The notes under the pieces: model-generated
What the model was told of the DNA's origin: nothing
The model's database searches: none
What the model saw: only the letters and a program-made list of their open reading frames with translations
Program-made: the position numbers and the translations under genes
DNA from: Nitratireductor pacificus pht-3B
GTDB taxonomy: Bacteria; Pseudomonadota; Alphaproteobacteria; Rhizobiales; Rhizobiaceae
Length of the DNA: 64,000 nucleotides
Reading direction: 5' to 3'
Assembly (NCBI RefSeq): GCF_000300335.1
Contig: NZ_AMRM01000015.1
Coordinates: 62,001-126,000 of the forward strand
Part shown: positions 1-64,000 of the stretch, in pieces
Layout of the letters: the number at the start of each line of letters is the position of its first letter
Numbering within the stretch: position 1 is the stretch's first letter

Positions 1-63
1 GGGGTGATGACGGGCACCGCCAAGGCACGGAACAACAACCCCGCAGGCAGGCCGCAACCATGA
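1..63 (+). CDS. C-terminal end of an upstream gene, probably the MalF-type permease (partial)
   Basis: Frame 1 is open from the window edge to a TGA at 61-63, giving a 20-residue hydrophilic tail. The stop overlaps the ATG of the next gene (ATGA at 60-63), which is the spacing expected between two permease genes of a sugar ABC operon. Nothing in the tail itself identifies the protein; the MalF-type assignment rests only on the following MalG-type permease and ATPase. Confidence 0.45.
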   Translation, partial: GVMTGTAKARNNNPAGRPQP

Positions 64-899
64 GCACCGCAAGGCACTCCCCATTCCACTCGGCTGCCGC
101 GCACGCGATCCTGATCCTCTACACGATCATCGCGCTGTTTCCGGTGTTCGTCATCGTCGTCAACGCCTTCAAGTCGCGCAAGGCGATCTTCCGCGAGCCG
201 CTGGCGCTGCCCGATGCCGAGAGCTTCAGCCTGATCGGCTTCGAGACGGTGCTGAAACAGGGCGATTTCCTGCTCTACTTCCAGAACAGCCTGATCGTCA
301 CGGTGGTCTCGCTGTTCCTGGTCCTGCTGTTCGGCGCCATGGCCGCCTTCGCCCTGTCGGAATACCGCTTCAAGGGCAACACGCTGATGGGCCTTTATCT
401 GGCGCTCGGCATCATGATCCCGATCCGCCTCGGCACGGTGGCGATCCTGCAGATGATGGTGGCCTCGGGTCTCGTCAACACGCGCACGGCGCTGATCCTG
501 GTCTACACGGCGCAGGGCCTGCCACTCGCCATCTTCATCCTGTCGGAGTTCATGCGCCAGGTCTCCGACGACCTGAAGAATGCCGGCCGCATCGACGGGC
601 TGAGCGAATACCGCATCTTCTTCCGCCTCGTCCTGCCGCTGGTCCGTCCGGCCATGGCGACGGTGGCGGTCTTCACCATGATCCCGATCTGGAACGACCT
701 GTGGTTTCCGCTGATCCTGGCGCCTGCCGAGGAGACCAAGACCATCACGCTCGGCGCGCAGGTCTTCATCGGCCAGTTCGTCACCAACTGGAACGCCGTG
801 CTGGCGGCGCTGTCGCTGGCCATCCTGCCGGTACTGGTCCTGTACCTCATCTTCTCACGCCAGCTGATCCGCGGCATCACCTCGGGAGCAGTCAAATGA
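60..899 (+). CDS. Carbohydrate ABC transporter permease, MalG type
   Basis: This 279-residue inner-membrane protein has about six hydrophobic segments. The cytoplasmic EAA-type loop lies near residues 177-200, with the D-G then I/L-P pattern (IDGLSEYRIF followed by VLPLVRP) that docks onto the ATPase. An N-terminal segment near residues 16-36 is followed by the periplasmic stretch NAFKSRKAIF, typical of CUT1 family MalG proteins. Its stop overlaps the ATG of the oxidoreductase gene, and an ATPase gene follows, so the three form one transport and catabolism operon. The substrate is probably a sugar or polyol but cannot be read from the sequence. Confidence 0.9.
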   Translation: MSTARHSPFHSAAAHAILILYTIIALFPVFVIVVNAFKSRKAIFREPLALPDAESFSLIGFETVLKQGDFLLYFQNSLIVTVVSLFLVLLFGAMAAFALSEYRFKGNTLMGLYLALGIMIPIRLGTVAILQMMVASGLVNTRTALILVYTAQGLPLAIFILSEFMRQVSDDLKNAGRIDGLSEYRIFFRLVLPLVRPAMATVAVFTMIPIWNDLWFPLILAPAEETKTITLGAQVFIGQFVTNWNAVLAALSLAILPVLVLYLIFSRQLIRGITSGAVK

Positions 900-1960
900 G
901 CGGCGGAGAAACCCCGATCCGCGTGCTGGTCGCCGGCCTCGGCAATATGGGCCGCAGCCACGCGCTCGCCTATCACGAGAACCCCGGCTTCGAGATCGTC
1001 GGCCTCGTCAACCGTTCGCGGCCCGACCTCCCCGCCGGGCTGGGCTCCTATCCGCTAACCACCGACTACGCCGAGGCGCTCGCGCGGCTGAAGCCCGACC
1101 TGGTGTCCGTCAACACCTACTCGGACAGCCATGCGGATTACGCGGTCGCCGCCCTCGAGCACGGCGCGCATGTTTTCGTCGAGAAGCCGCTGGCGACCAA
1201 TGTCGCCGATGCGCGGCGGGTCGTCGATGCGGCCCGCGCCAACGGGCGCAAGCTGGTCATCGGCTATATCCTGCGCCATCACCCCTCCTGGATCCGGCTG
1301 ATCGAGGAAGCGCGCGCGCTGGGCGGTCCCTATGTCTTCCGGCTCAACCTCAATCAGCAATCCTCCGGCCCCACCTGGCACACCCACAGGCAGTTGATGG
1401 AGACCACGCCGCCCATCGTGGACTGCGGCGTGCATTATGTGGACGTGATGTGCCAGATCACCGATGCCAAGCCGGTCAAGGTGCGCGGCATGGGCCTCCG
1501 GCTCTCCGACGAGATCGCCCCGGACATGTATAATTACGGTCATTTCCAGGTGCTGTTCGAAGACGGCTCGCTCGGCTGGTACGAGGCCGGCTGGGGTCCG
1601 ATGATCTCGGAGACCGCCTTCTTCGTGAAGGACATCGTCTCGCCGAAGGGCTGCGTCTCGATCGTCATGGCCGAAGGCGCCCGCTCCGACGACATCGACA
1701 CGCACACCAAAACATCGACCATCCGCGTCCACCGCGCGGAGACCGATGCCGCCGGCCGCTTCGCCAGCCCTGACACGCTGCTGTCGATGGACGACGAACC
1801 GGGTCACCAGGAGCTGTGCGACCGCGAGCAGGCCTTCGTGTTGAAGGCCATTCGCGAGGACATCGACCTCTCCCGCCACATGGACGACGCCGTCCAGTCG
1901 CTCAACATCTGCCTCGCCGCCGACGAAAGCGTGCGAAGCGGCAAGGAAATAGAATTATAG
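896..1960 (+). CDS. Gfo/Idh/MocA family NAD(P)-dependent oxidoreductase
   Basis: The start is ATG 896, overlapping the permease stop (ATGA), which gives 354 residues. The N-terminus carries a Rossmann fold with the dinucleotide motif GLGNMG. The family catalytic motif FVEKPLA follows near residue 100, and a histidine sits in CGVHYVDVM in the middle of the C-terminal alpha/beta domain. Members oxidise or isomerise sugars, inositols or their acids in the cytoplasm. Placed between permease and ATPase genes, it probably performs the first oxidation of the imported compound. The exact substrate is unknown. Confidence 0.9.
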   Translation: MSGGETPIRVLVAGLGNMGRSHALAYHENPGFEIVGLVNRSRPDLPAGLGSYPLTTDYAEALARLKPDLVSVNTYSDSHADYAVAALEHGAHVFVEKPLATNVADARRVVDAARANGRKLVIGYILRHHPSWIRLIEEARALGGPYVFRLNLNQQSSGPTWHTHRQLMETTPPIVDCGVHYVDVMCQITDAKPVKVRGMGLRLSDEIAPDMYNYGHFQVLFEDGSLGWYEAGWGPMISETAFFVKDIVSPKGCVSIVMAEGARSDDIDTHTKTSTIRVHRAETDAAGRFASPDTLLSMDDEPGHQELCDREQAFVLKAIREDIDLSRHMDDAVQSLNICLAADESVRSGKEIEL

Positions 1961-1969
1961 GAAGATCCA

Positions 1970-2971
<1,002 letters not shown>

Positions 2972-2989
2972 ACGCCGGATTGCAGATGA

Positions 2990-3007
2990 CCGGGCACAAT
3001 TGCCCGG
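2990..3007 (+). terminator. Perfect hairpin after the sugar ABC operon
   Basis: A 7-bp perfect stem (CCGGGCA/TGCCCGG) with a CAAT loop begins 19 bases after the ATPase stop. It is followed by CTCTTG rather than a real T-run, so it is either a weak intrinsic terminator or an mRNA 3' end stabiliser. Its position between the transport operon and the GntR gene suits a transcript boundary. Confidence 0.55.
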
Positions 3008-3106
3008 CTCTTGCGCATCGCGGCAACTCCCCTTAGTCGATCCTGAGCGACCTGCAACAGAAGCGGGTCCGGCGAAGAATGGTTTGGTCTTCATGGGAGA
3101 GGCGTC

Positions 3107-3790
3107 GTGCAGCAAGGCGACTTTGTTCCGGTTTCATCGCGCGTGACGATACAGGATGGCGTCTACCGCCAGTTACGCCATGCGCTGATGACGGGCCGTT
3201 TCGAGCCGGAACAGGTTCTGACGATCTCGTCTCTCGCTGAAACCTTCGGCACCAGTCACATGCCGGTGCGCGAGGCGCTGCGTCGGCTGGCCGCGGAGAA
3301 CGCGCTGGTGACCGCACCGAACGGCTCGGCCCGCGTTCCCTCGGTGAGCAGGGCGAGGCTCGATGATCTCTGCCGCGCCCGCATCGCCGTCGAGGGCCTG
3401 GCGGCGGAACTGGCCACCGCCAATCTGGGCAAGGCCGAGATCGCCGAACTGGAGCTTCTGCTTGCCGCCCACGAGGCCTCCGGCCGCAATGAAAGCGTCT
3501 ACGAGATGCTCGGCAAGAACCGCGAATTCCACTTCGCGCTCTACCAGGGATCGAACTCGGAAGTGCTGATCCAGCTCATCGAAACGCTCTGGCTGCGCTT
3601 CGGCCCCTATATGCGCATGCTGACCCGCCATGTGGAACCGATCCTCAAGTCGCAGGGCGCCGTCACCTACTCGCAGCATCACCACGAGGCGATCGACGCC
3701 CTGCGGTCGCGGGACGCCGCCGGCGTCAGGCAGGCGATCATCGACGACATCGCTGCGACGCAGGAACTGCTCGGCACGCTCTGCGACTGA
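3107..3790 (+). CDS. GntR family transcriptional regulator with FCD (FadR-type) domain
   Basis: The protein has 227 residues and starts at GTG 3107 behind GGGAGAGG. The N-terminal winged helix-turn-helix contains the GntR pattern LAETFGTSHMPVREALRRLAAENALV near residues 40-68. The C-terminal all-helical FCD domain has the expected polar residues (NREFHFALY, then HHHEAIDAL), which usually bind a metal and a carboxylate effector. It precedes a TRAP transporter operon in the same direction and is its likely regulator, responding to an organic acid. A palindrome at 4147-4160 is a candidate operator. Confidence 0.9.
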   Translation: MQQGDFVPVSSRVTIQDGVYRQLRHALMTGRFEPEQVLTISSLAETFGTSHMPVREALRRLAAENALVTAPNGSARVPSVSRARLDDLCRARIAVEGLAAELATANLGKAEIAELELLLAAHEASGRNESVYEMLGKNREFHFALYQGSNSEVLIQLIETLWLRFGPYMRMLTRHVEPILKSQGAVTYSQHHHEAIDALRSRDAAGVRQAIIDDIAATQELLGTLCD

Positions 3791-4267
3791 GATTGCCGGT
3801 GCTGCAGGTGTGAAGGCCACAGGGCAACTCCCCGCACTTTTTGGCACCGATAGCCTGCCGCGCCGCAACGGCAGATGAAACCGGCCCTCACCTGATCAAC
3901 GTCAGCTGATTCCCGCCGCTCGCAGAACGCTGCGACAGGCGCGCCTCCCGGCATCCGAGGCTGCCTGGCAGCGAAGCACATCCTGCCCCTTAACGTCCCC
4001 GCGGTGTCTGTCCCGTGCCGGCCATCGTCGCGTCTGTACGCAACCGGCCACGCCCTCCCGTATCGTACATCGCTCGGCGGGTCCCGCCGTTCCGGCAGCG
4101 GCTTCCCAAGCCGCGCCCATGCCCGTCGCAATTTCATTGGACGACGCTTTAAGTTTAAAGTATCATTTGATCGAATGCGCAGGCCGGCCCGCAAGAAGCC
4201 GGTGAGTGATGCCGCGCCTGACATCCCGCCGGGCCGGCCGAATGGGGATCACAGAGGAGCGAAAATC
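3791..4267. other. 477-base intergenic region upstream of the first TRAP operon
   Basis: I find no convincing gene here. The stretch is GC-rich until about 4130, then becomes AT-rich and contains a perfect inverted repeat at 4147-4160. A weaker GATC-centred inverted repeat (10 of 12 positions symmetric) lies at 4164-4175. The ribosome site AGAGGAG lies just before the dctP start codon. It is best read as the control region of the TRAP operon. Confidence 0.5.
4147..4160. promoter_or_regulatory. Candidate operator, perfect inverted repeat CTTTAA-GT-TTAAAG
   Basis: Six-base perfect arms separated by two bases lie 107 bases before the dctP ATG, in the only AT-rich part of the intergenic region. 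The neighbouring GntR/FCD regulator would need a short palindrome of this kind. Binding is inferred. Confidence 0.45.
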
Positions 4268-5266
4268 ATGAGAAAACAGATAGTTCTTGGCATCATGGCC
4301 GGCCTTCTGGCCGTTTCCGGCGCGATGGCGCAGGAAATTCGCGTCGGCGTGGCGCTGCCGAAGAGCGACCGGCCTGACGACTTCATCAACGGCATGTATG
4401 AGCGCTTCGAGCAGGAAGTCGAAGCCAATTCCGACATGACGGTGGAAATCTCCTATGGCAGCGCACTGGGTGCGCCCAATGAGCGGCTCAACCAGATGCG
4501 CCGCGGCGTGATCCAGATGAGCGACGCCGCCGACGGCAACTACGCCACGGTCTTCTCTGACATCCAGATCCTCAACCTGCCCTATCTCTTCACCGACGAC
4601 ACCGAGGCCTGGGCGCTGCTCGACGGACCGGTGGGCGCCGAACTCGCCGAGGAACTGCGCGCCAAGACCGGCATCCGGGTGCTTGGCTGGTGGGCTTCCG
4701 GCGGCTTCAAGCAGTATAGCTCCAACAAGCCCATCCGCTCGCCCGAAGACATGAAGGGCCTGAAGATGCGCGTGCTCGGGCCGCTCGCGACGATCCCGGT
4801 CGAAGCGCTCGGCGCCTCGCCTGCGCCGATCTCCTTCGCCGAGCTGTACACGGCGCTGCGCACCGGCGTCGTCGATGGACAGGACAACGCCGCGCCGATC
4901 TTCGTCCTCGTCAAGCTCTACGAGGTGCAGAAATATCTGAGCCTGACCAGCCATGGCTTCGCCTTCGGCCCGCTCGGCATCAACGACGCCTTCTATTCGG
5001 GCCTGACGGACGAGCAGAAGAAGGTGATCGACGACGCGGCCGCCAAGGCCATCGCCTTCAACCGCGACGCCTCGCGCAACGCGCTTTCGGCGGCGCTCAA
5101 GACGGCCAGCGACAATGGCACCGAGGTGATCGAGCTCGATCAGGCGACGCGCGACGCCTTCAAGGCGATCGCCCAGCCGCCTGCGATCGAGTGGCTGAAG
5201 CAGAATGTCGACACGCCCGAGCGTGTCGACGCCATCGTCAAGGCGGTCGAAGAAGCGCGCAACTGA
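4268..5266 (+). CDS. dctP: TRAP transporter solute-binding protein, DctP family
   Basis: ATG 4268 behind AGAGGAGCGAAA gives 332 residues, beginning with a signal peptide of about 21 residues that ends AMAQ. The longer open frame to 4004 adds a non-conserved stretch without a ribosome site. The DctP fold is recognised by GALGAPNERLNQMRRG-like elements near residue 75 and by DMKGLKMRVLG, whose arginine normally contacts the ligand carboxylate. It binds the substrate in the periplasm and delivers it to the DctQM pair encoded next. An acidic substrate is expected from the family but is not identified. Confidence 0.93.
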   Translation: MRKQIVLGIMAGLLAVSGAMAQEIRVGVALPKSDRPDDFINGMYERFEQEVEANSDMTVEISYGSALGAPNERLNQMRRGVIQMSDAADGNYATVFSDIQILNLPYLFTDDTEAWALLDGPVGAELAEELRAKTGIRVLGWWASGGFKQYSSNKPIRSPEDMKGLKMRVLGPLATIPVEALGASPAPISFAELYTALRTGVVDGQDNAAPIFVLVKLYEVQKYLSLTSHGFAFGPLGINDAFYSGLTDEQKKVIDDAAAKAIAFNRDASRNALSAALKTASDNGTEVIELDQATRDAFKAIAQPPAIEWLKQNVDTPERVDAIVKAVEEARN

Positions 5267-5268
5267 CC

Positions 5269-5751
5269 ATGGCGGCCGTCGAACGTCTGCTCGACCTGCT
5301 GGACGGAGCGCTGCGGGCCTTCGCCGCGCTCTGTCTGGTCGTCCTTCTCGGGCTGGTCGCCGCGCAGGTCTTCCTGCGTTACGGCATCGGCAGCGTTCCC
5401 CTGTTCATGGAGGAGGTGGCGCGCTACGGCATGATCTGGATGGCGCTCGCCGCGACCGCGGTCGCCGTGCGCGAGGCGAGCCACATCAGCGTCGAGTTCG
5501 TGCCGGCGGTGCTGGCGGCGCAGGCGCCGGCGCTGGGCCGCGCCCTGAAATTCCTGCTCGAGCTGATCGCCCTGACGGTCTTCTTCGTCCTCGTCTGGTA
5601 TGGCGTCGACATGATGCGCTTCGCCGCCGGCCAGACCAGCGAGGGCATGCGCATCCCGCTCTCCATTCCTTATGCGGCCCTGCCCGCCTGTTTCGCGCTG
5701 GCGGCGCTGTTTGCCTTGCTGCGCCTTCTCACCGGATCGCGGCATTCATGA
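5269..5751 (+). CDS. dctQ: TRAP transporter small permease subunit, DctQ family
   Basis: The start is ATG 5269, two bases after the dctP stop, giving 160 residues with four hydrophobic segments (roughly 14-36, 46-64, 90-110 and 126-150). The motif FLRYGIGSVPLFMEEVARY is the classical DctQ pattern after the first membrane segment. The stop overlaps the dctM start (ATGA), which indicates translational coupling. It forms the membrane complex with DctM for sodium-driven uptake. Confidence 0.92.
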   Translation: MAAVERLLDLLDGALRAFAALCLVVLLGLVAAQVFLRYGIGSVPLFMEEVARYGMIWMALAATAVAVREASHISVEFVPAVLAAQAPALGRALKFLLELIALTVFFVLVWYGVDMMRFAAGQTSEGMRIPLSIPYAALPACFALAALFALLRLLTGSRHS

Positions 5752-7040
5752 GTATCGGCCTCCTGACCCTTCTCGGCGTCTTCCTCGGACTGCTGCTTGC
5801 CGGCCTGCCCATCGCCTGGGCGATGATCGCCGGCGTTCTCTCCTGGATGGCCATCACCGGAAACTGGGCCTTCCTGCCCATCGTTCCCGAACGCCTCTAT
5901 CAGGGCATGGACAGCTTCGTGCTGATGGCCGTGCCGCTGTTCATCCTGGCGGGCGAGCTGGTCAATGCCGGACGCATCACCGACCGGCTGATCGCCTTCG
6001 CCAATGCCTGGTTCGGCGCGATGCGCGGCGGGCTGGCGCAGGTCAACATCGGCGCGTCGATCCTGTTCGCCGGCATCACGGGCGTGGCGTTGGGCGACAT
6101 CGCTGCCCTTGGCCGCGTGTTCATCCCCGCCATGGTCAAGCAGGGCTACACCAGCGCCTATGCCGCCGCCGTCACCGCCTCGTCGTCGATCATCGGGCCG
6201 ATGTTGCCACCGTCGCTGACCGCCGTCATCTACGGCTCGATCACCGACATCTCCATCGGCGCGCTGATGGCCGCCACCATTTTCCCGGGCCTCCTGATCG
6301 GCCTGGCGCAGATGATCCTCGTCGCCATACAGGCCCGCATCCACAATTTCCCCTCCGTCCAGGCCGACCGCTCGCCGAAGGCGCTGGCGAAGGTTTCCGG
6401 CGCCGCGCTGGTGCCGCTGATGATCCCGGTCATCATCCTCGCCGGCATCCTCGGCGGCATCATGACCCCCACCGAGGCCGGCGGCATCGCCTGCGTCTAC
6501 GCGCTGGTGGTCGCGCTCTTCTTCTACCGCTCCGTCGACGCGCGCTCCCTGGCCGCCGTCTTCTCACGCTCTGCCCTCTTTTCCGGCCAGCTCCTGATCA
6601 TCGTCGGCTGCGGCGCCGCGTTTTCCTGGGCGATGGGCATGGAGAACGTGCCACGCCTCCTGTCGGGCGCCATCGAGGGGTGGGACATGAGCCCGCTCGC
6701 CATCATGCTGGTGTTCAACGCGGCGCTGCTGGTGCTCGGCATGTTCATCGACCCGACGGCCGTGATCATCCTGTTCGGGCCGATCCTTGCCCATGCGGCG
6801 CAGGCGGCCGGCATCGACCCGCTGCATTTCGGCGTCGTTGCCATCCTCAACCTGAACATCGGGCTTCTGACCCCGCCGCTCGGGGTCTGCCTGTTCGCCG
6901 CCGAGCGGATGGCCGGCTGCGGCCTCGGCGCGCTCCTGCGCGCCACCGCCCCGTTCCTTGCCGTCAACCTGATCGCGCTGGCGATCGTTTCCGCCGTGCC
7001 GGGCCTGAGCCTCTGGCTGCCCCGGCTCCTCGGCTTCTGA
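5748..7040 (+). CDS. dctM: TRAP transporter large permease subunit, DctM family
   Basis: ATG 5748 gives a 430-residue, strongly hydrophobic protein of about 12 membrane segments, close to the usual DctM length. Recognisable DctM features are the GMDSFVLMAVPLFILAGEL helix, the SSSIIGPMLPPS loop, GGIMTPTEAGG, and LNIGLLTPPLG near the end. It is the sodium-coupled transport channel working with DctP and DctQ. Confidence 0.94.
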   Translation: MSIGLLTLLGVFLGLLLAGLPIAWAMIAGVLSWMAITGNWAFLPIVPERLYQGMDSFVLMAVPLFILAGELVNAGRITDRLIAFANAWFGAMRGGLAQVNIGASILFAGITGVALGDIAALGRVFIPAMVKQGYTSAYAAAVTASSSIIGPMLPPSLTAVIYGSITDISIGALMAATIFPGLLIGLAQMILVAIQARIHNFPSVQADRSPKALAKVSGAALVPLMIPVIILAGILGGIMTPTEAGGIACVYALVVALFFYRSVDARSLAAVFSRSALFSGQLLIIVGCGAAFSWAMGMENVPRLLSGAIEGWDMSPLAIMLVFNAALLVLGMFIDPTAVIILFGPILAHAAQAAGIDPLHFGVVAILNLNIGLLTPPLGVCLFAAERMAGCGLGALLRATAPFLAVNLIALAIVSAVPGLSLWLPRLLGF

Positions 7041-7061
7041 CACGCCTTTGCGGAGAGCATC

Positions 7062-7541
7062 ATGAGCGACGAACGCCAGAAAACACCGCCGGTCGGCCCG
7101 AATATCGGCCACAGCGTCTCGGCCCTCGTCGAGGCGCCCGCCGAACGGGTCTTCGCCTTCCTCTCGGACGGCAAGGCACTCGGCCGCTGGGCACTCGGAT
7201 CTTTCGGCACGAGAAGGGACGCGGAAACCGGCCTCTACCGGGGCCGGTCGCTGTTCGACGGCTCCGAGGGCTTTCTGCGGATCGACGCCAGAAGCGACCT
7301 CATGCTCATCGACTACCACATCGGCTCCCCGGACACCCTCCAGCCGCGCATCAGCGCCCGCGTCGTGCCGCACACGGTCTGCGGCCTGCCGGAAGGCACC
7401 TGCTATGCCACGCTGACGGCATGGCGCGGCGCCGGCATGGACGATGCACGCTGGCAGCGGCTCTGTGCCACGCACGAGGCGGAGATCTGGCTGATCAAGG
7501 CGCAGATCGAGACGGAAGCGAAGATGCGGCCCGCGCCCTGA
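7062..7541 (+). CDS. SRPBCC-like protein of unknown function
   Basis: The protein has 159 residues and starts at ATG 7062 behind GGAGAGCATC, 21 bases after dctM. The N-terminal half (SALVEAPAERVFAFLSDG, then LGRWALGS) looks like the start of a START/SRPBCC ligand-binding fold, with the C-terminal helix ending LIKAQIETEA. No catalytic motif is visible. Its position suggests co-transcription with the TRAP transporter and perhaps binding or handling of the imported compound. The family call is by pattern only. Confidence 0.6.
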   Translation: MSDERQKTPPVGPNIGHSVSALVEAPAERVFAFLSDGKALGRWALGSFGTRRDAETGLYRGRSLFDGSEGFLRIDARSDLMLIDYHIGSPDTLQPRISARVVPHTVCGLPEGTCYATLTAWRGAGMDDARWQRLCATHEAEIWLIKAQIETEAKMRPAP

Positions 7542-7617
7542 GCGATTTTGTCAGGAGCCTTGCAATAGACGCCCGATTTCCGGCGGCGGCGGCGCGGGTT
7601 TGCGTTAGTCTCGCCCC

Positions 7618-8697
7618 ATGCTGTTCCGACGCCCCGACGACGACCATCTCTACGAAGCGCTTGTAGCCCGCGACGCGGCGCTCGACGGCTTCGTCTATGC
7701 CGGCGTCACCACCACCGGCGTCTTCTGCCGCCTCACCTGCCCGGCGCGCAAGCCGAAGCGCGAGCACGTCGTGTTCTACGACACGGTGGCGCAGTGCTTC
7801 GAGGCGGGGCTGCGGCCCTGCAAGCGCTGTCGGCCGCTCGCCGCCGCCGGCGCAGCCGATCCGCTGGTGGAGGACCTGCTGGCGCGGCTGGATGCCCGGC
7901 CGGAGCGCCGCTGGTACGAGGCGGATATCGTCCGCCTGGGGCACGATCCCTCCACGGTCCGGCGCGCCTTCAACCGACGTTTCGGCATCAGCTTCCTCGA
8001 AATGGCGCGGCTGCGGCGCGTCGGCCTGGCGGTCGAGACCCTTTCCGGCGGCGCAAGCGTGATCGAGGCGCAGCAGGAGGCGGGCTTCGCCTCGGGCAGC
8101 GGTTTTCGCGACGCCGTGACCCGGCTGCTCGGCGAAGCGCCGGCCGGCATGCGCGGCCGGCCGCTCCTGCGCGCCGACTGGATCGAGACCCCGATCGGCA
8201 CGATGGTGGCGATCGCCGACGATCATGCACTGCATATCCTGGAATTCCTCGAGCGGACCGCGCTGCCCGCCGAAATCCGCAAGCTCCGCAAGGCGACCGG
8301 CTCCGCCATCGCCCTCGGTCGCAGCGCCCCGATCGAACAGATCGCCGCCGAGCTCGATGCCTATTTCACCGGCCGCTCGGCGCGCTTCGAGACGCGGCTT
8401 GCCGGACACGGGACGCCTTTCGAGCGCGACGTCTGGCGGGTTTTGCGCGCGATCCCGCCCGGCGAGACGCGGAGCTACACGGGGATCGCCCATGCGCTGG
8501 ACCGCCCGGACGCCGCCCGCGCCGCGGCGCGGGCCAACGGCACCAACCAGATCGCCATCGTCATCCCCTGCCACCGCGTGCTCTCCGCCGATGGCAGCCT
8601 GACCGGATATGGCGGCGGCCTGTGGCGCAAGCGCTGGCTGCTCGAACATGAGAAACTGAAATTTTCCCGCACAGGAGCGTCCCATGAGCCAGAGTGA
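7618..8697 (+). CDS. ada: Bifunctional DNA-alkylation response regulator and O6-methylguanine-DNA methyltransferase
   Basis: This 359-residue protein has the full Ada architecture. The N-terminal zinc/methyl-phosphotriester domain has C37, C41, C68 and C71 (FCRLTC and PCKRC). A central AraC-type helix-turn-helix spans roughly 95-160. A C-terminal methyltransferase has its acceptor cysteine C318 in PCHRV. C37 would take the methyl group from phosphotriesters and turn the protein into an activator, while C318 repairs O6-methylguanine. The stop lies inside the next gene (overlap 8684-8697), so the two are translationally linked. No alkA or alkB is visible nearby. Confidence 0.96.
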   Translation: MLFRRPDDDHLYEALVARDAALDGFVYAGVTTTGVFCRLTCPARKPKREHVVFYDTVAQCFEAGLRPCKRCRPLAAAGAADPLVEDLLARLDARPERRWYEADIVRLGHDPSTVRRAFNRRFGISFLEMARLRRVGLAVETLSGGASVIEAQQEAGFASGSGFRDAVTRLLGEAPAGMRGRPLLRADWIETPIGTMVAIADDHALHILEFLERTALPAEIRKLRKATGSAIALGRSAPIEQIAAELDAYFTGRSARFETRLAGHGTPFERDVWRVLRAIPPGETRSYTGIAHALDRPDAARAAARANGTNQIAIVIPCHRVLSADGSLTGYGGGLWRKRWLLEHEKLKFSRTGASHEPE

Positions 8698-9448
8698 CAA
8701 AGCCCGCGCCTTCGCCGCCCTGCATGTGAAGGGCGATCCGCTGATCCTCTACAATGTCTGGGATGCCGGGTCGGCCAGGGCCGTCGCCGATGGCGGCGCC
8801 AGGGCGCTGGCGACCGGAAGCTGGTCGGTCGCCGCCGCGCACGGCTTTGGCGACGGCGAGAAGATCCCGCTCGATCTGCTGGTAACCGTAGCGGAGCGCA
8901 TCGCAAGCGCGCTTGACCTGCCCCTCTCGGTCGATTTCGAGGGCGCCTATGCCGTGGAGCCTGCACAGGCGGCGGAGAATGTCGGCCGCATCATCGACGC
9001 GGGCGCGGTCGGCATCAATCTCGAGGACCAGATGGTGGGCGGCGACGGGCTTCATCCGATCCGCGACCAGGCCGCGCGGATCGCCGCCATCCGCGCCATG
9101 GCGGAGAAGCGGGGCATGCCCTTCTACATCAACGCCCGCACGGATCTCTTCCTGAAGGAGGGCGACCGCACCCGGCATGCCGCGCTGCTGGCCGAAGCGA
9201 AGGAGCGCGGCCGCGCCTATGCGGAAGCCGGCGCCAGCGGCTTCTTCGCGCCGGCGCTGGTGGACGAGGCGCTGATCGGCGATCTGTGCGCCGCGACCGA
9301 CCTGCCGGTCAACATCATGGCCATGAAAGACGCGCCGGACGCCCGGCGCCTCGGCGCGCTCGGCGTGGCGCGCATCAGCCATGGGCCGGGCCCCTATCGC
9401 GCGGCGATGGCGTGGCTGAAGGAACAGGCGGCGGCGGTTTACGCCTAG
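8684..9448 (+). CDS. Isocitrate lyase/phosphoenolpyruvate mutase family protein
   Basis: The protein has 254 residues and starts at ATG 8684 behind ACAGGAG inside the end of ada. It is a TIM barrel with the family elements LYNVWDAGSARAV, SVDFEGAYA and GINLEDQ (magnesium-binding acidic residues). The cysteine motif KxCGH of true isocitrate and methylisocitrate lyases is absent after LEDQ, so it is unlikely to be one of those lyases. It may cleave or hydrolyse another 2-oxo acid or C-C/C-P substrate. The link to Ada is by overlap only, and a repair role is not supported. Confidence 0.85.
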   Translation: MSQSDKARAFAALHVKGDPLILYNVWDAGSARAVADGGARALATGSWSVAAAHGFGDGEKIPLDLLVTVAERIASALDLPLSVDFEGAYAVEPAQAAENVGRIIDAGAVGINLEDQMVGGDGLHPIRDQAARIAAIRAMAEKRGMPFYINARTDLFLKEGDRTRHAALLAEAKERGRAYAEAGASGFFAPALVDEALIGDLCAATDLPVNIMAMKDAPDARRLGALGVARISHGPGPYRAAMAWLKEQAAAVYA

Positions 9449-9464
9449 GCTCGGCCTGCATATG

Positions 9465-9585
9465 GTGCCCTAGTGGTTCGACAGGCTCACCATGAGGGCT
9501 GTTGATGCATCGGTGCCCTGACGTGAATGAATGAGCCAGACTTGGCAGTAGCCCTCATGGTGAGCCTGTCGAACCACGAGGGCGC
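9465..9585. repeat. Long imperfect inverted repeat (intergenic palindromic element)
   Basis: Two 36-base arms, 9465-9500 and 9550-9585, are reverse complements with 34 of 36 positions matching, separated by a 49-base spacer. The core GTTCGACAGGCTCACCATGA resembles small dispersed palindromic repeats I know from alphaproteobacterial intergenic regions. It sits between two convergent genes, where a transcript of either strand would fold into a long hairpin. It carries no open reading frame of note. Confidence 0.85.
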
Positions 9586-9626
9586 TTGGCACTGGCACGC
9601 CCCGGCAACCCAGAAGCGTCCGTCGC

Positions 9627-10511
9627 TCACCCGCCCGCGGACGGCTTGTTCCAATGAATGTGCTCCAGCGCCTGGATGCGGCCGCGCGAGGCGTCCCAGT
9701 CCTTGTGGGTCACCCGGTCGATGATGGCTTCCACCAGCGCGAGGAGCGCGACGCTGGAATCCCAGGTGCGGCCCGCATCGATGGCGCAGGGCAGCACCAC
9801 CTTCGCATAGCGCGAGATCGGCGAGAGCCAGTTGTCGGTGATCAGCACGATGCGCGCCCTGCGCTCGCCGAGTAGCTCGCTCAGATGCACCAGGTCGCGC
9901 TGGTAGCGGCGGATGTCGAACAGCACCACCACGTCGCTGGCTTTCACGTCGAGCAGTTGGTCGTCCCAGGTGGATGTCTGGTCCTGGAAGCGGCGCACAT
10001 TCGGCCGCACGATGCGCAGATGCGCGGCCATGTAGCGGGCGATGGCGTCGCTGAAACGTCCACCAAGGCAGTAGCAGGCAGCCTTGTGATCCGACAGGAG
10101 CGCGCAGGCCGCCTCGAACTCACTCTCGGGAATCGCGTCGAGCGTCGCGGCGATGTTCACCGCCGCGCGGTCGAAATAGGCGCCGAGCGCCGACCCCGCA
10201 TGGGACCGTTCGCCCTTCTCCAGCGGCGACAGGAGTTCCGCCTGTATCTCGGCGCGCAGCGCGCGCTGGAACTCCGGATAGCCGGAAAAGCCGAGGCGGG
10301 AGACGAACCTCAACACGGTCGGCGCGCTGGTTCCGGCAAGCTCGGCAAACTCGGCGACGGTCGAAAGGCCGCTGCTCGGATAGTTGGCCAGGAAGGAATG
10401 CGCCACCTTCCGCTCCGCGTCGGTCATCTGGCCGAGCGCTTCGTGCACCTGCTCCCTGGTCCCCAAAACGTCTCCCCTTCCCGCTCGCCGTTCTTCCGCG
10501 GCGCACATCAA
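9627..10511 (-). CDS. MurR/RpiR family transcriptional regulator (first copy)
   Basis: The protein has 294 residues. The N-terminal helix-turn-helix (LSTVAEFAELAGTSAPTVLRFVSRLGFSGYPEFQ in pattern, near residues 49-83) is diagnostic of the RpiR family. The rest is a SIS domain (about 125-260), which usually binds a phosphosugar or related effector. It is transcribed away from the hydrolase/TRAP/ligase operon starting at 10635, and the shared 123-base region holds two candidate operators. It is thus the likely regulator of that operon. The start could be the second methionine or a later codon. Confidence 0.9.
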   Translation of the reverse strand: MMCAAEERRAGRGDVLGTREQVHEALGQMTDAERKVAHSFLANYPSSGLSTVAEFAELAGTSAPTVLRFVSRLGFSGYPEFQRALRAEIQAELLSPLEKGERSHAGSALGAYFDRAAVNIAATLDAIPESEFEAACALLSDHKAACYCLGGRFSDAIARYMAAHLRIVRPNVRRFQDQTSTWDDQLLDVKASDVVVLFDIRRYQRDLVHLSELLGERRARIVLITDNWLSPISRYAKVVLPCAIDAGRTWDSSVALLALVEAIIDRVTHKDWDASRGRIQALEHIHWNKPSAGG

Positions 10512-10519
10512 ATCGATCC

Positions 10520-10533
10520 GTAATAAAAATTAC
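10520..10533. promoter_or_regulatory. Candidate RpiR operator 1, GTAAT-AAAA-ATTAC
   Basis: This perfect inverted repeat (5-base arms, 4-base spacer) lies in the AT-rich divergent promoter between the RpiR gene and the hydrolase operon, 9 bases upstream of the regulator start codon. RpiR family proteins such as HexR recognise TGTAAT...ATTACA-type sites, which this resembles. Binding is inferred. Confidence 0.55.
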
Positions 10534-10557
10534 ACAATTGACAAACGAGCTGCAATG

Positions 10558-10571
10558 CTAATCATTATTAC
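10558..10571. promoter_or_regulatory. Candidate RpiR operator 2, GTAAT-AATG-ATTAG on the minus strand
   Basis: Read on the minus strand, this site repeats the arms of the 10520 site with one mismatch in the symmetric pair. The two centres are 38 bases apart within the same divergent promoter. Two related sites in one short region strengthen the operator reading. Confidence 0.45.
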
Positions 10572-10634
10572 AAATTGGCATAAGCGGTCGCCCGCGGGAA
10601 ACGGGCATCACTGGCAGGCGAGGAGAGCGTTCTG

Positions 10635-11435
10635 GTGGCAAAGGCGTGGCTTGACCCATCCGAGGGTTCGCCCGTCGCGATCGAGCGGCGGGATGGGCGT
10701 TCGCCCGTCATTCTCGTCTGCGAGCACGCTTCGCGAACCATTCCCCGCGCCCTCGGCACGTTGGGCGTGAAGCCCGAAACCCTGACCAGCCACGCCGCCT
10801 GGGACCTGGGCGCGCTCGAGGTCTCCCGCCGGCTTTCCGCCCTGCTCGACGCGCCGCTGATCCACCAGCGCTTCTCGCGCCTCGTCTATGATTGCAACCG
10901 TCCGCCCGAGGCGCCCGACGCCATCCCGGAAATGAGCGAGGTCCACGCCGTCCCCGGCAATCGCCGCCTGAGCGAGGCCGCGCGTCGCCAGCGCGTCACC
11001 GGCATCTACCATCCCTTTCGCGATGCGCTCGCTTCACTGATCGACGAACGGGCGGCCATGAAGCCCGCACCGGTGATCGTCACGATCCATTCCTTCACGC
11101 GCGTCTATTTCGGCATCACCCGACACCGGGCGGTCGGCATCCTGCATGACCGCGACCGGCGGCTGGCCGATGCCATGCTGGCGCTCTGCGAGCGCGAGGG
11201 CATCGCCAACGCCCTGCGCAACTACCCCTACGGCCCCGATGACGGGGTCACGCACACCTTGCGCGAGCACGCGATTTCGCGCGGGCTCGTCAATGTGATG
11301 ATCGAGATCTGCAGCGATCTGATCCGCGACGCGGCGGAGCAGGACGACTGGGCGAAACGCCTAGCGCTTCTCCTCGGAGCAGCACTCGACGATCTGGATA
11401 TCGAAACACACGCCGCCGGCCCGGCGAAAGCGTGA
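10635..11435 (+). CDS. N-formylglutamate amidohydrolase family hydrolase
   Basis: The protein has 266 residues and starts at GTG 10635 behind GAGGAGAG. The family pattern is clear: VILVCEHASRTIP with a metal-binding HAS near residue 31, AAWDLGALEVSR, FSRLVYDCNRPP, and IVTIHSFTRVYFG, where the histidine before SFT is a conserved metal ligand. Known relatives (HutG) cleave N-formylglutamate to formate and glutamate. No histidine-degradation genes are nearby. As first gene of an operon with a glutamine-synthetase-like ligase, it more likely cleaves another glutamate amide. That reassignment is inference. Confidence 0.85.
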   Translation: MAKAWLDPSEGSPVAIERRDGRSPVILVCEHASRTIPRALGTLGVKPETLTSHAAWDLGALEVSRRLSALLDAPLIHQRFSRLVYDCNRPPEAPDAIPEMSEVHAVPGNRRLSEAARRQRVTGIYHPFRDALASLIDERAAMKPAPVIVTIHSFTRVYFGITRHRAVGILHDRDRRLADAMLALCEREGIANALRNYPYGPDDGVTHTLREHAISRGLVNVMIEICSDLIRDAAEQDDWAKRLALLLGAALDDLDIETHAAGPAKA

Positions 11436-11492
11436 TGAAGAAACACAGGGCAAAGCGGGAACGGGAGATTCGATAATGGGAGACCGGAGCCG

Positions 11493-12002
11493 ATGCCGAA
11501 CGCCATAAGGCGCTATGTGCGCTTCATCGACCGGACCAACGAGATCGTCGGGCTGATCATGATGTACATGATCTTCCTGATGATCGGCATCCTTCTGTAT
11601 TCGTCGATCATGAAGACCGTCGCCATCCCGCCCCTGTGGACGCTGGAAATGGCGCAGTTCGTGATGGTCACCTACTACATGGTGGGCGGCGGCTGGGCGC
11701 TGAAGAACGACGCCCATGTGCGCATGGACCTGATCTACGCCAACTGGCAGCCCCGCACCAAGGCGCTGATAGACACCGTCACCGTCCTGTTCCTGATCTT
11801 CTACCTGTGCCTGCTGCTCTATGGCGGGTTCTCCTCCACCTCCTACGCCCTGAAATACGGCGAGACCAGCTACTCGGCCTGGTCGCCCTACATGGCGCCG
11901 GTCAAGATCATCATGTGCTTCGGCATCGCCCTGACGCTGCTACAGGCGGTCGCGCAGCTCTTCAAGGACATCGCCATCGCGCGCGGGGAGGAAATCTCTT
12001 GA
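11493..12002 (+). CDS. dctQ: TRAP transporter small permease subunit (second system)
   Basis: The protein has 169 residues and starts at ATG 11493. It has four predicted membrane segments and the DctQ pattern WTLEMAQFVMVTYYMVGGGWALKNDAHVRMDL in the middle, in which the ALKNDAHVRMDL part is characteristic. The stop TGA overlaps the next start (TTGA at 11999-12002). It belongs to the operon headed by the N-formylglutamate amidohydrolase-like gene. Confidence 0.92.
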   Translation: MPNAIRRYVRFIDRTNEIVGLIMMYMIFLMIGILLYSSIMKTVAIPPLWTLEMAQFVMVTYYMVGGGWALKNDAHVRMDLIYANWQPRTKALIDTVTVLFLIFYLCLLLYGGFSSTSYALKYGETSYSAWSPYMAPVKIIMCFGIALTLLQAVAQLFKDIAIARGEEIS

Positions 12003-13321
12003 GCTACGAACTCACCGCGATCCTGATGTTCGCCGGCATGATGGGCCTGCTCCTGACCGGACAGCGCGTGTTCGGCGCCATCGGCTTCATCGCCGTCGTC
12101 TTCACGCTTCTCCTGTGGGGAACGGGCGGCTCGGAGATCGCCTTCTCGGCCGCCATGAAGCTCATGAAATGGTACGCGCTGCTGACGCTGCCGCTGTTCA
12201 TCTACATGGGCTACATGCTGTCGGAATCGGGCATCGCCGACGACCTCTACAAGATGTTCCATGTCTGGTTCGGGCCGGTGCGCGGCGGGCTGGCTATCGG
12301 CACCATCGCGCTGATGGTCGTGATCTCGGCGATGAACGGCCTGTCGGTCGCCGGCATGGCGATCGGCGCCACCATCGCCCTGCCCGAGCTTCTGCGGCGC
12401 GGCTACGACAAGGTGATGGTGACCGGCGTCATCCAGGCGGGCTCCTCGCTCGGCATCCTCGTGCCGCCCAGCGTCGTGCTGGTGCTCTACGCGATGATCG
12501 CCCGCCAGCCGGTCGGCCAGCTCTGGCTCGCCGGGGTCTTTCCGGGCCTGCTGATGGCCGGGCTGTTCATCCTCTACATCGCCGTCCGCTGCTGGCTCCA
12601 GCCGAAGCTCGGCCCGGCCCTGCCGGCGGAGGAACGGGCCATGCCGCTCTCCGAGAAGCTGAAGCTTCTGTCGGCCGGCATCCTGCCCTTCATGATCTTC
12701 TTCCTGATGACCGGCCTGTTCGTCATGGGCGTGACCAGCCTCGTCGAGAGTTCGGCCATCGGCGCGGTCTCGGCGACCGCCGCAGCCGCCATCCGCGGGC
12801 GCCTGACGCTGAAGGTGATCCACAGCACCGTGCGCAACACGCTGTCCGTCTCGTGCATGTTCATGTGGATCATACTCGCCGCGCTCTGCTTCGGCGCGGT
12901 GTTCGACGGGCTGGGCGCGGTCAAGGCGATCGAGGGCTTCTTCATCGGCGAGCTGGGTCTCTCGCCCTGGGAGATCCTGATCCTGATGCAGCTCTCCTAC
13001 CTGATCATGGGCATGTTCCTGGACGACACTGCGATGCTGGTCATCGTCGCGCCGCTCTACGTGCCGCTGGTCAAGCTGCTCGGCTTCGACCTGATCTGGT
13101 ACGGCGTGCTCTACACGATCACCTGCCAGATCGCCTACATGACCCCGCCCTTCGGCTACAACCTGTTCCTGATGCGCGCCATGGCGCCGCCGGAAGTCAG
13201 CCTGCGCGACATCTACCGCTCCATCATACCCTTCGTCGCGGTGATGATCCTGGCCCTGATCATCGTCATGGCCTTCCCGCAGATCGCCCTGTGGCTACCG
13301 CAACACATCTACATCCGCTGA
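11999..13321 (+). CDS. dctM: TRAP transporter large permease subunit (second system)
   Basis: I chose TTG 11999, overlapping the dctQ stop, because a strong ribosome site GGGGAGGAAA lies directly before it. This gives 440 residues; ATG 12026 is the alternative. About 12 hydrophobic segments are present, with SAMNGLSVAGMAIGATIALPELL, SSLGILVPPS and TPPFGYNLFL matching the DctM family. This system is only loosely similar to the first TRAP system in the window and probably has a different substrate. Confidence 0.92.
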   Translation: MSYELTAILMFAGMMGLLLTGQRVFGAIGFIAVVFTLLLWGTGGSEIAFSAAMKLMKWYALLTLPLFIYMGYMLSESGIADDLYKMFHVWFGPVRGGLAIGTIALMVVISAMNGLSVAGMAIGATIALPELLRRGYDKVMVTGVIQAGSSLGILVPPSVVLVLYAMIARQPVGQLWLAGVFPGLLMAGLFILYIAVRCWLQPKLGPALPAEERAMPLSEKLKLLSAGILPFMIFFLMTGLFVMGVTSLVESSAIGAVSATAAAAIRGRLTLKVIHSTVRNTLSVSCMFMWIILAALCFGAVFDGLGAVKAIEGFFIGELGLSPWEILILMQLSYLIMGMFLDDTAMLVIVAPLYVPLVKLLGFDLIWYGVLYTITCQIAYMTPPFGYNLFLMRAMAPPEVSLRDIYRSIIPFVAVMILALIIVMAFPQIALWLPQHIYIR

Positions 13322-13426
13322 GAAAACGGGAGACCGGCCGAGCAAAGGAGGTGAGGAAGAGATCAGAAGCCTGCGCGAGAAGGAACCGGCAAGCGGCCGG
13401 AAAAACAATGAGAGGAGTGAACGGAG

Positions 13427-14479
13427 ATGCAGAACAGACGCGATTTTCTCAAGAAGGCGGGCATCGCTTCGGCGGCCGCCACCGGCGCCTCGGCGCTCGC
13501 CATGCCGCACGTCCGCGCGCAAAGCCAGATCAAGTGGCGGCTGCAGACCTATGCCGGACCGGCGCTGGCCGAGCATGTGGTGAAGCCCGCCATCGACGCT
13601 TTCAACAAGGTGGCCAATGGCGAGATGGTGATCGAGCTCTACACGGCCGACCAGTTGGTACCGACGGGCGAACTGTTCCGCGCCATGCAGGCCGGCACGA
13701 TCGACGCCGTGCAGTCGGATGAGGACTCCATGGCCGCACCGGTCGACGTCTCCGTCTTCGGCGGCTACTTCCCCTTCGCCACTCGCTATTCGCTCGACGT
13801 GCCTGTCCTGTTCAACCAGTGGGGCCTGAAGGAGATCTGGGAGGAAGCCTACAGCGAGGTCGAGAACGTCACCTGGCTCTCCGCCGGTTCCTGGGACCCC
13901 TGCCACTTCAACACGGTCGAGCCGATCAACAGCCTCGCCGACCTGAAGGGCAAGCGCGTCTTCACCTTCCCGACAGCCGGCAAGTTCCTCGCCCAGTTCG
14001 GCGTCGTGCCGGTGACCATCCCCTACGAGGATGTCGAGGTGGCCGTGCAGACGGGCGAGCTCGACGGCATCGCCTGGTCGGGCATCACCGAGGACTACAC
14101 GGTCGGCTGGGCCGACGTGACCAACTACTTCCTGACCAACAACATCACCGGCGCCTGGATTGGCTCCTTCTTCGCCAACACCGAACGCTGGAACGAGGTG
14201 CCGGACCACCTGAAGGCGCTGTTCCAGCTCTGCATGGACTCCTCCCACTACTACCGTCAGTGGTGGTACTGGGGCGGCGAGGCCAAGCTGCGCGTCGAGG
14301 GCACCAAGCTGCAGCTCACCACCATCCCCGACGCCGAATGGGCGCAGGTGGAGGAAGCGGCGGCGAAGTTCTGGGACGAGATCGCCGCGCAGAGCGAACG
14401 CAGCGCCCGCGTGGTCAAGATCCTGAAGGACTACAACGCCGCCATGGGCAAGGCGGGCCGGCCCTATCGCTACACCTGA
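13427..14479 (+). CDS. dctP: TRAP transporter solute-binding protein (second system), Tat exported
   Basis: The protein has 350 residues and starts at ATG 13427 behind GAACGGAG. The N-terminus has a twin-arginine signal (RRDFLKK, residues 4-10) with cleavage after HVRAQ, so it is exported folded. The DctP features LYTADQLVPTGELFRAMQAGTIDA and LADLKGKRVFTFPTAGK are present; the arginine of GKRVF normally binds the ligand carboxylate. The aromatic-rich stretch SSHYYRQWWYWGG near residues 272-284 is characteristic of one DctP subgroup. A 105-base gap separates it from dctM. Confidence 0.92.
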   Translation: MQNRRDFLKKAGIASAAATGASALAMPHVRAQSQIKWRLQTYAGPALAEHVVKPAIDAFNKVANGEMVIELYTADQLVPTGELFRAMQAGTIDAVQSDEDSMAAPVDVSVFGGYFPFATRYSLDVPVLFNQWGLKEIWEEAYSEVENVTWLSAGSWDPCHFNTVEPINSLADLKGKRVFTFPTAGKFLAQFGVVPVTIPYEDVEVAVQTGELDGIAWSGITEDYTVGWADVTNYFLTNNITGAWIGSFFANTERWNEVPDHLKALFQLCMDSSHYYRQWWYWGGEAKLRVEGTKLQLTTIPDAEWAQVEEAAAKFWDEIAAQSERSARVVKILKDYNAAMGKAGRPYRYT

Positions 14480-14492
14480 ACACACGGGCACT

Positions 14493-14643
14493 CGCCCCTC
14501 ACCCTTACCCTCTCCCCGTAAAACGGGGAGAGGGGGTCGCCAACGTCACAACGAGTTTCCTTCTCCCCGTGAATGGGGGTCCGAAGGACGGGCCGAGACC
14601 CGTGGCTCGGCCCCGGTTGGTGCCGGCAGGCGGATGAGGGGCG
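14493..14643. repeat. REP-like intergenic palindromic element, copy 1
   Basis: The 151-base element is bounded by inverted ends CGCCCCTCA (14493-14501) and TGAGGGGCG (14635-14643). It contains a 12-bp hairpin with an AAA loop (14508-14534) and a block starting CCGAAGGACGGG that is nearly identical to the element at 18623-18719. It lies between the solute-binding protein and ligase genes, where the hairpin could protect upstream mRNA and reduce downstream expression. Confidence 0.8.
14508..14534 (+). terminator. Strong hairpin between dctP and the ligase gene
   Basis: A 12-bp perfect stem (CCCTCTCCCCGT against ACGGGGAGAGGG) closes on an AAA loop, 28 bases after the dctP stop. No T-run follows, so partial attenuation or mRNA stabilisation is more likely than full termination. 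It is part of the REP-like element. Confidence 0.55.
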
Positions 14644-14693
14644 GGCGCAGACTAAAGATCACCACCAAGGCAGACACAGACAGGACAGACCAG

Positions 14694-16061
14694 ATGGCGG
14701 GCAAACTAACTTTGGAAGGGCTGAAGGCCGCGGCCGAGAAGGGCGAGATCGACACCGTACTGGTGGCCCTCGTCGACATGCAGGGCCGGCTGATGGGCAA
14801 GCGCTTCCATGTGGACTTCTTCCTCGCGAGCGGCTTCGAGGAGACCCACGGCTGCAACTACCTGCTCGCCACCGATCTGGAAATGGTCACGGTGGAAGGC
14901 TTCAAGGCGACAAGCTGGGAGGCGGGTTACGGCGACTACACGATGAAGCCTGATCTCTCCACGCTGCGCCGCATTCCCTGGCTCGAGGGCACGGCTCTGG
15001 TGCTGTGCGACGTGCTCGACCACCACACCCATGAGGACGTGCCGCATTCGCCGCGCGCCGTCCTGAAAAGGCAGGTCGCGAGGCTCGAGGCGATGGGCAT
15101 GAAGGCCATGATGGCCTCGGAGCTAGAATTCTTCCTGTTCCGCGATTCCTTCGAGGAAGCGAGCGCCAAGGGCTATCGCGGCCTGGAGCGGATCGGCGCC
15201 TACAACGAGGACTACCACATCTTCCAGACCACCAAGGAAGAGGATGTGATGCGCGCCATCCGCAACGGGCTGAACGGTGCCGACATACCGGTCGAGAACT
15301 CCAAGGGCGAGGCGGACGCCGGGCAGGAGGAGATCAATGTGCGCTATGCCGACGCGCTGACCATGGCCGACCGGCACGCCATCATCAAGAACGGTTGCAA
15401 GGAGATCGCCTGGCAGAAGGGCCGCGCCGTCAGCTTCATGGCGAAGTGGGACAACCAGGCGGCCGGCAGCTCCGCACATGTCCACCAGTCGCTGTGGTCG
15501 CTCGACGGCAAGCCCCTGTTCTTCGACCCCGAGGGCGAGCACGGCATGTCGGCGATGATGCGCCGCTATCTCGCAGGCCTGCTGGCGCATGCCGGAGAGA
15601 TCACCTATTTCCTCGCCCCCTACATCAACTCCTACAAGCGTTTCGCCGCCGGCACCTTCGCGCCGACGAAGGCGATCTGGTCGTTCGACAACCGCACGGC
15701 GGGCTATCGCGTCTGCGGCGGCGACACCAGGGCCGTACGGGCGGAATGCCGCGTGGGCGGCGCGGATCTGAATCCCCATCTGGCGTTTGCGGCGTTGATC
15801 GCGGCAGGGCTGGATGGCATTGAAAACGAGAGAGAACTGGAACCGGCCTTCGTCGGCGATGCGTATCACGGCAGCGGGATCCGGGAGATCCCGTCCACCC
15901 TGCGCGACGCGACGACCGCCCTCGACAGTTCCGAAATGCTGCGCAAGGCGTTTGGCGACGATGTGATCGACCATTATGTCCACGCGGCCCGCTGGGAACA
16001 GACAGAGTATGACCGCCGCGTCACCGATTGGGAGATCAGGCGCGGCTTCGAGAGAGCATGA
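14694..16061 (+). CDS. Glutamine-synthetase-family gamma-glutamyl amide ligase
   Basis: The protein has 455 residues from ATG 14694; an in-frame ATG at 14634 lies inside the repeat element and is rejected. The GS fold is shown by MQGRLMGKR in the N-terminal beta-grasp part, metal-binding glutamates in MASELEFFLF and DAGQEEINVRY, the ATP-site AGSSAHVHQSLW and the arginine-rich FDNRTAGYRVCG. The sequence is of the PuuA/GlnT-like group, which joins glutamate to amines rather than ammonia. With adjoining aldehyde and alcohol dehydrogenases it probably makes a gamma-glutamyl amide of an imported amine or amino alcohol. The substrate is inferred. Confidence 0.88.
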   Translation: MAGKLTLEGLKAAAEKGEIDTVLVALVDMQGRLMGKRFHVDFFLASGFEETHGCNYLLATDLEMVTVEGFKATSWEAGYGDYTMKPDLSTLRRIPWLEGTALVLCDVLDHHTHEDVPHSPRAVLKRQVARLEAMGMKAMMASELEFFLFRDSFEEASAKGYRGLERIGAYNEDYHIFQTTKEEDVMRAIRNGLNGADIPVENSKGEADAGQEEINVRYADALTMADRHAIIKNGCKEIAWQKGRAVSFMAKWDNQAAGSSAHVHQSLWSLDGKPLFFDPEGEHGMSAMMRRYLAGLLAHAGEITYFLAPYINSYKRFAAGTFAPTKAIWSFDNRTAGYRVCGGDTRAVRAECRVGGADLNPHLAFAALIAAGLDGIENERELEPAFVGDAYHGSGIREIPSTLRDATTALDSSEMLRKAFGDDVIDHYVHAARWEQTEYDRRVTDWEIRRGFERA

Positions 16062-16062
16062 G

Positions 16063-17463
16063 ATGACGAACACCCCATCCAGAACATTGCAGTGCATTTC
16101 CCCGATTGACGGCTCGGTCTATGCCGAACGTCCCGTCATGGACCCGGACAAGGCGGCCGCTCTTCTCGCGCGCGCCCGTCCCGCCCAGAAGGCCTGGGCA
16201 GGGCGCCCGCTCGACGAGCGCATCGCGCTGGTCAATGCCGGCGTCGCGCGCCTCAACGAGATGACCGACGAGGTTGTGCCGGAACTCGCCCACATGATGG
16301 GACGCCCGGTGCGCTATGGCGGTGAGTTCGGCGGCATGAACGAGCGTTCCGCCTATATGGCTGAAATCGCCGCGCGGGCGCTGGCGCCCATCGTCATCGA
16401 GGATTCCGAGGCGTTCGACCGGCACATCGCCCACGATCCGCATGGCGTGGTCGGCGTCATCGCTCCCTGGAACTATCCCTACATGACGGCGATGAACACC
16501 ATCGTCCCCGCGCTGATCGCCGGCAATGCCGTTGCCGTGAAGCATGCGACCCAGACACTGCTCGTCGGCGAACGCATCGTCCGCGCCTTCCACGAGGCGG
16601 GCATCCCGGAGGAGTTGTTCGTCAACCTGTTCCTCGATCATCAGGGCACGGAAAAGCTCATCGGCGCCCGCGCCTTCGACTTCGTCAACTTCACCGGCTC
16701 CGTCGGTGGCGGTCAGGCCATCGAGAGGGCGGCCGCAGGCACCTTCACCGGCCTTGGGCTGGAACTGGGCGGCAAGGACCCCGGCTATGTCATGGAGGAC
16801 GCCGACCTCGACTGGGCCGTGGACGTGCTGATGGACGGCGCGATGTACAATGCCGGCCAGTGCTGCTGCGGCATCGAGCGCATCTATGTGGCGGAACCCC
16901 TGTTCGATGCCTTCGTCGAGAAATCCGTTGCCTGGGTGTCGAAACTCAAGCTCGGCAACCCGATTTCACCGGAAACCACCATTGGTCCGATGGCCAACCG
17001 CCGCTTTGCCGACACGGTGCGCTCGCAGACCGAGGACGCGGTTTCGCAGGGCGCCAGCAGGCTGATCGACGCGACGCTGTTCCCGGAGGATGACGGCGGC
17101 ACCTATCTGATGCCGCAGGTGCTCGTCGGCGTGAACCACCAGATGCGCGTGATGCGCGAGGAAAGCTTCGGCCCGGTCGTCGGCATCATGCCGGTGAAGG
17201 ACGACGCCGAGGCACTGACCCTGATGAACGATTGCGAGTTCGGCCTGACGGCGTCCCTGTGGACTGCCGATCCCGAGCGCGCGGCCCGGCTGGGCGCCGA
17301 AATCGAGACCGGCACCGTGTTCATGAACCGCGCCGACTATCTGGACCCCGCGCTCTGCTGGACCGGCTGCAAGAACACCGGCCGCGGCGGCGCGCTGTCC
17401 GAGATCGGCTACCACAACCTCACCCGACCCAAATCCTACCACCTCAGGAAGAAGCAAGCATGA
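16063..17463 (+). CDS. NAD(P)-dependent aldehyde dehydrogenase
   Basis: ATG 16063, one base after the ligase stop, gives 466 residues. The ALDH elements are VIAPWNYPYMTAMN, the NAD-site FTGSVGGGQ, the general base in LELGGKDPG, and the catalytic cysteine in the unusual triple NAGQCCCGIER. MREESFGPVVGIM and NRADYLDPALCWTGCKNTGRG complete the fold. In PuuC-like fashion it may oxidise a gamma-glutamyl aldehyde made by the alcohol dehydrogenase encoded next. The stop overlaps the next ATG (ATGA). Confidence 0.9.
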   Translation: MTNTPSRTLQCISPIDGSVYAERPVMDPDKAAALLARARPAQKAWAGRPLDERIALVNAGVARLNEMTDEVVPELAHMMGRPVRYGGEFGGMNERSAYMAEIAARALAPIVIEDSEAFDRHIAHDPHGVVGVIAPWNYPYMTAMNTIVPALIAGNAVAVKHATQTLLVGERIVRAFHEAGIPEELFVNLFLDHQGTEKLIGARAFDFVNFTGSVGGGQAIERAAAGTFTGLGLELGGKDPGYVMEDADLDWAVDVLMDGAMYNAGQCCCGIERIYVAEPLFDAFVEKSVAWVSKLKLGNPISPETTIGPMANRRFADTVRSQTEDAVSQGASRLIDATLFPEDDGGTYLMPQVLVGVNHQMRVMREESFGPVVGIMPVKDDAEALTLMNDCEFGLTASLWTADPERAARLGAEIETGTVFMNRADYLDPALCWTGCKNTGRGGALSEIGYHNLTRPKSYHLRKKQA

Positions 17464-18605
17464 GCCTCGTCGCCAACTGGTCCTACCCGACATCCATCCG
17501 CTTCGGCGCCGGGCGCATCAAGGAACTGGCCGAGGCCTGCAAGGCGGCCGGCATCAAGAAACCCCTGCTCGTCACCGACCGGGGCCTTGCGAACATGGAG
17601 ATCACCCGCAACGCGCTCGACCTCCTGGAGGGCGCCGGTCTCGGCCGCGCCATGTTCTCGGAGGTGGACCCCAACCCGAACGAGAAGAACCTCGCGGCGG
17701 GCGTGCGGATGTTCACCGATGGCGGCCATGACGGCGTGATCGCCTTCGGCGGCGGTTCCGGCCTCGATCTCGGCAAGCTCGTCGCCTTCATGGCCGGCCA
17801 GACGCGGCCCGTCTGGGATTTCGAGGACATCGGCGACTGGTGGACCCGCGCCGACGCCGCGAAGATCGCGCCCAACGTCGCCGTGCCGACCACCGCAGGC
17901 ACCGGCTCGGAGGTCGGCCGCGCCGGCGTGCTCACCAACTCGGCAACCCATGTGAAGAAGATCATCTTCCATCCGAAGATCCTGCCCTCGGTGGTGATCT
18001 GCGACCCGGAACTAACGGTCGGCATGCCGAAGGCGATCACCGCCGGCACCGGCATGGACGCCTTCGCCCACTGCCTCGAGGCCTATTCCTCGCCCTTCTA
18101 CCACCCGATGAGCCAGGGCATCGCACTGGAGGGCATGCGGCTGGTGAAGGAATACCTGCCCCGCGCCTATGCCGACGGCACGGACATCGAGGCACGCGCG
18201 CAGATGATGAGCGCGGCCGCCATGGGCGCCGTCGCCTTCCAGAAGGGGCTGGGCGCCATCCACGCGCTGTCGCACCCGGTCGGCGCCGTCTACAACACCC
18301 ATCACGGCACCACCAATGCCGTGGTGATGCCCCCGGTTCTGCGGCTCAACAGGCAGGTGGTCGAGACCCGCATCAACGCCGCCGCCGCCTATCTGGGGAT
18401 CGCCGGCGGTTTCGACGGCTTCTACGATTTCGTCATGGAACTGCGCGCCGGTCTCGGCATTCCCGACCGGCTGTCGGCCCTCGGCGTCGGCACGGACCGC
18501 ATCGACGAGATGGTGGCAATGGCCCTGGAGGATCCGAGCGCCGGCGGCAACCCGGTCGAGATGACCGTGGAGAACACGAAGGCGCTGTTCGAGGCGTGTA
18601 TCTGA
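17460..18605 (+). CDS. Iron-containing alcohol dehydrogenase
   Basis: ATG 17460 overlaps the ALDH stop and gives 381 residues. Family III features are FGGGSGLDLGKLVA for NAD binding, VPTTAGTGSEV, and the metal ligands in GTGMDAFAHCLEAY, HALSHPVGA and NTHHGTTNAV. It probably oxidises an alcohol group of the gamma-glutamylated intermediate, feeding the neighbouring ALDH. It is the last gene of the operon and is followed by a repeat element. Confidence 0.92.
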   Translation: MSLVANWSYPTSIRFGAGRIKELAEACKAAGIKKPLLVTDRGLANMEITRNALDLLEGAGLGRAMFSEVDPNPNEKNLAAGVRMFTDGGHDGVIAFGGGSGLDLGKLVAFMAGQTRPVWDFEDIGDWWTRADAAKIAPNVAVPTTAGTGSEVGRAGVLTNSATHVKKIIFHPKILPSVVICDPELTVGMPKAITAGTGMDAFAHCLEAYSSPFYHPMSQGIALEGMRLVKEYLPRAYADGTDIEARAQMMSAAAMGAVAFQKGLGAIHALSHPVGAVYNTHHGTTNAVVMPPVLRLNRQVVETRINAAAAYLGIAGGFDGFYDFVMELRAGLGIPDRLSALGVGTDRIDEMVAMALEDPSAGGNPVEMTVENTKALFEACI

Positions 18606-18622
18606 GGGAAGCGGCAGGCGCC

Positions 18623-18719
18623 CGCCCCTCATCCGCAAGCCCCCCTCTCCCGCAAGCGGGGGTCCGAAGGACGGGTCGAGACCCGTGGCTCGACCCCGGT
18701 CGGGTAAGGGTGAGGGGCG
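18623..18719. repeat. REP-like intergenic palindromic element, copy 2
   Basis: The 97-base element has the same inverted ends as copy 1 (CGCCCCTCA 18623-18631; TGAGGGGCG 18711-18719), and its CCGAAGGACGGG block (from 18664) runs in the same direction with only a few changes. It lies between convergent genes (alcohol dehydrogenase and the acetyltransferase fusion), where it may serve as a bidirectional transcript end. Confidence 0.8.
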
Positions 18720-18737
18720 ATCTTACGACGCCACCAT

Positions 18738-21416
18738 CTACAACCCCAGCGACACCGTGATCACTCCCGGCTCGGACGCGCCGTCCTTCACCTCGAAGCC
18801 GAATTCCCGGCACAGAGAGAGCATCTTGGTATTGTCCGACAGCACGATCCCCTCGATGGCGCCGATCTCCTCCTCCCGCGCGTAGTCAATGAGCTGCTTG
18901 AGCAGGGCGAAGCCAAGTCCGTGCCCCTGCAGGTCGGTGCGCACCAGAAGGCCGTATTCGGCGATTTCCTTGTCGGGGTCGGCGGAAAGGCGGCCGATGC
19001 CTGCCATCTCGCCGTCCTCGGCGCGCAGCGCGATGAAGGCCATGTCGCGCTCGTAATCGAGCTGTGTCAGGCGCAAAAGCATCTCGTCGGGAAAATGCTT
19101 GCGCGGCGCGAGGAAGCGGAAGCGGATGTCCTCCGGCGAAACCCGCGCGAGGAAGTCCGGGAACAGCGCCACATCCGCCGGCTTGATCGGCCGGAGATGA
19201 TAGCGGTGGCCTTCGAGGTCCACATCCTTCTCCCAGCCGTCCGGATAGGGCCTGATCGCCAGATCCGGGTTCGGTCCCTGCCGGTCGATTTCCTCCGGTT
19301 CGATCTCGATGCGCGCGTCGAGCGCCACCACGCCATCGCTGTCCGCCAGCAGCGGGTTGATGTCCATGCCCTTGATGCAGGGAAAATCGACGATCATCCG
19401 CGACATGGCGTTGAGCGCGCCGGCGATGGCCGCGCGGTCGGCCGGCGCGCGGTCGCGATAGCCGGCCAGCAGCTTGCCGATTCGGGTGGAATCGATCAGG
19501 TCGCCGGCCAGCACGTCGTCGAGCGGCGGCAGGGCGATGGCCGTGTCGTCGACCACCTCGACCGAGGTTCCCCCGGCGCCGAACAGCACCACCGGCCCGA
19601 AGATCGGATCCTGGCTGACGCCGAGGATCAGCTCATGCGCATGCTTGCGCACCACCATGGGCTGGACGACGAAGCCTTCCAGCGCATCTTCCGAACCCGC
19701 ATCCTTCAGCCGCGCGACGATGCCCTGCGCCGCCTCGGCGGCGGCTTCCGGTGTCTTCAGGTCGAGCACCACGCCCCCGACATCCGATTTGTGGCTGATC
19801 GCCCTCGACAGGAGCTTCACCACCACCCGCGCGGAGGTATTGAGCATCTCCGCGGCCGCCTCTCCGGTAGCCTCGGGCGTCTTCGTCACCTTAGTCGCCG
19901 GCACGGGAATCCCATAGGCGGCGATGGCCGCCTTCGCCTCCGGCTCGGTCAGCATGCGCCGCCTCTCGCCGGCCGCGCCGCGCAGGATCGCCGCCAGCGC
20001 CTCGCGGTCGCCGCGCACGTCCTCGCTGCCACTCGATGGCACGCGCGTCAGCGCCTTCTGCGCGCGCGACCACTCGCCGAGATAGGACAGCGCCGCCGTG
20101 GCGCTGGACGGCGTGGCGAAGTTGGCGATGCCGGCGTCCTGCAGGATGCGCCGCCCCTCGCGCGCCGTCTTCTCGCCGAGCCAGCAGGTGATCAGCGGCT
20201 TGCCGTTGATCCGCCCGCGCTCGGCAAGGGCGGCGACAGCCCGCGCCGCGTCCGACGGCGAGGCAAGGCCGGTCGGGCAGTTGAACACCAGGACCGCATC
20301 GGTGCCCTCGTCCTCGCCCACTGCGCGCACGGCTTCGCTGTAGCGGTCCGGGGGCGCGTCGCCGATGATGTCGGCCGGGTTGGAATGCGACCAGTTGGGC
20401 GGCAGCGCCTTGTCGAGCCGCGCCAGCGTCGCGTCGGAGAACGCCGCCAGCTCGCCCTCGAAGTCGATCAGCCGGTCGACCGCCAGCACCCCCGCGCCGC
20501 CGCCATTGCTGACGATGCCGACACGCGACTGTTCCAGTGGGGAAAAGCGCGCCAGGACCTCGGCCGCGTCGAACAGCTCTCCGAGATCGAGCACCCGCAG
20601 GATGCCGGCGCGCCGCAGCGCGGCTTCCACCACCCGGTCGGCGCCCGACAACGCGCCCGTATGGGTGGCGGCGGCCTCGGCCGCCTGCGCATGCCGCCCG
20701 GACTTGATGGCGATCACCGGCTTCAGCCGCGCCGCGGCGCGCGCCGCCGTCATGAACTTGCGTGGATTGGGAATGGTCTCCAGATACATCAGGATGGCGC
20801 GCGTCTTTCCGTCGCCGGCCAGCATCTCCAGATAGTCGCCCACATCGACATCGGCCATGTCGCCGAGCGAGACGATATGCGAGAAGCCGACGCCCTCCTC
20901 CGCCGCCCAGTCGACCAGCGAGGTGGCGATGGCGCCCGATTGCGACAGGAGCGCCAGCCCGCCGGCTTTTGGCTGCATGTGGGCGAAGCTGGCGTTGAAC
21001 TTCATCGGCGGCACGATCAGGCCGATCGTGTTCGGCCCGATGATGCGGAAGAGATGCGGCCTCGCCGCGTCGAGCATGGCTTGGCGCAAGCCGTTCTCGC
21101 GCGTCAGGCCGGCGGTGATGACGACCGCCGTGCGTGTGCCCTTCTCGCCGAGTTCGGCGATGATGCCCGGCACGGTCTCCGGCGGCGTGACGATCACGGC
21201 GATGTCCGGCACTTCGGGTATCTGGCCGACCCGGGCGTAGCAGCGGCGGTCGCCCACCTTCTTATATTTCGGATTGACCGGCCAGATCGCGCCCTCGAAA
21301 CCGCCCTCGATCAGGTTCCGCATCACGATCCTGCCGACGGCGCCCTCTCGCGTCGAAGCGCCGATGACGGCGACGGAGTTCGGGCGGGCGGCGTGCTCGA
21401 GATTGCGGATCGTCAT
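18738..21416 (-). CDS. Acyl-CoA synthetase (ADP-forming)/GNAT fusion, Pat-type protein lysine acetyltransferase
   Basis: The protein has 892 residues. The order is a CoA-binding Rossmann domain (RPNSVAVIGASTREGAVG, near 13-28), succinyl-CoA-ligase-like domains with KSGRHAQAAEAAATHTGAL, an ATP-grasp domain (VKLLSRAISHKSDVGGV), and a C-terminal GNAT domain whose acetyl-CoA loop reads TDLQGHGLGFALL. This is the layout of Pat/YfiQ/PatZ, which acetylate lysines and control acetyl-CoA synthetase. The HTGAL motif is kept, so I cannot exclude that the ligase part is active. It stands alone and converges on the alcohol dehydrogenase operon. Confidence 0.88.
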   Translation of the reverse strand: MTIRNLEHAARPNSVAVIGASTREGAVGRIVMRNLIEGGFEGAIWPVNPKYKKVGDRRCYARVGQIPEVPDIAVIVTPPETVPGIIAELGEKGTRTAVVITAGLTRENGLRQAMLDAARPHLFRIIGPNTIGLIVPPMKFNASFAHMQPKAGGLALLSQSGAIATSLVDWAAEEGVGFSHIVSLGDMADVDVGDYLEMLAGDGKTRAILMYLETIPNPRKFMTAARAAARLKPVIAIKSGRHAQAAEAAATHTGALSGADRVVEAALRRAGILRVLDLGELFDAAEVLARFSPLEQSRVGIVSNGGGAGVLAVDRLIDFEGELAAFSDATLARLDKALPPNWSHSNPADIIGDAPPDRYSEAVRAVGEDEGTDAVLVFNCPTGLASPSDAARAVAALAERGRINGKPLITCWLGEKTAREGRRILQDAGIANFATPSSATAALSYLGEWSRAQKALTRVPSSGSEDVRGDREALAAILRGAAGERRRMLTEPEAKAAIAAYGIPVPATKVTKTPEATGEAAAEMLNTSARVVVKLLSRAISHKSDVGGVVLDLKTPEAAAEAAQGIVARLKDAGSEDALEGFVVQPMVVRKHAHELILGVSQDPIFGPVVLFGAGGTSVEVVDDTAIALPPLDDVLAGDLIDSTRIGKLLAGYRDRAPADRAAIAGALNAMSRMIVDFPCIKGMDINPLLADSDGVVALDARIEIEPEEIDRQGPNPDLAIRPYPDGWEKDVDLEGHRYHLRPIKPADVALFPDFLARVSPEDIRFRFLAPRKHFPDEMLLRLTQLDYERDMAFIALRAEDGEMAGIGRLSADPDKEIAEYGLLVRTDLQGHGLGFALLKQLIDYAREEEIGAIEGIVLSDNTKMLSLCREFGFEVKDGASEPGVITVSLGL

Positions 21417-21511
21417 TGGCGGAAACTCCGGTTCGCAGCATCACGGCACCCCGGCGCAGTATAGCCGCATCGCCCCGTGGGAATGCAACCCCGCGCCGGT
21501 TTCCGACGGGC

Positions 21512-22288
21512 TTAACCGAGGTTCAGCGTCGGAACGGCAGCGACAAGCGCCCTGCCCGTCGCGGATTGCGGGTTGGCGATGACATCGGGCGTGTTCCCCG
21601 TCTCCACGATGCGGCCCGCATCCATGACCGCCACGCGATGCGCGATGACCCGCACGACGGCGAGGTCGTGCGACACGAAGACAAAGGCGATGCCGTCACT
21701 CTTCTGGAGGTCGGCCAGTAGTTCGAGGATCCTGCCCCGAACCGAAACGTCCAGCGCCGAAACGGCCTCGTCGAGCACGATCAGCGCCGGCCGCGTCGCC
21801 AGCGCCCGCGCGATGGCGACGCGCTGGCGCTGCCCGCCCGACACCTCATGCACCGCGCGCTGGGCGAAACCGGAAGGCAGGCCCACGCGCTCCAGGAGTT
21901 CGGCGATCCGCCGGGGCCGCTCTCCCCGGTCCGCCATGCCGTGGATGCGCAGGGGATCGTCGAGCGCGCCGCCGATGGTGGCGCGTGGATTGAAGGCCGC
22001 AAGCGGGTCCTGAAACACCATCTGGATGGCGCCCCGGCGCCTGCGCAGCGCCTTGCCGCTGAGGCCGAGCCAGTCCTCACCATCGATCCGGATGGAGCCG
22101 CCATCAGGCTCGACCAGCCGCATCAGCGCCCGTGCCAGAGTGGACTTGCCGCTGCCCGAAGGGCCGACGAGGCCGAGCGTTTCCCCCCGTGCCAGCGAGA
22201 ATGAGACATCGTCCAGCGCGATCACCGCGCGCTCACGACTGCGGAAGGTCTTGCGCAGCCCTTCGGCGACGACGAACGGCTCCCGCAT
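21512..22288 (-). CDS. Dipeptide/oligopeptide ABC transporter ATP-binding protein, DppF type
   Basis: ATG at 22288 overlaps the preceding gene's stop and gives 258 residues. A longer frame continuing upstream is only read-through of the DppD region in another frame. Walker A is GPSGSGKST, the signature [15 protein letters not shown], Walker B LIVLDEAVSALD, and the H-loop FVSHDLAVV. It lacks the long C-terminal oligopeptide tail found in many DppF proteins. It is the last gene of a five-gene operon. Confidence 0.9.
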   Translation of the reverse strand: MREPFVVAEGLRKTFRSRERAVIALDDVSFSLARGETLGLVGPSGSGKSTLARALMRLVEPDGGSIRIDGEDWLGLSGKALRRRRGAIQMVFQDPLAAFNPRATIGGALDDPLRIHGMADRGERPRRIAELLERVGLPSGFAQRAVHEVSGGQRQRVAIARALATRPALIVLDEAVSALDVSVRGRILELLADLQKSDGIAFVFVSHDLAVVRVIAHRVAVMDAGRIVETGNTPDVIANPQSATGRALVAAVPTLNLG

Positions 22289-23079
22289 CACGCCGGCTCC
22301 CCGATCAGCCGCGGCGAGGAGAAATCGATATGCGTCGCGATCAGGCTGCGCGTGTAATCCTGCACAGGCCGGCCCAGCACCTGCCGCGCCGGTCCTGCCT
22401 CGACCAGCATGGCGTCGCGGAACACGGCGATACTGTCCGCAAGCTTCGCGGCGAGCGCGATGTCGTGCGTGATGAAGATGAGGCTCATCCCGTCCTCGCG
22501 CACCAGCATGTCGAGCAGCGCGGTGATTTCCGCCTGGACGATCATGTCGAGAGCGCTGGTCGCCTCGTCGGCGATCAGCACCTTGGGGCTGGCGGCGATG
22601 GCGCAGGCGATCGCGATACGCTGCCGCTGCCCTCCGGAGAACTGGTGCGGATAGGCATCCAGCGCCGCCTCCGGCTGCGGTATGCGCACCCGCGCAAGCA
22701 GGTCGAGTGCCCGCTGCCGCGCCTCGGCACGCCCGAGCCGCAGATGACGCACGGCCCCCTCTGAAACCAGCTCGCCGATGGTGAGCACCGGGTTCAGGCT
22801 GGAGCCGGGATCCTGGAACACCATGCCGATGTCCCGCCCGGCGCGCGGCCCCTCTGCAAAGCCCGGCCAGTCGATTTGACCCGAAACCGCGGCTTCCGGC
22901 GGCAACAGTCCGGCCAGCGCCAGCGCCAGCGTGCTCTTGCCGGACCCGCTCTCGCCGATGATCGCCAGCCGCTCGCCCTTGGCGATCGCGAGATCGACCT
23001 CCCTGAGGGCGAACGCCCGACCCCCCTCCCGCGCGTAGGATACGGAAACGCCGCGAAGCGTGGCGAGCGGCTCGGTCAT
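22288..23079 (-). CDS. Dipeptide/oligopeptide ABC transporter ATP-binding protein, DppD type
   Basis: The protein has 263 residues. Walker A is GESGSGKST, followed by MVFQDPGSSLNP, the signature FSGGQRQRIAIACAI, Walker [13 protein letters not shown] and FITHDIALA. GESGSGKST and the Q-loop QDPGSSLNP are typical of the peptide/nickel subfamily. It pairs with the DppF-type ATPase; the genes overlap by ATGA at both ends, so stoichiometric translation is expected. Confidence 0.92.
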   Translation of the reverse strand: MTEPLATLRGVSVSYAREGGRAFALREVDLAIAKGERLAIIGESGSGKSTLALALAGLLPPEAAVSGQIDWPGFAEGPRAGRDIGMVFQDPGSSLNPVLTIGELVSEGAVRHLRLGRAEARQRALDLLARVRIPQPEAALDAYPHQFSGGQRQRIAIACAIAASPKVLIADEATSALDMIVQAEITALLDMLVREDGMSLIFITHDIALAAKLADSIAVFRDAMLVEAGPARQVLGRPVQDYTRSLIATHIDFSSPRLIGEPA

Positions 23080-23909
23080 TGCCGCCTCCTGCGATGCGCC
23101 ATGCCCTCGACCAGCCCCTCACCGAACAGATAGACCCCGAGCACCGTCAGCACGAGGCCGAAACCCGGCACGATCGACAGATAGGGCGCGGTGCGCAGCA
23201 CGTTGCGCCCCTCGGCGATCATCGATCCCCAGGTGACGATGTTCGGGTCGCCGAGATTCAGGAAGGACAGCGCCGCCTCGATCAGCACCGCGCTCGCCAC
23301 GATCACCGACACGAGCGCCAGCACCGGCGGCAGCGCGTTCGGCAGCACCTCCTTGAAGGCGATTTCAGCCGGATGCATGCCAATGACCCGCGCGGCGGCA
23401 ACGTAATCGCGCTCGCGGATCGACAGGACCTCGGCCCGCGCCAGCCGAGCCGGACCGGTCCACGCCCCCAGCGCGATGGCGAAGACGATGACCGGTAGCG
23501 ACGGTCCGGTTACGCTGACGAAGGCCAGCGCCAGCAGGAACCCCGGAACGATCTGGAAGGCGTCGACCACGCGCATCAGGGCCTCGTCGATCAGCCCGCC
23601 GGCAAACCCGGCCACCGTTCCCACCACCGCGCCGACGAGGATCGCCACGAGCGCGGCGAAGATGCCGACCAGCAGCGACGCCCGCGCGCCGTGCATCAGC
23701 CCGGCCAGCACGTCACGGCCGAGCCGGTCCGTACCGAGTGGCAGCGATGCATCGGTGAACGGTGCAGTGAGCGGCCGACCGACGATGGCCAGCGGATCGC
23801 GCGGGAAGAGAACCGGCGCCAGCAGCGCCATCGCGACGAGGCAGGAGAGCAGGATCAGCCCGGCGACGCCCTCGGGCGAGCGCAGGAAGCGCAGCACGAA
23901 CCGCTTCAT
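23076..23909 (-). CDS. Dipeptide/oligopeptide ABC transporter permease, DppC type
   Basis: The protein has 277 residues with an N-terminal membrane segment followed by the DppC hallmark PLGTDRLGRDVLAGLMHGARASL near residues 55-78. About six membrane segments and a cytoplasmic EAA loop near AARVIGMHPAEIAFKEVLPNALPP are visible. It starts inside the DppB stop (overlap 23906-23909). Confidence 0.93.
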   Translation of the reverse strand: MKRFVLRFLRSPEGVAGLILLSCLVAMALLAPVLFPRDPLAIVGRPLTAPFTDASLPLGTDRLGRDVLAGLMHGARASLLVGIFAALVAILVGAVVGTVAGFAGGLIDEALMRVVDAFQIVPGFLLALAFVSVTGPSLPVIVFAIALGAWTGPARLARAEVLSIRERDYVAAARVIGMHPAEIAFKEVLPNALPPVLALVSVIVASAVLIEAALSFLNLGDPNIVTWGSMIAEGRNVLRTAPYLSIVPGFGLVLTVLGVYLFGEGLVEGMAHRRRRQ

Positions 23910-24895
23910 GACGAGGCCTCCCCTGCTCCCACCCGCGGGTCGAGCCAGGCATAGGCGAGATCGACCAGCAGGTTGACGACGATGACCAGCACGGCGCTGA
24001 CGACGATGATGCCCATCAGCAGGGGCGCGTCGCGGGCCGCCACCGCCTCATAGGCCAGCCGGCCGAAGCCGGGGATGGCGAACACGCTCTCGATCACGAC
24101 GCTGCCGCCGAGCATGGTGGCCGCCTGCAGGCCGAGCATGGTGACGAGCGGCAGCAGCGCGTTGCGCGCCACGTGGCGCAGCACGATCCGCCGCCGCGCC
24201 AGCCCCTTCGCCCGCGCCGCAAGCACGAAATCCTGCCGCCAGACCTCGGCCATCCCGGCCCGCATCATGCGCAGGAACAGCGCCAGATAGATCATGCCGA
24301 GGGCGGCGACCGGCAGCACCAGATGCCGCGCGATGTCGAGCGCCCGCGCCAGCCCGGTCTTGCCCGAGGCGATGGTCTCGATGCCGGCCGTCGGAAACCA
24401 GCGCAGTTGCACCGCGAAAACCAAGCTGAGCACAAGGCCGAGCCAGAAGCTCGGAATGGCGTACAGCGCCAGCGAACCGACCGACAGCGCCCGGTCTGCG
24501 GCCCCGCCCGGCTTCGCCCCGGCCACGATGCCGAGGAGCGTCCCGAGCGTGAACGCCAGCACGGTGGCGCTGCCCATCAGCCACAGCGTGTTGGGCAGCC
24601 GTTCGAGAATGATGTCGAGGATGGGCCTGTTGAAGGCGACGGAGACGCCGAGGTCGAGCCGCGCCAGCGCGCTGACATAGAGCCACAGCCGGGCGAGCGC
24701 CGACCGGTCGAGGCCGTAGCTCTCGCGCAGCGACTGCGCGAGACCGGCATCTCCGCCGCCGAGCGAGACGAGATAGGCATCGACCGCGTCGCCGGAGGCC
24801 ATCTCGAGCAGCAGAAACGTCCCCACGACGACGATCAGCAGCACCGGAATGCTGCTGACCATGCGCCGCCTGACAAGGGTCCAGGCGCGTTTCAT
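23906..24895 (-). CDS. Dipeptide/oligopeptide ABC transporter permease, DppB type
   Basis: The protein has 329 residues. The N-terminal membrane segment LVRRRMVSSIPVLLIVVVGTF and the family motif YGLDRSALARLWLYVSAL are DppB-like, as are ARAKGLARRRIVLRHVARNALLP (EAA loop) and VIESVFAIPGFGRLAYEAV. It forms the inner-membrane channel with DppC. Confidence 0.93.
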   Translation of the reverse strand: MKRAWTLVRRRMVSSIPVLLIVVVGTFLLLEMASGDAVDAYLVSLGGGDAGLAQSLRESYGLDRSALARLWLYVSALARLDLGVSVAFNRPILDIILERLPNTLWLMGSATVLAFTLGTLLGIVAGAKPGGAADRALSVGSLALYAIPSFWLGLVLSLVFAVQLRWFPTAGIETIASGKTGLARALDIARHLVLPVAALGMIYLALFLRMMRAGMAEVWRQDFVLAARAKGLARRRIVLRHVARNALLPLVTMLGLQAATMLGGSVVIESVFAIPGFGRLAYEAVAARDAPLLMGIIVVSAVLVIVVNLLVDLAYAWLDPRVGAGEASS

Positions 24896-24931
24896 GCGGG
24901 GGTCTGCTTCATGCTGCCATGCTGCCTGCGA

Positions 24932-26542
24932 TCAGGGCAGCAGCCCGGTATCCGCCCAGTTCGACACGGCCCAGCGGGGATTGTTGCCGACATTGGCGAC
25001 CCGTGCGCTCGCGACGGTGGTAAAACCCCATTCGGCGACGTTGATCAGCGGCAGATCCCCGGCGACGATGCGCTGGAAGTCGTTGTACAGCGCCGTCCGC
25101 GCTTCGGTGTCGACCGTCTCGGCAGCCTCCGCGATGATCGCGTCCAGCTCGGCATTGGCATAGCCGCCCTGGTTGGAGAAGAACACGCCGTCGGCGATGC
25201 CCGACTGCACAAGGATCGTCGTCGAGATCGCCGGATCGCCGCGGAAGACCGGCGAGCCGACCGTGATGTCGAAATCATGATCGGCGTAGACTGCCTTCAG
25301 ATGCGCCGGCGTGTCGTTGGCGACGATGGTCACGTCGATCCCGACATCGGCCAGCGCCTGGCGCAGATAATCGCCGAACTGGCGCGTTTCGCTGAAGAAA
25401 GGCGCCGGCAGGAGACGAAGCTGGAACCGGTTTCCATCCGCTCCGCGCGGATAGCCCGCCTCGTCGAGCAGGGCGTTGGCCTTGTCCACGTCGTAGGCGT
25501 ATTCGGGCACATCCGGATTGTAGAACTCCGGCGCGTTCTGCGGCACGGGTCCGGTGGCCGGCGCGGCGAAGCCGAGGAACACCGTCGCGACGACGAAGTC
25601 CCTGTCGATCGCATGGGCGATCGCCTGCCGGACCTTGAGGTCGGCGAGGATCTTGTTGCGGTGGTTGATCTCGACGACGAGCTGGTAGGTCAGCGCCTCG
25701 TAGCCCTCCGTCACCACCTTCAGCCCCGGCACCTTGGAGATGCGCTCCAGATCGACCAGCGGCACCTGCGAGAAGGCGGCAAGCTGGATCTCGTCGGCTT
25801 CCAGCGCCGATGCCGCCGCTGCCCGGTCGGGCAGGATGCGGAAGATGATCTCGTCCAGCTTCGGCTGGCCCTCGCCCCAATAGGCGTCGTTGCGCGTCAG
25901 GCGGTAATATTCGCCCGGCCGGTGCTCGGCGAACTTGAACGGGCCGGTGCCGACCGGTGCGTTGTTGGCCGGGTTGCTGGCGATGTCCGTCCCCTCGTAG
26001 AGATGCTTCGGCAGCACGCTCGTCACCACCGGCAATGCGTTGCGGATCATCTGGATCGGCGTCGGCGTGGAGAAGCGGAACACGGCCGTCAGGTCGTCGG
26101 GCGTATCGACCCCCTCCAGATTGGCGAAGACGATGCGCCCGAGATTCTGCAGCGGCTTCCAGACCTCCATCGCCGAGAACGCGACATCGGCCGATGTGAA
26201 CGGCTTGCCGTCATGCCAGGTAACGCCCTCGCGCAGCTTGAAGGTGACCGACAGCCCGTCCTCCGCCCCTTCCCAGCTCGTCGCCAGGCGCGGCGCCAGC
26301 GCGCCCTCGCCGTCGAGCGCGGCCTCCGCCAGCGGCTCGATCACCTTCGAGGAGATGAAGAACACGGCATTCGAGGCGACGATGGCCGGGTTCAGATTGC
26401 GCGGTTCGGAATCCGCCGCGACCACCAGCCGGCCGCCCTGCGGCGCCTCCTGGGCATGAACCGCTCCCGGAAGGGCCGAGAGCAATGCGATGGATGCCGC
26501 TCCCTGCAACAATCCGCGGCGTGAAATCTGAAAACTGGACAT
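24932..26542 (-). CDS. ABC transporter substrate-binding protein, family 5 (peptide type), Tat exported
   Basis: The protein has 536 residues with a Tat signal SRRGLLQG near residues 7-14 and cleavage after AVHAQ. The SBP family 5 core is visible: ESDSEPRNLNP-like N-terminal strand, LREGVTWHDGKPFTSADVAFS near 110-130, and VRQAIAHAIDRDFVV in the second half. Such proteins bind peptides, nickel chelates, opines or glycosides. The divergent aminotransferase hints at an amino compound, but this is not decisive. Confidence 0.92.
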   Translation of the reverse strand: MSSFQISRRGLLQGAASIALLSALPGAVHAQEAPQGGRLVVAADSEPRNLNPAIVASNAVFFISSKVIEPLAEAALDGEGALAPRLATSWEGAEDGLSVTFKLREGVTWHDGKPFTSADVAFSAMEVWKPLQNLGRIVFANLEGVDTPDDLTAVFRFSTPTPIQMIRNALPVVTSVLPKHLYEGTDIASNPANNAPVGTGPFKFAEHRPGEYYRLTRNDAYWGEGQPKLDEIIFRILPDRAAAASALEADEIQLAAFSQVPLVDLERISKVPGLKVVTEGYEALTYQLVVEINHRNKILADLKVRQAIAHAIDRDFVVATVFLGFAAPATGPVPQNAPEFYNPDVPEYAYDVDKANALLDEAGYPRGADGNRFQLRLLPAPFFSETRQFGDYLRQALADVGIDVTIVANDTPAHLKAVYADHDFDITVGSPVFRGDPAISTTILVQSGIADGVFFSNQGGYANAELDAIIAEAAETVDTEARTALYNDFQRIVAGDLPLINVAEWGFTTVASARVANVGNNPRWAVSNWADTGLLP

Positions 26543-26858
26543 GAGACCCCCCGATTGCTTGCGGCGCGGCCTGCGCCGACGATCGCGATGGAAGCGGCCC
26601 GAGGGCCTGCTGCTGATCGCCGTTTCGATACGGGATTTGAACGCCTTCCGGCGTGCTTTGACAATAGGCCAGAACCCTGTCGGCGGACGCCAGCGGGGAG
26701 AAATTTTCCCCGCGGCGCGCCTCGCGCGGAAAACGACGCCGGCGGCGAGCCGGCATCGAGGACGTCCTTCAACGCTGAGAAACGAGGCGGGCGGGTGATT
26801 CCACGCGATCGAAAAATGCTGTAGGCCTCACCGCACGGAACGCCTGCGAGGACACGTC
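26543..26858. other. 316-base divergent promoter region (peptide ABC operon / aminotransferase)
   Basis: No gene is visible. A consensus -35 TTGACA lies at 26658-26663 on the plus strand, without a good -10 at 17 bases. The most striking structure is a near-perfect 21-base palindrome at 26693-26713. The region probably holds both divergent promoters and a shared operator. Confidence 0.5.
26693..26713. promoter_or_regulatory. 21-base near-perfect palindrome in a divergent promoter
   Basis: Arms of 10 bases around a central A match at all but one symmetric pair: the outer arms are GCGGGGA and TCCCCGC and the centre is AAATTT-rich. The position midway between divergent genes favours an operator, although the RNA could also fold as a hairpin. 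No regulator gene lies beside it. Confidence 0.5.
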
Positions 26859-28244
26859 ATGAACGACAAGCCCAATTCCATCGAAGCCCGCGACATCGCC
26901 TACCACCTGCATCCCTACACCAATGCGAAGAAGCATCTGGAGGCCGGACCGCTGGTGATCGATCGGGGTGAGGGCATCTATGTCTTCGACAACAACGGCA
27001 AGCGCTACATCGAGGCCATGGCGGGCCTGTGGAGCGTCGGCGTCGGCTTCAACGAGGAACGGCTGGTCAACGCCGCGACCGAGCAGATGAAGCGGCTGCC
27101 CTACTACCATACCTTCACCCACAAGTCGCACGGGCCGGTGATCGAACTCGCCGAGAAGCTCGTCGGCATGGCGCCGGTGCCCATGAGCAAGGCGTTCTTC
27201 ACGAACTCCGGCTCGGAAGCCATCGACACCGCGCTGAAGCTGATCTGGTACCGCGCCAACGCGCTGGGCCAGCCCGAGCGCAAGAAGATCATCGTCCGCA
27301 ACCGCGCCTATCACGGCGTGACGATCGCCGCCGCCTGCCTGACCAGCCTGCCCGCCAACCATCGCTCGTTCGACCTGATCGTCCCGGACGTGCTGCGCAT
27401 GACCTGCCCGCACCACTGGCGCGAGGCGCTGCCCGGCGAAAGCGAGGAGGATTTCGCGACCCGCCTGGCGAAGGAGCTGGAGGACACGATCCTCGCCGAA
27501 GGTCCCGAGACGATCGCCGCCTTCTTCGGCGAACCCGTCCAGGGCGCCGGCGGCGTCGTCGTGCCGCCCGCCACCTACTGGCAGAAGGTGCAGGCCGTCC
27601 TCCGGAAGTACGACATCCTGCTGGTGGCCGACGAAGTGATCTGCGGCTTCGGCCGCACCGGCACCATGTTCGGCTCGACCACCTACGGCATCGAACCGGA
27701 CATCATGGTGATGTCGAAGCAATTGTCCTCGTCCTACCTGCCTGCCTCCGCCCTGATGATGAACGACCGGGTGTTCGGACCGATCATGGAGGAAAGCGAC
27801 CGGATCGGCACGCTCGGCCATGGCTATACGGCGAGCGGCCATCCGGTCGCCGCCGCGGTCGCCCTGGAAAATCTGAAGATCATCGAGGAGCGCGACCTCG
27901 TCGGCAATGCCGCCGCCATGGGCCGGCGCCTGCGCGACGGGCTGGACGCCCTGACGGATCATCCCCTGGTCGGCGAGGTGCGCGGCGTCGGACTGATCGC
28001 CGCCGTCGAGCTCGTCACCGACAGAGAGGCCCGCACAGCGCTGGAGACACCCGGCGCGCTGGGAGCGCTGGTGAATGCGCATCTGCAGGAGGCCGGTCTC
28101 ATCAGCCGCGCGATGACCGACGCAATCGCCTTCTGCCCGCCGCTGATCATCACGGAAGGCGAGATCGACGAACTTCTGTCGCTGTTCAGGATAGGGCTGG
28201 ACAAGACGCTGGCGGCTCTGCCGAAAGGCTCCGTACGGGCCTGA
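26859..28244 (+). CDS. Class III pyridoxal-phosphate aminotransferase (omega-transaminase group)
   Basis: The protein has 461 residues from ATG 26859. Class III features are GLWSVGVGFNEERLVNAA, KAFFTNSGSEAIDTALKL (phosphate-binding SGSE), the pyrimidine-type aspartate in LLVADEVICGFGRTG, and the PLP lysine in VMSKQLSSSYLPASA. The group transfers an amino group from a terminal amine such as beta-alanine, taurine, putrescine or a similar compound to pyruvate or another oxo acid. It is divergent from a peptide-type ABC operon, which may import the amine donor. Confidence 0.9.
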   Translation: MNDKPNSIEARDIAYHLHPYTNAKKHLEAGPLVIDRGEGIYVFDNNGKRYIEAMAGLWSVGVGFNEERLVNAATEQMKRLPYYHTFTHKSHGPVIELAEKLVGMAPVPMSKAFFTNSGSEAIDTALKLIWYRANALGQPERKKIIVRNRAYHGVTIAAACLTSLPANHRSFDLIVPDVLRMTCPHHWREALPGESEEDFATRLAKELEDTILAEGPETIAAFFGEPVQGAGGVVVPPATYWQKVQAVLRKYDILLVADEVICGFGRTGTMFGSTTYGIEPDIMVMSKQLSSSYLPASALMMNDRVFGPIMEESDRIGTLGHGYTASGHPVAAAVALENLKIIEERDLVGNAAAMGRRLRDGLDALTDHPLVGEVRGVGLIAAVELVTDREARTALETPGALGALVNAHLQEAGLISRAMTDAIAFCPPLIITEGEIDELLSLFRIGLDKTLAALPKGSVRA

Positions 28245-28283
28245 CGGCACGGCGCGGAGGCTTCGAAGCCGGCCGGCAATCAT

Positions 28284-28312
28284 CGCTTCCGGTACGTTGT
28301 TCACCGGAAGCG
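28284..28312 (+). terminator. Hairpin after the aminotransferase gene
   Basis: A perfect 10-bp stem (CGCTTCCGGT/ACCGGAAGCG) with a 9-base loop begins 40 bases after the stop codon. The following bases CTATCCTTT are only mildly T-rich. A second 8-bp hairpin lies at 28358-28388. The pair probably ends the aminotransferase transcript before the next operon. Confidence 0.55.
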
Positions 28313-28478
28313 CTATCCTTTGCCGGGAGCCGGCACGGCCGTTTCGACACCGGCATTCCGCAGGGTAAGGGGCACCAACGCCCTGCGGGCAAAAACACTT
28401 CTTAAACAACTTTGAGTCACACATCACCTCGGCCGCATCTGACGGGGGCCAGTCGCAAACCGGTATTGGCGTGTTGCT

Positions 28479-29588
28479 GTGAGTGAGATTCGCCCATTGG
28501 CACGGGAGGACGTGCCGGTCATCGCTTCGATGTTCCAGCGCATCCTGCGCCGGGACCGGCGCGCTGCGTCCCCTGACCTGATCGCCTATCTCTCGAAGCT
28601 CTTCCTCGACCCGCCCAACCGCGATCCCGATATCGCTTCGCTGGTCCACCTGCGGGCCGACGGAAGCGTTTCCGGCTTCATGGGCGTGCTGCCCATGCGG
28701 ATGGCCTTCGAGGGACGACCGTTGCGCGCCGCCATCGGCGGCAGCTTCATGGTCGAGGACCACGAGGACGATCCCTATGCCGGCGCCCGCCTCCTGCGCG
28801 CCTTTCAGAACGGTCCGCAGGATCTCTCGCTGACCGAAACGGCCAATGACGTCTCGACCACCATGTGGCGCAAGCTGCGCGGCACGATCCTGCCCGACTA
28901 CAGCCTGGAGTGGCTGCGCGTCATCAGGCCCACCGCCTTCGTCTCCGAGATGGCGGCAGGCGTCTTCGGCCCTCTTCGGCTGATCTCGCCGCTCGCCCGT
29001 CCGATCGACGCGCTGCTGGGACGCATCGCACCCGGAGCCGGCTGGGCGCATCTTCCCGCAGCGGCGCTGGGCGGCAAGGCCCTGCCGAGCAGCGACGCCG
29101 ACGCGGAAACGGCCGCCGCCCTGTTTCGCCGCTTCGTCGAACTCCACGCACTGCACCCCGACTGGCCCGAGGCGGATCTGCAGCGCATGGTCGCCGAATC
29201 CGGCCGGAAGGCGAATTACGGCGGCATGGTCCGTCGCCAGGTGCTGGCGCGCAACGGCACGCCGGTCGGCCTGTTCCTCTACTACGGCGACCGCGCCCGG
29301 ATCGGCCGGGTCATCCAGGTTCTTGCCCTGCCCGGCCAGGAAGGCGCGGTGATCGACAGCATGCTGGCCGATGCCTGCGAGCGCGGGCTGGTCGCCCTGC
29401 GCGGCCGCAGCCAGCCGGCCTTGCTCGACGCCATGCTCGGGCGCCGCTTCGCCTTCGTCCACGCCTCTTCGAGCATCGTCCACGCCCGGGACCAGAGCCT
29501 GATCGCGCCGTTCCGCGCCGGGCAGGCCTTCTTCAACGGCTTCGCCGGCGAATCCTGGTCGCGCCTGCTCGGAGACCGTTTTGACTAG
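28479..29588 (+). CDS. Two-lobed GNAT-like acyltransferase, first gene of the acyl/amide operon
   Basis: The protein has 369 residues from GTG 28479, whose ribosome site is weak. The first half (IRPLAREDVPVIASMF, then GSVSGFMGVLPMRMAFEGRPLRAAIGG) has the strand pattern of a GNAT fold. The second half, from about residue 215 (RRQVLARNGTPVGLFLYYG), repeats a GNAT-like strand order, resembling two-domain acyltransferases. No canonical Q/RxxGxG/A acetyl-CoA loop is obvious, so the acyl donor may not be acetyl-CoA. With an ACP gene downstream, transfer from acyl-ACP to an amine is a possible role. Confidence 0.65.
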   Translation: MSEIRPLAREDVPVIASMFQRILRRDRRAASPDLIAYLSKLFLDPPNRDPDIASLVHLRADGSVSGFMGVLPMRMAFEGRPLRAAIGGSFMVEDHEDDPYAGARLLRAFQNGPQDLSLTETANDVSTTMWRKLRGTILPDYSLEWLRVIRPTAFVSEMAAGVFGPLRLISPLARPIDALLGRIAPGAGWAHLPAAALGGKALPSSDADAETAAALFRRFVELHALHPDWPEADLQRMVAESGRKANYGGMVRRQVLARNGTPVGLFLYYGDRARIGRVIQVLALPGQEGAVIDSMLADACERGLVALRGRSQPALLDAMLGRRFAFVHASSSIVHARDQSLIAPFRAGQAFFNGFAGESWSRLLGDRFD

Positions 29589-29630
29589 CCGCGCCGACAG
29601 CCTTTGCATCCAGCCCGGCGAGCGCCGCTG

Positions 29631-31571
29631 ATGTGCGGGATCGCGGGATATGTTGGCGCGGGCCTGACACCTGACGACGCGGCATCGCGGCTGAAGGCGA
29701 TGGCCGACGCCATTGCCCATCGCGGCCCCGACGATGCCGGGATCCACGTCGGAAACGGCTTTGGGCTGGCGCATCGCCGCCTCGCGGTCGTCGGCCTAGA
29801 CGACGGACAGCAGCCCATGGCGAATGCCGACGGGACGCTGCACATTACCTACAACGGCGAGATCTTCAATCACATCGAGCTGCGCCGCGATCTGGAAAGC
29901 CGCGGCTGCCGCTTCCGCACGGGCAGCGACACCGAGGTGATCCTCCACCTCTACGAGCGGATGGGAGCCGGATGCGTCACCATGCTGAACGGCGACTTCG
30001 CCTTTGCCATCTGGGACGAACCCCGCCGCCGTCTGGTGCTGGCGCGCGACCGCATGGGCGTGCGGCCGCTCTATCACACATGGCACGGCGGACGCTTCCA
30101 CTTCGCCTCCGAGGTGAAGGCGCTGCTGACCGTTCCCGGCATCGAGGCGCGCATGGATCCGATCGCGCTCGACCAGATCTTCACCCTGTGGGCGCCGATC
30201 CCGCCGCGCACGGTCTTCGACGGGATAGCGGAACTGCCTCCGGCGCATGTGATGACCGTCGAGGACGGCGCGGCGCGGCAACACGCCTACTGGGCGCTCG
30301 ATTTTTCCGATGACGCCGCGGGACGCAGCGAAGCCGAGCATGCGGAAGAAGCGCGCGCGCTTCTCGAGGATGCAACGCGCATCCGCCTGCGCGCCGATGT
30401 CGAGGTCGGCTCCTACCTTTCGGGCGGCCTCGATTCGTCCATCGTCTCGGCCATGGCCGCGCGCATGGCGCCGGCCGGCCTCAGAACCTTCGCCATCGGC
30501 TTTTCCGACGACGCGTTCGACGAGGGCGCGTTCCAGCAGATCATGACAGAAGCGCTCGGCACGCGGCATCACCGGATCACCAGCGGCCCCGGCGACATCG
30601 CCACGGTCTTCGCGGATGTGGTGCGGCACGCGGAACAACCCGTCCTGCGCACGGGGCCGGCGCCGCTCTACCGCCTCTCGCGGCTCGTCAGGGACGTGGG
30701 CATCAAGGCCGTGCTTTCCGGCGAAGGCGCCGACGAGATTTTTGCCGGCTACGACATCTTCAAGGAAGCGCGCATCCGCCGCTTCTGCGCCCGCCAGCCG
30801 GGGTCCCGCCTCCGGCCGCATCTGTTCCGGCGCATCTATCCCTATCTGTCGACGCTGCAGCGCCAGACCCCCGAGTATCTCGGCGCATTCTTCGGCGTCG
30901 GCGCCGACCGGTCGGACGACCCGCTGTTCTCGCACCGCCCGCGCTTTCGTGCGACGGCAGGGGCCAAGCTGTTCTACTCGGCCGCGCTGCGCGAGCGGCT
31001 GGACGGCTACGACGCGGCGGACGAGATGGCCGCGCTCCTGCCGGACGCGTTCGGGAGCTGGCATCCCTTGCACCAGGCCCAGTATCTGGAAACCCGGTTC
31101 CTGCTGCCCGGCTACATCCTGTCGAGCCAGGGCGACCGGATGGCGATGGCACACGGCATCGAGACGCGCTTTCCCTTCCTCGACCACCGCCTTGTCGAAC
31201 GCGCCGCCCGCATTCCCGCCGACATGAAGCTGCGGGGCCTGCGCGAAAAACATCTGCTGCGCCGCGCAACCGCCGACCTTCTGCCCGCTCGCATCGGCTC
31301 GCGGCCGAAACAGCCCTACCGCGCGCCCGAAAGCAGCGCCTTCCTGGGCGAGGCGGCGGACGGGTTGCTGGCGGCGCTCACCCCGGCGGCGATCACGGAG
31401 ACGGGGTTGTTCAACCCGCAGACCACCGGCCGGCTGATGGAAAAGAACCGCAAGGGCGCGTTGACCGGCTTCCGCGACAACGCCGCCTTCGTCGGCATCC
31501 TTTCAACGCAGCTCTGGCACCGCCAGTTCGCGGCCGCCGCGCAGCATGACACCGCCTTGCGTGCAGGCTAG
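29631..31571 (+). CDS. Glutamine-dependent asparagine-synthase-type amidotransferase
   Basis: ATG 29631 exposes the catalytic cysteine as residue 2 (MCGIAGY) after methionine removal, giving 646 residues. The class II glutaminase domain (HRGPDDAG, YNGEIFNH, FNGDFAF-like LNGDFAFAIWD) is followed by an ATP-pyrophosphatase domain with SGGLDSS at 264-270 and GEGADEIFAGY. It activates a carboxylate as an acyl-AMP and transfers glutamine-derived ammonia. Its place between a GNAT-like gene and an ACP gene resembles the amidotransferases of polysaccharide and exosortase-linked loci more than a housekeeping asparagine synthetase. Confidence 0.9.
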   Translation: MCGIAGYVGAGLTPDDAASRLKAMADAIAHRGPDDAGIHVGNGFGLAHRRLAVVGLDDGQQPMANADGTLHITYNGEIFNHIELRRDLESRGCRFRTGSDTEVILHLYERMGAGCVTMLNGDFAFAIWDEPRRRLVLARDRMGVRPLYHTWHGGRFHFASEVKALLTVPGIEARMDPIALDQIFTLWAPIPPRTVFDGIAELPPAHVMTVEDGAARQHAYWALDFSDDAAGRSEAEHAEEARALLEDATRIRLRADVEVGSYLSGGLDSSIVSAMAARMAPAGLRTFAIGFSDDAFDEGAFQQIMTEALGTRHHRITSGPGDIATVFADVVRHAEQPVLRTGPAPLYRLSRLVRDVGIKAVLSGEGADEIFAGYDIFKEARIRRFCARQPGSRLRPHLFRRIYPYLSTLQRQTPEYLGAFFGVGADRSDDPLFSHRPRFRATAGAKLFYSAALRERLDGYDAADEMAALLPDAFGSWHPLHQAQYLETRFLLPGYILSSQGDRMAMAHGIETRFPFLDHRLVERAARIPADMKLRGLREKHLLRRATADLLPARIGSRPKQPYRAPESSAFLGEAADGLLAALTPAAITETGLFNPQTTGRLMEKNRKGALTGFRDNAAFVGILSTQLWHRQFAAAAQHDTALRAG

Positions 31572-31596
31572 CACCAAGACCACAAGGAAACCCAGC

Positions 31597-31860
31597 ATGT
31601 CCGCTTCCGTGAAATCCGAGATCCATGCCTTCATCGTCGAGAACTTCCTGTTCGGCGATGCGAGCCAGTTGCCGGCGGAGGAAATCTCGCTGATCGAAAC
31701 GGACCTGGTGGATTCGACCGGCATTCTGGAAATGGTGCTGTTCCTAGAAGAGCGCTTCGCCATCTCGGTCGCCGATGCCGAGATCGTGCCGGACAATTTC
31801 GACACCGTCGCGAGACTCGTCGCGTTCGTCGAGCGCAAGCGCGCCGCGGCGGAAGCCTGA
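31597..31860 (+). CDS. Acyl carrier protein (dedicated, non-housekeeping)
   Basis: ATG 31597 gives 87 acidic residues. The phosphopantetheine site is Ser40 in LVDSTGILEMV, where the usual DSL is DST. The helices and the following LFLEERFAISVADAEIVPDNFDTVARLVAFVE match stand-alone carrier proteins. It is a discrete ACP next to an acyl-AMP ligase, an arrangement used to load an organic acid onto the carrier. It is 26 bases after the amidotransferase and 9 before the ligase. Confidence 0.9.
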   Translation: MSASVKSEIHAFIVENFLFGDASQLPAEEISLIETDLVDSTGILEMVLFLEERFAISVADAEIVPDNFDTVARLVAFVERKRAAAEA

Positions 31861-31868
31861 CCACGGCC

Positions 31869-33410
31869 ATGCGCGTCGAAACCCTCTTGCGCGAGCAGGC
31901 GGCAAGAATGCCGCAGGCCACGGCGCTCGTCGCCGGCGGGATGCGGCTCCGCTACGGCGATCTCGATGCGCTTTCCGAGCGCTTCGCCGCAAGCCTTGCA
32001 GAACAGGGCGTGGCGCGCGGCGACCGGGTCATGCTGTTCATGGATAATTGCTGGGAAATGGCTGTCGCGGTCTTCGCCGTTCTGAAGGCGGGCGCCGTGG
32101 TCTGTCCGCTCAATCCCGGCGTGAAGGCTCCCGGTCTGGCGCATGTGCTCGGCGACTGCCGGCCCGGCGCCATCGTGCTGGACGCCCGCCATCATACGCT
32201 GCTGCAGGAGGCGGACCCCGGCGGAACCCTTGCCGGAACCCGCATCATCGCCAGGGCGGGCGAGAGCCTGCCCGAAGGAGCAGTCGCCCTCGAGGAATGC
32301 CTGGAGGAATCCCACCGCCTCGACAGGGAAGCGGGCGACGAAAACGATCTCGCCCTGATCATCTACACCTCTGGTTCGACCGGCCGCGCCAAGGGCGTGA
32401 TGATGGCGCATCGCAATGTCGATGCCGCGTCGCGGCTCATCCGCGACTATCTGGAAAACACGCCGGACGACGTCGTTCTGAGCGTGCTTCCCCTTTCCTT
32501 CACCTACGGCCTCTACCAGCTCCTCGTCGCGGTGCGTGCGGGTGCATGCCTCGTCCTGGAGAAGAGCTTCGCCTTTCCACAGACCGTTCTGGAGACGGCA
32601 CGCGCGGAAGGCGTGACCGGCTTTCCGCTCGTTCCCACCATCGCCGCCATGCTCGTCTCGATGAAGGACAGCCCGGCCGGCTTCCTGCCGGACCTGCGCT
32701 ACATCACCAATGCCGCCGCCGCCCTGCCCCCGGCCCATCTGGCATCGCTGCGGGCGCTTTTCCCAAAGGCCGAGTTCTACGCGATGTACGGGCTGACCGA
32801 ATGCGCCCGCGCCACCTTCCTGCCGCCGGGCGAAATCGACCGGCATCCGGGATCGGTCGGCAAGGCGCTGCCGGAAACGGAAGCCTTCGTCATCGGCGAG
32901 GACGGCGTCCCCGCGGCCGCGGGCGTCACCGGCGAGCTGGTCGTCCGGGGGCCGCATGTGATGCGCGGATACTGGAACGACCCGGCCGCAACCGATGCCG
33001 TTCTGCGCGCCCTGCCCGACGGCAGGGGCATCGCGCTGCACACCGGAGACCTGTTTAGCACCGATGCCGAAGGCTATCTGCATTTCGTCGGGCGCAGGGA
33101 CGACATCATCAAGGTGCGCGGCGAGAAGGTTCCACCCAGGCAGGTGGAGGACGTGCTTCAATCCTGTCCCGGCGTCCGCGAGGCGCTGGTCTTCGGCGAA
33201 CCGGAGCCGGTGCTGGGCCACATCGTTCACGCGCTCATCATACGCGACGACGACGCGCTCACCGAACGAGCCGTCATGCAGTTCTGCGCCCGCCGCCTGC
33301 CCGACGCGATGATGCCGAAAAAGGTGACCTTCAGATCCGAACTGCCAAGAACGGCGAGCGGCAAGATCAGCCGCCGCCTTGCCGCCATGGAGGCAACGCA
33401 AGCTTTATGA
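31869..33410 (+). CDS. Acyl-AMP ligase (AMP-dependent synthetase family)
   Basis: The protein has 513 residues from ATG 31869. The P-loop-like motif TSGSTGRAKG is at 167-176, followed by MYGLTECAR (adenine-binding YGLTE), the hinge aspartate in LHTGDLFSTDAEGYLHFVGRRDDIIKVRGEKVPP, and the C-terminal lysine in PRTASGKISRR. All residues needed for adenylation and thioester formation are present. Next to an ACP, it probably loads a carboxylic acid onto the ACP or CoA. The stop overlaps the next ATG. Confidence 0.92.
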   Translation: MRVETLLREQAARMPQATALVAGGMRLRYGDLDALSERFAASLAEQGVARGDRVMLFMDNCWEMAVAVFAVLKAGAVVCPLNPGVKAPGLAHVLGDCRPGAIVLDARHHTLLQEADPGGTLAGTRIIARAGESLPEGAVALEECLEESHRLDREAGDENDLALIIYTSGSTGRAKGVMMAHRNVDAASRLIRDYLENTPDDVVLSVLPLSFTYGLYQLLVAVRAGACLVLEKSFAFPQTVLETARAEGVTGFPLVPTIAAMLVSMKDSPAGFLPDLRYITNAAAALPPAHLASLRALFPKAEFYAMYGLTECARATFLPPGEIDRHPGSVGKALPETEAFVIGEDGVPAAAGVTGELVVRGPHVMRGYWNDPAATDAVLRALPDGRGIALHTGDLFSTDAEGYLHFVGRRDDIIKVRGEKVPPRQVEDVLQSCPGVREALVFGEPEPVLGHIVHALIIRDDDALTERAVMQFCARRLPDAMMPKKVTFRSELPRTASGKISRRLAAMEATQAL

Positions 33411-34384
33411 CCATCAACGACCAATCATTCTCGGCCGCCACGCTGGAGATCGACCCGGCGGCCGAAACGGAGCGCATCGTCGCAGCCCTGCGCACGCAGT
33501 TGCGCGCGGCCGTGCGCAAGCGCGGCCTCGTGCTCGGCCTGTCGGGCGGGATCGATTCCAGCGTCTGCGCCGCGCTTGCCGCGCGCGCCGTCGGCCCCGA
33601 GCGCGTCTTCTGCCTGTTCATGCCGGAGCACGATTCCGATCCGGAGAGCCTGCGGCTCGGCCGTCTTGTCGCGGAAACCTTCGGCCTCGTCGGCGTCGTC
33701 GAGGACATCGGCCCGGCGCTGGCCGCCATGGGCTGCTACGCGCGGCGCGACACGTTCATCCGCCAGGTGGTTCCGGAATATGGCGAGGGCTGGAGCTCGA
33801 AGATCGTCATCGCCGGAGCGCTCGAAACCGGCGGATACAACATCTCCTCGCTGGTTGTGCGCGCGCCCGACGGCACGACCGGAAAGCATCGCCTGACGCC
33901 GGAGGTCTATCTCGGCATCGTCGCCGCCACCAACATGAAGCAGCGCACCCGCAAGCAGTTCGAATATTATCATGCCGACCGGCTCAACCACGCCGTGCTC
34001 GGCACGCCGAACCGGCTCGAGCACGACCAGGGTTTCTTCGTCAAGAACGGCGACGGCGCGGCGGATGTGAAACCGATCGCCCATCTCTACAAGTCGCAGG
34101 TCTACCAGTTGGCCGAGTATCTCTGCGTGCCGGAGGAAATCCGCCGCCGTCCGCCGACCACCGACACCTATTCACTCGCCCAGACCCAGGAGGAGTTCTA
34201 CTTCGCCCTTCCCTACCGCGAGATGGATCTGTGCCTCTACGGTCTCGACCATCGCGTCGAAGCGGCAGGCGTGGCCGGGGCAACCGGCTTGAGCGAAGAG
34301 CAGGTGCAACTGGTCTGGCGCGACATCGCGGCCAAGCGCAAGGTCGCCCACTACCTGCACCTGCCGCCGCAGGTGGTCGCCTGA
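33407..34384 (+). CDS. NAD-synthase-like ATP pyrophosphatase (amide-forming), divergent member
   Basis: The protein has 325 residues from ATG 33407, overlapping the ligase stop. The N-type ATP-pyrophosphatase loop SGGIDSS is at 46-52, and GDGAADVKPIAHLYKSQVYQLAEYL matches the NadE core. It has no glutaminase domain, so it needs free ammonia or a partner. Compared with typical NadE, the region GTPNRLEHDQGFFVKNGDG and TTDTYSLAQTQEEFYFALPY is unusual. In this operon it may amidate a pathway intermediate rather than serve general NAD synthesis; true NadE activity is still possible. Confidence 0.8.
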   Translation: MTINDQSFSAATLEIDPAAETERIVAALRTQLRAAVRKRGLVLGLSGGIDSSVCAALAARAVGPERVFCLFMPEHDSDPESLRLGRLVAETFGLVGVVEDIGPALAAMGCYARRDTFIRQVVPEYGEGWSSKIVIAGALETGGYNISSLVVRAPDGTTGKHRLTPEVYLGIVAATNMKQRTRKQFEYYHADRLNHAVLGTPNRLEHDQGFFVKNGDGAADVKPIAHLYKSQVYQLAEYLCVPEEIRRRPPTTDTYSLAQTQEEFYFALPYREMDLCLYGLDHRVEAAGVAGATGLSEEQVQLVWRDIAAKRKVAHYLHLPPQVVA

Positions 34385-34392
34385 ACGCGGAA

Positions 34393-34414
34393 TGCCGGGC
34401 GGGACAGCCCGGCA
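34393..34414. terminator. Convergent hairpin between the NadE-like gene and ftsZ
   Basis: A perfect 8-bp stem (TGCCGGGC/GCCCGGCA) with a 6-base loop lies in the 37-base gap between convergent genes. It can serve both strands; AATTC follows on the plus strand and ATTCC on the minus strand. Confidence 0.65.
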
Positions 34415-34421
34415 ATTCAGG

Positions 34422-35450
34422 TCAGTGAACGGTCTGGACGCGGAAGTCGTTCGGGTCGCGGCGCTCGGCGGACCTGTTCGCCTCGTCCGACCCGGCCAGA
34501 CCGGCCGCCACCACCGACACGCGGAACGTGCCCTCGAGACTGTTGTCGAAGATCGCACCAACGATGATCTCGGCATCGTCGCCGACCTCCTCGCGGATGC
34601 GCGTGGCGGCTTCGTCCACTTCGAACAGCGTCATGTCGCGACCGCCCGAGATCGACACGAGCACGCCCCTTGCGCCGGCCATGTTGGCTTCGTCGAGCAG
34701 CGGGTTGGCGATGGCCGCCTCAGCCGCCTTCATCGCGCGCGCGTCGCCCGAGGCCTCGCCTGTCCCCATCATCGCGCGGCCCATATCGCGCATGACGGAG
34801 CGCACATCGGCGAAGTCGAGATTGATCAGGCCTTCCTTGACGATCAGGTCCGTGATGCAGCCGACGCCCGAGTAGAGCACCTTGTCGGCAAGGCCGAAGG
34901 CCTCGGCGAACGTCGTCTTCGCGTCGGCGATGCGGAACAGGTTCTGGTTGGGGATCACGATCACCGTGTCGGCGCTCTCGCGCAGCAATTCGATGCCGCG
35001 CTCGGCGATGGCCATGCGGCGGTTGCCCTCGAAGGTGAACGGCTTGGTGACGACGGCCACCGTCAGGATGCCGGCATTGCGGGCCGCGGCGGCGATCACG
35101 GGGGCCGCGCCGGTCCCCGTTCCGCCGCCCATGCCCGCCGTCACGAAGCACATATGCGTGCCCGACAGGTGATCCATGATCTCGGCAATGGTTTCCTCGG
35201 CCGCCGCCTGACCGATCTCGGGAAGCGAACCCGCGCCCAGCCCTTCGGTCGAATTGGCACCGAGCTGGATCAGCCGTTCGGCCTTCGACATGGTCAGCGC
35301 CTGAGCGTCCGTGTTGGCGACGATGAAATCGACGCCGTCCAGCTTCTGCGCGATCATGTTGTTGACGGCGTTGCCGCCGCCGCCGCCGACACCGATGATG
35401 GTGATTTTCGGCCGCATCTCCGAGATCTCGGGCTTCTTGTTGTCCGTCAT
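34422..35450 (-). CDS. ftsZ2: Short second FtsZ (tubulin-like GTPase) lacking the C-terminal tail
   Basis: The protein has 342 residues. The GTP-binding G-box ([15 protein letters not shown], core at 108-114) and the T7 synergy loop ([15 protein letters not shown]) are intact, so it should bind GTP and polymerise. It ends soon after the core at about residue 320, with no long linker and no conserved C-terminal peptide for FtsA/ZipA-type partners. No dcw-cluster genes (ftsA, ftsQ, murC) surround it. This matches the short FtsZ2 known as a second copy in rhizobia, probably accessory to a full FtsZ elsewhere. Confidence 0.9.
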
Positions 35451-35637
35451 TGGGCGAGGTCCTTCTAGGGGAGCCGCGGCGCCGGCGACTGCGAATCGCC
35501 GGGCGGGCTCGACCGCCTGAAGGAATCAGAGAGCGCCGCCGGGATCAAGGGCGGGACACGTCTATAGGACCGCTGGGACACGCCGCCGCAGCAAAACCGG
35601 ATGACGTTTTGTAACGAACGGCAATCTGGGAGACGGA

Positions 35638-36252
35638 TCAGCCCCGCAGGACCGTCATGCGCATCGATTCGCGTTCCGAGAACGTGGCGAACCAGCCGGC
35701 GAGCGTTTCCCGCCCGGCCCGCCAGTCCTTTTCGGGAAAGCGGAGATCGAGGTAGCTGAGCGCGCAGGCCGCAGCGATGGCGCCGGCGTTGACCGGCCCC
35801 GCGAGCAAGGCCATCCACTGCTCCGCCAGCGCATCGAGGCCGCTGTCGATCTTCTCCATCTGCCCGGCATGCCACGCATCCCAGTACAGCTCCCGCGGAC
35901 GCACCGCCGTTTCGTAGCGCGCCAGGACCGCCGCATCGAGGATCGCATCCGCCAGGGCTTCGAGCGTCATGACCGCGAAACGCTCCCCGCCCTCCGCCGG
36001 CATCAGGCGCGGCGTGTCCGTCAGTGCGTCGAGATAGGAGCAGATCACGCGGCTGTCGTAGAGCACCCGGCCATCGTCGAGCAGGAGTGTCGGCACCTTG
36101 CCGGAAGGATTGCTGGCGACGATGGTCTTGTCGCGGTTGATCGGATTTGCCGCGCAACCGAGCCGCTCGATCCGCTCGGCCACCCCTTTTTCGTGGGCGC
36201 TGACGAGCACCTTGCGGACATAGGGAGAAGTAGGCGAGTAGAACAGTTTCAT
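35638..36252 (-). CDS. Glutathione S-transferase family protein
   Basis: The start ATG at 36252, behind GGAG, gives 204 residues beginning MKLFYSPTSPYVRKV. A longer frame starts 12 codons earlier without a better ribosome site. The N-terminal thioredoxin-like domain has the SPTSPYVRK active-site start and GKVPTLLLDDGRVLYDSRVICSYL (the cis-proline and glutathione-binding DS). A helical C-terminal domain follows. It is probably a soluble detoxification enzyme, with no clear functional link to its neighbours. Confidence 0.9.
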   Translation of the reverse strand: MKLFYSPTSPYVRKVLVSAHEKGVAERIERLGCAANPINRDKTIVASNPSGKVPTLLLDDGRVLYDSRVICSYLDALTDTPRLMPAEGGERFAVMTLEALADAILDAAVLARYETAVRPRELYWDAWHAGQMEKIDSGLDALAEQWMALLAGPVNAGAIAAACALSYLDLRFPEKDWRAGRETLAGWFATFSERESMRMTVLRG

Positions 36253-36363
36253 GAATGGCTCCATCGGCCGGAAACACGCGCCGTCCATGGGATCGGGACG
36301 ACCGCACCGCGACCGTCCTACACGAGCCGAGGGTTCCAGGCCAGCGCCCGCGCCGGCGGCGGA

Positions 36364-37449
36364 TCAGGCCCTCCTGCGGCTCGCCAGAAGCGAGGAGCCT
36401 GGAAACCGCAGCAGCATGCCGAACAGGTCGCGCGGCTCGTCGGGATCGGCGAGCAGGTCGAGATTCACATAATGATCGGTGCCGGCAAGCCTGTCCCGCA
36501 CATAGCGCAGCGCGGAAAAATCCTCCGTCGCGAAGCCGACCGAATCGAACAGGGTGATCTGGCCCGCCTCGCGCCGGCCCGCCGCCTGCCCGGTGATGAC
36601 CCGCCACAACTCCTCGACGGGATGGTCCGGCTCGAGCTGCTGGATCTCGCCCTCGATGCGCGTCTGCGGCGGGTATTCGACGAAGATGTCGGAGCGGGTG
36701 AGGATGTCGCGGTGCAGTTCCGTCTTGCCCGGGCAGTCGCCGCCCACCGCGTTGATGTGGATGCCCGCGCCGACCATGTTGTCGGTCAGGATCGTCGCAT
36801 ACTGCTTGTCGGCCGTTGCCGTCGTGACGATCTCCGCGCCCTCCATAGCATCCTCGGCGGTGCCGCAAACCGTCATATCGAAGCCCAGCCCGGCAAGATT
36901 GCGCAGGCACTTCTCGCTCGCCGCATGGTCGATGTCGTAGAGCCGCAGCCGGTCGATGCCCAGCAGCGCCTTGAACGCCATGGCCTGAAACTCCGCCTGC
37001 GCCCCGTTGCCGATCAGCGCCATCGTCCGTGCGCCCTTCGGCGCCAGGTACTTGCCGGCCAGCGCCGATGTCGCGGCCGTGCGCAGCGCGGTCAGGATCG
37101 TCATTTCGGAGATCAGCAGCGGATAGCCGTTGCCGACATCCGCATAGACGCCGAAGGCGGTGACCGTCTGCCGACCCTCTCGGGTGTTCTTCGGGTGGCC
37201 GTTCACATATTTGAAGCCGTAGTGCTTCCCGTCGCTGGTGGGCATCAGCTCGATCACGCCCTCGCGGCTGTGCGAGGCGACGCGCGGCGTCTTGTCGAAG
37301 GCTTCCCAGCGGCGAAAATCCTCCTCGATATAGCCGGTCAGTTCCGTGAGAAACCGCTCGACGCCAATCTCCAGGACCAGTTCCATCATGTGATGGACGC
37401 TGACGAAGGGAACGAGGTTGAGCTGGCCGTGGGCGAAGGGGTCGGTCAT
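36364..37449 (-). CDS. Ornithine cyclodeaminase
   Basis: ATG 37449 gives 361 residues. TTG 37458, overlapping the arginase stop, would add three residues and is an alternative. The sequence FDKTPRVASHSREGVIELMPTSDGKHYGFKYVNGHP is very like the octopine/nopaline-type cyclodeaminases of agrobacteria and rhizobia. The NAD-binding motif ALIGNGAQAEFQ and the catalytic aspartate region INAVGGDCPGKTEL are present. It converts ornithine to proline and ammonia. It is co-transcribed with arginase, forming an arginine-to-proline route. Confidence 0.93.
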   Translation of the reverse strand: MTDPFAHGQLNLVPFVSVHHMMELVLEIGVERFLTELTGYIEEDFRRWEAFDKTPRVASHSREGVIELMPTSDGKHYGFKYVNGHPKNTREGRQTVTAFGVYADVGNGYPLLISEMTILTALRTAATSALAGKYLAPKGARTMALIGNGAQAEFQAMAFKALLGIDRLRLYDIDHAASEKCLRNLAGLGFDMTVCGTAEDAMEGAEIVTTATADKQYATILTDNMVGAGIHINAVGGDCPGKTELHRDILTRSDIFVEYPPQTRIEGEIQQLEPDHPVEELWRVITGQAAGRREAGQITLFDSVGFATEDFSALRYVRDRLAGTDHYVNLDLLADPDEPRDLFGMLLRFPGSSLLASRRRA

Positions 37450-37454
37450 GACGG

Positions 37455-38375
37455 TCAATGGCTCCTTGTCGGGCGATCCATGATGCGGCGTCCCATCAGG
37501 CTTGCCGTGAGATCGACGAGCAGGGTCGCCGTGCGCCCGCGCTCGTCGAGAAAGGGATTGAGCTCCACCAGGTCGAGACTGCTGACAAGGCCGCTGTCAT
37601 GCAGCATCTCCATCGCCAGATGGGCCTCGCGGAACGTCGCCCCGCCCGGCACCGTCGTGCCGACCGCCGGAGCGATGGACGGATCGAGGAAATCGACGTC
37701 GAGGCTGACATGCAGCAGCCCGTTCTGCGCTGTCACCCGCTCGAGGAAGGCGCGCAGCAGCGGCGCCAGCCCGTGCTCGTCGACGGCGCGCATGTCGTGC
37801 ACGGTCACGCCGGCCGCCTGGAGGGCGGCGCGTTCGGCGGGATCGACGCTGCGCAGGCCGAGGGTGCAGATGCGCTCCGGCGCGACCGGCGCCTGCAGGG
37901 CGGGGAAGTAGCCCGAAAAGCCCGCCTGCCCGCTGGCATAGGCAAGGGGAACGCCGTGCAGATTGCCGCTCTGCGTCGTGTCGAGCGTGTGGAAATCAGG
38001 ATGCGCGTCGAGCCACAGCACGAACAGCGGCCGGCCGGTCTCGGCAGCACGCCGGGCGACGCCGGAAACCGTGCCGGCCGAGATGCTGTGATCGCCGCCG
38101 AGAAAGATCGGCATACCGTCGGCGCTCGCCGCATAGGCTGCCTCAGCGATCGCCGCCGTCCACGCGACGATTTCCGGCAGCGCCTTCAGGGCGGTGTTTC
38201 CGTGGACGATCGGGCCGGCGCTGGCCGGCACGACGGTGCCAAGATCGCTCACCCGGTGACCAAGGTCGCCGAGCGCCGCGGCCAGCCCCGCGGTCCTGAG
38301 GGCGCTCGGCCCCATCTCGCACCCCATCCGGCCCGCCCCGTCCTGAACGGGCGCGCCCAGTATCTTGCAGTGCAT
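37455..38375 (-). CDS. Arginase
   Basis: The protein has 306 residues. The binuclear manganese ligands are in FLGGDHSIS (H96), WLDAHPDFHT (D123, H125, D127) and SLDVDFLDPS. The start MHCKILGAPVQDGAGRMGCEMGPSALR fits bacterial arginases. It hydrolyses arginine to ornithine and urea in the cytoplasm. An overlapping ornithine cyclodeaminase gene follows and an Lrp-type regulator gene is divergent. Confidence 0.94.
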   Translation of the reverse strand: MHCKILGAPVQDGAGRMGCEMGPSALRTAGLAAALGDLGHRVSDLGTVVPASAGPIVHGNTALKALPEIVAWTAAIAEAAYAASADGMPIFLGGDHSISAGTVSGVARRAAETGRPLFVLWLDAHPDFHTLDTTQSGNLHGVPLAYASGQAGFSGYFPALQAPVAPERICTLGLRSVDPAERAALQAAGVTVHDMRAVDEHGLAPLLRAFLERVTAQNGLLHVSLDVDFLDPSIAPAVGTTVPGGATFREAHLAMEMLHDSGLVSSLDLVELNPFLDERGRTATLLVDLTASLMGRRIMDRPTRSH

Positions 38376-38440
38376 CGCCGTCTCCCGCGCCTGAAACCCT
38401 GAACATTCGAACGCGATTCACCGGCAGTTTGAACAATGCA

Positions 38441-38451
38441 ATTTGCCAAAT
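38441..38451. promoter_or_regulatory. Candidate Lrp-type operator ATTTG-C-CAAAT
   Basis: A perfect 11-base palindrome lies between the divergent arginase and Lrp/AsnC genes, 66 bases upstream of the arginase start. It also overlaps an alternative upstream start codon (38436) of the regulator, which favours the later start at 38502. Confidence 0.45.
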
Positions 38452-38501
38452 ACGACAGAGAGATCTATCGTTTTGAAAGATCAGATGCCCGATATGACAC
38501 A

Positions 38502-38939
38502 ATGGACCAGCTCGACGAACGCCTGATAACGCTGCTGCGACACGACGCACGCCGCGGCATCTCCGACCTGGCGCTGGACCTCGGCGTGTCGCGCGCCACC
38601 GTGCGCACCCGCATCGCCCGTCTGGAAAAGGCTGGAGCGATCCTCGGCTATACGGTGGTCCTGCGCGCCGACGCCGTCGGCTCGCCGGTGCGCGGCGTCA
38701 TGATGGTCGAGATCGAGGGACGCATGGCGGACCGCGTCATCCATGCGCTGAGCGGCTTTCCGGAAGTCTCGACCATCCACACCACCAACGGCCGCTGGGA
38801 CATCATCGTGGAACTGGGCGCCGCGACGCTGACCGACCTCGACACGGTGCTGCGCCGCATCCGCCTCATTCCCGGCATCATGGCGAGCGAAACGAACCTG
38901 CTTCTGGCGACGCCGCACAGCACCAGGGCGCGGCTGTAG
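38502..38939 (+). CDS. Lrp/AsnC family transcriptional regulator
   Basis: I use ATG 38502 (MDQLDERLITLLRHDARRG), which matches the usual N-terminus and gives 145 residues. ATG 38436 would add 22 atypical residues. The helix-turn-helix is ISDLALDLGVSRATVRTRIARLEKAG, and the RAM effector domain covers the C-terminal half (GRWDIIVELGAATLTDLDTVLRRI). It is divergent from arginase and ornithine cyclodeaminase and is therefore the likely arginine- or ornithine-responsive regulator of both. Confidence 0.9.
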   Translation: MDQLDERLITLLRHDARRGISDLALDLGVSRATVRTRIARLEKAGAILGYTVVLRADAVGSPVRGVMMVEIEGRMADRVIHALSGFPEVSTIHTTNGRWDIIVELGAATLTDLDTVLRRIRLIPGIMASETNLLLATPHSTRARL

Positions 38940-38953
38940 GGTCGCCGGACGGT

Positions 38954-40219
38954 CTATTCCCCGAGCGTTCCGATCATCCGCAGGACATCGTCTTCGGCGC
39001 GCCGCCCACCGAACTCTTCGACGATGCCGAACGCGCCGCCATAACCCCAGATGGACCAGGCGAAACCGCGCGTTTCCGCCTGCCCGATCATGTCGCGCAT
39101 ATAGGCGGCCCGCCATTCGCCGGGCATGACGACCGGGTTCTCGTATTCCTGCCGTATCATCCCGAACTCGCTCAGGATGATGTCACCGGGATCGACCGCA
39201 TGCGTGTCGGCCCAGTCGGCGACGACCCGGAACGGCGCGGCCATCTGCTCCTCGAGTTCGGCCTCCGTATCGATCAGGGCGATCTGTTCGTCCAGATAGG
39301 CGAGCATGCCCGCGCGGCGCAGCAGAGGCGCCTCGCTGCGGATACGCTCGCGCGCCTTCTCCAGTGCATCTGTCAGCTCCGCCTTGTGGGCATGGGGAGG
39401 ATAGGGAATGCCGGTCACGTAGCGGATGAAATCACCCGCCCAGAGCGCGCCCTGCGACGTGAGCAGGAAGGGCTGGTAGGTATGGAAACCCCACAGGATG
39501 TTGTCGTCGGGAATGGTCTTCGGATCGAGCGCGGCAAGCCCCTCCGCCGATCCCCAGCATGCACCGGACAGGACCAGCGTGATGCGGGACGCGGAAGCAC
39601 GCGCCGCGGCGAAGAGGCGGCCGAGCTGGTCGTCCCAGGCCGCACCCTCGGCGCCTTCGCAGCCGGTGACGGGTTCGTTCATGAGTTCGAAGGCGACCTG
39701 TGCCGGATCTTCCCCGGAAAGCGTCCGTCCCATCTCCCGCACCAGGTCCAGATAGCGTTCGAACAGCGCCTCGTCGCGCAGGATCTCCTCGACGCCGGCG
39801 AAGCGATCCGCCCCGCGCGGAATCGGGTGCAGGTCGACGATCACCTTGAGCCCCGCCGCATTGATGGCCCGCACCCCCTCCAGCACCGAGCCGAACAGGC
39901 GATCGCGGAAGGAGCGGGCGTTGGGGGAAAGGAAAGGGATCGGGTCCACCGGCATGCGCACGAAATCGAACCCGGTCCCCTTCAGGAGCGCCAGGTCTTC
40001 GGTCTCGATCTTGCGCCGCCATTCGGGATAAGGGAGCAGAACGCCCTCGCGCGACCAGTCGGCCTCGTTCGGCCAGGTGTCCCAGAGGTCGAGATTGACG
40101 CCGCGGCCCGGCGCGAAGGTTGCCGCCTCGGAGGGGCTGGCCGGGCAACCGAGAAGCGCAGCGATCGCAAGCAGACCCGCGACCGGACTGCCGCTCAATC
40201 GTTTGGTCTTGCTTGCCAT
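38954..40219 (-). CDS. Exported glycoside hydrolase family 5 (cellulase-like) protein
   Basis: The protein has 421 residues with a signal peptide of about 32 residues. LLGC at 22-25 could be a lipobox, although SEA-A at 30-33 fits signal peptidase I. A TIM-barrel GH5 domain has the acid/base glutamate E182 in FELMNEP and the probable nucleophile in IILSEFGM, with VDLHPIPRG and WGFHTYQPF also conserved. It probably cleaves a beta-glucan or exopolysaccharide in the periplasm or outside. The nearby O-antigen ligase-like gene suggests a polysaccharide context. Confidence 0.88.
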   Translation of the reverse strand: MASKTKRLSGSPVAGLLAIAALLGCPASPSEAATFAPGRGVNLDLWDTWPNEADWSREGVLLPYPEWRRKIETEDLALLKGTGFDFVRMPVDPIPFLSPNARSFRDRLFGSVLEGVRAINAAGLKVIVDLHPIPRGADRFAGVEEILRDEALFERYLDLVREMGRTLSGEDPAQVAFELMNEPVTGCEGAEGAAWDDQLGRLFAAARASASRITLVLSGACWGSAEGLAALDPKTIPDDNILWGFHTYQPFLLTSQGALWAGDFIRYVTGIPYPPHAHKAELTDALEKARERIRSEAPLLRRAGMLAYLDEQIALIDTEAELEEQMAAPFRVVADWADTHAVDPGDIILSEFGMIRQEYENPVVMPGEWRAAYMRDMIGQAETRGFAWSIWGYGGAFGIVEEFGGRRAEDDVLRMIGTLGE

Positions 40220-40349
40220 GCCGAGGCCCCCTGTCCTATCTCCTGCATCGCCAGGATACAGGCGGCCGATTAACGAATTTTAGCGGTTTTGAAGATACGG
40301 TGCACGCGCCGGTTGCGGGCGGCATATGGTGTTATTCAGGGGGCAGACG

Positions 40350-41108
40350 ATGACTGTTGTTGACCGATGGCGGCCGGAAACGGCAGCCGGGGGATTTACG
40401 CGCGACGATGAGGACATCGCCTTCTACACGCGCATCAACGCCCTCGTGCACCCCGACATGGTGCTGGCCGATCTGGGCGCAGGACGCGGCTCGCGCTTCG
40501 ACGACGGAAGCTCGCCGTTCCGCAGGAATTTCTGCAATTTCCAGGGCAGGGTGAAGCGGGTCATCGGCCTGGATGTCGATCCGGTCGTGATGCAGCATCC
40601 CCATCTCGACGAGGCGCATGTCATCGAGCCCGGCGGCGCCCTGCCGCTGGCGGATGCCAGCGTCGACATCGTCGTCTGCGAATGGGTCATCGAGCATGTC
40701 GAACACCCGAAGGTCTTCGCGCGGGAGATCGAGCGCGTCCTCAAGCCCGGCGGCTGGTTCTGCGCATTGACGCCCAACACCTACGGCTATGTCGGGATCG
40801 GCAACAACATGGTGCCCGACATCGTCAAGGACGGCCTGATGCGGCTGGTGTGGCCAGAGCGCCCGGCGCAGGACGCCTTCCCGACATTCTACCGGATGAA
40901 CACTGCCGGCAGCATCCGGCGCGCCTTCGGCAAGGAACGCTGGTCGCACCATGGATATATCTCGAACGGCACGCCGAAATATCACGGCGGCACGACGCTC
41001 GGCTTTGCCGTGGTCTCGTTCCTGCAATGGCTGATGCCTCCGGCCCTGCGCACCAATCTGATGGTGTTTTCGCAGAAGCGCGCGGCGGCGATGGAGATCG
41101 ATCCCTAG
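40350..41108 (+). CDS. Class I SAM-dependent methyltransferase
   Basis: ATG 40350 behind GGGGGCAGACG gives 252 residues; an in-frame ATG at 40326 lacks a ribosome site. The SAM-binding motif VLADLGAGRGSRF and motif LPLADASVDIVVCEWVIEHVEHPKVFAREIERVLKPGG are standard. Such enzymes next to polysaccharide genes often methylate sugars, but the acceptor cannot be read here. It is divergent from the GH5 gene and convergent with the ligase-like gene. Confidence 0.87.
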   Translation: MTVVDRWRPETAAGGFTRDDEDIAFYTRINALVHPDMVLADLGAGRGSRFDDGSSPFRRNFCNFQGRVKRVIGLDVDPVVMQHPHLDEAHVIEPGGALPLADASVDIVVCEWVIEHVEHPKVFAREIERVLKPGGWFCALTPNTYGYVGIGNNMVPDIVKDGLMRLVWPERPAQDAFPTFYRMNTAGSIRRAFGKERWSHHGYISNGTPKYHGGTTLGFAVVSFLQWLMPPALRTNLMVFSQKRAAAMEIDP

Positions 41109-41139
41109 ACCTGAGGCAGGCGGGGCCTGGAGCGCAGCA

Positions 41140-42489
41140 TCAACGCCGCGTATGCGCCGGCACGATGAAGCGCGCCGTCAGGCGAAGGCCGAGCGCCGCC
41201 ATGACGAAGAACATCCACACCGGATCGGCCCTGCGGAAAAAGAAGCTTTCCAGGAACGCGTTGAACAGGGCGAACGTCACGATCATCATGAAGAAGTCGG
41301 CGAGGAACACGTTCTCGCGATGCAGTGGCGCGCGCATGTAGTCGCGCAGCGGCACGATGATGAACGCGATGATGCCGACGGCCAGCCCGGGCAAACCCAT
41401 GGCGATCGCCAGGTCCATGTAGCTGTTGTGGCTGTGCACCGTGCCGCGCACGTCCCAGGCCCGGTCGAACGGGTGATCTGAGGTGAACACCGTCTCCGTC
41501 AGCCAGAAATTCTCGAAGCCGTAGCCTGTCCACGGCCGCTGGGCGAGCATCGAGCCGGCAAAATCCCACAGCGCGGTGCGCCCCGTATAGGTGAGGTCCG
41601 GCGCCAGCGACGCCGCCAGCTGCTTCACGGGTTCGATGAAGACGATGCCGAGCGTCGCGACGCCCATGCCGCAGACCGCGGCAGCGACGAAGAGCGGAAC
41701 GAGAAAGCGCAGTCCGAAGATCCCAGGCAGCGCGATCAGCAGGCCGGCGAGCGGCACGGTCCCCGCCGTGGTCTTGGACCCGGTGTTGAGAACGAAGATC
41801 ATGGCGAGCACGAACAGCAGGCCGCCGGCCCGCCGCCAGCCGCGCCGCCAGAGATAGATCCCGGCAAAGGAAAGGCTCGCCATCACGGGACCGGCGATGT
41901 TTTTGTGCGTGAACACCCCGCGCCACAGCCCCGAATGCTGGTACTCGACGTCCCCCGCCTGGTGGATCGCCGCTTCCGGCACGATCACCAGTCCCAGATA
42001 GGAGAGGCCGATGATCGTGAAGCCGGCCAGGACCAGCACCCGGCAGAACGCGTCCGCCGAGCGCGGCAGGGTCAGAACGGCCGCCACCGACACGATGCCG
42101 ATCACGCTGAAGGCCGCGCTGCGCATCGTCGCGGTCGGGTCGGGCGTGTTGAGGATCGACAGGAACAGAAAGGCGAGAAGCAGCAGCCACCACGGGCTGA
42201 GAAGGGCCGACAGCACGCGCCGGTCGACCAGCGTCAACAGCGAGACCAGCGACAGCGCCCCAAGCCCGCCGAAGCCGAGCTGGTTGACGATGTCGCCGCC
42301 GCTGCCGGTCAGCTCCGCGCCGCTCGGCTGGAAGGGCCGGAAGGAGATGATCAGCGTGCTGAGGATCACCGTGGCGATCACCGTCGGAAGATGCTCGGCG
42401 GCAAGGAGCCGTTTGACGAACGGATAGTCCGCCCCGCGCTGAGTTGCCACGCCGCTCATCCGCATCGGGCCGGCTTTCCGAAATGCCAC
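41140..42489 (-). CDS. O-antigen ligase/polymerase family membrane protein
   Basis: The protein has 449 residues with about 11-12 membrane segments. A large periplasmic loop carries YTGRTALWDFAGSMLAQRPWTGYGFENFW and the Wzy_C signature histidine in GTVHSHNSYMDLAIAMGLPGL. Members join or polymerise undecaprenyl-linked oligosaccharides (WaaL, ExoQ, Wzy). No glycosyltransferases are adjacent, so the polymer is not identified. Confidence 0.9.
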   Translation of the reverse strand: MAFRKAGPMRMSGVATQRGADYPFVKRLLAAEHLPTVIATVILSTLIISFRPFQPSGAELTGSGGDIVNQLGFGGLGALSLVSLLTLVDRRVLSALLSPWWLLLLAFLFLSILNTPDPTATMRSAAFSVIGIVSVAAVLTLPRSADAFCRVLVLAGFTIIGLSYLGLVIVPEAAIHQAGDVEYQHSGLWRGVFTHKNIAGPVMASLSFAGIYLWRRGWRRAGGLLFVLAMIFVLNTGSKTTAGTVPLAGLLIALPGIFGLRFLVPLFVAAAVCGMGVATLGIVFIEPVKQLAASLAPDLTYTGRTALWDFAGSMLAQRPWTGYGFENFWLTETVFTSDHPFDRAWDVRGTVHSHNSYMDLAIAMGLPGLAVGIIAFIIVPLRDYMRAPLHRENVFLADFFMMIVTFALFNAFLESFFFRRADPVWMFFVMAALGLRLTARFIVPAHTRR

Positions 42490-42852
42490 AGGCCGCAGGC
42501 AAATTCGCTCCGCATGGCCGCCCCTGCTGGAAGCAGCGCATGCGGGAGCATTGAAACCCGCTCTTCTGTGCAGTTCTCGGTCAAGGGCGCGGCCATCGCA
42601 TGAGTGCGTTGCCCCTATAAGGGACCGCGCCGATTAAGGCCGCGTTAAACACGTTTCCCCGGACACGCGGAGCATCGGACCCGAAAGTGGAAGCCGTTTC
42701 CGGCGCATCCACCGCCGGAGGCCGCCCGCTCCATGCAACCGCCTCGACCATGGATTGCCGTGCAGCCCTCCGTCGCGATGTGCTAGGGAGTGGTGGCCAC
42801 GGAGCAGCCTGTCGCTGATCCCGGCGCAGATCGAGGAATGATGGAGCCCAGC
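42490..42852. other. 363-base intergenic region upstream of adenine deaminase
   Basis: The region separates the divergent O-antigen ligase-like and adenine deaminase genes. I see no gene, hairpin or convincing promoter; TATAAG near 42616 is the only -10-like element, without a matching -35. It presumably contains both promoters. Confidence 0.4.
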
Positions 42853-44553
42853 ATGCCCCTGCCCCCGCTTCCGGACATGATCGACCAGGCCCATGGCCGC
42901 AAGCCGGCCGACCTGGTGCTGAAGGGCGGGCGCGTCCTCGATCTGGTCACGGGCGACCTGCTCGACGGCGATGTCGCGATCTGCGGCGGCATGATCGTCG
43001 GGACCTGCGCGTCCTATGAGGGTCGGGAAACGATCGACGTTTCGGGCAAGGTGCTGGTTCCGGGCTTCATCGACACGCATCTGCACATCGAAAGCTCTCT
43101 GGTCACGCCATTCGAGTTCGACCGCTGCGTGGGGCCGCACGGCGTGACGACGGCGATCTGCGACCCGCACGAGATCGCCAATGTGGCCGGCATCGAGGGG
43201 ATCCGCTATTTTCTCGATGCGAGCGCCCACACGCTGATGGACATAAAGGTCCAGCTTTCCTCCTGCGTCCCCTCGACCGAGATGGAGACCGCCGGCGCGC
43301 GGCTTGAGGCGGAGGATCTCGTCCCCTATCGCGATCATCCCGCGGTGATCGGGCTGGCCGAGTTCATGAATTATCCCGGCGTGATCCACAAGGATCCGGG
43401 AGCGATGGCCAAGCTCGAAGCCTTTCGCGGCAGGCACATCGACGGGCATGCGCCGCTGGTGAGCGGCCTCGACCTCAACGCCTACCTGTCAGCCGGCATC
43501 CGCACGGAGCACGAGGCGACGAGCGCCGGCGAGGCGCTGGAGAAACTGCGCAAGGGCATGCGCATCCTCATTCGGGAAGGGTCCGTCTCGAAGGACCTGC
43601 ATGCCCTTCACCCCCTGATCACCGAGCGAAACTCGCCCTACATCGCCTTCTGCACCGACGACCGCAACCCGCTCGACATCGCCGAGCATGGTCATCTCGA
43701 CCACATGATCCGCACCGCGATCGCGCTGGGCGCGGAACCGCTCGCAGTCTACCGCGCGGCCAGCCTTTCGGCGGCGGAGGCGTTCGGCCTGAAGGATCGC
43801 GGCCTGATCGCGCCCGGCAGGCGCGCCGACATCGTCGTGCTCGACGATCTCGCAGAATGCCGCGCCGAACTGGTGATCTGCAGCGGGGTTCGCCTGACGC
43901 CCGAAGCGTTTGCAGCACGCCGGACCGTTCCGCCGGTGGCGCGCGGGTCGGTCAGGCCGCCGGAAATCTCGGCGCGCTCCTTCCGCACCGCAGGCAACAG
44001 GCCCGAAACGCCGGTCATCGGCATCCTGCCGGGCAAGATCATCACCGAGCATCTGGTGGAAAGGATCGAGCCCGTCGACGGCGACAAGCAGCCGGACATT
44101 GCGCGCGACCTGGTCAAGATCGCGGTGATCGAGCGTCATGGAAAGAACGGCAACATCGCCACGGGCTTCGTGCGCGGCTTCAACCTGAAGGCGGGCGCCA
44201 TCGCCTCGACGGTCTGCCACGACCATCACAACATCGCCGTTGTCGGCGTCGACTACGAGGATATGGCGCTGGCGGCCAACCGGCTGAAGGAGCTTGAGGG
44301 CGGCTTCGTCGTGACCCGCGCCGGCGGGGTCGTCGCGGAACTCGCGCTTCCCATCGCCGGGCTGATGAGCCTAGCGCCTTTCGAGCAGGTCAAATCCGAG
44401 CTTATCCTCCTACGCGATGCCGCCCGGGGGCTTGGCGTGACACTGGAAGAACCCTTCCTGCAACTCGCCTTCCTGGCCCTTCCGGTCATCCCGCATCTGA
44501 AGGTCACCGATCATGGCATGGTCGACGTGGACCAATTCATGATCGTGCCCTGA
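42853..44553 (+). CDS. ade: Adenine deaminase
   Basis: ATG 42853 with GGAG six bases upstream gives 566 residues, near the usual 570-590. Earlier in-frame starts (42790 GTG, 42838, 42841) have poorer spacing. The amidohydrolase metal motif is [16 protein letters not shown], followed by [32 protein letters not shown] and [10 protein letters not shown]. The C-terminal adenine deaminase domain has [20 protein letters not shown]. It deaminates adenine to hypoxanthine for purine salvage or nitrogen supply. It stands alone and converges on the catabolic island. Confidence 0.93.
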
Positions 44554-44577
44554 GGTCCTGCCGCACAACAAAGCGCT

Positions 44578-46050
44578 TTACGTCATCCACACCGGTTCCG
44601 CTGCTTCCAGCGGCAGGATCGGCCGCCTGATACGGCGATAGGGGATGCGGGCCGGGTCCGGCGGATAGGGTCCGCCGCAATTGACATAGATGATCTCGGA
44701 GGCGATCGGCGCGAAGGCCGTGTGAAAATGGCTGGCCGATTTGACCACGACGATTTTCTTCTCTGAAAGCCTGATTCCAAGGCTCTCGAAGACTTCCGGA
44801 TGGAAAGTCTGCGCCCGCTTGCTCGCCAGCACGACGTCGAGCCTGCCAATCCGGACCGCGGCAGCCGCCCCCAGGGAAACACGGCTGTCCTGGAAAGGCA
44901 CCACATGGTCGGGCGTGACGGCCATAACCTCGACACCCGCATCGACCGGGGCGCCCGAACTGGGCGCTGCCTTCCCGCCGAAGCGCAGCGACAGCCGCGC
45001 ACCGGAGCCGGCGGCCAGGCAGAACGTCACGGCGACGGGATCCCATATGGCGCCCACGGCGGCGGCGATCTCCGGACGCTCCAGCAGGGCGCGAAGCAGG
45101 AACGTGCTGTCGCCGGCCACGCCGCCGCCCGGATTGTCCCAGCGATCCGCCAGCACCACCGGGCCGCCTTTGGTTGCCAGCGCCAGATCGATCGCTTCTT
45201 CCGGACCCGGCATGTAGGGCATGCGGTTGGCTCCGAACGCCCGTATCCGCGTACAGAGTTCGGCCGCCAGCGCACGCCCCTTCTCGCGGGCATCGTCGGT
45301 GATCACCACGACCTTGGTCCCGACATCGGCGACGTCGGCCGCCGGAAATCCATGAACGATGGAGATGCTCAGAACGCCGTTCTTCCCCTCCATCGAAAGG
45401 ATGTCATCCACGAGTTCGCGGCCGGGGCTGCGGCTGGTCAGGAAATTGGCGATGGAACGGCAATCGAGGACCGTGACATGCGGCCTGACATCACCGCGCG
45501 CTGCGCTAAGGGCGAGCGCCACCAGGTCTTCCGCCCGCTCGAGGAAATCGCTGTGCGGCACTTCCTTGAACGTCACCAGCACTGTGCTGGCATCGGTCAT
45601 CGCCTGGGTGAGGTGGCAATGCGGATCGAGCTCGATGCCGATGACCGCATCGGGTCCGACAATCGCCCGCGCCCGCGCCAGAAGATCGCCTTCGCAATCG
45701 TCATAGCCTTCTGCGACCATCGCCCCATGAAGGCCGAAAAGCGCGACATTGACCGGCATGGCGTCGCGCAGCTGATAGAGGATCTCGTCGCGCAGCCCCT
45801 CATAGGCAGACCGGGCCACCAGGCCCGCCGGCTCCGCCCAGCTTGCCGTCCCCTCGATCAGGGTGAAGCCATGCAGCCGCGCCTGCCGACGCGCGGCGAC
45901 GAAGGCCGCCGAGCACAGCGTCGGGGTTTCGGGATGACTGCCCGGAGGCGCATAGAAAGCGTCTTCAAAGGCGCTGCGGTCGATGCGAATGGGGGAAAAC
46001 GTGTTCGTCTCGGTCGCGAGCGAGGCGACGAACACTCGGAGATTCCGCAT
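44578..46050 (-). CDS. M81 family metallopeptidase (MlrC-like)
   Basis: ATG 46050, four bases after the RpiR stop, gives 490 residues starting MRNLRVFVASLATETNTFSP, the typical family N-terminus. The zinc-site elements GLHGAMVAEGYDDCEGD and IGIELDPHCHLT are present, as is VLADRWDNPGGGVAGDSTF in the C-terminal domain. The only characterised relative, MlrC, hydrolyses the linear peptide formed in microcystin degradation, but most members act on unknown amides. It is the third gene of the RidA-RpiR-M81 transcript and probably hydrolyses an intermediate of the island pathway. Confidence 0.9.
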   Translation of the reverse strand: MRNLRVFVASLATETNTFSPIRIDRSAFEDAFYAPPGSHPETPTLCSAAFVAARRQARLHGFTLIEGTASWAEPAGLVARSAYEGLRDEILYQLRDAMPVNVALFGLHGAMVAEGYDDCEGDLLARARAIVGPDAVIGIELDPHCHLTQAMTDASTVLVTFKEVPHSDFLERAEDLVALALSAARGDVRPHVTVLDCRSIANFLTSRSPGRELVDDILSMEGKNGVLSISIVHGFPAADVADVGTKVVVITDDAREKGRALAAELCTRIRAFGANRMPYMPGPEEAIDLALATKGGPVVLADRWDNPGGGVAGDSTFLLRALLERPEIAAAVGAIWDPVAVTFCLAAGSGARLSLRFGGKAAPSSGAPVDAGVEVMAVTPDHVVPFQDSRVSLGAAAAVRIGRLDVVLASKRAQTFHPEVFESLGIRLSEKKIVVVKSASHFHTAFAPIASEIIYVNCGGPYPPDPARIPYRRIRRPILPLEAAEPVWMT

Positions 46051-46054
46051 GTGG

Positions 46055-46960
46055 CTACTCACTGGAAGGCTGGGAGGAAATGCGCAAATCGGCAAGGCTG
46101 TTCTTCGCCGCTCGCAGGCGCTCGAGCAGCTGCGGCCCGCCGCGCAGGGCAATCGCCGTCGCGATGATGTCGATCAGCACGGCATGCGCCACGCGCGACG
46201 ACATCGGCGCATAGATCTCCGTGTTTTCACGCGCATCGATGGCAAGCACGATGTCGGAGGCCGCCGACAGCGCGGTGCTCGGCCGCGTGATGCTGACGAC
46301 GGTCGCGCCGCATTCGCGCGCCTTCAGCGCCATCGCCTCCGTATCGCGCACCATGCCTGTGTGGGAGAAGCACAGCGCGACGTCACCCGGCCGCAGGGTC
46401 GCGGCCGCCAGGCGCTGCAGATGCGTGTCGTCATAGGTGACGACGGGAATGCCGAAGCGCATCAGCTTGTGTTGGGCCTCCATCGCCAGGATGCGCGCGG
46501 CGCCGGTTCCGTAGCAATCGATGCGCTGCGCTTTCGCCAGAACCTCGATGGCCTTGTCGAGAACCGTCTGGTCGATCGAGCGGCGAAGCGTTGTCAACGC
46601 ATAGATGCTTGAATCGAGCAGCTTGTCGATGATCTGCCCCAGGGGATCGTCCGAAGCCACTTCGCTGTGCACATAGGGCGTGCCGGAGACGATGCTCTGT
46701 CCCGTCCGGAGCTTGAGTTCCGGATAGCTCGCCAGTCCCATGGTGCGCACGAAACGAAGGACGGTCGGCTGGCTGACGCCGACCGCCTCGGCCAGCGTTC
46801 CGATCGACATGTGGATCACCTTGTCCGGCACCTCGAGAACGAAATCTGCGACCCGTTTTTCAGAAGGCGACAGCTCCTCCTTGCGGGCGGCAAGAAGATC
46901 CAGGAAGCGTTCGCCATCGAGCTCGGCCTGCCTCTGTTCCATCTCATCTGTGGTCGTCAT
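46055..46960 (-). CDS. MurR/RpiR family transcriptional regulator of the catabolic island
   Basis: ATG 46960 (MTTTDEMEQRQ) gives 301 residues; a longer frame to 47011 runs back into the RidA gene. The helix-turn-helix IGTLAEAVGVSQPTVLRFVRTMGLASYPELKLR lies near residues 53-85, and a SIS domain with YGTGAARILAMEAQHKLMRFG, SHTGMVRDTEAM and TRPSTALSAASD follows. It is encoded within the operon it probably controls. Two nearly identical 15-base sites at 47554 and 51119 are its likely operators. The SIS effector is presumably a pathway metabolite. Confidence 0.92.
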   Translation of the reverse strand: MTTTDEMEQRQAELDGERFLDLLAARKEELSPSEKRVADFVLEVPDKVIHMSIGTLAEAVGVSQPTVLRFVRTMGLASYPELKLRTGQSIVSGTPYVHSEVASDDPLGQIIDKLLDSSIYALTTLRRSIDQTVLDKAIEVLAKAQRIDCYGTGAARILAMEAQHKLMRFGIPVVTYDDTHLQRLAAATLRPGDVALCFSHTGMVRDTEAMALKARECGATVVSITRPSTALSAASDIVLAIDARENTEIYAPMSSRVAHAVLIDIIATAIALRGGPQLLERLRAAKNSLADLRISSQPSSE

Positions 46961-46974
46961 GCCCAGCCTCTCCG

Positions 46975-47478
46975 TCAGTCGAATGCAAACACGCCTTCCA
47001 CCTCTATGCATGCCCCGAGGGGCAAGGTCGCGACGCCGATGGTCGTGCGGCTGTGCTTGCCGGATTCGCCCATTATCTCAACAATCATATCGGAAGCGCC
47101 ATTCATAGCCGCCCCCGGCGTCAGAAGATCGGGCTCCGCATTGACGAAACCGCCGAGCCTGACACACTGGCGAAGACGGTCGAGCGATCCCAGGGCGAGG
47201 CGGGCATGGGCGAGAACCTGCAGCAGGCAGAGCTGGGCGGCGGCATATCCCTCCGATTCCGTAATTTTACTCCCAATCTTCCCCTTGTGCCCTTCAGCGA
47301 TCGCCCCGTCGGGACCGACACACAGCTGGCCAGATACGAAAAGCAGGCTCCCCTCGATCTTATAGGATCGGTAATTTCCTTTAGATTCAGAGACAAGAGG
47401 CAAAGAAAGGCCCATTTCGGCAAGGCGTTTCTCGATACTGTGAGCTGCGGTCAATTCTGGGGCACTCCTGGATTTCAT
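46975..47478 (-). CDS. RidA/YjgF family enamine-imine deaminase
   Basis: The protein has 167 residues, slightly longer than typical RidA because of an N-terminal extension. It contains LFVSGQLCVGPDG and RTTIGVATLPLGACIEVEG; R144 corresponds to the catalytic arginine that binds the carboxylate of the imine or enamine. RidA proteins hydrolyse reactive enamines released by PLP enzymes. A PLP enzyme gene is divergent from it, so a direct metabolic partnership is plausible. It is the first gene of the minus-strand transcript. Confidence 0.9.
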   Translation of the reverse strand: MKSRSAPELTAAHSIEKRLAEMGLSLPLVSESKGNYRSYKIEGSLLFVSGQLCVGPDGAIAEGHKGKIGSKITESEGYAAAQLCLLQVLAHARLALGSLDRLRQCVRLGGFVNAEPDLLTPGAAMNGASDMIVEIMGESGKHSRTTIGVATLPLGACIEVEGVFAFD

Positions 47479-47537
47479 CGTGATGCAAATGTCTTGGAAC
47501 CATGTTTCCAGCTGCCATCAGAAGCACCGGAACCACG

Positions 47538-47566
47538 TTGACGCGAGTATCTTCGTAATTTATCTA
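47538..47566 (+). promoter_or_regulatory. Candidate promoter of the PLP-enzyme operon
   Basis: TTGACG (47538-47543) is followed after 17 bases by TATCTA (47561-47566), about 64 bases before the ATG at 47630. The -10 region lies inside the proposed RpiR operator, which is a repressor arrangement. The -10 match is modest. Confidence 0.4.
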
Positions 47567-47568
47567 CA
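47554..47568. promoter_or_regulatory. Candidate RpiR operator A, CGTAATTTATCTACA
   Basis: The site lies between the divergent RidA and PLP-enzyme genes. Its reverse complement, TGTAGATAAATTACG, differs from the site at 51119-51133 only in the three central bases. The arms TGTAGA...ATTACG fit the TGTAAT/ATTACA-type sites used by RpiR family members such as HexR. Confidence 0.6.
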
Positions 47569-47629
47569 TGGCAAGATTCGATTGCGCAAATGCAAGCCCG
47601 TGTCGCAACAATTTTTCAGGTGAGAGTGC

Positions 47630-48673
47630 ATGTCATCACAGCCAAGCCACGCGATTTCGGTTGAAGAGGTTTCACAGCGGCCACGCCTGGCGCTGGCCAG
47701 CCTGCCGACGCCTTTCGAAAGCGCGCCCCGCCTCGCCCGTCATCTGGGCCTGGAGACGCTTCACATCAAACGCGAGGACATGGCCGGCTACGCCCTTGGC
47801 GGCAACAAGCTGCGCCAGCTCGACTTCATTCTCGCGGAGGCGCTGCAGGACGGCGCGGACATGCTGATCGCCACGGCGGGCAGCCAGTCGAACTTCTGCC
47901 GCTCCCTCGCCGGCGCAGCCGCCAAGATCGGCCTCGGCTGCCATCTTCATCTGCGGGCGAAGATGGGCACGGAGCATGTCGGAAACCTGCTCCTCGACGG
48001 CATCTTTGGCGCGAAGAAAAGCTTCACCAGCCAGACGGACCCCTGGGATCCGGCCATCCGCGCGGAACTCGACGACATCGCAGCAGCCTACCGCGGCGAA
48101 GGAAGAAAGCCGTTCATCGTGCAACTGACCGGCACCAGCGCCAGCACCGGCGTCGTCGGCTGGATGGCCGGCGCGGCCGAACTGGTGAAGGACTTCACAC
48201 GGCTGGACCGCCAGCCGGACGCCATCATGGTCGTCAGCGGTTCGGGCCTGACGGCTGCCGGGTTGGCGCTCGGCTTCAAGCGCCTGAACTGCAAGACCCG
48301 CGTGATCGGCGTCAGCGCCCAGCAGCCGGAGGCCCGGTTGCGGGAATGGATCATCGCCACGGCGAACGAGGCCGCCGGCGCGCTCGGCATACCCGAGCGC
48401 CTCGCCGCTGATGATTTCGACATCATCGACGGACATGTCGGCCCCGGATACGGCATACCCTCCGAGGAAAGCATCGCCGCCGTGGAACTGGCCGGACGCC
48501 TTGAGGGCCTCGTCCTGGATCCCGTCTACACCGGAAAGGGCATGGCGGCCTTGATCGCACAGGCCGGCCGCAAGGTTCTCAACGGCAAGTCCTCCGTGGT
48601 CTTCCTGCATTCGGGAGGAACCCCGGGCCTGTTCACGCACAGCGCGGCGTTTGCGCATCGGGCAGCCCGATGA
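47630..48673 (+). CDS. D-cysteine desulfhydrase/ACC deaminase-like PLP enzyme
   Basis: The protein has 347 residues from ATG 47630. The PLP lysine is K60 in GGNKLRQLD, with ATAGSQSNFCRSLAGAAAK and the phosphate-binding C-terminal HSGGTPGLF typical of the DcyD/ACC deaminase group. These fold-type II enzymes eliminate a beta-substituent from (often D-) amino acids, giving an enamine. A RidA gene sits divergently on the same control region, which fits disposal of that enamine. The real substrate is not known. Confidence 0.88.
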   Translation: MSSQPSHAISVEEVSQRPRLALASLPTPFESAPRLARHLGLETLHIKREDMAGYALGGNKLRQLDFILAEALQDGADMLIATAGSQSNFCRSLAGAAAKIGLGCHLHLRAKMGTEHVGNLLLDGIFGAKKSFTSQTDPWDPAIRAELDDIAAAYRGEGRKPFIVQLTGTSASTGVVGWMAGAAELVKDFTRLDRQPDAIMVVSGSGLTAAGLALGFKRLNCKTRVIGVSAQQPEARLREWIIATANEAAGALGIPERLAADDFDIIDGHVGPGYGIPSEESIAAVELAGRLEGLVLDPVYTGKGMAALIAQAGRKVLNGKSSVVFLHSGGTPGLFTHSAAFAHRAAR

Positions 48674-49698
48674 GGGCTGCGCCTCCCGCTGCCGGTCCGG
48701 CGCGCCTGGACGTCGAGCTCGACCGACCGGGCCGCCACCTCGGGAGCCTGTTCGTGCCCCACTCCCATAACCGCTCCGCCTATGGCCGCATCAATGTTCC
48801 GGTGGTTGTACTCAACGGATCGCCGGGTCCGACGCTTTTGTGTACCGCGGGCGTCCATGGCGACGAGTATGAGGGACAGATTGCCCTTTCGCGCCTCGCC
48901 CGCGCGATCCATCCCGACCGCCTGTCGGGGCGTCTGATTCTGGTGCCCGTGGTCAATCCGGCTGCCTCGGCGGCGGCGACCCGCACCTCGCCCATCGACG
49001 GTGTGAACCTCGCGCGAAGCTTCCCCGGCAGGGCCGACGGCTCCCCCAGCGAACAGGTCGCGGAAGGCGTCACCCGTCTGCTTCTGCCGCTGGCCGACTG
49101 CCTCGTCGACCTGCACAGCGGCGGCAAGACGCTCGACTACCTGCCTTGCGCTTTCGGCCGCTTGCCGGGCGACCGCCCCCTGGCTGAGAAGACACTGGAT
49201 CTGATGCTGGCTTTCGCCGCTCCGCATACGGTGGTGATGCGCAGCCCCGAGGCAAGCGGCACCATGGTCTCCACGGCTCTGGAAAGAGGTATTCCCGCGA
49301 TGGCCACGGAACTGGGCGGTGGGGGCGGCGTCACGCCGCGTACGCTCGCCGTGGCCGAACGGGGATTGATGAACGTGCTCGCGCATCTGGGCCTGATGGA
49401 ACGGCCCGGATCGAAGCCCGCCGACACGCGGCTGATGGGCGTCGAGCCGGGCGGCTTTCTGCGCGCGCCGGGATCGGGATTCTTCGAACCCCTGCACACC
49501 CTGGGCGCAGCCGTCCAGGCGGGCGAGGCCGCCGGCTTCCTTTGGGATCTGGAGCGCCCCGACCGCGAACTCGAGGCGCTTGCCATGCCCGATGACGGGC
49601 TTCTGGTCTGCCGCCGCGTGCCAGCTGGATGCGCCCAGGCGGACGTCCTGCTGCACCTTGCAAAGGACGTGACCCGCAACGAGCTGTTGGGCCGATAA
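48670..49698 (+). CDS. Succinylglutamate desuccinylase/aspartoacylase family deacylase (DoeB-like)
   Basis: The protein has 342 residues from ATG 48670, overlapping the previous stop. The zinc site is H63 and E66 in GVHGDEYEG, with the third ligand in DLHSGG and the catalytic glutamate in ATELGGGGG. NPAASAAATRTSPIDGVNLARSFPG is the conserved middle region. The overall pattern resembles N-acetyl-diaminobutyrate deacetylase DoeB of ectoine degradation, but no ectoine hydrolase gene is seen here. It probably removes an acyl group from an amino-acid derivative. Confidence 0.88.
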   Translation: MRAAPPAAGPARLDVELDRPGRHLGSLFVPHSHNRSAYGRINVPVVVLNGSPGPTLLCTAGVHGDEYEGQIALSRLARAIHPDRLSGRLILVPVVNPAASAAATRTSPIDGVNLARSFPGRADGSPSEQVAEGVTRLLLPLADCLVDLHSGGKTLDYLPCAFGRLPGDRPLAEKTLDLMLAFAAPHTVVMRSPEASGTMVSTALERGIPAMATELGGGGGVTPRTLAVAERGLMNVLAHLGLMERPGSKPADTRLMGVEPGGFLRAPGSGFFEPLHTLGAAVQAGEAAGFLWDLERPDRELEALAMPDDGLLVCRRVPAGCAQADVLLHLAKDVTRNELLGR

Positions 49699-49723
49699 AG
49701 GGTGGGGGCCGAAGCCCCACCCT
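49699..49723. terminator. Strong convergent hairpin
   Basis: A 9-bp perfect stem (AGGGTGGGG/CCCCACCCT) with a 7-base loop starts right after the deacylase stop. It lies between the convergent deacylase and solute-binding protein genes and can end both transcripts. No long T-run follows on the plus strand (ACCCCCC). Confidence 0.65.
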
Positions 49724-49733
49724 ACCCCCCGGG

Positions 49734-51017
49734 TTATTGCAGCAGTTCCTCGACCCGACGCGTCAGGTCGTCCATTGCCTGCTGCGGCGTCTTCATGCCA
49801 AGGACCGCGGCCTCCGCCTCTTCCTTGAAATAGTCGGCTGCGCGCGCTGCCTCGTCGAAAGCCGGCAGGGGAACGCGCGAGACCGCGAGCACCCTGCGCT
49901 CCGCCTGCGAGTAAGGCAGTTTCTCGATGATCCTCGGATCGTCATAGGTCCCGTTGCGCACAGGTCCGTTGCCGTTGAGCGCGGCCGACAGGGTGGCCTC
50001 CGGCGAAGACATCGACTTGATGAATTTCCAGGCCAGGTCCTTGTTGCGGGAGTTTTTCGGAATGGCCATGCTCCAGAATTCGACCTTGGCCGGGGCGACC
50101 TCGTACTTGCCGAGGAGAGCTTCCGTCACCGGCAGCACCGTGGTCTTGATCTTGCCGGCGGCCTGCGATTTCTGCGGGTCGTTGTAGAGCGCGTTGCGGC
50201 TGAAGGACCCCTTGCTCATCGCCGCCCGCCCGGTCTGCATCCAGGTGTTCGCGTCTTCCGCCTTCATGCTGACCATGTTGCGTGGCACGGCGCCCGACTC
50301 GTAGAGATCGCGGATTGCCGTAAGTGCGGCGACCATCCCCTTCGAGTTGGCGACCACCTGCATGTCCGGCGTGATGAAATCTGCGTCCCATGCGCGGGCG
50401 AAGGAGATCACCTCTGGATAGGCGAGACCCGGCATGATGAACCCGACCGCCGGCGTGCCGTCCGGCCGGGTCTTGGTGCACCGCTTGGCGATGTCGACAA
50501 ATTCCTCGATCGTCTTGGGCGGCCCCTCAATGCCGCATTCGGCGAAGATTTCCTCATTGTAGTGCAGGCCCGTCGTGGCATGCCGGAAAGGCACTGCGAA
50601 GAGCTGGCCGTTGAACGTGACCGCATCGACCAGACCAGGGAAAATGTCGCCGAAATTCTCGATCGGGTCCTTCTCCATATAAGCGTCGAGCGGCTCGAAC
50701 AGACCCGTCACGCGCGGCGTCGCATAGGTATTGAGCAGGAACGCGACATCGACCGTGGATTCGCTCAGCGACGCCTCGCGGAAAACACGGTCGTGCAGCG
50801 GTCCCGTCTCGAACGTGACCCAGGTCACATTGGCGCCGGTCGCCTCTGTGAAGGCGGACGTGGCGTCTCCGCCCAACGTTCCCTTGGAGACGTTCTGCAG
50901 GACCCGGTGCGCGAAAACATTCAGTTCCGTAGCCTGGGCGAATGCCGGACCGCCGATATAGGACAGACCGCAGGTGGCTGCCGTCCCCGCGAGAAAGCCC
51001 CTTCTCGTCAAGCGCAT
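49734..51017 (-). CDS. ABC transporter substrate-binding protein, family 1 (sugar type), Tat exported
   Basis: ATG 51017 behind AAGGAG gives 427 residues with the Tat signal TRRGFLAG and cleavage after PAFAQ. A longer frame to 51047 has no ribosome site. The binding-protein fold is shown by FNGQLFAVPFRHATTGLHYNEEIFAECG and the C-terminal KSMSSPEATLSAALNGNGPVRNG. The permeases and ATPase it needs are on the other strand, starting at 51283. Although of sugar-type ancestry, the surrounding enzymes suggest an amino-acid- or amide-containing ligand. Confidence 0.92.
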   Translation of the reverse strand: MRLTRRGFLAGTAATCGLSYIGGPAFAQATELNVFAHRVLQNVSKGTLGGDATSAFTEATGANVTWVTFETGPLHDRVFREASLSESTVDVAFLLNTYATPRVTGLFEPLDAYMEKDPIENFGDIFPGLVDAVTFNGQLFAVPFRHATTGLHYNEEIFAECGIEGPPKTIEEFVDIAKRCTKTRPDGTPAVGFIMPGLAYPEVISFARAWDADFITPDMQVVANSKGMVAALTAIRDLYESGAVPRNMVSMKAEDANTWMQTGRAAMSKGSFSRNALYNDPQKSQAAGKIKTTVLPVTEALLGKYEVAPAKVEFWSMAIPKNSRNKDLAWKFIKSMSSPEATLSAALNGNGPVRNGTYDDPRIIEKLPYSQAERRVLAVSRVPLPAFDEAARAADYFKEEAEAAVLGMKTPQQAMDDLTRRVEELLQ

Positions 51018-51118
51018 ATGATTTCTCCTTCGTGGCCGTCCCCTCACTACCGGCTTCGTGGTCTCGCTTGTGCGCCGGATTATGCCTGAGACGTCTCCTC
51101 CAGTTGTGCGAGACGGAT

Positions 51119-51133
51119 TGTAGAATAATTACG
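51119..51133. promoter_or_regulatory. Candidate RpiR operator B, TGTAGAATAATTACG
   Basis: This 15-base imperfect palindrome lies in the divergent promoter between the solute-binding protein and permease genes. It matches operator A (47554-47568, reverse strand) at 13 of 15 positions, with both arms identical. On the minus strand it overlaps a TACAAT-like -10 for the binding-protein gene. Confidence 0.62.
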
Positions 51134-51164
51134 AAATCACCGTTTTGGCAAGCGGATTTCCACG

Positions 51165-51193
51165 TTGACAGGTCATATTTTTTAGTTTTACTA
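51165..51193 (+). promoter_or_regulatory. Candidate sigma-70-type promoter of the permease operon
   Basis: A consensus -35 TTGACA (51165-51170) is followed by an AT-rich stretch with TTTACT at 16 bases (51187-51192) or TTACTA at 17. It is about 90 bases upstream of the permease ATG and 31 bases downstream of operator B. Confidence 0.55.
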
Positions 51194-51282
51194 CATCACA
51201 AGACAGGGGCTGCGGACACCCGCTTTCGCCCTCGACGCCAACGACACAAGCTGCATTTCGGCGGAAACCACAGGACCAGCTG

Positions 51283-52185
51283 ATGAAATTGCGATCTGCG
51301 AAGAAGCCCTCGCGGCTTTCGGCAAGCCTACCAGCCTTCTTCTTGATATCGCCCGTGCACGCGCTGATCATCTCGATGATCTTCGCGCCCGTCATGTATG
51401 TCGCATGGCTCAGCCTGACGAAGTCGTCATTTGGCCAGGCGCCGGTTTTCGTCGGGTTCGAAAACTACGTGAAGGTGCTGAGCGACCCGTATTTCTGGCG
51501 TTCGCTGCGCAACACCGTCGTCGTCGTCCTGATCGTCGTGCATCTCGAACTGCTGATCGGCCTCGGCATCGCGCTGCTCTTTGCGAGCGGCGTGCCGTTC
51601 CGGCCGTTCATGCTCGCCGCCGTTCTAGCACCCTATGCGGTCAGTGAGATCAGCGCGGTCGTCATGTGGCGCTATCTGTTCGATCACGACGTGGGGTTCG
51701 CCACGCAGTTCCTCGCCTTTCTCGGGCTGCCCGACCTCGAATGGTCGGTCAACCCGACGCATGGGCTGATCCTGGTGGCGCTGCTCAGCATCTGGCTGCA
51801 CCTGCCCTTCACCTTTGTCATTCTCTACGCGGCGCGGCTGGCGATCCCCAAGGACCTCTATGAAGCCGCCGGCGTGGACGGCGCCAGCCCGTTCCAGCAG
51901 TTCAAGCGGATCACGCTGCCCCTGCTCATGCCGGCGATGCTGATCGCGATGCTGTTCCGCTACATCTTCGCCTTCAGGCTCTTTTCCGAGATCTGGCTCA
52001 TGACCGGCGGCGGCCCCGCCCGGCAGACCGAGGTTCTCGCTGTTTATCTCTATCTCGAAGCCTTCCGCTACAACGCATTCGGCGAAGCCGCGGCAACCGG
52101 CTGGCTGCTCGTGGTGGCCTCGCTGATCCTCGCCATGTGGTACCTGCGCCGCCTCTACAAGGAGATGTTTGCGACCTATGCGTAA
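51283..52185 (+). CDS. Sugar-type ABC transporter permease, MalF type
   Basis: The protein has 300 residues with six main membrane segments after a cytoplasmic N-terminus. The EAA loop is YEAAGVDGASPFQQFKRITLPLLMPAM near residues 192-218. TGGGPARQTEVLAVYLYLEAFR near the end is a MalF/UgpA feature. It forms the channel with the next gene product, whose start overlaps its stop. Confidence 0.93.
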   Translation: MKLRSAKKPSRLSASLPAFFLISPVHALIISMIFAPVMYVAWLSLTKSSFGQAPVFVGFENYVKVLSDPYFWRSLRNTVVVVLIVVHLELLIGLGIALLFASGVPFRPFMLAAVLAPYAVSEISAVVMWRYLFDHDVGFATQFLAFLGLPDLEWSVNPTHGLILVALLSIWLHLPFTFVILYAARLAIPKDLYEAAGVDGASPFQQFKRITLPLLMPAMLIAMLFRYIFAFRLFSEIWLMTGGGPARQTEVLAVYLYLEAFRYNAFGEAAATGWLLVVASLILAMWYLRRLYKEMFATYA

Positions 52186-53005
52186 GACCGTCCGCAAATT
52201 CCTGAAGGGTTTCGCGATCTTCCTCGTGCTGAGCTGGTCGCTGATACCGATCATGCTGATCGCCCTGTCCTCACTCAAGGCCGACCGCGACATCTTCGCG
52301 GCGCCCCCGCGCCTCTTCTTCGAGCCGACCCTGTCAAACTATACGGGGCTGTGGACACGGTGGAGCGACTTCTTCGACGGGCTGCTCAACAGCGTGATCA
52401 TCACGACGGGAGCCACGCTGCTCGCCGTCCTGACAAGCGCGATGGCAGGCTATGCCTATTCGCGCTTCCGCCATCCCGCGCTGGCCGGCAGCGCCTTCTT
52501 CCTGATCTTCATCAGGCTCATTCCGCCGATCGTCATCACGCTTCCGCTGTTCCCGGTGGCCAACGCGCTGCGCCTCAACGACACGCACATCCTGCTGATC
52601 GTGCTCTACGCCACGTTCTTCGTCTCGCTGGGAACGCTCGTCATGCGGACATTCATCGACCAGATCCCGCGCGAACTGGACGAGGCGGCGCACATGGACG
52701 GCGCGACGCGGCTGCAGATCCTTCGCAAGGTGATCCTGCCCCTCTCCGCGCAGGGCATGGTGGCGGTGGCGGTCTTCGTCGTCGTCTACGCCTGGAACGA
52801 ATTCCTGTTCGCCTTCATCTTCACCACGACCAATGCGAAAACCGCGCCTCTCGTGATTTCCGAGATGTTCGGCGCGGTCGAGGGGGTCGAATGGGGCGTC
52901 CTGTTTGCAGCCTCCACGCTGCAGCTCCTGCCGGTACTGCTGTTTGTCATCCTGGCCCAGAAGCACCTTGTCGCCGGCCTCACCGCCGGGGCCACCAAGG
53001 GCTAG
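52178..53005 (+). CDS. Sugar-type ABC transporter permease, MalG type
   Basis: ATG 52178 gives 275 residues; TTG 52169 is an alternative. Six membrane segments and the EAA loop DEAAHMDGATRLQILRKVILPLSAQG (near 170-195) are clear, with SLKADRDIFAAPPRLFFEPTLSNY after the first segment. It partners the MalF-type subunit encoded just upstream. Confidence 0.93.
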   Translation: MRKTVRKFLKGFAIFLVLSWSLIPIMLIALSSLKADRDIFAAPPRLFFEPTLSNYTGLWTRWSDFFDGLLNSVIITTGATLLAVLTSAMAGYAYSRFRHPALAGSAFFLIFIRLIPPIVITLPLFPVANALRLNDTHILLIVLYATFFVSLGTLVMRTFIDQIPRELDEAAHMDGATRLQILRKVILPLSAQGMVAVAVFVVVYAWNEFLFAFIFTTTNAKTAPLVISEMFGAVEGVEWGVLFAASTLQLLPVLLFVILAQKHLVAGLTAGATKG

Positions 53006-53036
53006 CCGCGATGTTTCATCTTAGAGGAGACCCTAT

Positions 53037-53924
53037 ATGCGTTCGGACGTGCCTGCGGTGATGCACAGCCTTCACCGCGACCCGGCCCTGAGCCGTTTCG
53101 ATCCGCTCGGAAGGATCATTGCCTTCGACGACTTCGATCGCGGCTTCTGCGGTTGGACACAATTGGTGGGCAATTACGAGGACGACCTCGACGCCATGCT
53201 GCCCGGCTACGCCCAGCACGTGTCGCCGATGCTGTCGACCCTCGGCCACTGGGACGCGGGTTCGCATGGCGGCGTCGACGGAGACTACGCCCTGAAGATC
53301 GCCACGCGGCCGCAGGCCGGCGCGCAGAATGTGGCCATCAAGCGCCTCACGTTCCGTCATGCCGGCCCCATCCGCCTCGAGGCCTACGTGACCTTCAAAC
53401 CCGAGGCAACGGAGCTTAAGCTGTCCGAGACCGACGTGCGTTCGTTCGGCTTCCTGTTCGACCTGCAGGTGGGCGACACGGCGGGCGCCGGTGCGGAGCG
53501 GGTCATGCCGCATATGCGCTTCCTGAACGCAGCCGACGGCAAGCATGTGCAGAAATGGCAGTTCAAGCGCCAGTCCGTGCCGATCGTGCCGATCGGCAGC
53601 GAGAACAAGACCATCTCCCACTATCACCTGGCGCCCGATGGCTGGGAGGATCTCGAAGGAGGCGATCAGCGTCTCTGCTACAATGAGATCCCGACCAAGG
53701 TGAACTGGCACTATCTGCGGTTCGACTTCGATCTCGGCGCGATGCAATGCACGCATTTCCAGTGCAACGACCGCGTGTTCGACGTGTCGGGCTTCGATTC
53801 GCTGCGCATTCCGGCCATGAAGAACCTGTGGTGCATGCTGAATGTCGCCTTCTTCGCCGAAGCCGACACGAACAAGCGCAGCTTCCTCTATCTCGACTCA
53901 GTCTGCCTTTCGGGAGAGTTTTGA
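53037..53924 (+). CDS. Conserved protein of unknown function in the catabolic island (probable beta-sandwich)
   Basis: The protein has 295 residues from ATG 53037 behind AGAGGAGACC. No signal peptide or membrane segment is seen. Regular strands with many aromatics (IIAFDDFDRGFCGWTQL, IRLEAYVTFKPEATEL, WHYLRFDFDLGAMQCTHFQCNDRVFD) suggest a concanavalin/jelly-roll fold like carbohydrate-binding domains. I associate it, uncertainly, with a domain-of-unknown-function family found beside sugar ABC transporters. Its place between permease and enolase genes and its overlap with the next ORF imply a pathway role. Confidence 0.7.
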   Translation: MRSDVPAVMHSLHRDPALSRFDPLGRIIAFDDFDRGFCGWTQLVGNYEDDLDAMLPGYAQHVSPMLSTLGHWDAGSHGGVDGDYALKIATRPQAGAQNVAIKRLTFRHAGPIRLEAYVTFKPEATELKLSETDVRSFGFLFDLQVGDTAGAGAERVMPHMRFLNAADGKHVQKWQFKRQSVPIVPIGSENKTISHYHLAPDGWEDLEGGDQRLCYNEIPTKVNWHYLRFDFDLGAMQCTHFQCNDRVFDVSGFDSLRIPAMKNLWCMLNVAFFAEADTNKRSFLYLDSVCLSGEF

Positions 53925-54256
53925 TGCGCATGAGCACCAGCGCCATCGTGGCGCGCAACGTTGTCTGGTCGCAGCGCGCCCACAGCGAGCCTTACGAGGC
54001 CGGCTGGGCAGAGAACGCCGTGATCTTTGTCCGGGCGCTCCGCGACGCCGTCGGCACCGGCGGCCGTGCCCATGTCGAGATCTCGCCCGACGGCATGAAC
54101 TGGGTGCGCGAGGGAACGTCGTTCGACCTTCCCACCGAGAGGAACGCCGTCAGCTTCGCCAGGGTGACCCATTTCGGCAACTGGCTGCGTCTGGCGGGCG
54201 AGTTCCAGAACGACAGCGCCGTGACCCTTCTCGTCACCCTGCACCTGAAGAGCTGA
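53924..54256 (+). CDS. Small protein of unknown function, coupled to the preceding gene
   Basis: ATG 53924 overlaps the stop of the 295-residue protein (TGATG) and gives 110 residues. A longer frame to 53747 is only read-through of that gene. The sequence is soluble and strand-rich (VWSQRAHSEPYEAG, VEISPDGMNWVREGTSFDLP, VTHFGNWLRLAGEF, VTLLVTLHL). The SPDG-x-x-W pattern resembles repeat or lectin-like beta-sandwich proteins. It may be a partner domain of the preceding protein. I recognise no family. Confidence 0.65.
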   Translation: MRMSTSAIVARNVVWSQRAHSEPYEAGWAENAVIFVRALRDAVGTGGRAHVEISPDGMNWVREGTSFDLPTERNAVSFARVTHFGNWLRLAGEFQNDSAVTLLVTLHLKS

Positions 54257-54262
54257 CAGACC

Positions 54263-55405
54263 ATGAGCGATCAGTTTTCGGGCGGGGACGCCGTGACCAT
54301 CCGCGACGTCAGAGCCCATCCCCTTCGCATCCGCCTGCCGAAGGCGCAGAAGACATCGCAGGCGCTGTTCGAGGCGCTGGAGATCGTGGTGGTCGAGGTC
54401 GAGACCGACAACGGCATCACCGGCATCGGCGAAGGGCTGGCCCGGGTCGGCGCCGCCGGCTATGCGCGCCTCATCGAGGATGTGCTGAAGCCCCGTCTCG
54501 TCGGCGAGGATGCCCGCAACTGCAGACACCTCTGGAAAAAGATGCGCTCCGCCATGAGCGGCCGCCCCGGCGGGCAGCTTGTCGAGGCGATCGCCGCCAT
54601 CGACATCGCGCTCTGGGACATCGTCGGCAAGGCTGCCGGCCTCCCGGTCTACCGCCTTCTCGGCGGCATGGGGCGGCAGCGCGTGCAGGCCTATGCTTCT
54701 TCGATCAACTGGCTTGACGACGCGACTGTCGAGCAGGAAGTCGCACATGTGCTTGATCAGGGTTTCACCCAGATCAAGGTAAAGCTCGGGCGCGGCGTGG
54801 CGGAGGCAAGGCAGCGTGTGCAGCTCGTCCGCCGGCTCGCGCCGGATGCGCTGCTGGGCGTGGACGCGAACTGGGCCTATGACCTCGACGAGGCCATGCA
54901 GGTCGGGCGCACTCTCGCGGACCTCGGCTATGACTTCTTCGAGGAACCCATCGTCCCGCAGGACCGTGCGGGCTACCGCCGGCTGGCCGGGAACCTGCCG
55001 ATCCGGATCGCTGCCGGCGAAAGCGACTATGTTGCTGCGGAAGCCCTGATCTCGCTGGGGGATCGCAGCGTCGGCATGATTCAGCCCGATGTCACCCGGG
55101 CGGGCGGCATCACGGAAACCTGGCGCATTGCCGAGCTCGCCGCGGCGCATCATGTTTCCTACGCGCCGCATGTCGGCTGGTCCGGCGCCATCTGCGTCGC
55201 CGCCAGCCTGCATCTGGCGGCAGCCGCCGAAAGCTTCCGCACCTTCGAATGCATGGTGTTCGACAACGCGCTGCGCACGGACCTCTGTGCGCCGCTCGTC
55301 GGAGACGCCGGCCAGTTGTCCGACGGTCACCTCGCCGTGCCCCAGACGCCCGGCCTCGGGATCGAGCTCGACCGCTCCGTCCTGGCGCAACACCGTATCA
55401 GCTAG
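54263..55405 (+). CDS. Mandelate racemase-type enolase superfamily enzyme
   Basis: The protein has 380 residues. The KxK acid/base pair is K172 and K174 (IKVKLG), the magnesium ligands are D201, E227 and E253, and the opposite-face base is H303 (APHVGW) with D276 (QPD). This is the mandelate racemase subgroup pattern, whose members racemise or dehydrate hydroxy acids and sugar acids. It lies between the unknown proteins and the ATPase, so it probably handles the imported compound or a fragment of it. Confidence 0.9.
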   Translation: MSDQFSGGDAVTIRDVRAHPLRIRLPKAQKTSQALFEALEIVVVEVETDNGITGIGEGLARVGAAGYARLIEDVLKPRLVGEDARNCRHLWKKMRSAMSGRPGGQLVEAIAAIDIALWDIVGKAAGLPVYRLLGGMGRQRVQAYASSINWLDDATVEQEVAHVLDQGFTQIKVKLGRGVAEARQRVQLVRRLAPDALLGVDANWAYDLDEAMQVGRTLADLGYDFFEEPIVPQDRAGYRRLAGNLPIRIAAGESDYVAAEALISLGDRSVGMIQPDVTRAGGITETWRIAELAAAHHVSYAPHVGWSGAICVAASLHLAAAAESFRTFECMVFDNALRTDLCAPLVGDAGQLSDGHLAVPQTPGLGIELDRSVLAQHRIS

Positions 55406-55434
55406 TTTAAACCTGCCTCTCCCTGGAGACCCGC

Positions 55435-56493
55435 ATGTCGTCAGTAACGCTTCGCAATCTCACGAAATCCTTCGGCGATGTCGATGTCATCCATGGCATC
55501 AGCGTCGATATCGCCGACGGTGAGTTCGTCACGCTGATCGGTCCGTCCGGCTGCGGCAAGTCAACGCTTCTGCGCATGATCGCCGGGCTTGAGGAAATCA
55601 CCGGCGGAGACGTGGAGATCGACGGCAAGGTGGTCAACAGCACCCCGTCCAAGGACCGCGACATCGCAATGGTGTTCCAGAGCTATGCGCTCTATCCACA
55701 TCTGACGGTTCGCGACAACATGGCCTTCTCGCTGTCCCTGCGAAAGGCGCCTAAGGCCGAGATCGAGAAACGCGTCAGCGCCTCTGCCGAAATTCTGGGT
55801 CTGTCCAATCTGCTCGACCGCTTCCCGCGCCAGCTCTCGGGCGGCCAGCGGCAGCGCGTCGCCATGGGGCGGGCCCTCGTCCGGGACCCGAAGGTATTCC
55901 TCTTCGACGAACCCCTGTCCAATCTCGACGCAAAGCTGCGCGTCCAGATGCGCGTCGAGATCAAGGCGCTTCACCAGCGGCTGAAGACCACCACCATCTA
56001 CGTTACCCATGATCAGGTCGAAGCCATGACCATGGCCGACAAGATCGTCGTCATGAAGGACGGATTCGTAGAGCAGATCGGCGAACCCATTCATCTCTAC
56101 GATGCGCCGGCCAACATGTTCGTCGCGCAGTTCATCGGCAGCCCGGCCATGAACATGATCGCCGGAACCGTCGCCGACGGGGCGCATGTCATGTTCGACG
56201 GGATTGCCCTGCCCGTGCCCGCGGCCCTCCGCGAACGCTGCCAGACCGGTCAGTCAGTCCACTACGGCATTCGGCCCGAGCACCTGCGCATGGCGAAGAA
56301 AGGATTCGAGATGGCCGTGGATGTCGTGGAGCCCACCGGCGCCGAAACTGCATTCTTTGGCAGGCTGAACGGCGCGCAGATCGTCTTCAACACCCATGAG
56401 AGGGTTTCTGCCCGTCCCGGCGATGTGCTGCACCTGCAGCCCGAACTCGACAAGGTGCATCTGTTCGACAGCAAGACAACGCGGCGCATCTAG
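55435..56493 (+). CDS. Sugar-type ABC transporter ATP-binding protein, UgpC type
   Basis: The protein has 352 residues from ATG 55435 behind CTGGAGACC. Walker [10 protein letters not shown] is at 36-44, the signature [15 protein letters not shown], Walker [13 protein letters not shown] and H-loop [10 protein letters not shown]. The C-terminal TOBE/OB domain is present ([13 protein letters not shown]). It completes the transporter formed by the 49.7-53.0 kb genes. Confidence 0.94.
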
Positions 56494-56518
56494 GACCAGC
56501 GCACGGGGAAGGATCGCC

Positions 56519-57907
56519 ATGACCCGCGACAACGCCATCTCCCGCGCACTGGCTTCGTTCGATGACGGGCGCTTTCGTGAGGACCTGGCGCGGCGCATCG
56601 CATTCCGGACGGAGAGCCAGGATCCGGCGCGCGCCGAAACGCTGCTGGAATATCTCGATGACGAGATGAAGCCGCCATTCCGGGAGATGGGCTTCTCGAC
56701 AGAGATCGTCCATGGCGGGGATGGCAAGGCCCCGTTCCTGATCGCCGAGCGGATCGAGGACGAAGACGCGCCGACCGTGCTGGGTTACGGCCACGGCGAT
56801 GTGGTGTCCGGCCGCGACGAGGACTGGCTGCCGGACGTGTCGCCCTGGCGCCTGACCGGGATCGGCGGCAATTGGTATGGCCGCGGCATCGCCGACAACA
56901 AGGCGCAGCATTCGGTCAACATGAGTGCGCTGCGGGCCGTCCTCGACGCACGCGGGCGTCTCGGCTTCAATGCGAAATACCTGATCGAGATGGGCGAGGA
57001 GCGTGGTTCGCCGGGATTGCACGAAGTCTGCGCGCGCTACAATGAGCGGCTTGCCGCCGACATACTGATCGCCTCCGACGGGCCGCGCCTCAATGCCGGT
57101 CGCCCCACAGTCTTCCTTGGTTCCCGCGGCGGCGTGACCTTCGACCTCTGGATCGACGCCCGGGAGGGACAGCATCATTCCGGCAATTGGGGCGGAGCCC
57201 TATCCAACCCGGGCATCCAGCTTGCGCATGCCCTTGCGAGCCTGATCGGGCCGAGCGGGCGCATCCTGGTGCCGGAGCTCGTCCCCGGCGCGCTCCCGCC
57301 CTCTGTGCGTAACGCCCTGGCCGATTGCGTCATCACGTCGGGCGTCGACGGCCTGACGCCCGACGAAGACTGGGGCGAGCCGGGTCTCACCCCCGCCGAG
57401 CGGGTGTTCGGCTGGTGTACGCTGGAAGTGCTCGCCTATGAAACCGGCAACCCGCGAAGCCCAGTGAACGCGATCCCCTCGAAGGCCTGGGCGCGGCTCC
57501 AGCTTCGTTTCGTGGTCGGCATCGATCCCGACGATGTCCTGCCGGCGGTGCGCAGACACCTTGACCGACACGGGTTCGAGATGGTCCGGGTCGCCATGGC
57601 GCGCGACAAGATCTTCAGGGCCACGCGCCTCGATCCCGAAGATCCCTGGGCGCAATGGGCGGCCGCCTCCATCGCCCGGACTACCGGCAAGAAACCGGCG
57701 CTTCTGCCGAATTTCGGCGGAACGCTTCCCAACGATGCCTTCGCCGAGATCCTCGGCGCGCGCACACTCTGGGTGCCGCATTCCTATCCCGGCTGCTCCC
57801 AACACGCACCAAACGAGCACCTGCCGACTGATCTGCTGCGCGAAGGCCTAGCGGTGATGGCGGGGCTGTACTGGGATCTGGGCGAACCCGGAACGCCGGC
57901 TCTCTAA
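56519..57907 (+). CDS. M20 family metallopeptidase/amidohydrolase
   Basis: ATG 56519 behind GGGGAAGGAT gives 462 residues; earlier in-frame starts lie within the ATPase gene. The metal site is H92 and D94 (GYGHGDVVSG), D126 (GRGIADNK) and the catalytic E160-E161 pair (EMGEERGSPG). The dimerisation domain (DLWIDAREGQHHSG) is inserted in the middle. M20 enzymes hydrolyse peptides, N-acyl or N-carbamoyl amino acids. It is the third amide-cleaving enzyme of the island. Confidence 0.9.
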   Translation: MTRDNAISRALASFDDGRFREDLARRIAFRTESQDPARAETLLEYLDDEMKPPFREMGFSTEIVHGGDGKAPFLIAERIEDEDAPTVLGYGHGDVVSGRDEDWLPDVSPWRLTGIGGNWYGRGIADNKAQHSVNMSALRAVLDARGRLGFNAKYLIEMGEERGSPGLHEVCARYNERLAADILIASDGPRLNAGRPTVFLGSRGGVTFDLWIDAREGQHHSGNWGGALSNPGIQLAHALASLIGPSGRILVPELVPGALPPSVRNALADCVITSGVDGLTPDEDWGEPGLTPAERVFGWCTLEVLAYETGNPRSPVNAIPSKAWARLQLRFVVGIDPDDVLPAVRRHLDRHGFEMVRVAMARDKIFRATRLDPEDPWAQWAAASIARTTGKKPALLPNFGGTLPNDAFAEILGARTLWVPHSYPGCSQHAPNEHLPTDLLREGLAVMAGLYWDLGEPGTPAL

Positions 57908-57994
57908 AAGGTCTCCAGGACCAAGCCCGCCCTTGACGATGACAGGTCGCTGCGCCATGCCGTAGTGAAAGCGTCACAGGAGTTCCAGACGAGC

Positions 57995-59434
57995 ATGACC
58001 GCAGCCTATCCATCCACCCAGCTCTTCATCGATGGCGAATGGCGCCCGGGCGCCGAGGGAAAGACCATTGACGTGGTCGATCCGGCGACGGGAGAGGCCA
58101 TCGGCACCGTCGCCCATGCGACCGTGGCGGATCTCGATGCGGCGCTGGCGGCTGCCGAGCGCGGCTTCGCCGTCTGGAGCGCCACTTCGGCCTTCGAACG
58201 ATACAAGCTGATGCGCAAGGCGGCGGACATCCTGCGCCAGAGGGCGGACGAGATCGCCGTGACGATGAGCCGCGAGCAGGGCAAGCCCGTCGCCGAGGCG
58301 CGCATGGAAACCATGGCCGGCGCGGACATCATCGACTGGTTCGCCGAGGAGGCCCGGCGCACTTACGGCCAGGTCATTCCCGCCCGCATGGGCAATGTCG
58401 CCCAGATGGCGATCAAGCTGCCGGTCGGACCGGTGGCGGCGTTCACCCCCTGGAACTTCCCGATCAACCAGGTCGTGCGCAAGCTCTCGGCGGCGGTTGC
58501 GGCGGGATGCTCCATCATCGTCAAGGCGCCCGAGGAGACGCCGGCAGCACCTGCGCAGCTGATCCGCGCCTTCGCCGACGCCGGCATTCCGGCGGGCGTC
58601 GTCAATCTCGTCTACGGCGTGCCTGCGGAAATATCCGAATACCTGATCCCCCACCCGGTGATCCGCAAGATCTCCTTCACGGGGTCGACCCCGGTCGGCA
58701 AGCATCTGGCAAGCCTCGCCGGGCGGCACATGAAGCTCGCCACCATGGAGCTCGGTGGCCATGCGCCGGCCATCGTCTTCGATGACGCCGACCTGAAGGC
58801 CGCGGTGAAGGTTCTGGCGGCGGCGAAGTTCCGCAACGCCGGTCAGGTCTGTGTGTCGCCGACGCGGTTCCTCATCCAGGAGGGCGTGCACGATGCGTTC
58901 CTGCGCGATTTCACCGCCGCGGCCGAGGCGATCAAGGTCGGAAACGGCCTCGAAGACGGCACCCGGATGGGGCCGCTCGCCAACGAACGCCGCGTCCATG
59001 CGCTCGACGAGCTGATCGCGGACGCCGTGTCGCACGGCGCCGAGCTGAAGACCGGCGGACGCCGCATCGGCAACAAGGGGAATTTCTACGAGCCGACCGT
59101 GCTCGCGAACGTTCCCACCAGCGCGCGCATCATGAACGAGGAGCCCTTCGGGCCGGTCGCCGTCGTCAACAGTTTCGCCACGCTGGACGAGTCCATTTCC
59201 GAGGCGAACCGCCTTCCCTTCGGGCTCGCGAGCTACGCGTTCACCCGCTCGGTCGAGACGGCCAGCCATCTGGGACAGCGGATCCAGGCCGGCATGACGA
59301 CGATCAACCACAACGGCCTCTCCCTGCCGGAGCTGCCCTTCGGCGGCATCAGGGATTCCGGATACGGGACGGAAGGCGGCAGCGAGGCGATCAACGCCTA
59401 CCTGATCACCAAGCTGGTGACCCAGGCGAGCTGA
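57995..59434 (+). CDS. NAD(P)-dependent succinate-semialdehyde dehydrogenase-like aldehyde dehydrogenase
   Basis: ATG 57995 behind AGGAG gives 479 residues; GTG 57965 is an alternative. [12 protein letters not shown], the NAD-site FTGSTPVGK, catalytic glutamate in [16 protein letters not shown] and catalytic cysteine in [12 protein letters not shown] are standard for the GabD group. [20 protein letters not shown] lies near the end. It probably oxidises the semialdehyde left at the end of the island pathway. It follows the M20 gene by 87 bases and is the last gene of the plus-strand transcript. Confidence 0.9.
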
Positions 59435-59459
59435 AGCATCCTTCCGGGCAGGCGGGGGC

Positions 59460-60296
59460 CTACCCCATCAGCATCCGGATGGCCGTGATCATCAGGAACA
59501 GGGCGAAGACGCGTTTCAGGCTTTTCGCGTCGAGCGCATGGGCGAGGCGCGCGCCGAGCGGCGCGAAAAGATAGCTGACCGGCGCGATGATCAGCACGGC
59601 TGCGAGGTTCACGTAGCCGATGCTGCTCGGCGGCAGGCCCTCGACGCCAAGCCCGGCATAAATGAAACCGGCGACGCCCGGAACGGCGATCATCAGGCCC
59701 AGCGCCGACGCCGTTCCAACCGCACGGTGCGTGGGAAAGGCGAAGGCGGAGAGCGTCGGCACCGACAGCGTGCCGCCACCGATCCCCATCAGCGACGAAA
59801 TCAGGCCGATGACGCCGGCGATCAGCCGGTTGACCCATGTGTTCGCCGGCAGGTGCTGCGAGATCACCAGGGTCTTCGGCAGGGCCATGTTGACCGCGAC
59901 GAGCAGGCCGACGACGCCGAAGATCGCGCGCAGGCTGTCGCCGGAGACGAACTTTGCCAGCCCGCCCCCGATGAGCGCGCCGCAGAAGACGGCAGGTCCC
60001 CAGAGCCGGAGCAGGTCGCGATCGACCGTGCCGCGCCTCGCATGCGACCGCATCGAGGAAATCGATGTTGGAATGATGGTGGCGAGCGATGTGGCGACCG
60101 CCAGGTGGCTCGCATGCTCGGGCGCGATCTGGAAGGCGCGCAGCACCCAGAAGAGCACGGGCACGATGACGATGCCGCCGCCGACCCCGAGGAGGCCGGC
60201 GAGAACGCCGCCGATCATCCCGGTGATCGCCATCCCGGCGACCAGCACCGCGATGGTCGCGGCGTCGAAGGTGGAGGGGTCGAATGCCTGTTCCAA
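59460..60296 (-). CDS. TauE/SafE family sulfite exporter-like permease
   Basis: The protein has 278 residues with eight predicted membrane segments. The two inverted repeats each carry the family glycine-rich motif, GLLGVGGGIVIVPVL near residue 35 and SLMGIGGGTLSVPTL near 165. The family exports small sulfur or carboxylate anions such as sulfite or sulfoacetate. It converges on the semialdehyde dehydrogenase and follows the transaminase on the same strand at a distance of 172 bases. The substrate is unknown. Confidence 0.9.
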   Translation of the reverse strand: MEQAFDPSTFDAATIAVLVAGMAITGMIGGVLAGLLGVGGGIVIVPVLFWVLRAFQIAPEHASHLAVATSLATIIPTSISSMRSHARRGTVDRDLLRLWGPAVFCGALIGGGLAKFVSGDSLRAIFGVVGLLVAVNMALPKTLVISQHLPANTWVNRLIAGVIGLISSLMGIGGGTLSVPTLSAFAFPTHRAVGTASALGLMIAVPGVAGFIYAGLGVEGLPPSSIGYVNLAAVLIIAPVSYLFAPLGARLAHALDAKSLKRVFALFLMITAIRMLMG

Positions 60297-60468
60297 GTCG
60301 GTGCTTCCGCGTGAAGGATTGCAGTCTGAAGGCCTGCGGACCGAGGCATCTCGGCAAAATGCCCGGCATCCTTGCGCGGGTCACCCTGCCGACACGCTCG
60401 ACCGGCACGATCATGCCCATGATTGCGCGCTCATGCCAGAACGCCCCCGCTTTCATGATGTCCGACCA

Positions 60469-61647
60469 TCACGCCGCGGCGTCGATCACCGCCATCGCCG
60501 CGTCGATGCCCCTGCCGGTCTCGACCCGATGGCCGAGCGCGTTGACCGCGCCCCCAAGGGCCGTGAGGCCGGCGACGGCATGGATCGGCTGCGCGGTCGG
60601 CCCCATATGGCCGATGCGCGTCAGCTTTCCCAGCGTCGCGCCGCGCCCGGCGGAGAAGACGACGCCATAGCGCTCTCGCGCCGCCTGCCGTAGCTTCGCC
60701 TCATCGATGCCGTCCGGCGTGCGGACGGTGGTCGTGGTCGGCGAGGCGATCGCCTCGCGCGCCGCCCAGAGATCCAGCCCCATGGCCGCGATGCCGGCGC
60801 GCGTCGCCCGTGCCGTCAGCGCATGCCGCTCCCAGACGTTCTCCGGTCCCTCGCCCAGATAGAGGTCGAGCGCCACGTCGAACCCGTTCAGCTCGGCGAC
60901 CGAAGGCGTGAAGGGGAACGGCCTGTCGCGCGACCAGGCGTTTTCCCAGTCGACGATGCTGAGCACGGACGCGCGCGGCGCGGCGGCGTTCGCCTTCATC
61001 TTCTCCCAGGCGCGCGCGCTGACGCCGACCATGGTCAGGCCAGGCGGACAGCCCAGGCACTTGTTCGGGCCGGTGACGTAGATGTCGGCATTGCAGTCCT
61101 CGGGATGCGTGTCCATGCCGCCGAAGGACGACACCGCATCGACGATCAGATACGCGCCGTGCGCGGCCGCCAGCGCGCCGATCTCGTTGATCGGATTGAC
61201 GGTGCCCGACGGCGTGTCGTGGTGACAGACACTGACGACGCTGATCTCCGGATGGGCCTTCAGCATGTCTGCGACCGCCTGCGGGTCGATCGCCTCGTTG
61301 TAGGCCACCTCGATCTCCAGCAGGTTCGGCGAATGACGCTTGGCCCAATGGCCGAACCCCTTGCCATAGACGCCGGAGGCGAGATTGAGCACCGTATCGG
61401 CGGGCGTGATGAGCGACGCCGCCGCCGCTTCGAGCGCCATCACCGCCTCGCCCTGGATCAGCACCGGCCGCGTCGACAGGCGCATCGCCTTCTGCGCCTT
61501 CTCCACAAGGCGTTCGTAGAAAAGCTGGAAGGCCGGATCGTAGTCGTAGAGCACGGTCCTCCCGAGCCCCGTCAGAACCTCGGGATAGGCATTGACCGGA
61601 CCCGTGGTGAGCGTGATCACCGGAGGGCGGTCGTTCGAATAGCGCAT
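60469..61647 (-). CDS. ppaT: Pyridoxamine-pyruvate transaminase
   Basis: The protein has 392 residues from ATG 61647 behind AAGGAGA. The N-terminus ITLTTGPVNAYPEVLTGLGR and segments VVSVCHHDTPSGTVNPI and LSIVDWENAWSRDRPFPFTPS are almost as I remember them from the Mesorhizobium loti enzyme (393 residues). The Schiff-base lysine is K196 in GPNKCLG. The enzyme converts pyridoxamine and pyruvate to pyridoxal and alanine in vitamin B6 degradation. No other B6-degradation genes are visible, but a divergent amino-acid-type ABC transporter shares the promoter region. Confidence 0.92.
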   Translation of the reverse strand: MRYSNDRPPVITLTTGPVNAYPEVLTGLGRTVLYDYDPAFQLFYERLVEKAQKAMRLSTRPVLIQGEAVMALEAAAASLITPADTVLNLASGVYGKGFGHWAKRHSPNLLEIEVAYNEAIDPQAVADMLKAHPEISVVSVCHHDTPSGTVNPINEIGALAAAHGAYLIVDAVSSFGGMDTHPEDCNADIYVTGPNKCLGCPPGLTMVGVSARAWEKMKANAAAPRASVLSIVDWENAWSRDRPFPFTPSVAELNGFDVALDLYLGEGPENVWERHALTARATRAGIAAMGLDLWAAREAIASPTTTTVRTPDGIDEAKLRQAARERYGVVFSAGRGATLGKLTRIGHMGPTAQPIHAVAGLTALGGAVNALGHRVETGRGIDAAMAVIDAAA

Positions 61648-61979
61648 TGTAGTCTCCTTGCTGCCGATCAGGCCTGGTACCGGGTAGCCGTCAGATACGT
61701 CTTAATGCCTTCCGTGTCTCGCAAGTAGATCAGTTCGCCCGTTCTCTTCGGCCAATTCCCTGACATCCGGGCCGCCTCCGGCTCTCTCCGCCGTCTTTAC
61801 CCATGAAAGGTCGGGATGAACCCGGATTCCTCCGTTCCCGATCAAGCGCCCCGGCCTCCTCCCCGCCGAGGTCGAACCGGTAATTTTTACAAAAAATTTT
61901 TTATTTCAAAAAAAATTGACTCTATAATTTCGAATGTGCACATTGGCTTCATTCAAGCTTGGGGAGAGGGACAAGCCAG
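61648..61979. other. 332-base divergent promoter region with a strong AT-rich tract
   Basis: The first half is ordinary GC-rich sequence. From 61881 to about 61931 it is almost purely A/T, with A- and T-runs, ending in TTGACT and a TATAAT hexamer (61923-61928). A perfect palindrome follows at 61933-61944. A 66-codon frame through this tract has no ribosome site and is not accepted. The tract looks like an UP element or bent DNA serving the ABC operon promoter. Confidence 0.55.
61933..61944. promoter_or_regulatory. Perfect 12-base palindrome AATGTGCACATT
   Basis: The site lies just downstream of TATAAT (61923-61928) and 36 bases before the ATPase start at 61980. A perfect even palindrome at this spot is a likely operator for a dimeric regulator that is not encoded in the window. 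Confidence 0.55.
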
Positions 61980-62753
61980 ATGCCAGCCACGCCGGCCGCG
62001 ATTGCGGAGCCCGTGATCCAGACCCGTCAGGTCCGCAAGACATTCGCTGCCGTGGGCGGCCATGATCGGTGCGTGGCGCTGGCGGGTGTCGATCTCGATG
62101 TGACGCAGAGCGAGGTCGTGGTCATCATCGGGCCGTCGGGATCGGGCAAGAGCACGCTGCTGCGCACCCTCAACGGTCTCGAGACCGTGGATTCGGGAAC
62201 GATCACGGTCGCCGGCCGAAAGGTCACGGACCAGCGCACCGACCTGCCTGCCCTGCGCGCCGATGTCGGGATGGTCTTCCAGCATTTCAACCTGTTCCTG
62301 CACAAGACCGCGCTGGAGAACGTGGCGTTGCCGCAGCGCATCGTGCGCGGGCGCTCCCGCAGTCAGGCCGAGGAGATCGCCATGTCGTTCCTGAAGCGCG
62401 TCGGCGTGGACGATCGCCGCGATCATTATCCGAGCCAGTTGTCCGGCGGCCAGCAGCAGCGCGTGGCGATCGCCCGCGCCCTGGCCATGCATCCGCAGGT
62501 CATGCTGTTCGACGAAGCCACGTCGGCGCTCGACCCCGAGATGGTCGGCGGCATCCTCGACCTGATGCGCGAACTGGCAAGCGAGGGGATGACCATGGCG
62601 GTCGTCACCCATGAGATGGGTTTCGCGCGCGACGTGGCCGACCGCGTCATCTTCATGGATGGCGGCGGCATCGTCGAGCAGGGCGCGCCGGAAGAACTGT
62701 TCGACGGCGCGCGGAACGCCCGCACCCGACAGTTCCTGTCGCAGATTCATTGA
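61980..62753 (+). CDS. Polar amino-acid-type ABC transporter ATP-binding protein (GlnQ/HisP group)
   Basis: ATG 61980 behind GGGGAGAGGG gives 257 residues; TTG 61959 is an alternative. Walker [30 protein letters not shown] (Q-loop), [15 protein letters not shown], Walker [15 protein letters not shown] and [21 protein letters not shown] are the classical GlnQ sequence. It heads the transport operon divergent from the transaminase. Confidence 0.94.
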
Positions 62754-62795
62754 ACCGGCCCGGCACTGCCGGCCAAACCACGGGAGGGTAATGCA

Positions 62796-63596
62796 ATGAG
62801 AAACATCCTGAAGGCCGCCATCGGGGCGGTGGCCATGGCCGCCATGGCGCTCGGTGCGACCGCGCCTGCCGGCGCCGAAACGGAGATGGACGAGATCCTG
62901 CAGCGCGGCGAGCTGCGCGTCGGCGTTCAGACGCAGGGCGCGCCCGTCAGCTTCATCAACAAGAACGGCGAGCGCACCGGCCTGGCGATCGAGATCGTCA
63001 AGATGATGGCCGACGACCTGGGCGTCAAACTCGTGCTCCAGGACTATGACTGGAAGGGTCTCATCCCGGCGCTCCTCGGCGGCAAGTTCGACTTCATCGC
63101 CGCCGACATGACGCCGACGCCCCAGCGCACCGCCCAGCTCCTCTTTTCGCGTCCGTTCTTCTATCAGGAGACGGTCGCCATGACCGCGAAGGACAGCGGC
63201 CGCACCAGCTGGCAGGATCTCAACAAGGACGGCGTGAATGTCGGCGGCGTCCAGGGCGGCACCTATGTCACCGCCATCAAGGAGTTCCTGCCGGCCGCCA
63301 CCGTCAAGGAGTTCGCCAGCGGCCCGGCCAGCGCCCAGGCGCTTGCCGCCGGCCGCGTCGACGGCGCCCTCACCGATCTCGGCAACGCCAGGTCCTATGT
63401 CGGCGAGTACGACAACCTGATGATCCTCGACGGCGTCATCACCCGCGAGCCGCTGGCCTTCGCCACCCGCGCCGAGAACGGCCATCTCAAGTTCTGGATG
63501 GACAACTACTTCGAGCTGATCTCCGCCAACGGCAAGCTCGACCGCCTGGTCGAGTACTGGTGGAGCTCGCGCGCCTGGGAAGCCGACCACAAATAG
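62796..63596 (+). CDS. ABC transporter substrate-binding protein, family 3
   Basis: The protein has 266 residues from ATG 62796 behind GGGAGGG. A signal peptide of about 28 residues ends PAGAE. The family 3 core includes LRVGVQTQGAPVSFINKNGERTGLAIEIVKMMADDLGVKL, FDFIAADMTPTPQRTAQLLFSRPFF, and VGGVQGGTYVTAIKEFLP. It binds an amino acid or similar zwitterion in the periplasm. Pyridoxamine is a possible ligand, given the divergent transaminase, but this is inference. Confidence 0.93.
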   Translation: MRNILKAAIGAVAMAAMALGATAPAGAETEMDEILQRGELRVGVQTQGAPVSFINKNGERTGLAIEIVKMMADDLGVKLVLQDYDWKGLIPALLGGKFDFIAADMTPTPQRTAQLLFSRPFFYQETVAMTAKDSGRTSWQDLNKDGVNVGGVQGGTYVTAIKEFLPAATVKEFASGPASAQALAAGRVDGALTDLGNARSYVGEYDNLMILDGVITREPLAFATRAENGHLKFWMDNYFELISANGKLDRLVEYWWSSRAWEADHK

Positions 63597-63604
63597 CATC
63601 AGCG

Positions 63605-63645
63605 GGCGCGGGCGGCAGGTCTCGTAGAACCACGCCGCCCGCGCC
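63605..63645 (+). terminator. Stable hairpin between binding-protein and permease genes
   Basis: A perfect 12-bp GC stem (63605-63616 with 63634-63645) encloses a 17-base loop, starting 8 bases after the binding-protein stop. No T-run follows. Such hairpins usually protect the binding-protein mRNA and lower expression of the downstream permease. Confidence 0.6.
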
Positions 63646-63693
63646 TCCCAGCACGAGCCCCGTGCTCAACCGCCTCGCGGACCGGATTGCACC

Positions 63694-64000
63694 ATGACTT
63701 TTCTTGAACCGGTCGCCGACTGGATCGTCGGCGTCTACAATTTCCGCATCGTCGCGCTTTACGCCGACGAGTTCGCGCGGGGCATCACCAACACGCTGCT
63801 GGCCGCCGGCGCGAGCCTCGCCCTGTCGCTGATTCTGGGCACCCTGCTCGCCGCGCTGCGCCTGTCCAGCAACCGCCTTCTGTCCGCGCTTGCGGAAATC
63901 TACATCCAGGTCATCCGCTCCACCCCGCTCCTGCTGCAGATCTACATTGTCTATTTCGCCCTTCCCCTCCTGGTGCCGGCCACGGCGCGCTGGCCGGAGC
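63694..64000 (+). CDS. Polar amino-acid-type ABC transporter permease (partial, cut by window end)
   Basis: ATG 63694 opens a frame that stays open to the last base, giving the first 102 residues. It begins MTFLEPVADWIVGVYNF, contains the HisM-type GITNTLLAAGASLALSLILGTLLAALRL segment and the conserved YIQVIRSTPLLLQIYIVYFALP. It is the membrane partner of the ATPase and binding protein upstream. Confidence 0.92.
   Translation, partial: MTFLEPVADWIVGVYNFRIVALYADEFARGITNTLLAAGASLALSLILGTLLAALRLSSNRLLSALAEIYIQVIRSTPLLLQIYIVYFALPLLVPATARWPE

What the first reader, a model, noticed from the sequence alone, without database searches (positions are those of the whole stretch)
28479..34384. Five-gene acyl/amide tailoring operon: GNAT-like, asparagine-synthase-type, ACP, acyl-AMP ligase, NadE-like
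Genes are packed with 8-42 base gaps or overlaps and read as one transcript. The set contains everything to load an acid onto a carrier (ligase, ACP), move it to an amine (two-lobed GNAT), and form amides by two different ATP-pyrophosphatases. Amidotransferase, ACP and acyl-CoA ligase are also associated with exosortase/PEP-CTERM polysaccharide loci, but no exosortase or PEP-CTERM protein is in this window. I know of no assigned product for this exact combination. A substituent of a surface polysaccharide or a small acylated amide are the two readings I favour.
Basis: partly seen in the sequence, partly recalled or inferred. Interest (0 to 1): 0.78.

Follow-up and report, generated by a model that had tools for sequence, protein, structure and literature searches.

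The report
Mobile five-gene acyl-amide decoration cassette
Five neighbouring bacterial genes form a conserved kit that probably loads an organic acid onto a carrier protein, turns acid groups into amides and attaches the product to another molecule, most likely a surface sugar chain; the kit is known only in fragments, and the version here seems to use a different acid from its relatives.

Summary
In detail: five ORFs lie where stated with operon-like spacing, and they form a conserved cassette. Of the 80 best of 191 relatives found, 78 keep AsnB-ACP-ligase-NadE in order, and 71 have the GNAT in the locus. It is not housekeeping: the genome has a separate glutamine-dependent NAD synthase. The GNAT is predicted as a tandem GNAT fold (N-myristoyltransferase/Eis-like). 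The NadE-like protein keeps the NadE fold plus about 53 extra residues. Ligase and ACP are very probably orthologues of S. meliloti SMb20650/SMb20651, for which ligase-dependent ACP acylation is reported.

Outside the window's clade, 29 of 58 loci carry two or more Wzx/Wzz/Wzy/deacetylase/GT homologues within about 10 kb, and 30 carry a PrmC/HemK-type methyltransferase. One distant relative follows XrtA-type exopolysaccharide genes. The window's clade (GNAT first, one operon) differs: 0 of 22 loci have any of those homologues or that methyltransferase. Its ligase lost conserved motif residues (Asp212, Thr282, Lys313, Cys315), while the other four proteins changed little.

Best reading: a portable acyl/amide-decoration module for a surface glycan, with a switched acid substrate in this clade. 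The product is unknown, and for this clade the glycan link is only inferred.

The parts
28479..29588 (+). Tandem GNAT-fold N-acyltransferase (369 aa), proposed acyl transferase
   Evidence: ORF; no Pfam/NCBIfam match; model pLDDT 91, VIA Z 19.9 (2hv2), 19.5 (Eis 3ryo), 19.4 (NMT1 6ehj); present in 71 of 80 related loci
29631..31571 (+). AsnB-type glutamine-dependent amidotransferase (646 aa from the MCGIAG start)
   Evidence: TIGR01536 511 bits vs cut-off 267; TIGR03108 441 vs 817; of 78 loci with a hit, Cys nucleophile seen in 74 and not covered by the alignment in 4; SGGLDSS S and D seen in 77, not covered in 1
31597..31860 (+). Acyl carrier protein (87 aa; ORF opens at 31546)
   Evidence: Sub-threshold ACP models; carrier Ser conserved 79 of 79; the S. 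meliloti pSymB homologue lies beside the ligase
31869..33410 (+). AMP-forming acyl ligase (513 aa) with altered substrate-motif residues T212, A282, A313, A315
   Evidence: PF00501 and TIGR03098 431 vs 592; Lys499 79 of 79; clade-specific changes
33407..34384 (+). NadE-like ATP pyrophosphatase (325 aa), PRK00876 family, no glutaminase domain
   Evidence: NF002048 510 vs 313; NadE fold Z 26.5 to 2e18; insertion relative to NadE; C110, Y111, R113 in 80 of 80

Best explanation
The five genes are a self-contained, portable cassette that makes and installs an amide-bearing acyl group. The ligase activates a carboxylic acid with ATP and loads it on the ACP phosphopantetheine. The AsnB-like enzyme (own glutaminase) and the NadE-like enzyme (ammonia or an amine) each adenylate a carboxylate and turn it into an amide. 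The tandem GNAT moves the finished acyl group from the ACP to an amine. The acceptor is most likely an amino sugar of a surface polysaccharide. In the window's clade the GNAT is the first gene of the operon and the ligase has probably switched to a different acid. Shown here: gene order, conservation, intact catalytic motifs, predicted folds, polysaccharide/XrtA-type neighbourhood in other lineages, clade-specific ligase changes. Reported by others: ligase-dependent ACP acylation in S. meliloti homologues. Inferred: acyl identity, the targets of the two amide formers, the acceptor, order of steps.
For: Core order in 78 of 80 loci, GNAT in 71 of 80. Catalytic residues intact. PMC7232532 (passages) says SMb20650 is cotranscribed with ACP SMb20651 and that its expression gives acylated SMb20651 in E. 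coli; on pSymB of strain 1021 the only ligase hit lies beside the main ACP hit, inside the cassette. GNAT and NadE folds. Polysaccharide genes near it in other lineages: Wzx, Wzz, Wzy, deacetylase, GT. The core directly follows five XrtA-type genes in L139, of which two pass their cut-offs (deacetylase 391 vs 276; chain-length determinant 279.8 vs 278.9). A methyltransferase of the PrmC/HemK amide N-methylating family accompanies 30 of 80 loci. Ligase-specific divergence: 14 of 300 conserved columns lost, versus 9 of 704 in the other four proteins.
Against: In the window's clade none of the five polysaccharide-gene homologues, the methyltransferase or the second GNAT was found (0 of 22 loci, three of them on loci under 18 kb). 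The window genus has no match to that Wzx, and only 31-33% matches to that methyltransferase, probably PrmC itself. The Wzy 7 kb away in the window is not linked to the cassette in relatives (in G003 it is about 100 kb from it). In type II loci a ligase-thioesterase or thioesterase stands in the GNAT's place, so a GNAT is not essential to the scheme. The ligase is generally more diverse in this clade, so some changes may be drift.
Confidence: 0.45

Rival explanations
1. The window-type operon makes a free or secreted small acylated amide, not a polysaccharide substituent. The GNAT acylates an amino acid, amine or similar acceptor.
For: The window clade is self-contained and sits in changing neighbourhoods, judged from the sequence starts of the flanking genes. 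0 of 22 loci with any of the five polysaccharide-gene homologues or the MTase. Type II relatives use an AMP-binding+thioesterase protein, like small-molecule assembly lines.
Against: No dedicated exporter or regulator was seen to travel with it. The sister lineages with the same other four proteins often sit by polysaccharide genes. No product is known.
Confidence: 0.3
2. It makes an N-acylated lipid, as in the specialised ACP/acyl-ACP synthetase/N-acyltransferase sets for sphingolipids or ornithine lipids.
For: ACP's best model is the OlsHI ornithine-lipid ACP (52 bits, cut-off 130). GNAT model resembles N-myristoyltransferase. Rhodobacterial sphingolipid loci pair a special ACP with an acyl-ACP synthetase (PMC9386255, start of abstract and passages).
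Against: ACP score is far below cut-off. SMb20650 could not complement growth on oleate (PMC7232532). No lipid gene was recognised as travelling with it. Two amide formers have no role there.
Confidence: 0.1
3. Housekeeping asparagine and NAD synthesis genes that merely lie together.
For: Public names are asnB and nadE; NadE fold and TIGR00552 score pass.
Against: Conserved as a block. Separate full NAD synthase in the genome, 837 vs 479 bits. Sporadic: 15 of 398 genomes of the phylum sample and 20 of 297 of the order sample. Broken NadE-like reading frames in two congeners.
Confidence: 0.03
4. The NadE-like protein is a true ammonia-dependent NAD synthase kept as a local back-up, and only the other four genes form the pathway.
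For: NadE fold and ATP/nucleotide motifs conserved. L096 lost AsnB, ligase and GNAT but kept ACP and NadE.
Against: About 53 extra residues with residues invariant in 80 of 80, and Val212 (at least 97% of 94 sequences) where all five displayed NAD synthases have Thr. In 78 of the 80 loci found with it the other three core genes stand beside it.
Confidence: 0.07

Closest known systems
XrtA/PEP-CTERM (exosortase A) EPS amidotransferase TIGR03108 and ligase TIGR03098
   Same: Same enzyme types; TIGR03098 is the best-matching NCBIfam model of the ligase; one relative (L139) directly follows XrtA-type EPS genes
   Different: Both score well below cut-off (441 vs 817; 431 vs 592). The cassette adds a NadE-like enzyme and a tandem GNAT.
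S. meliloti pSymB SMb20650 (ligase) / SMb20651 (ACP)
   Same: Homologous ligase and ACP in the same four-gene core; ligase-dependent acylation of the ACP reported (PMC7232532)
   Different: S. meliloti has the Asp212/Lys313 ligase type, the GNAT 10 kb away and convergent, plus MTase and polysaccharide genes; product unassigned in what I saw. Tag-to-gene match inferred by uniqueness, not read from an annotation.
PRK00876 / NF002048 NAD(+) synthase-like subfamily
   Same: Member by score (510 vs 313)
   Different: Name implies NAD synthesis; genome context argues for a recruited role
Tandem GNAT acyltransferases (N-myristoyltransferase, Eis)
   Same: Predicted fold over nearly the whole chain
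   Different: 7-12% sequence identity in the structural alignments; acceptor and donor unknown
PrmC/HemK N5-glutamine methyltransferases (accessory gene of sister loci)
   Same: HemK family 150 vs 116 bits; PrmC model 176 vs 199
   Different: Not found beside the cassette in the window clade; in the window genus only 31-33% matches, none in the window genome at E 1e-20

Membership tests
XrtA/PEP-CTERM EPS amidotransferase (TIGR03108) | score above curated cut-off 816.9 | tested here: not met
   441.1 bits
Exosortase-A-associated ligase (TIGR03098) | score above curated cut-off 592.35 | tested here: not met
   431.4 bits; S. meliloti homologue 451.3
Exosortase A EPS system | cassette next to XrtA-system EPS genes | tested here: inconclusive
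   In L139 the core follows five XrtA-type genes, two above cut-off, three below; no exosortase was sought there or in the window
PRK00876 (NF002048) NadE-like subfamily | score above cut-off 313 | tested here: met
   510.3 bits; L139 copy 465.7
NAD(+) synthase by function | makes NAD; sole or main NAD synthase of the cell | not testable with these tools
   Separate glutamine-dependent NAD synthase in the genome makes it dispensable for that role
Asparagine synthase B type amidotransferase | glutaminase Cys at position 2 and SGGLDSS pyrophosphatase loop; TIGR01536 | tested here: met
   511 vs 267 bits; Cys in 74 of 78 loci, the other 4 not covered by the alignment; loop Asp in 77 of 78, 1 not covered
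GNAT superfamily | GNAT fold | tested here: met
   Predicted model, tandem GNAT, Z 19-20 to Eis and NMT; no Pfam match
Ornithine-lipid ACP (NF052616) | score above cut-off 130 | tested here: not met
   52.4 bits
Known anti-phage defence proteins (PADLOC) | match at E 0.001 | tested here: not met
   0 families for all five
Caulobacter holdfast N-acyltransferase HfsK | sequence relationship to HfsK | not tested
   Considered because deacetylase, flippase and acyltransferase co-occur; only a search listing was seen, no HfsK sequence was compared

The most novel reading that the evidence does not exclude
The cassette writes a new class of envelope decoration. The sister lineages load an amino-acid-like acid (ligase Asp212 in the place recalled for the NRPS amino-group Asp), amidate it and, in many, N-methylate the amide with the PrmC-like enzyme. 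The window clade swapped only the acid-choosing enzyme and lacks the methyltransferase and a fixed glycan locus, giving a transferable acyl-amide tag with a changeable acyl group.
Probability: 0.15. Interest if true: 0.72.

Novelty: new variant of a known kind. Interest (0 to 1): 0.55.

Why it matters
Many rhizobia and relatives carry this block under names such as asnB, ACP, acyl-CoA ligase and nadE, so it looks like housekeeping in annotation. Recognising it as one cassette links a ligase/ACP pair of unknown purpose in a model symbiont to a candidate surface-glycan modification. It also turns the natural contrast between two ligase types into a direct test of what acid is used.

Tried and rejected
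Housekeeping AsnB/NadE: rejected, because the block is conserved and a separate NAD synthase exists. Defence system: no PADLOC match. Window Wzy, GH5 and methyltransferase cluster (38954-42459) as the partner glycan locus: not supported. The Wzy family is in 25 of 60 relatives against 12 of 60 for the cassette, is missing in two cassette carriers (G023, G050), and lies about 100 kb away in G003. A c7-type Wzx elsewhere in the window genome: no match at E 1e-20 (2 of 60 relatives have one, neither a cassette carrier). A cassette-type MTase in the window genome: no match at E 1e-20; the 16 of 30 genomes with matches have 31-37% ones, probably PrmC itself. Ornithine cyclodeaminase/arginase/aminotransferase neighbours: seen only in the window's own group among the loci examined, so not taken as part of the system. 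Literature: no assigned product for the whole set in searches; the library lacks most subscription papers, including Ramos-Vega 2009. SMb21506, named in a title on succinoglycan polymer (seen only in reference lists), may be the Wzz of the pSymB cluster; that is recalled and untested.

Limits: the 80 loci are the best 80 of 191, and 12 of the 80 are under 20 kb. The polysaccharide count looks only for homologues of five genes of one Ensifer locus (L042), at least 35% identical, not for any glycan gene. Loci share ancestry, so the Fisher values are not independent probabilities. L033 (short contig, Thr212) and L096 (no ligase) are in neither ligase group. Pairwise diversity of the ligase is higher in the window clade (0.44 vs 0.22), so part of the 14 changes may be drift. 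Gene calls in scripts are my own hexamer caller. NRPS-code numbering is recalled, not computed.
Full report
OBSERVATION. The five ORFs are at the stated coordinates on the + strand. Taking the Met-Cys-Gly start for the amidotransferase (29631) and the MSASVKSEI start for the ACP (31597), the gaps are 42, 25 and 8 bases, then a 4-base overlap. Pfam and NCBIfam place four of them: AsnB (TIGR01536 511 vs 267), AMP-ligase (PF00501), NadE-like (NF002048/PRK00876 510 vs 313) and a carrier protein by sub-threshold models. The GNAT-like protein matches no family.

HOUSEKEEPING EXCLUDED. The window lies in a 4.47 Mb genome of the same genus as Nitratireductor soli (G003 and L027 share the contig length). 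That genome has a separate full glutamine-dependent NAD synthase (NF010588 837 vs 479). The NadE-like gene is sporadic: 12 of 60 relatives, 20 of 297 genomes in the order sample and 15 of 398 in the phylum sample, own genome included. In two congeners the reading frame is interrupted (G004 in two frames, G005 by a stop; draft errors not excluded). In another (L096/G009) only ACP and NadE remain.

CONSERVATION. A NadE profile found 191 relatives in public genomes; the best 80 were kept. In 78 of 80 the order AsnB-ACP-ligase-NadE is intact (L094 is a cut contig, L096 lacks two genes). The GNAT (at least 34% identical) is in 71 of 80: directly upstream on the same strand in 22 (the window type), directly downstream and convergent in 37, further off in 12, not seen in the locus in 9. 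Catalytic residues: carrier Ser 79 of 79, ligase Lys499 79 of 79, NadE loop Asp 80 of 80, amidotransferase Cys 74 of 78 with 4 not covered. Distances of the five proteins correlate (Spearman 0.66-0.91).

NEIGHBOURS IN SISTER LINEAGES. Of the 58 loci not of the window type, 34 have at least one and 29 two or more of five homologous polysaccharide genes (Wzx, Wzz, Wzy, deacetylase, GT of L042) within about 10 kb (families). They include Ensifer/Sinorhizobium, Bosea, Chelativorans and Rhizobium. Thirty of 80 have a PrmC/HemK-type methyltransferase and 29 of 80 a second tandem GNAT. In S. meliloti the polysaccharide genes lie about 12 kb downstream on pSymB. In relative L139 the core directly follows five XrtA-type genes: chain-length determinant 279.8 vs 278.9 and deacetylase 391 vs 276 pass; tyrosine kinase 155 vs 231, outer-membrane protein 64 vs 91 and ATPase 73 vs 325 do not. 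Several other phylum-level loci show polysaccharide-type neighbours by sequence start (not family-scanned). Type II loci (L143, L145, L148, L149) run NadE-AsnB-ligase-ACP with the methyltransferase (L144 the same in reverse). L145 and L148 have an upstream AMP-binding+thioesterase protein and L149 a stand-alone thioesterase where the GNAT would be.

THE WINDOW'S CLADE DIFFERS. The GNAT-first operon is a clade: 23 sequences including the window, plus L030 and L037, in which no GNAT was found; support 0.994. In its 22 loci none has even one of the five polysaccharide-gene homologues, the methyltransferase or the second GNAT (three of these loci are under 18 kb). For two or more genes the contrast is 0 of 22 against 29 of 58 (Fisher 1e-5; related loci, so only indicative). 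Flanking genes change from genus to genus. So for this clade the polysaccharide link rests on homology, not on neighbours.

LIGASE SWITCH. At position 212 (motif SFxYGLYQ) the other type has Asp in 49 of 54 (4 Asn, 1 gap); the window clade has Thr 14, Gly 10, Asn 1 of 25. Thr282, Lys313 and Cys315 are lost too. Counting columns at least 90% conserved in the other type and at most 10% kept in the window clade: ligase 14 of 300; GNAT 2 of 80; AsnB 1 of 369; ACP 2 of 42; NadE 4 of 213. From memory of the NRPS code, 212 corresponds to the Asp that holds the amino group of amino-acid substrates and 315 to another pocket position; this mapping is recalled. Inference: the acid changed, the rest of the chemistry did not. 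Caution: the ligase is also more diverse within this clade (mean distance 0.44 vs 0.22).

FOLDS. The GNAT model (pLDDT 91) spans two GNAT lobes, closest to Eis-type acetyltransferases and N-myristoyltransferase (Z 19-20, 7-12% identity). The NadE-like model (pLDDT 84) is NadE-fold (Z 26.5 to 2e18, 31% identity). It has about 53 extra residues between the two halves of the NadE match (profile 100-170 vs 2e18 88-105), predicted as short helices and strands, with C110, Y111 and R113 in 80 of 80. Val212 replaces a Thr shared by all five displayed NAD synthases.

KNOWN WORK. PMC7232532 (abstract and passages) states that SMb20650 is cotranscribed with ACP SMb20651, that its expression leads to acylated SMb20651 in E. 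coli (citing earlier work; Ramos-Vega 2009 is not held), and that it does not support oleate use. On pSymB of strain 1021 the only ligase hit (1451607-1453130) lies next to the main ACP hit (1453188-1453457; a second, weak one is at 677634) within the cassette; the tag identity is by this uniqueness. PMC5686131 (passages) says the ACP's function needs further investigation. PMC10315480 (one passage) lists smb20650 among genes down-regulated under Myxococcus attack. PMC4784049 and PMC3684757 (passages) show AsnB-type genes inside floc and biofilm polysaccharide clusters. No product for the whole set was found in searches.

MECHANISM PROPOSED. Acid + ATP to acyl-AMP to acyl-ACP (ligase, ACP; supported for the S. 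meliloti homologues). Carboxylate to amide by AsnB-type and NadE-type enzymes (motifs intact; targets inferred). Transfer to an amine by the tandem GNAT (fold predicted; donor and acceptor inferred). Acceptor a surface glycan (shown only as neighbourhood in sister lineages). Confidence 0.45; a free acylated amide 0.3; lipid 0.1.

Noticed in passing
window 34422-35450 (-): A 342-aa FtsZ (TIGR00065 391 vs 295 bits) directly downstream, convergent; in S. meliloti (annotated) and, by sequence family, some other Sinorhizobium loci minCDE lie downstream of the cassette. Probably coincidence of neighbours.
   Followed up: partly
window 38954-42459: GH5 cellulase-family gene, SAM methyltransferase and Wzy/O-antigen-ligase-like gene; the Wzy is in all ten genomes of the genus searched but not linked to the cassette.
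   Followed up: partly
L143, L145, L148, L149: Type II variant: NadE-AsnB-ligase-ACP plus PrmC-like methyltransferase; L145 and L148 have an AMP-binding+thioesterase protein and L149 a stand-alone thioesterase in place of the GNAT.
   Followed up: partly
L042:12116-12853 and 30 of 80 loci: PrmC/HemK-family methyltransferase (NPPY motif seen in the L042 copy) near the cassette; suggests N-methylation of an amide nitrogen.
   Followed up: partly
G004:C2:1178028-1178982, G005:C177:14036-14991, L096: Possibly decaying cassettes in congeners: NadE-like frame split or interrupted, or AsnB, ligase and GNAT missing.
   Followed up: no
L085 (record titled Bacillus subtilis SK6B4): Contig is 94-95% identical over 17 kb to Pseudochrobactrum asaccharolyticum L089, so the record is likely mislabelled or contaminated.
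   Followed up: yes
window 35638-36264 (-); L027, L065, L080, L084: A glutathione-S-transferase-like family (my label from the sequence start, not family-scanned) recurs within about 1.3 kb of NadE in five genomes of the window clade.
   Followed up: no
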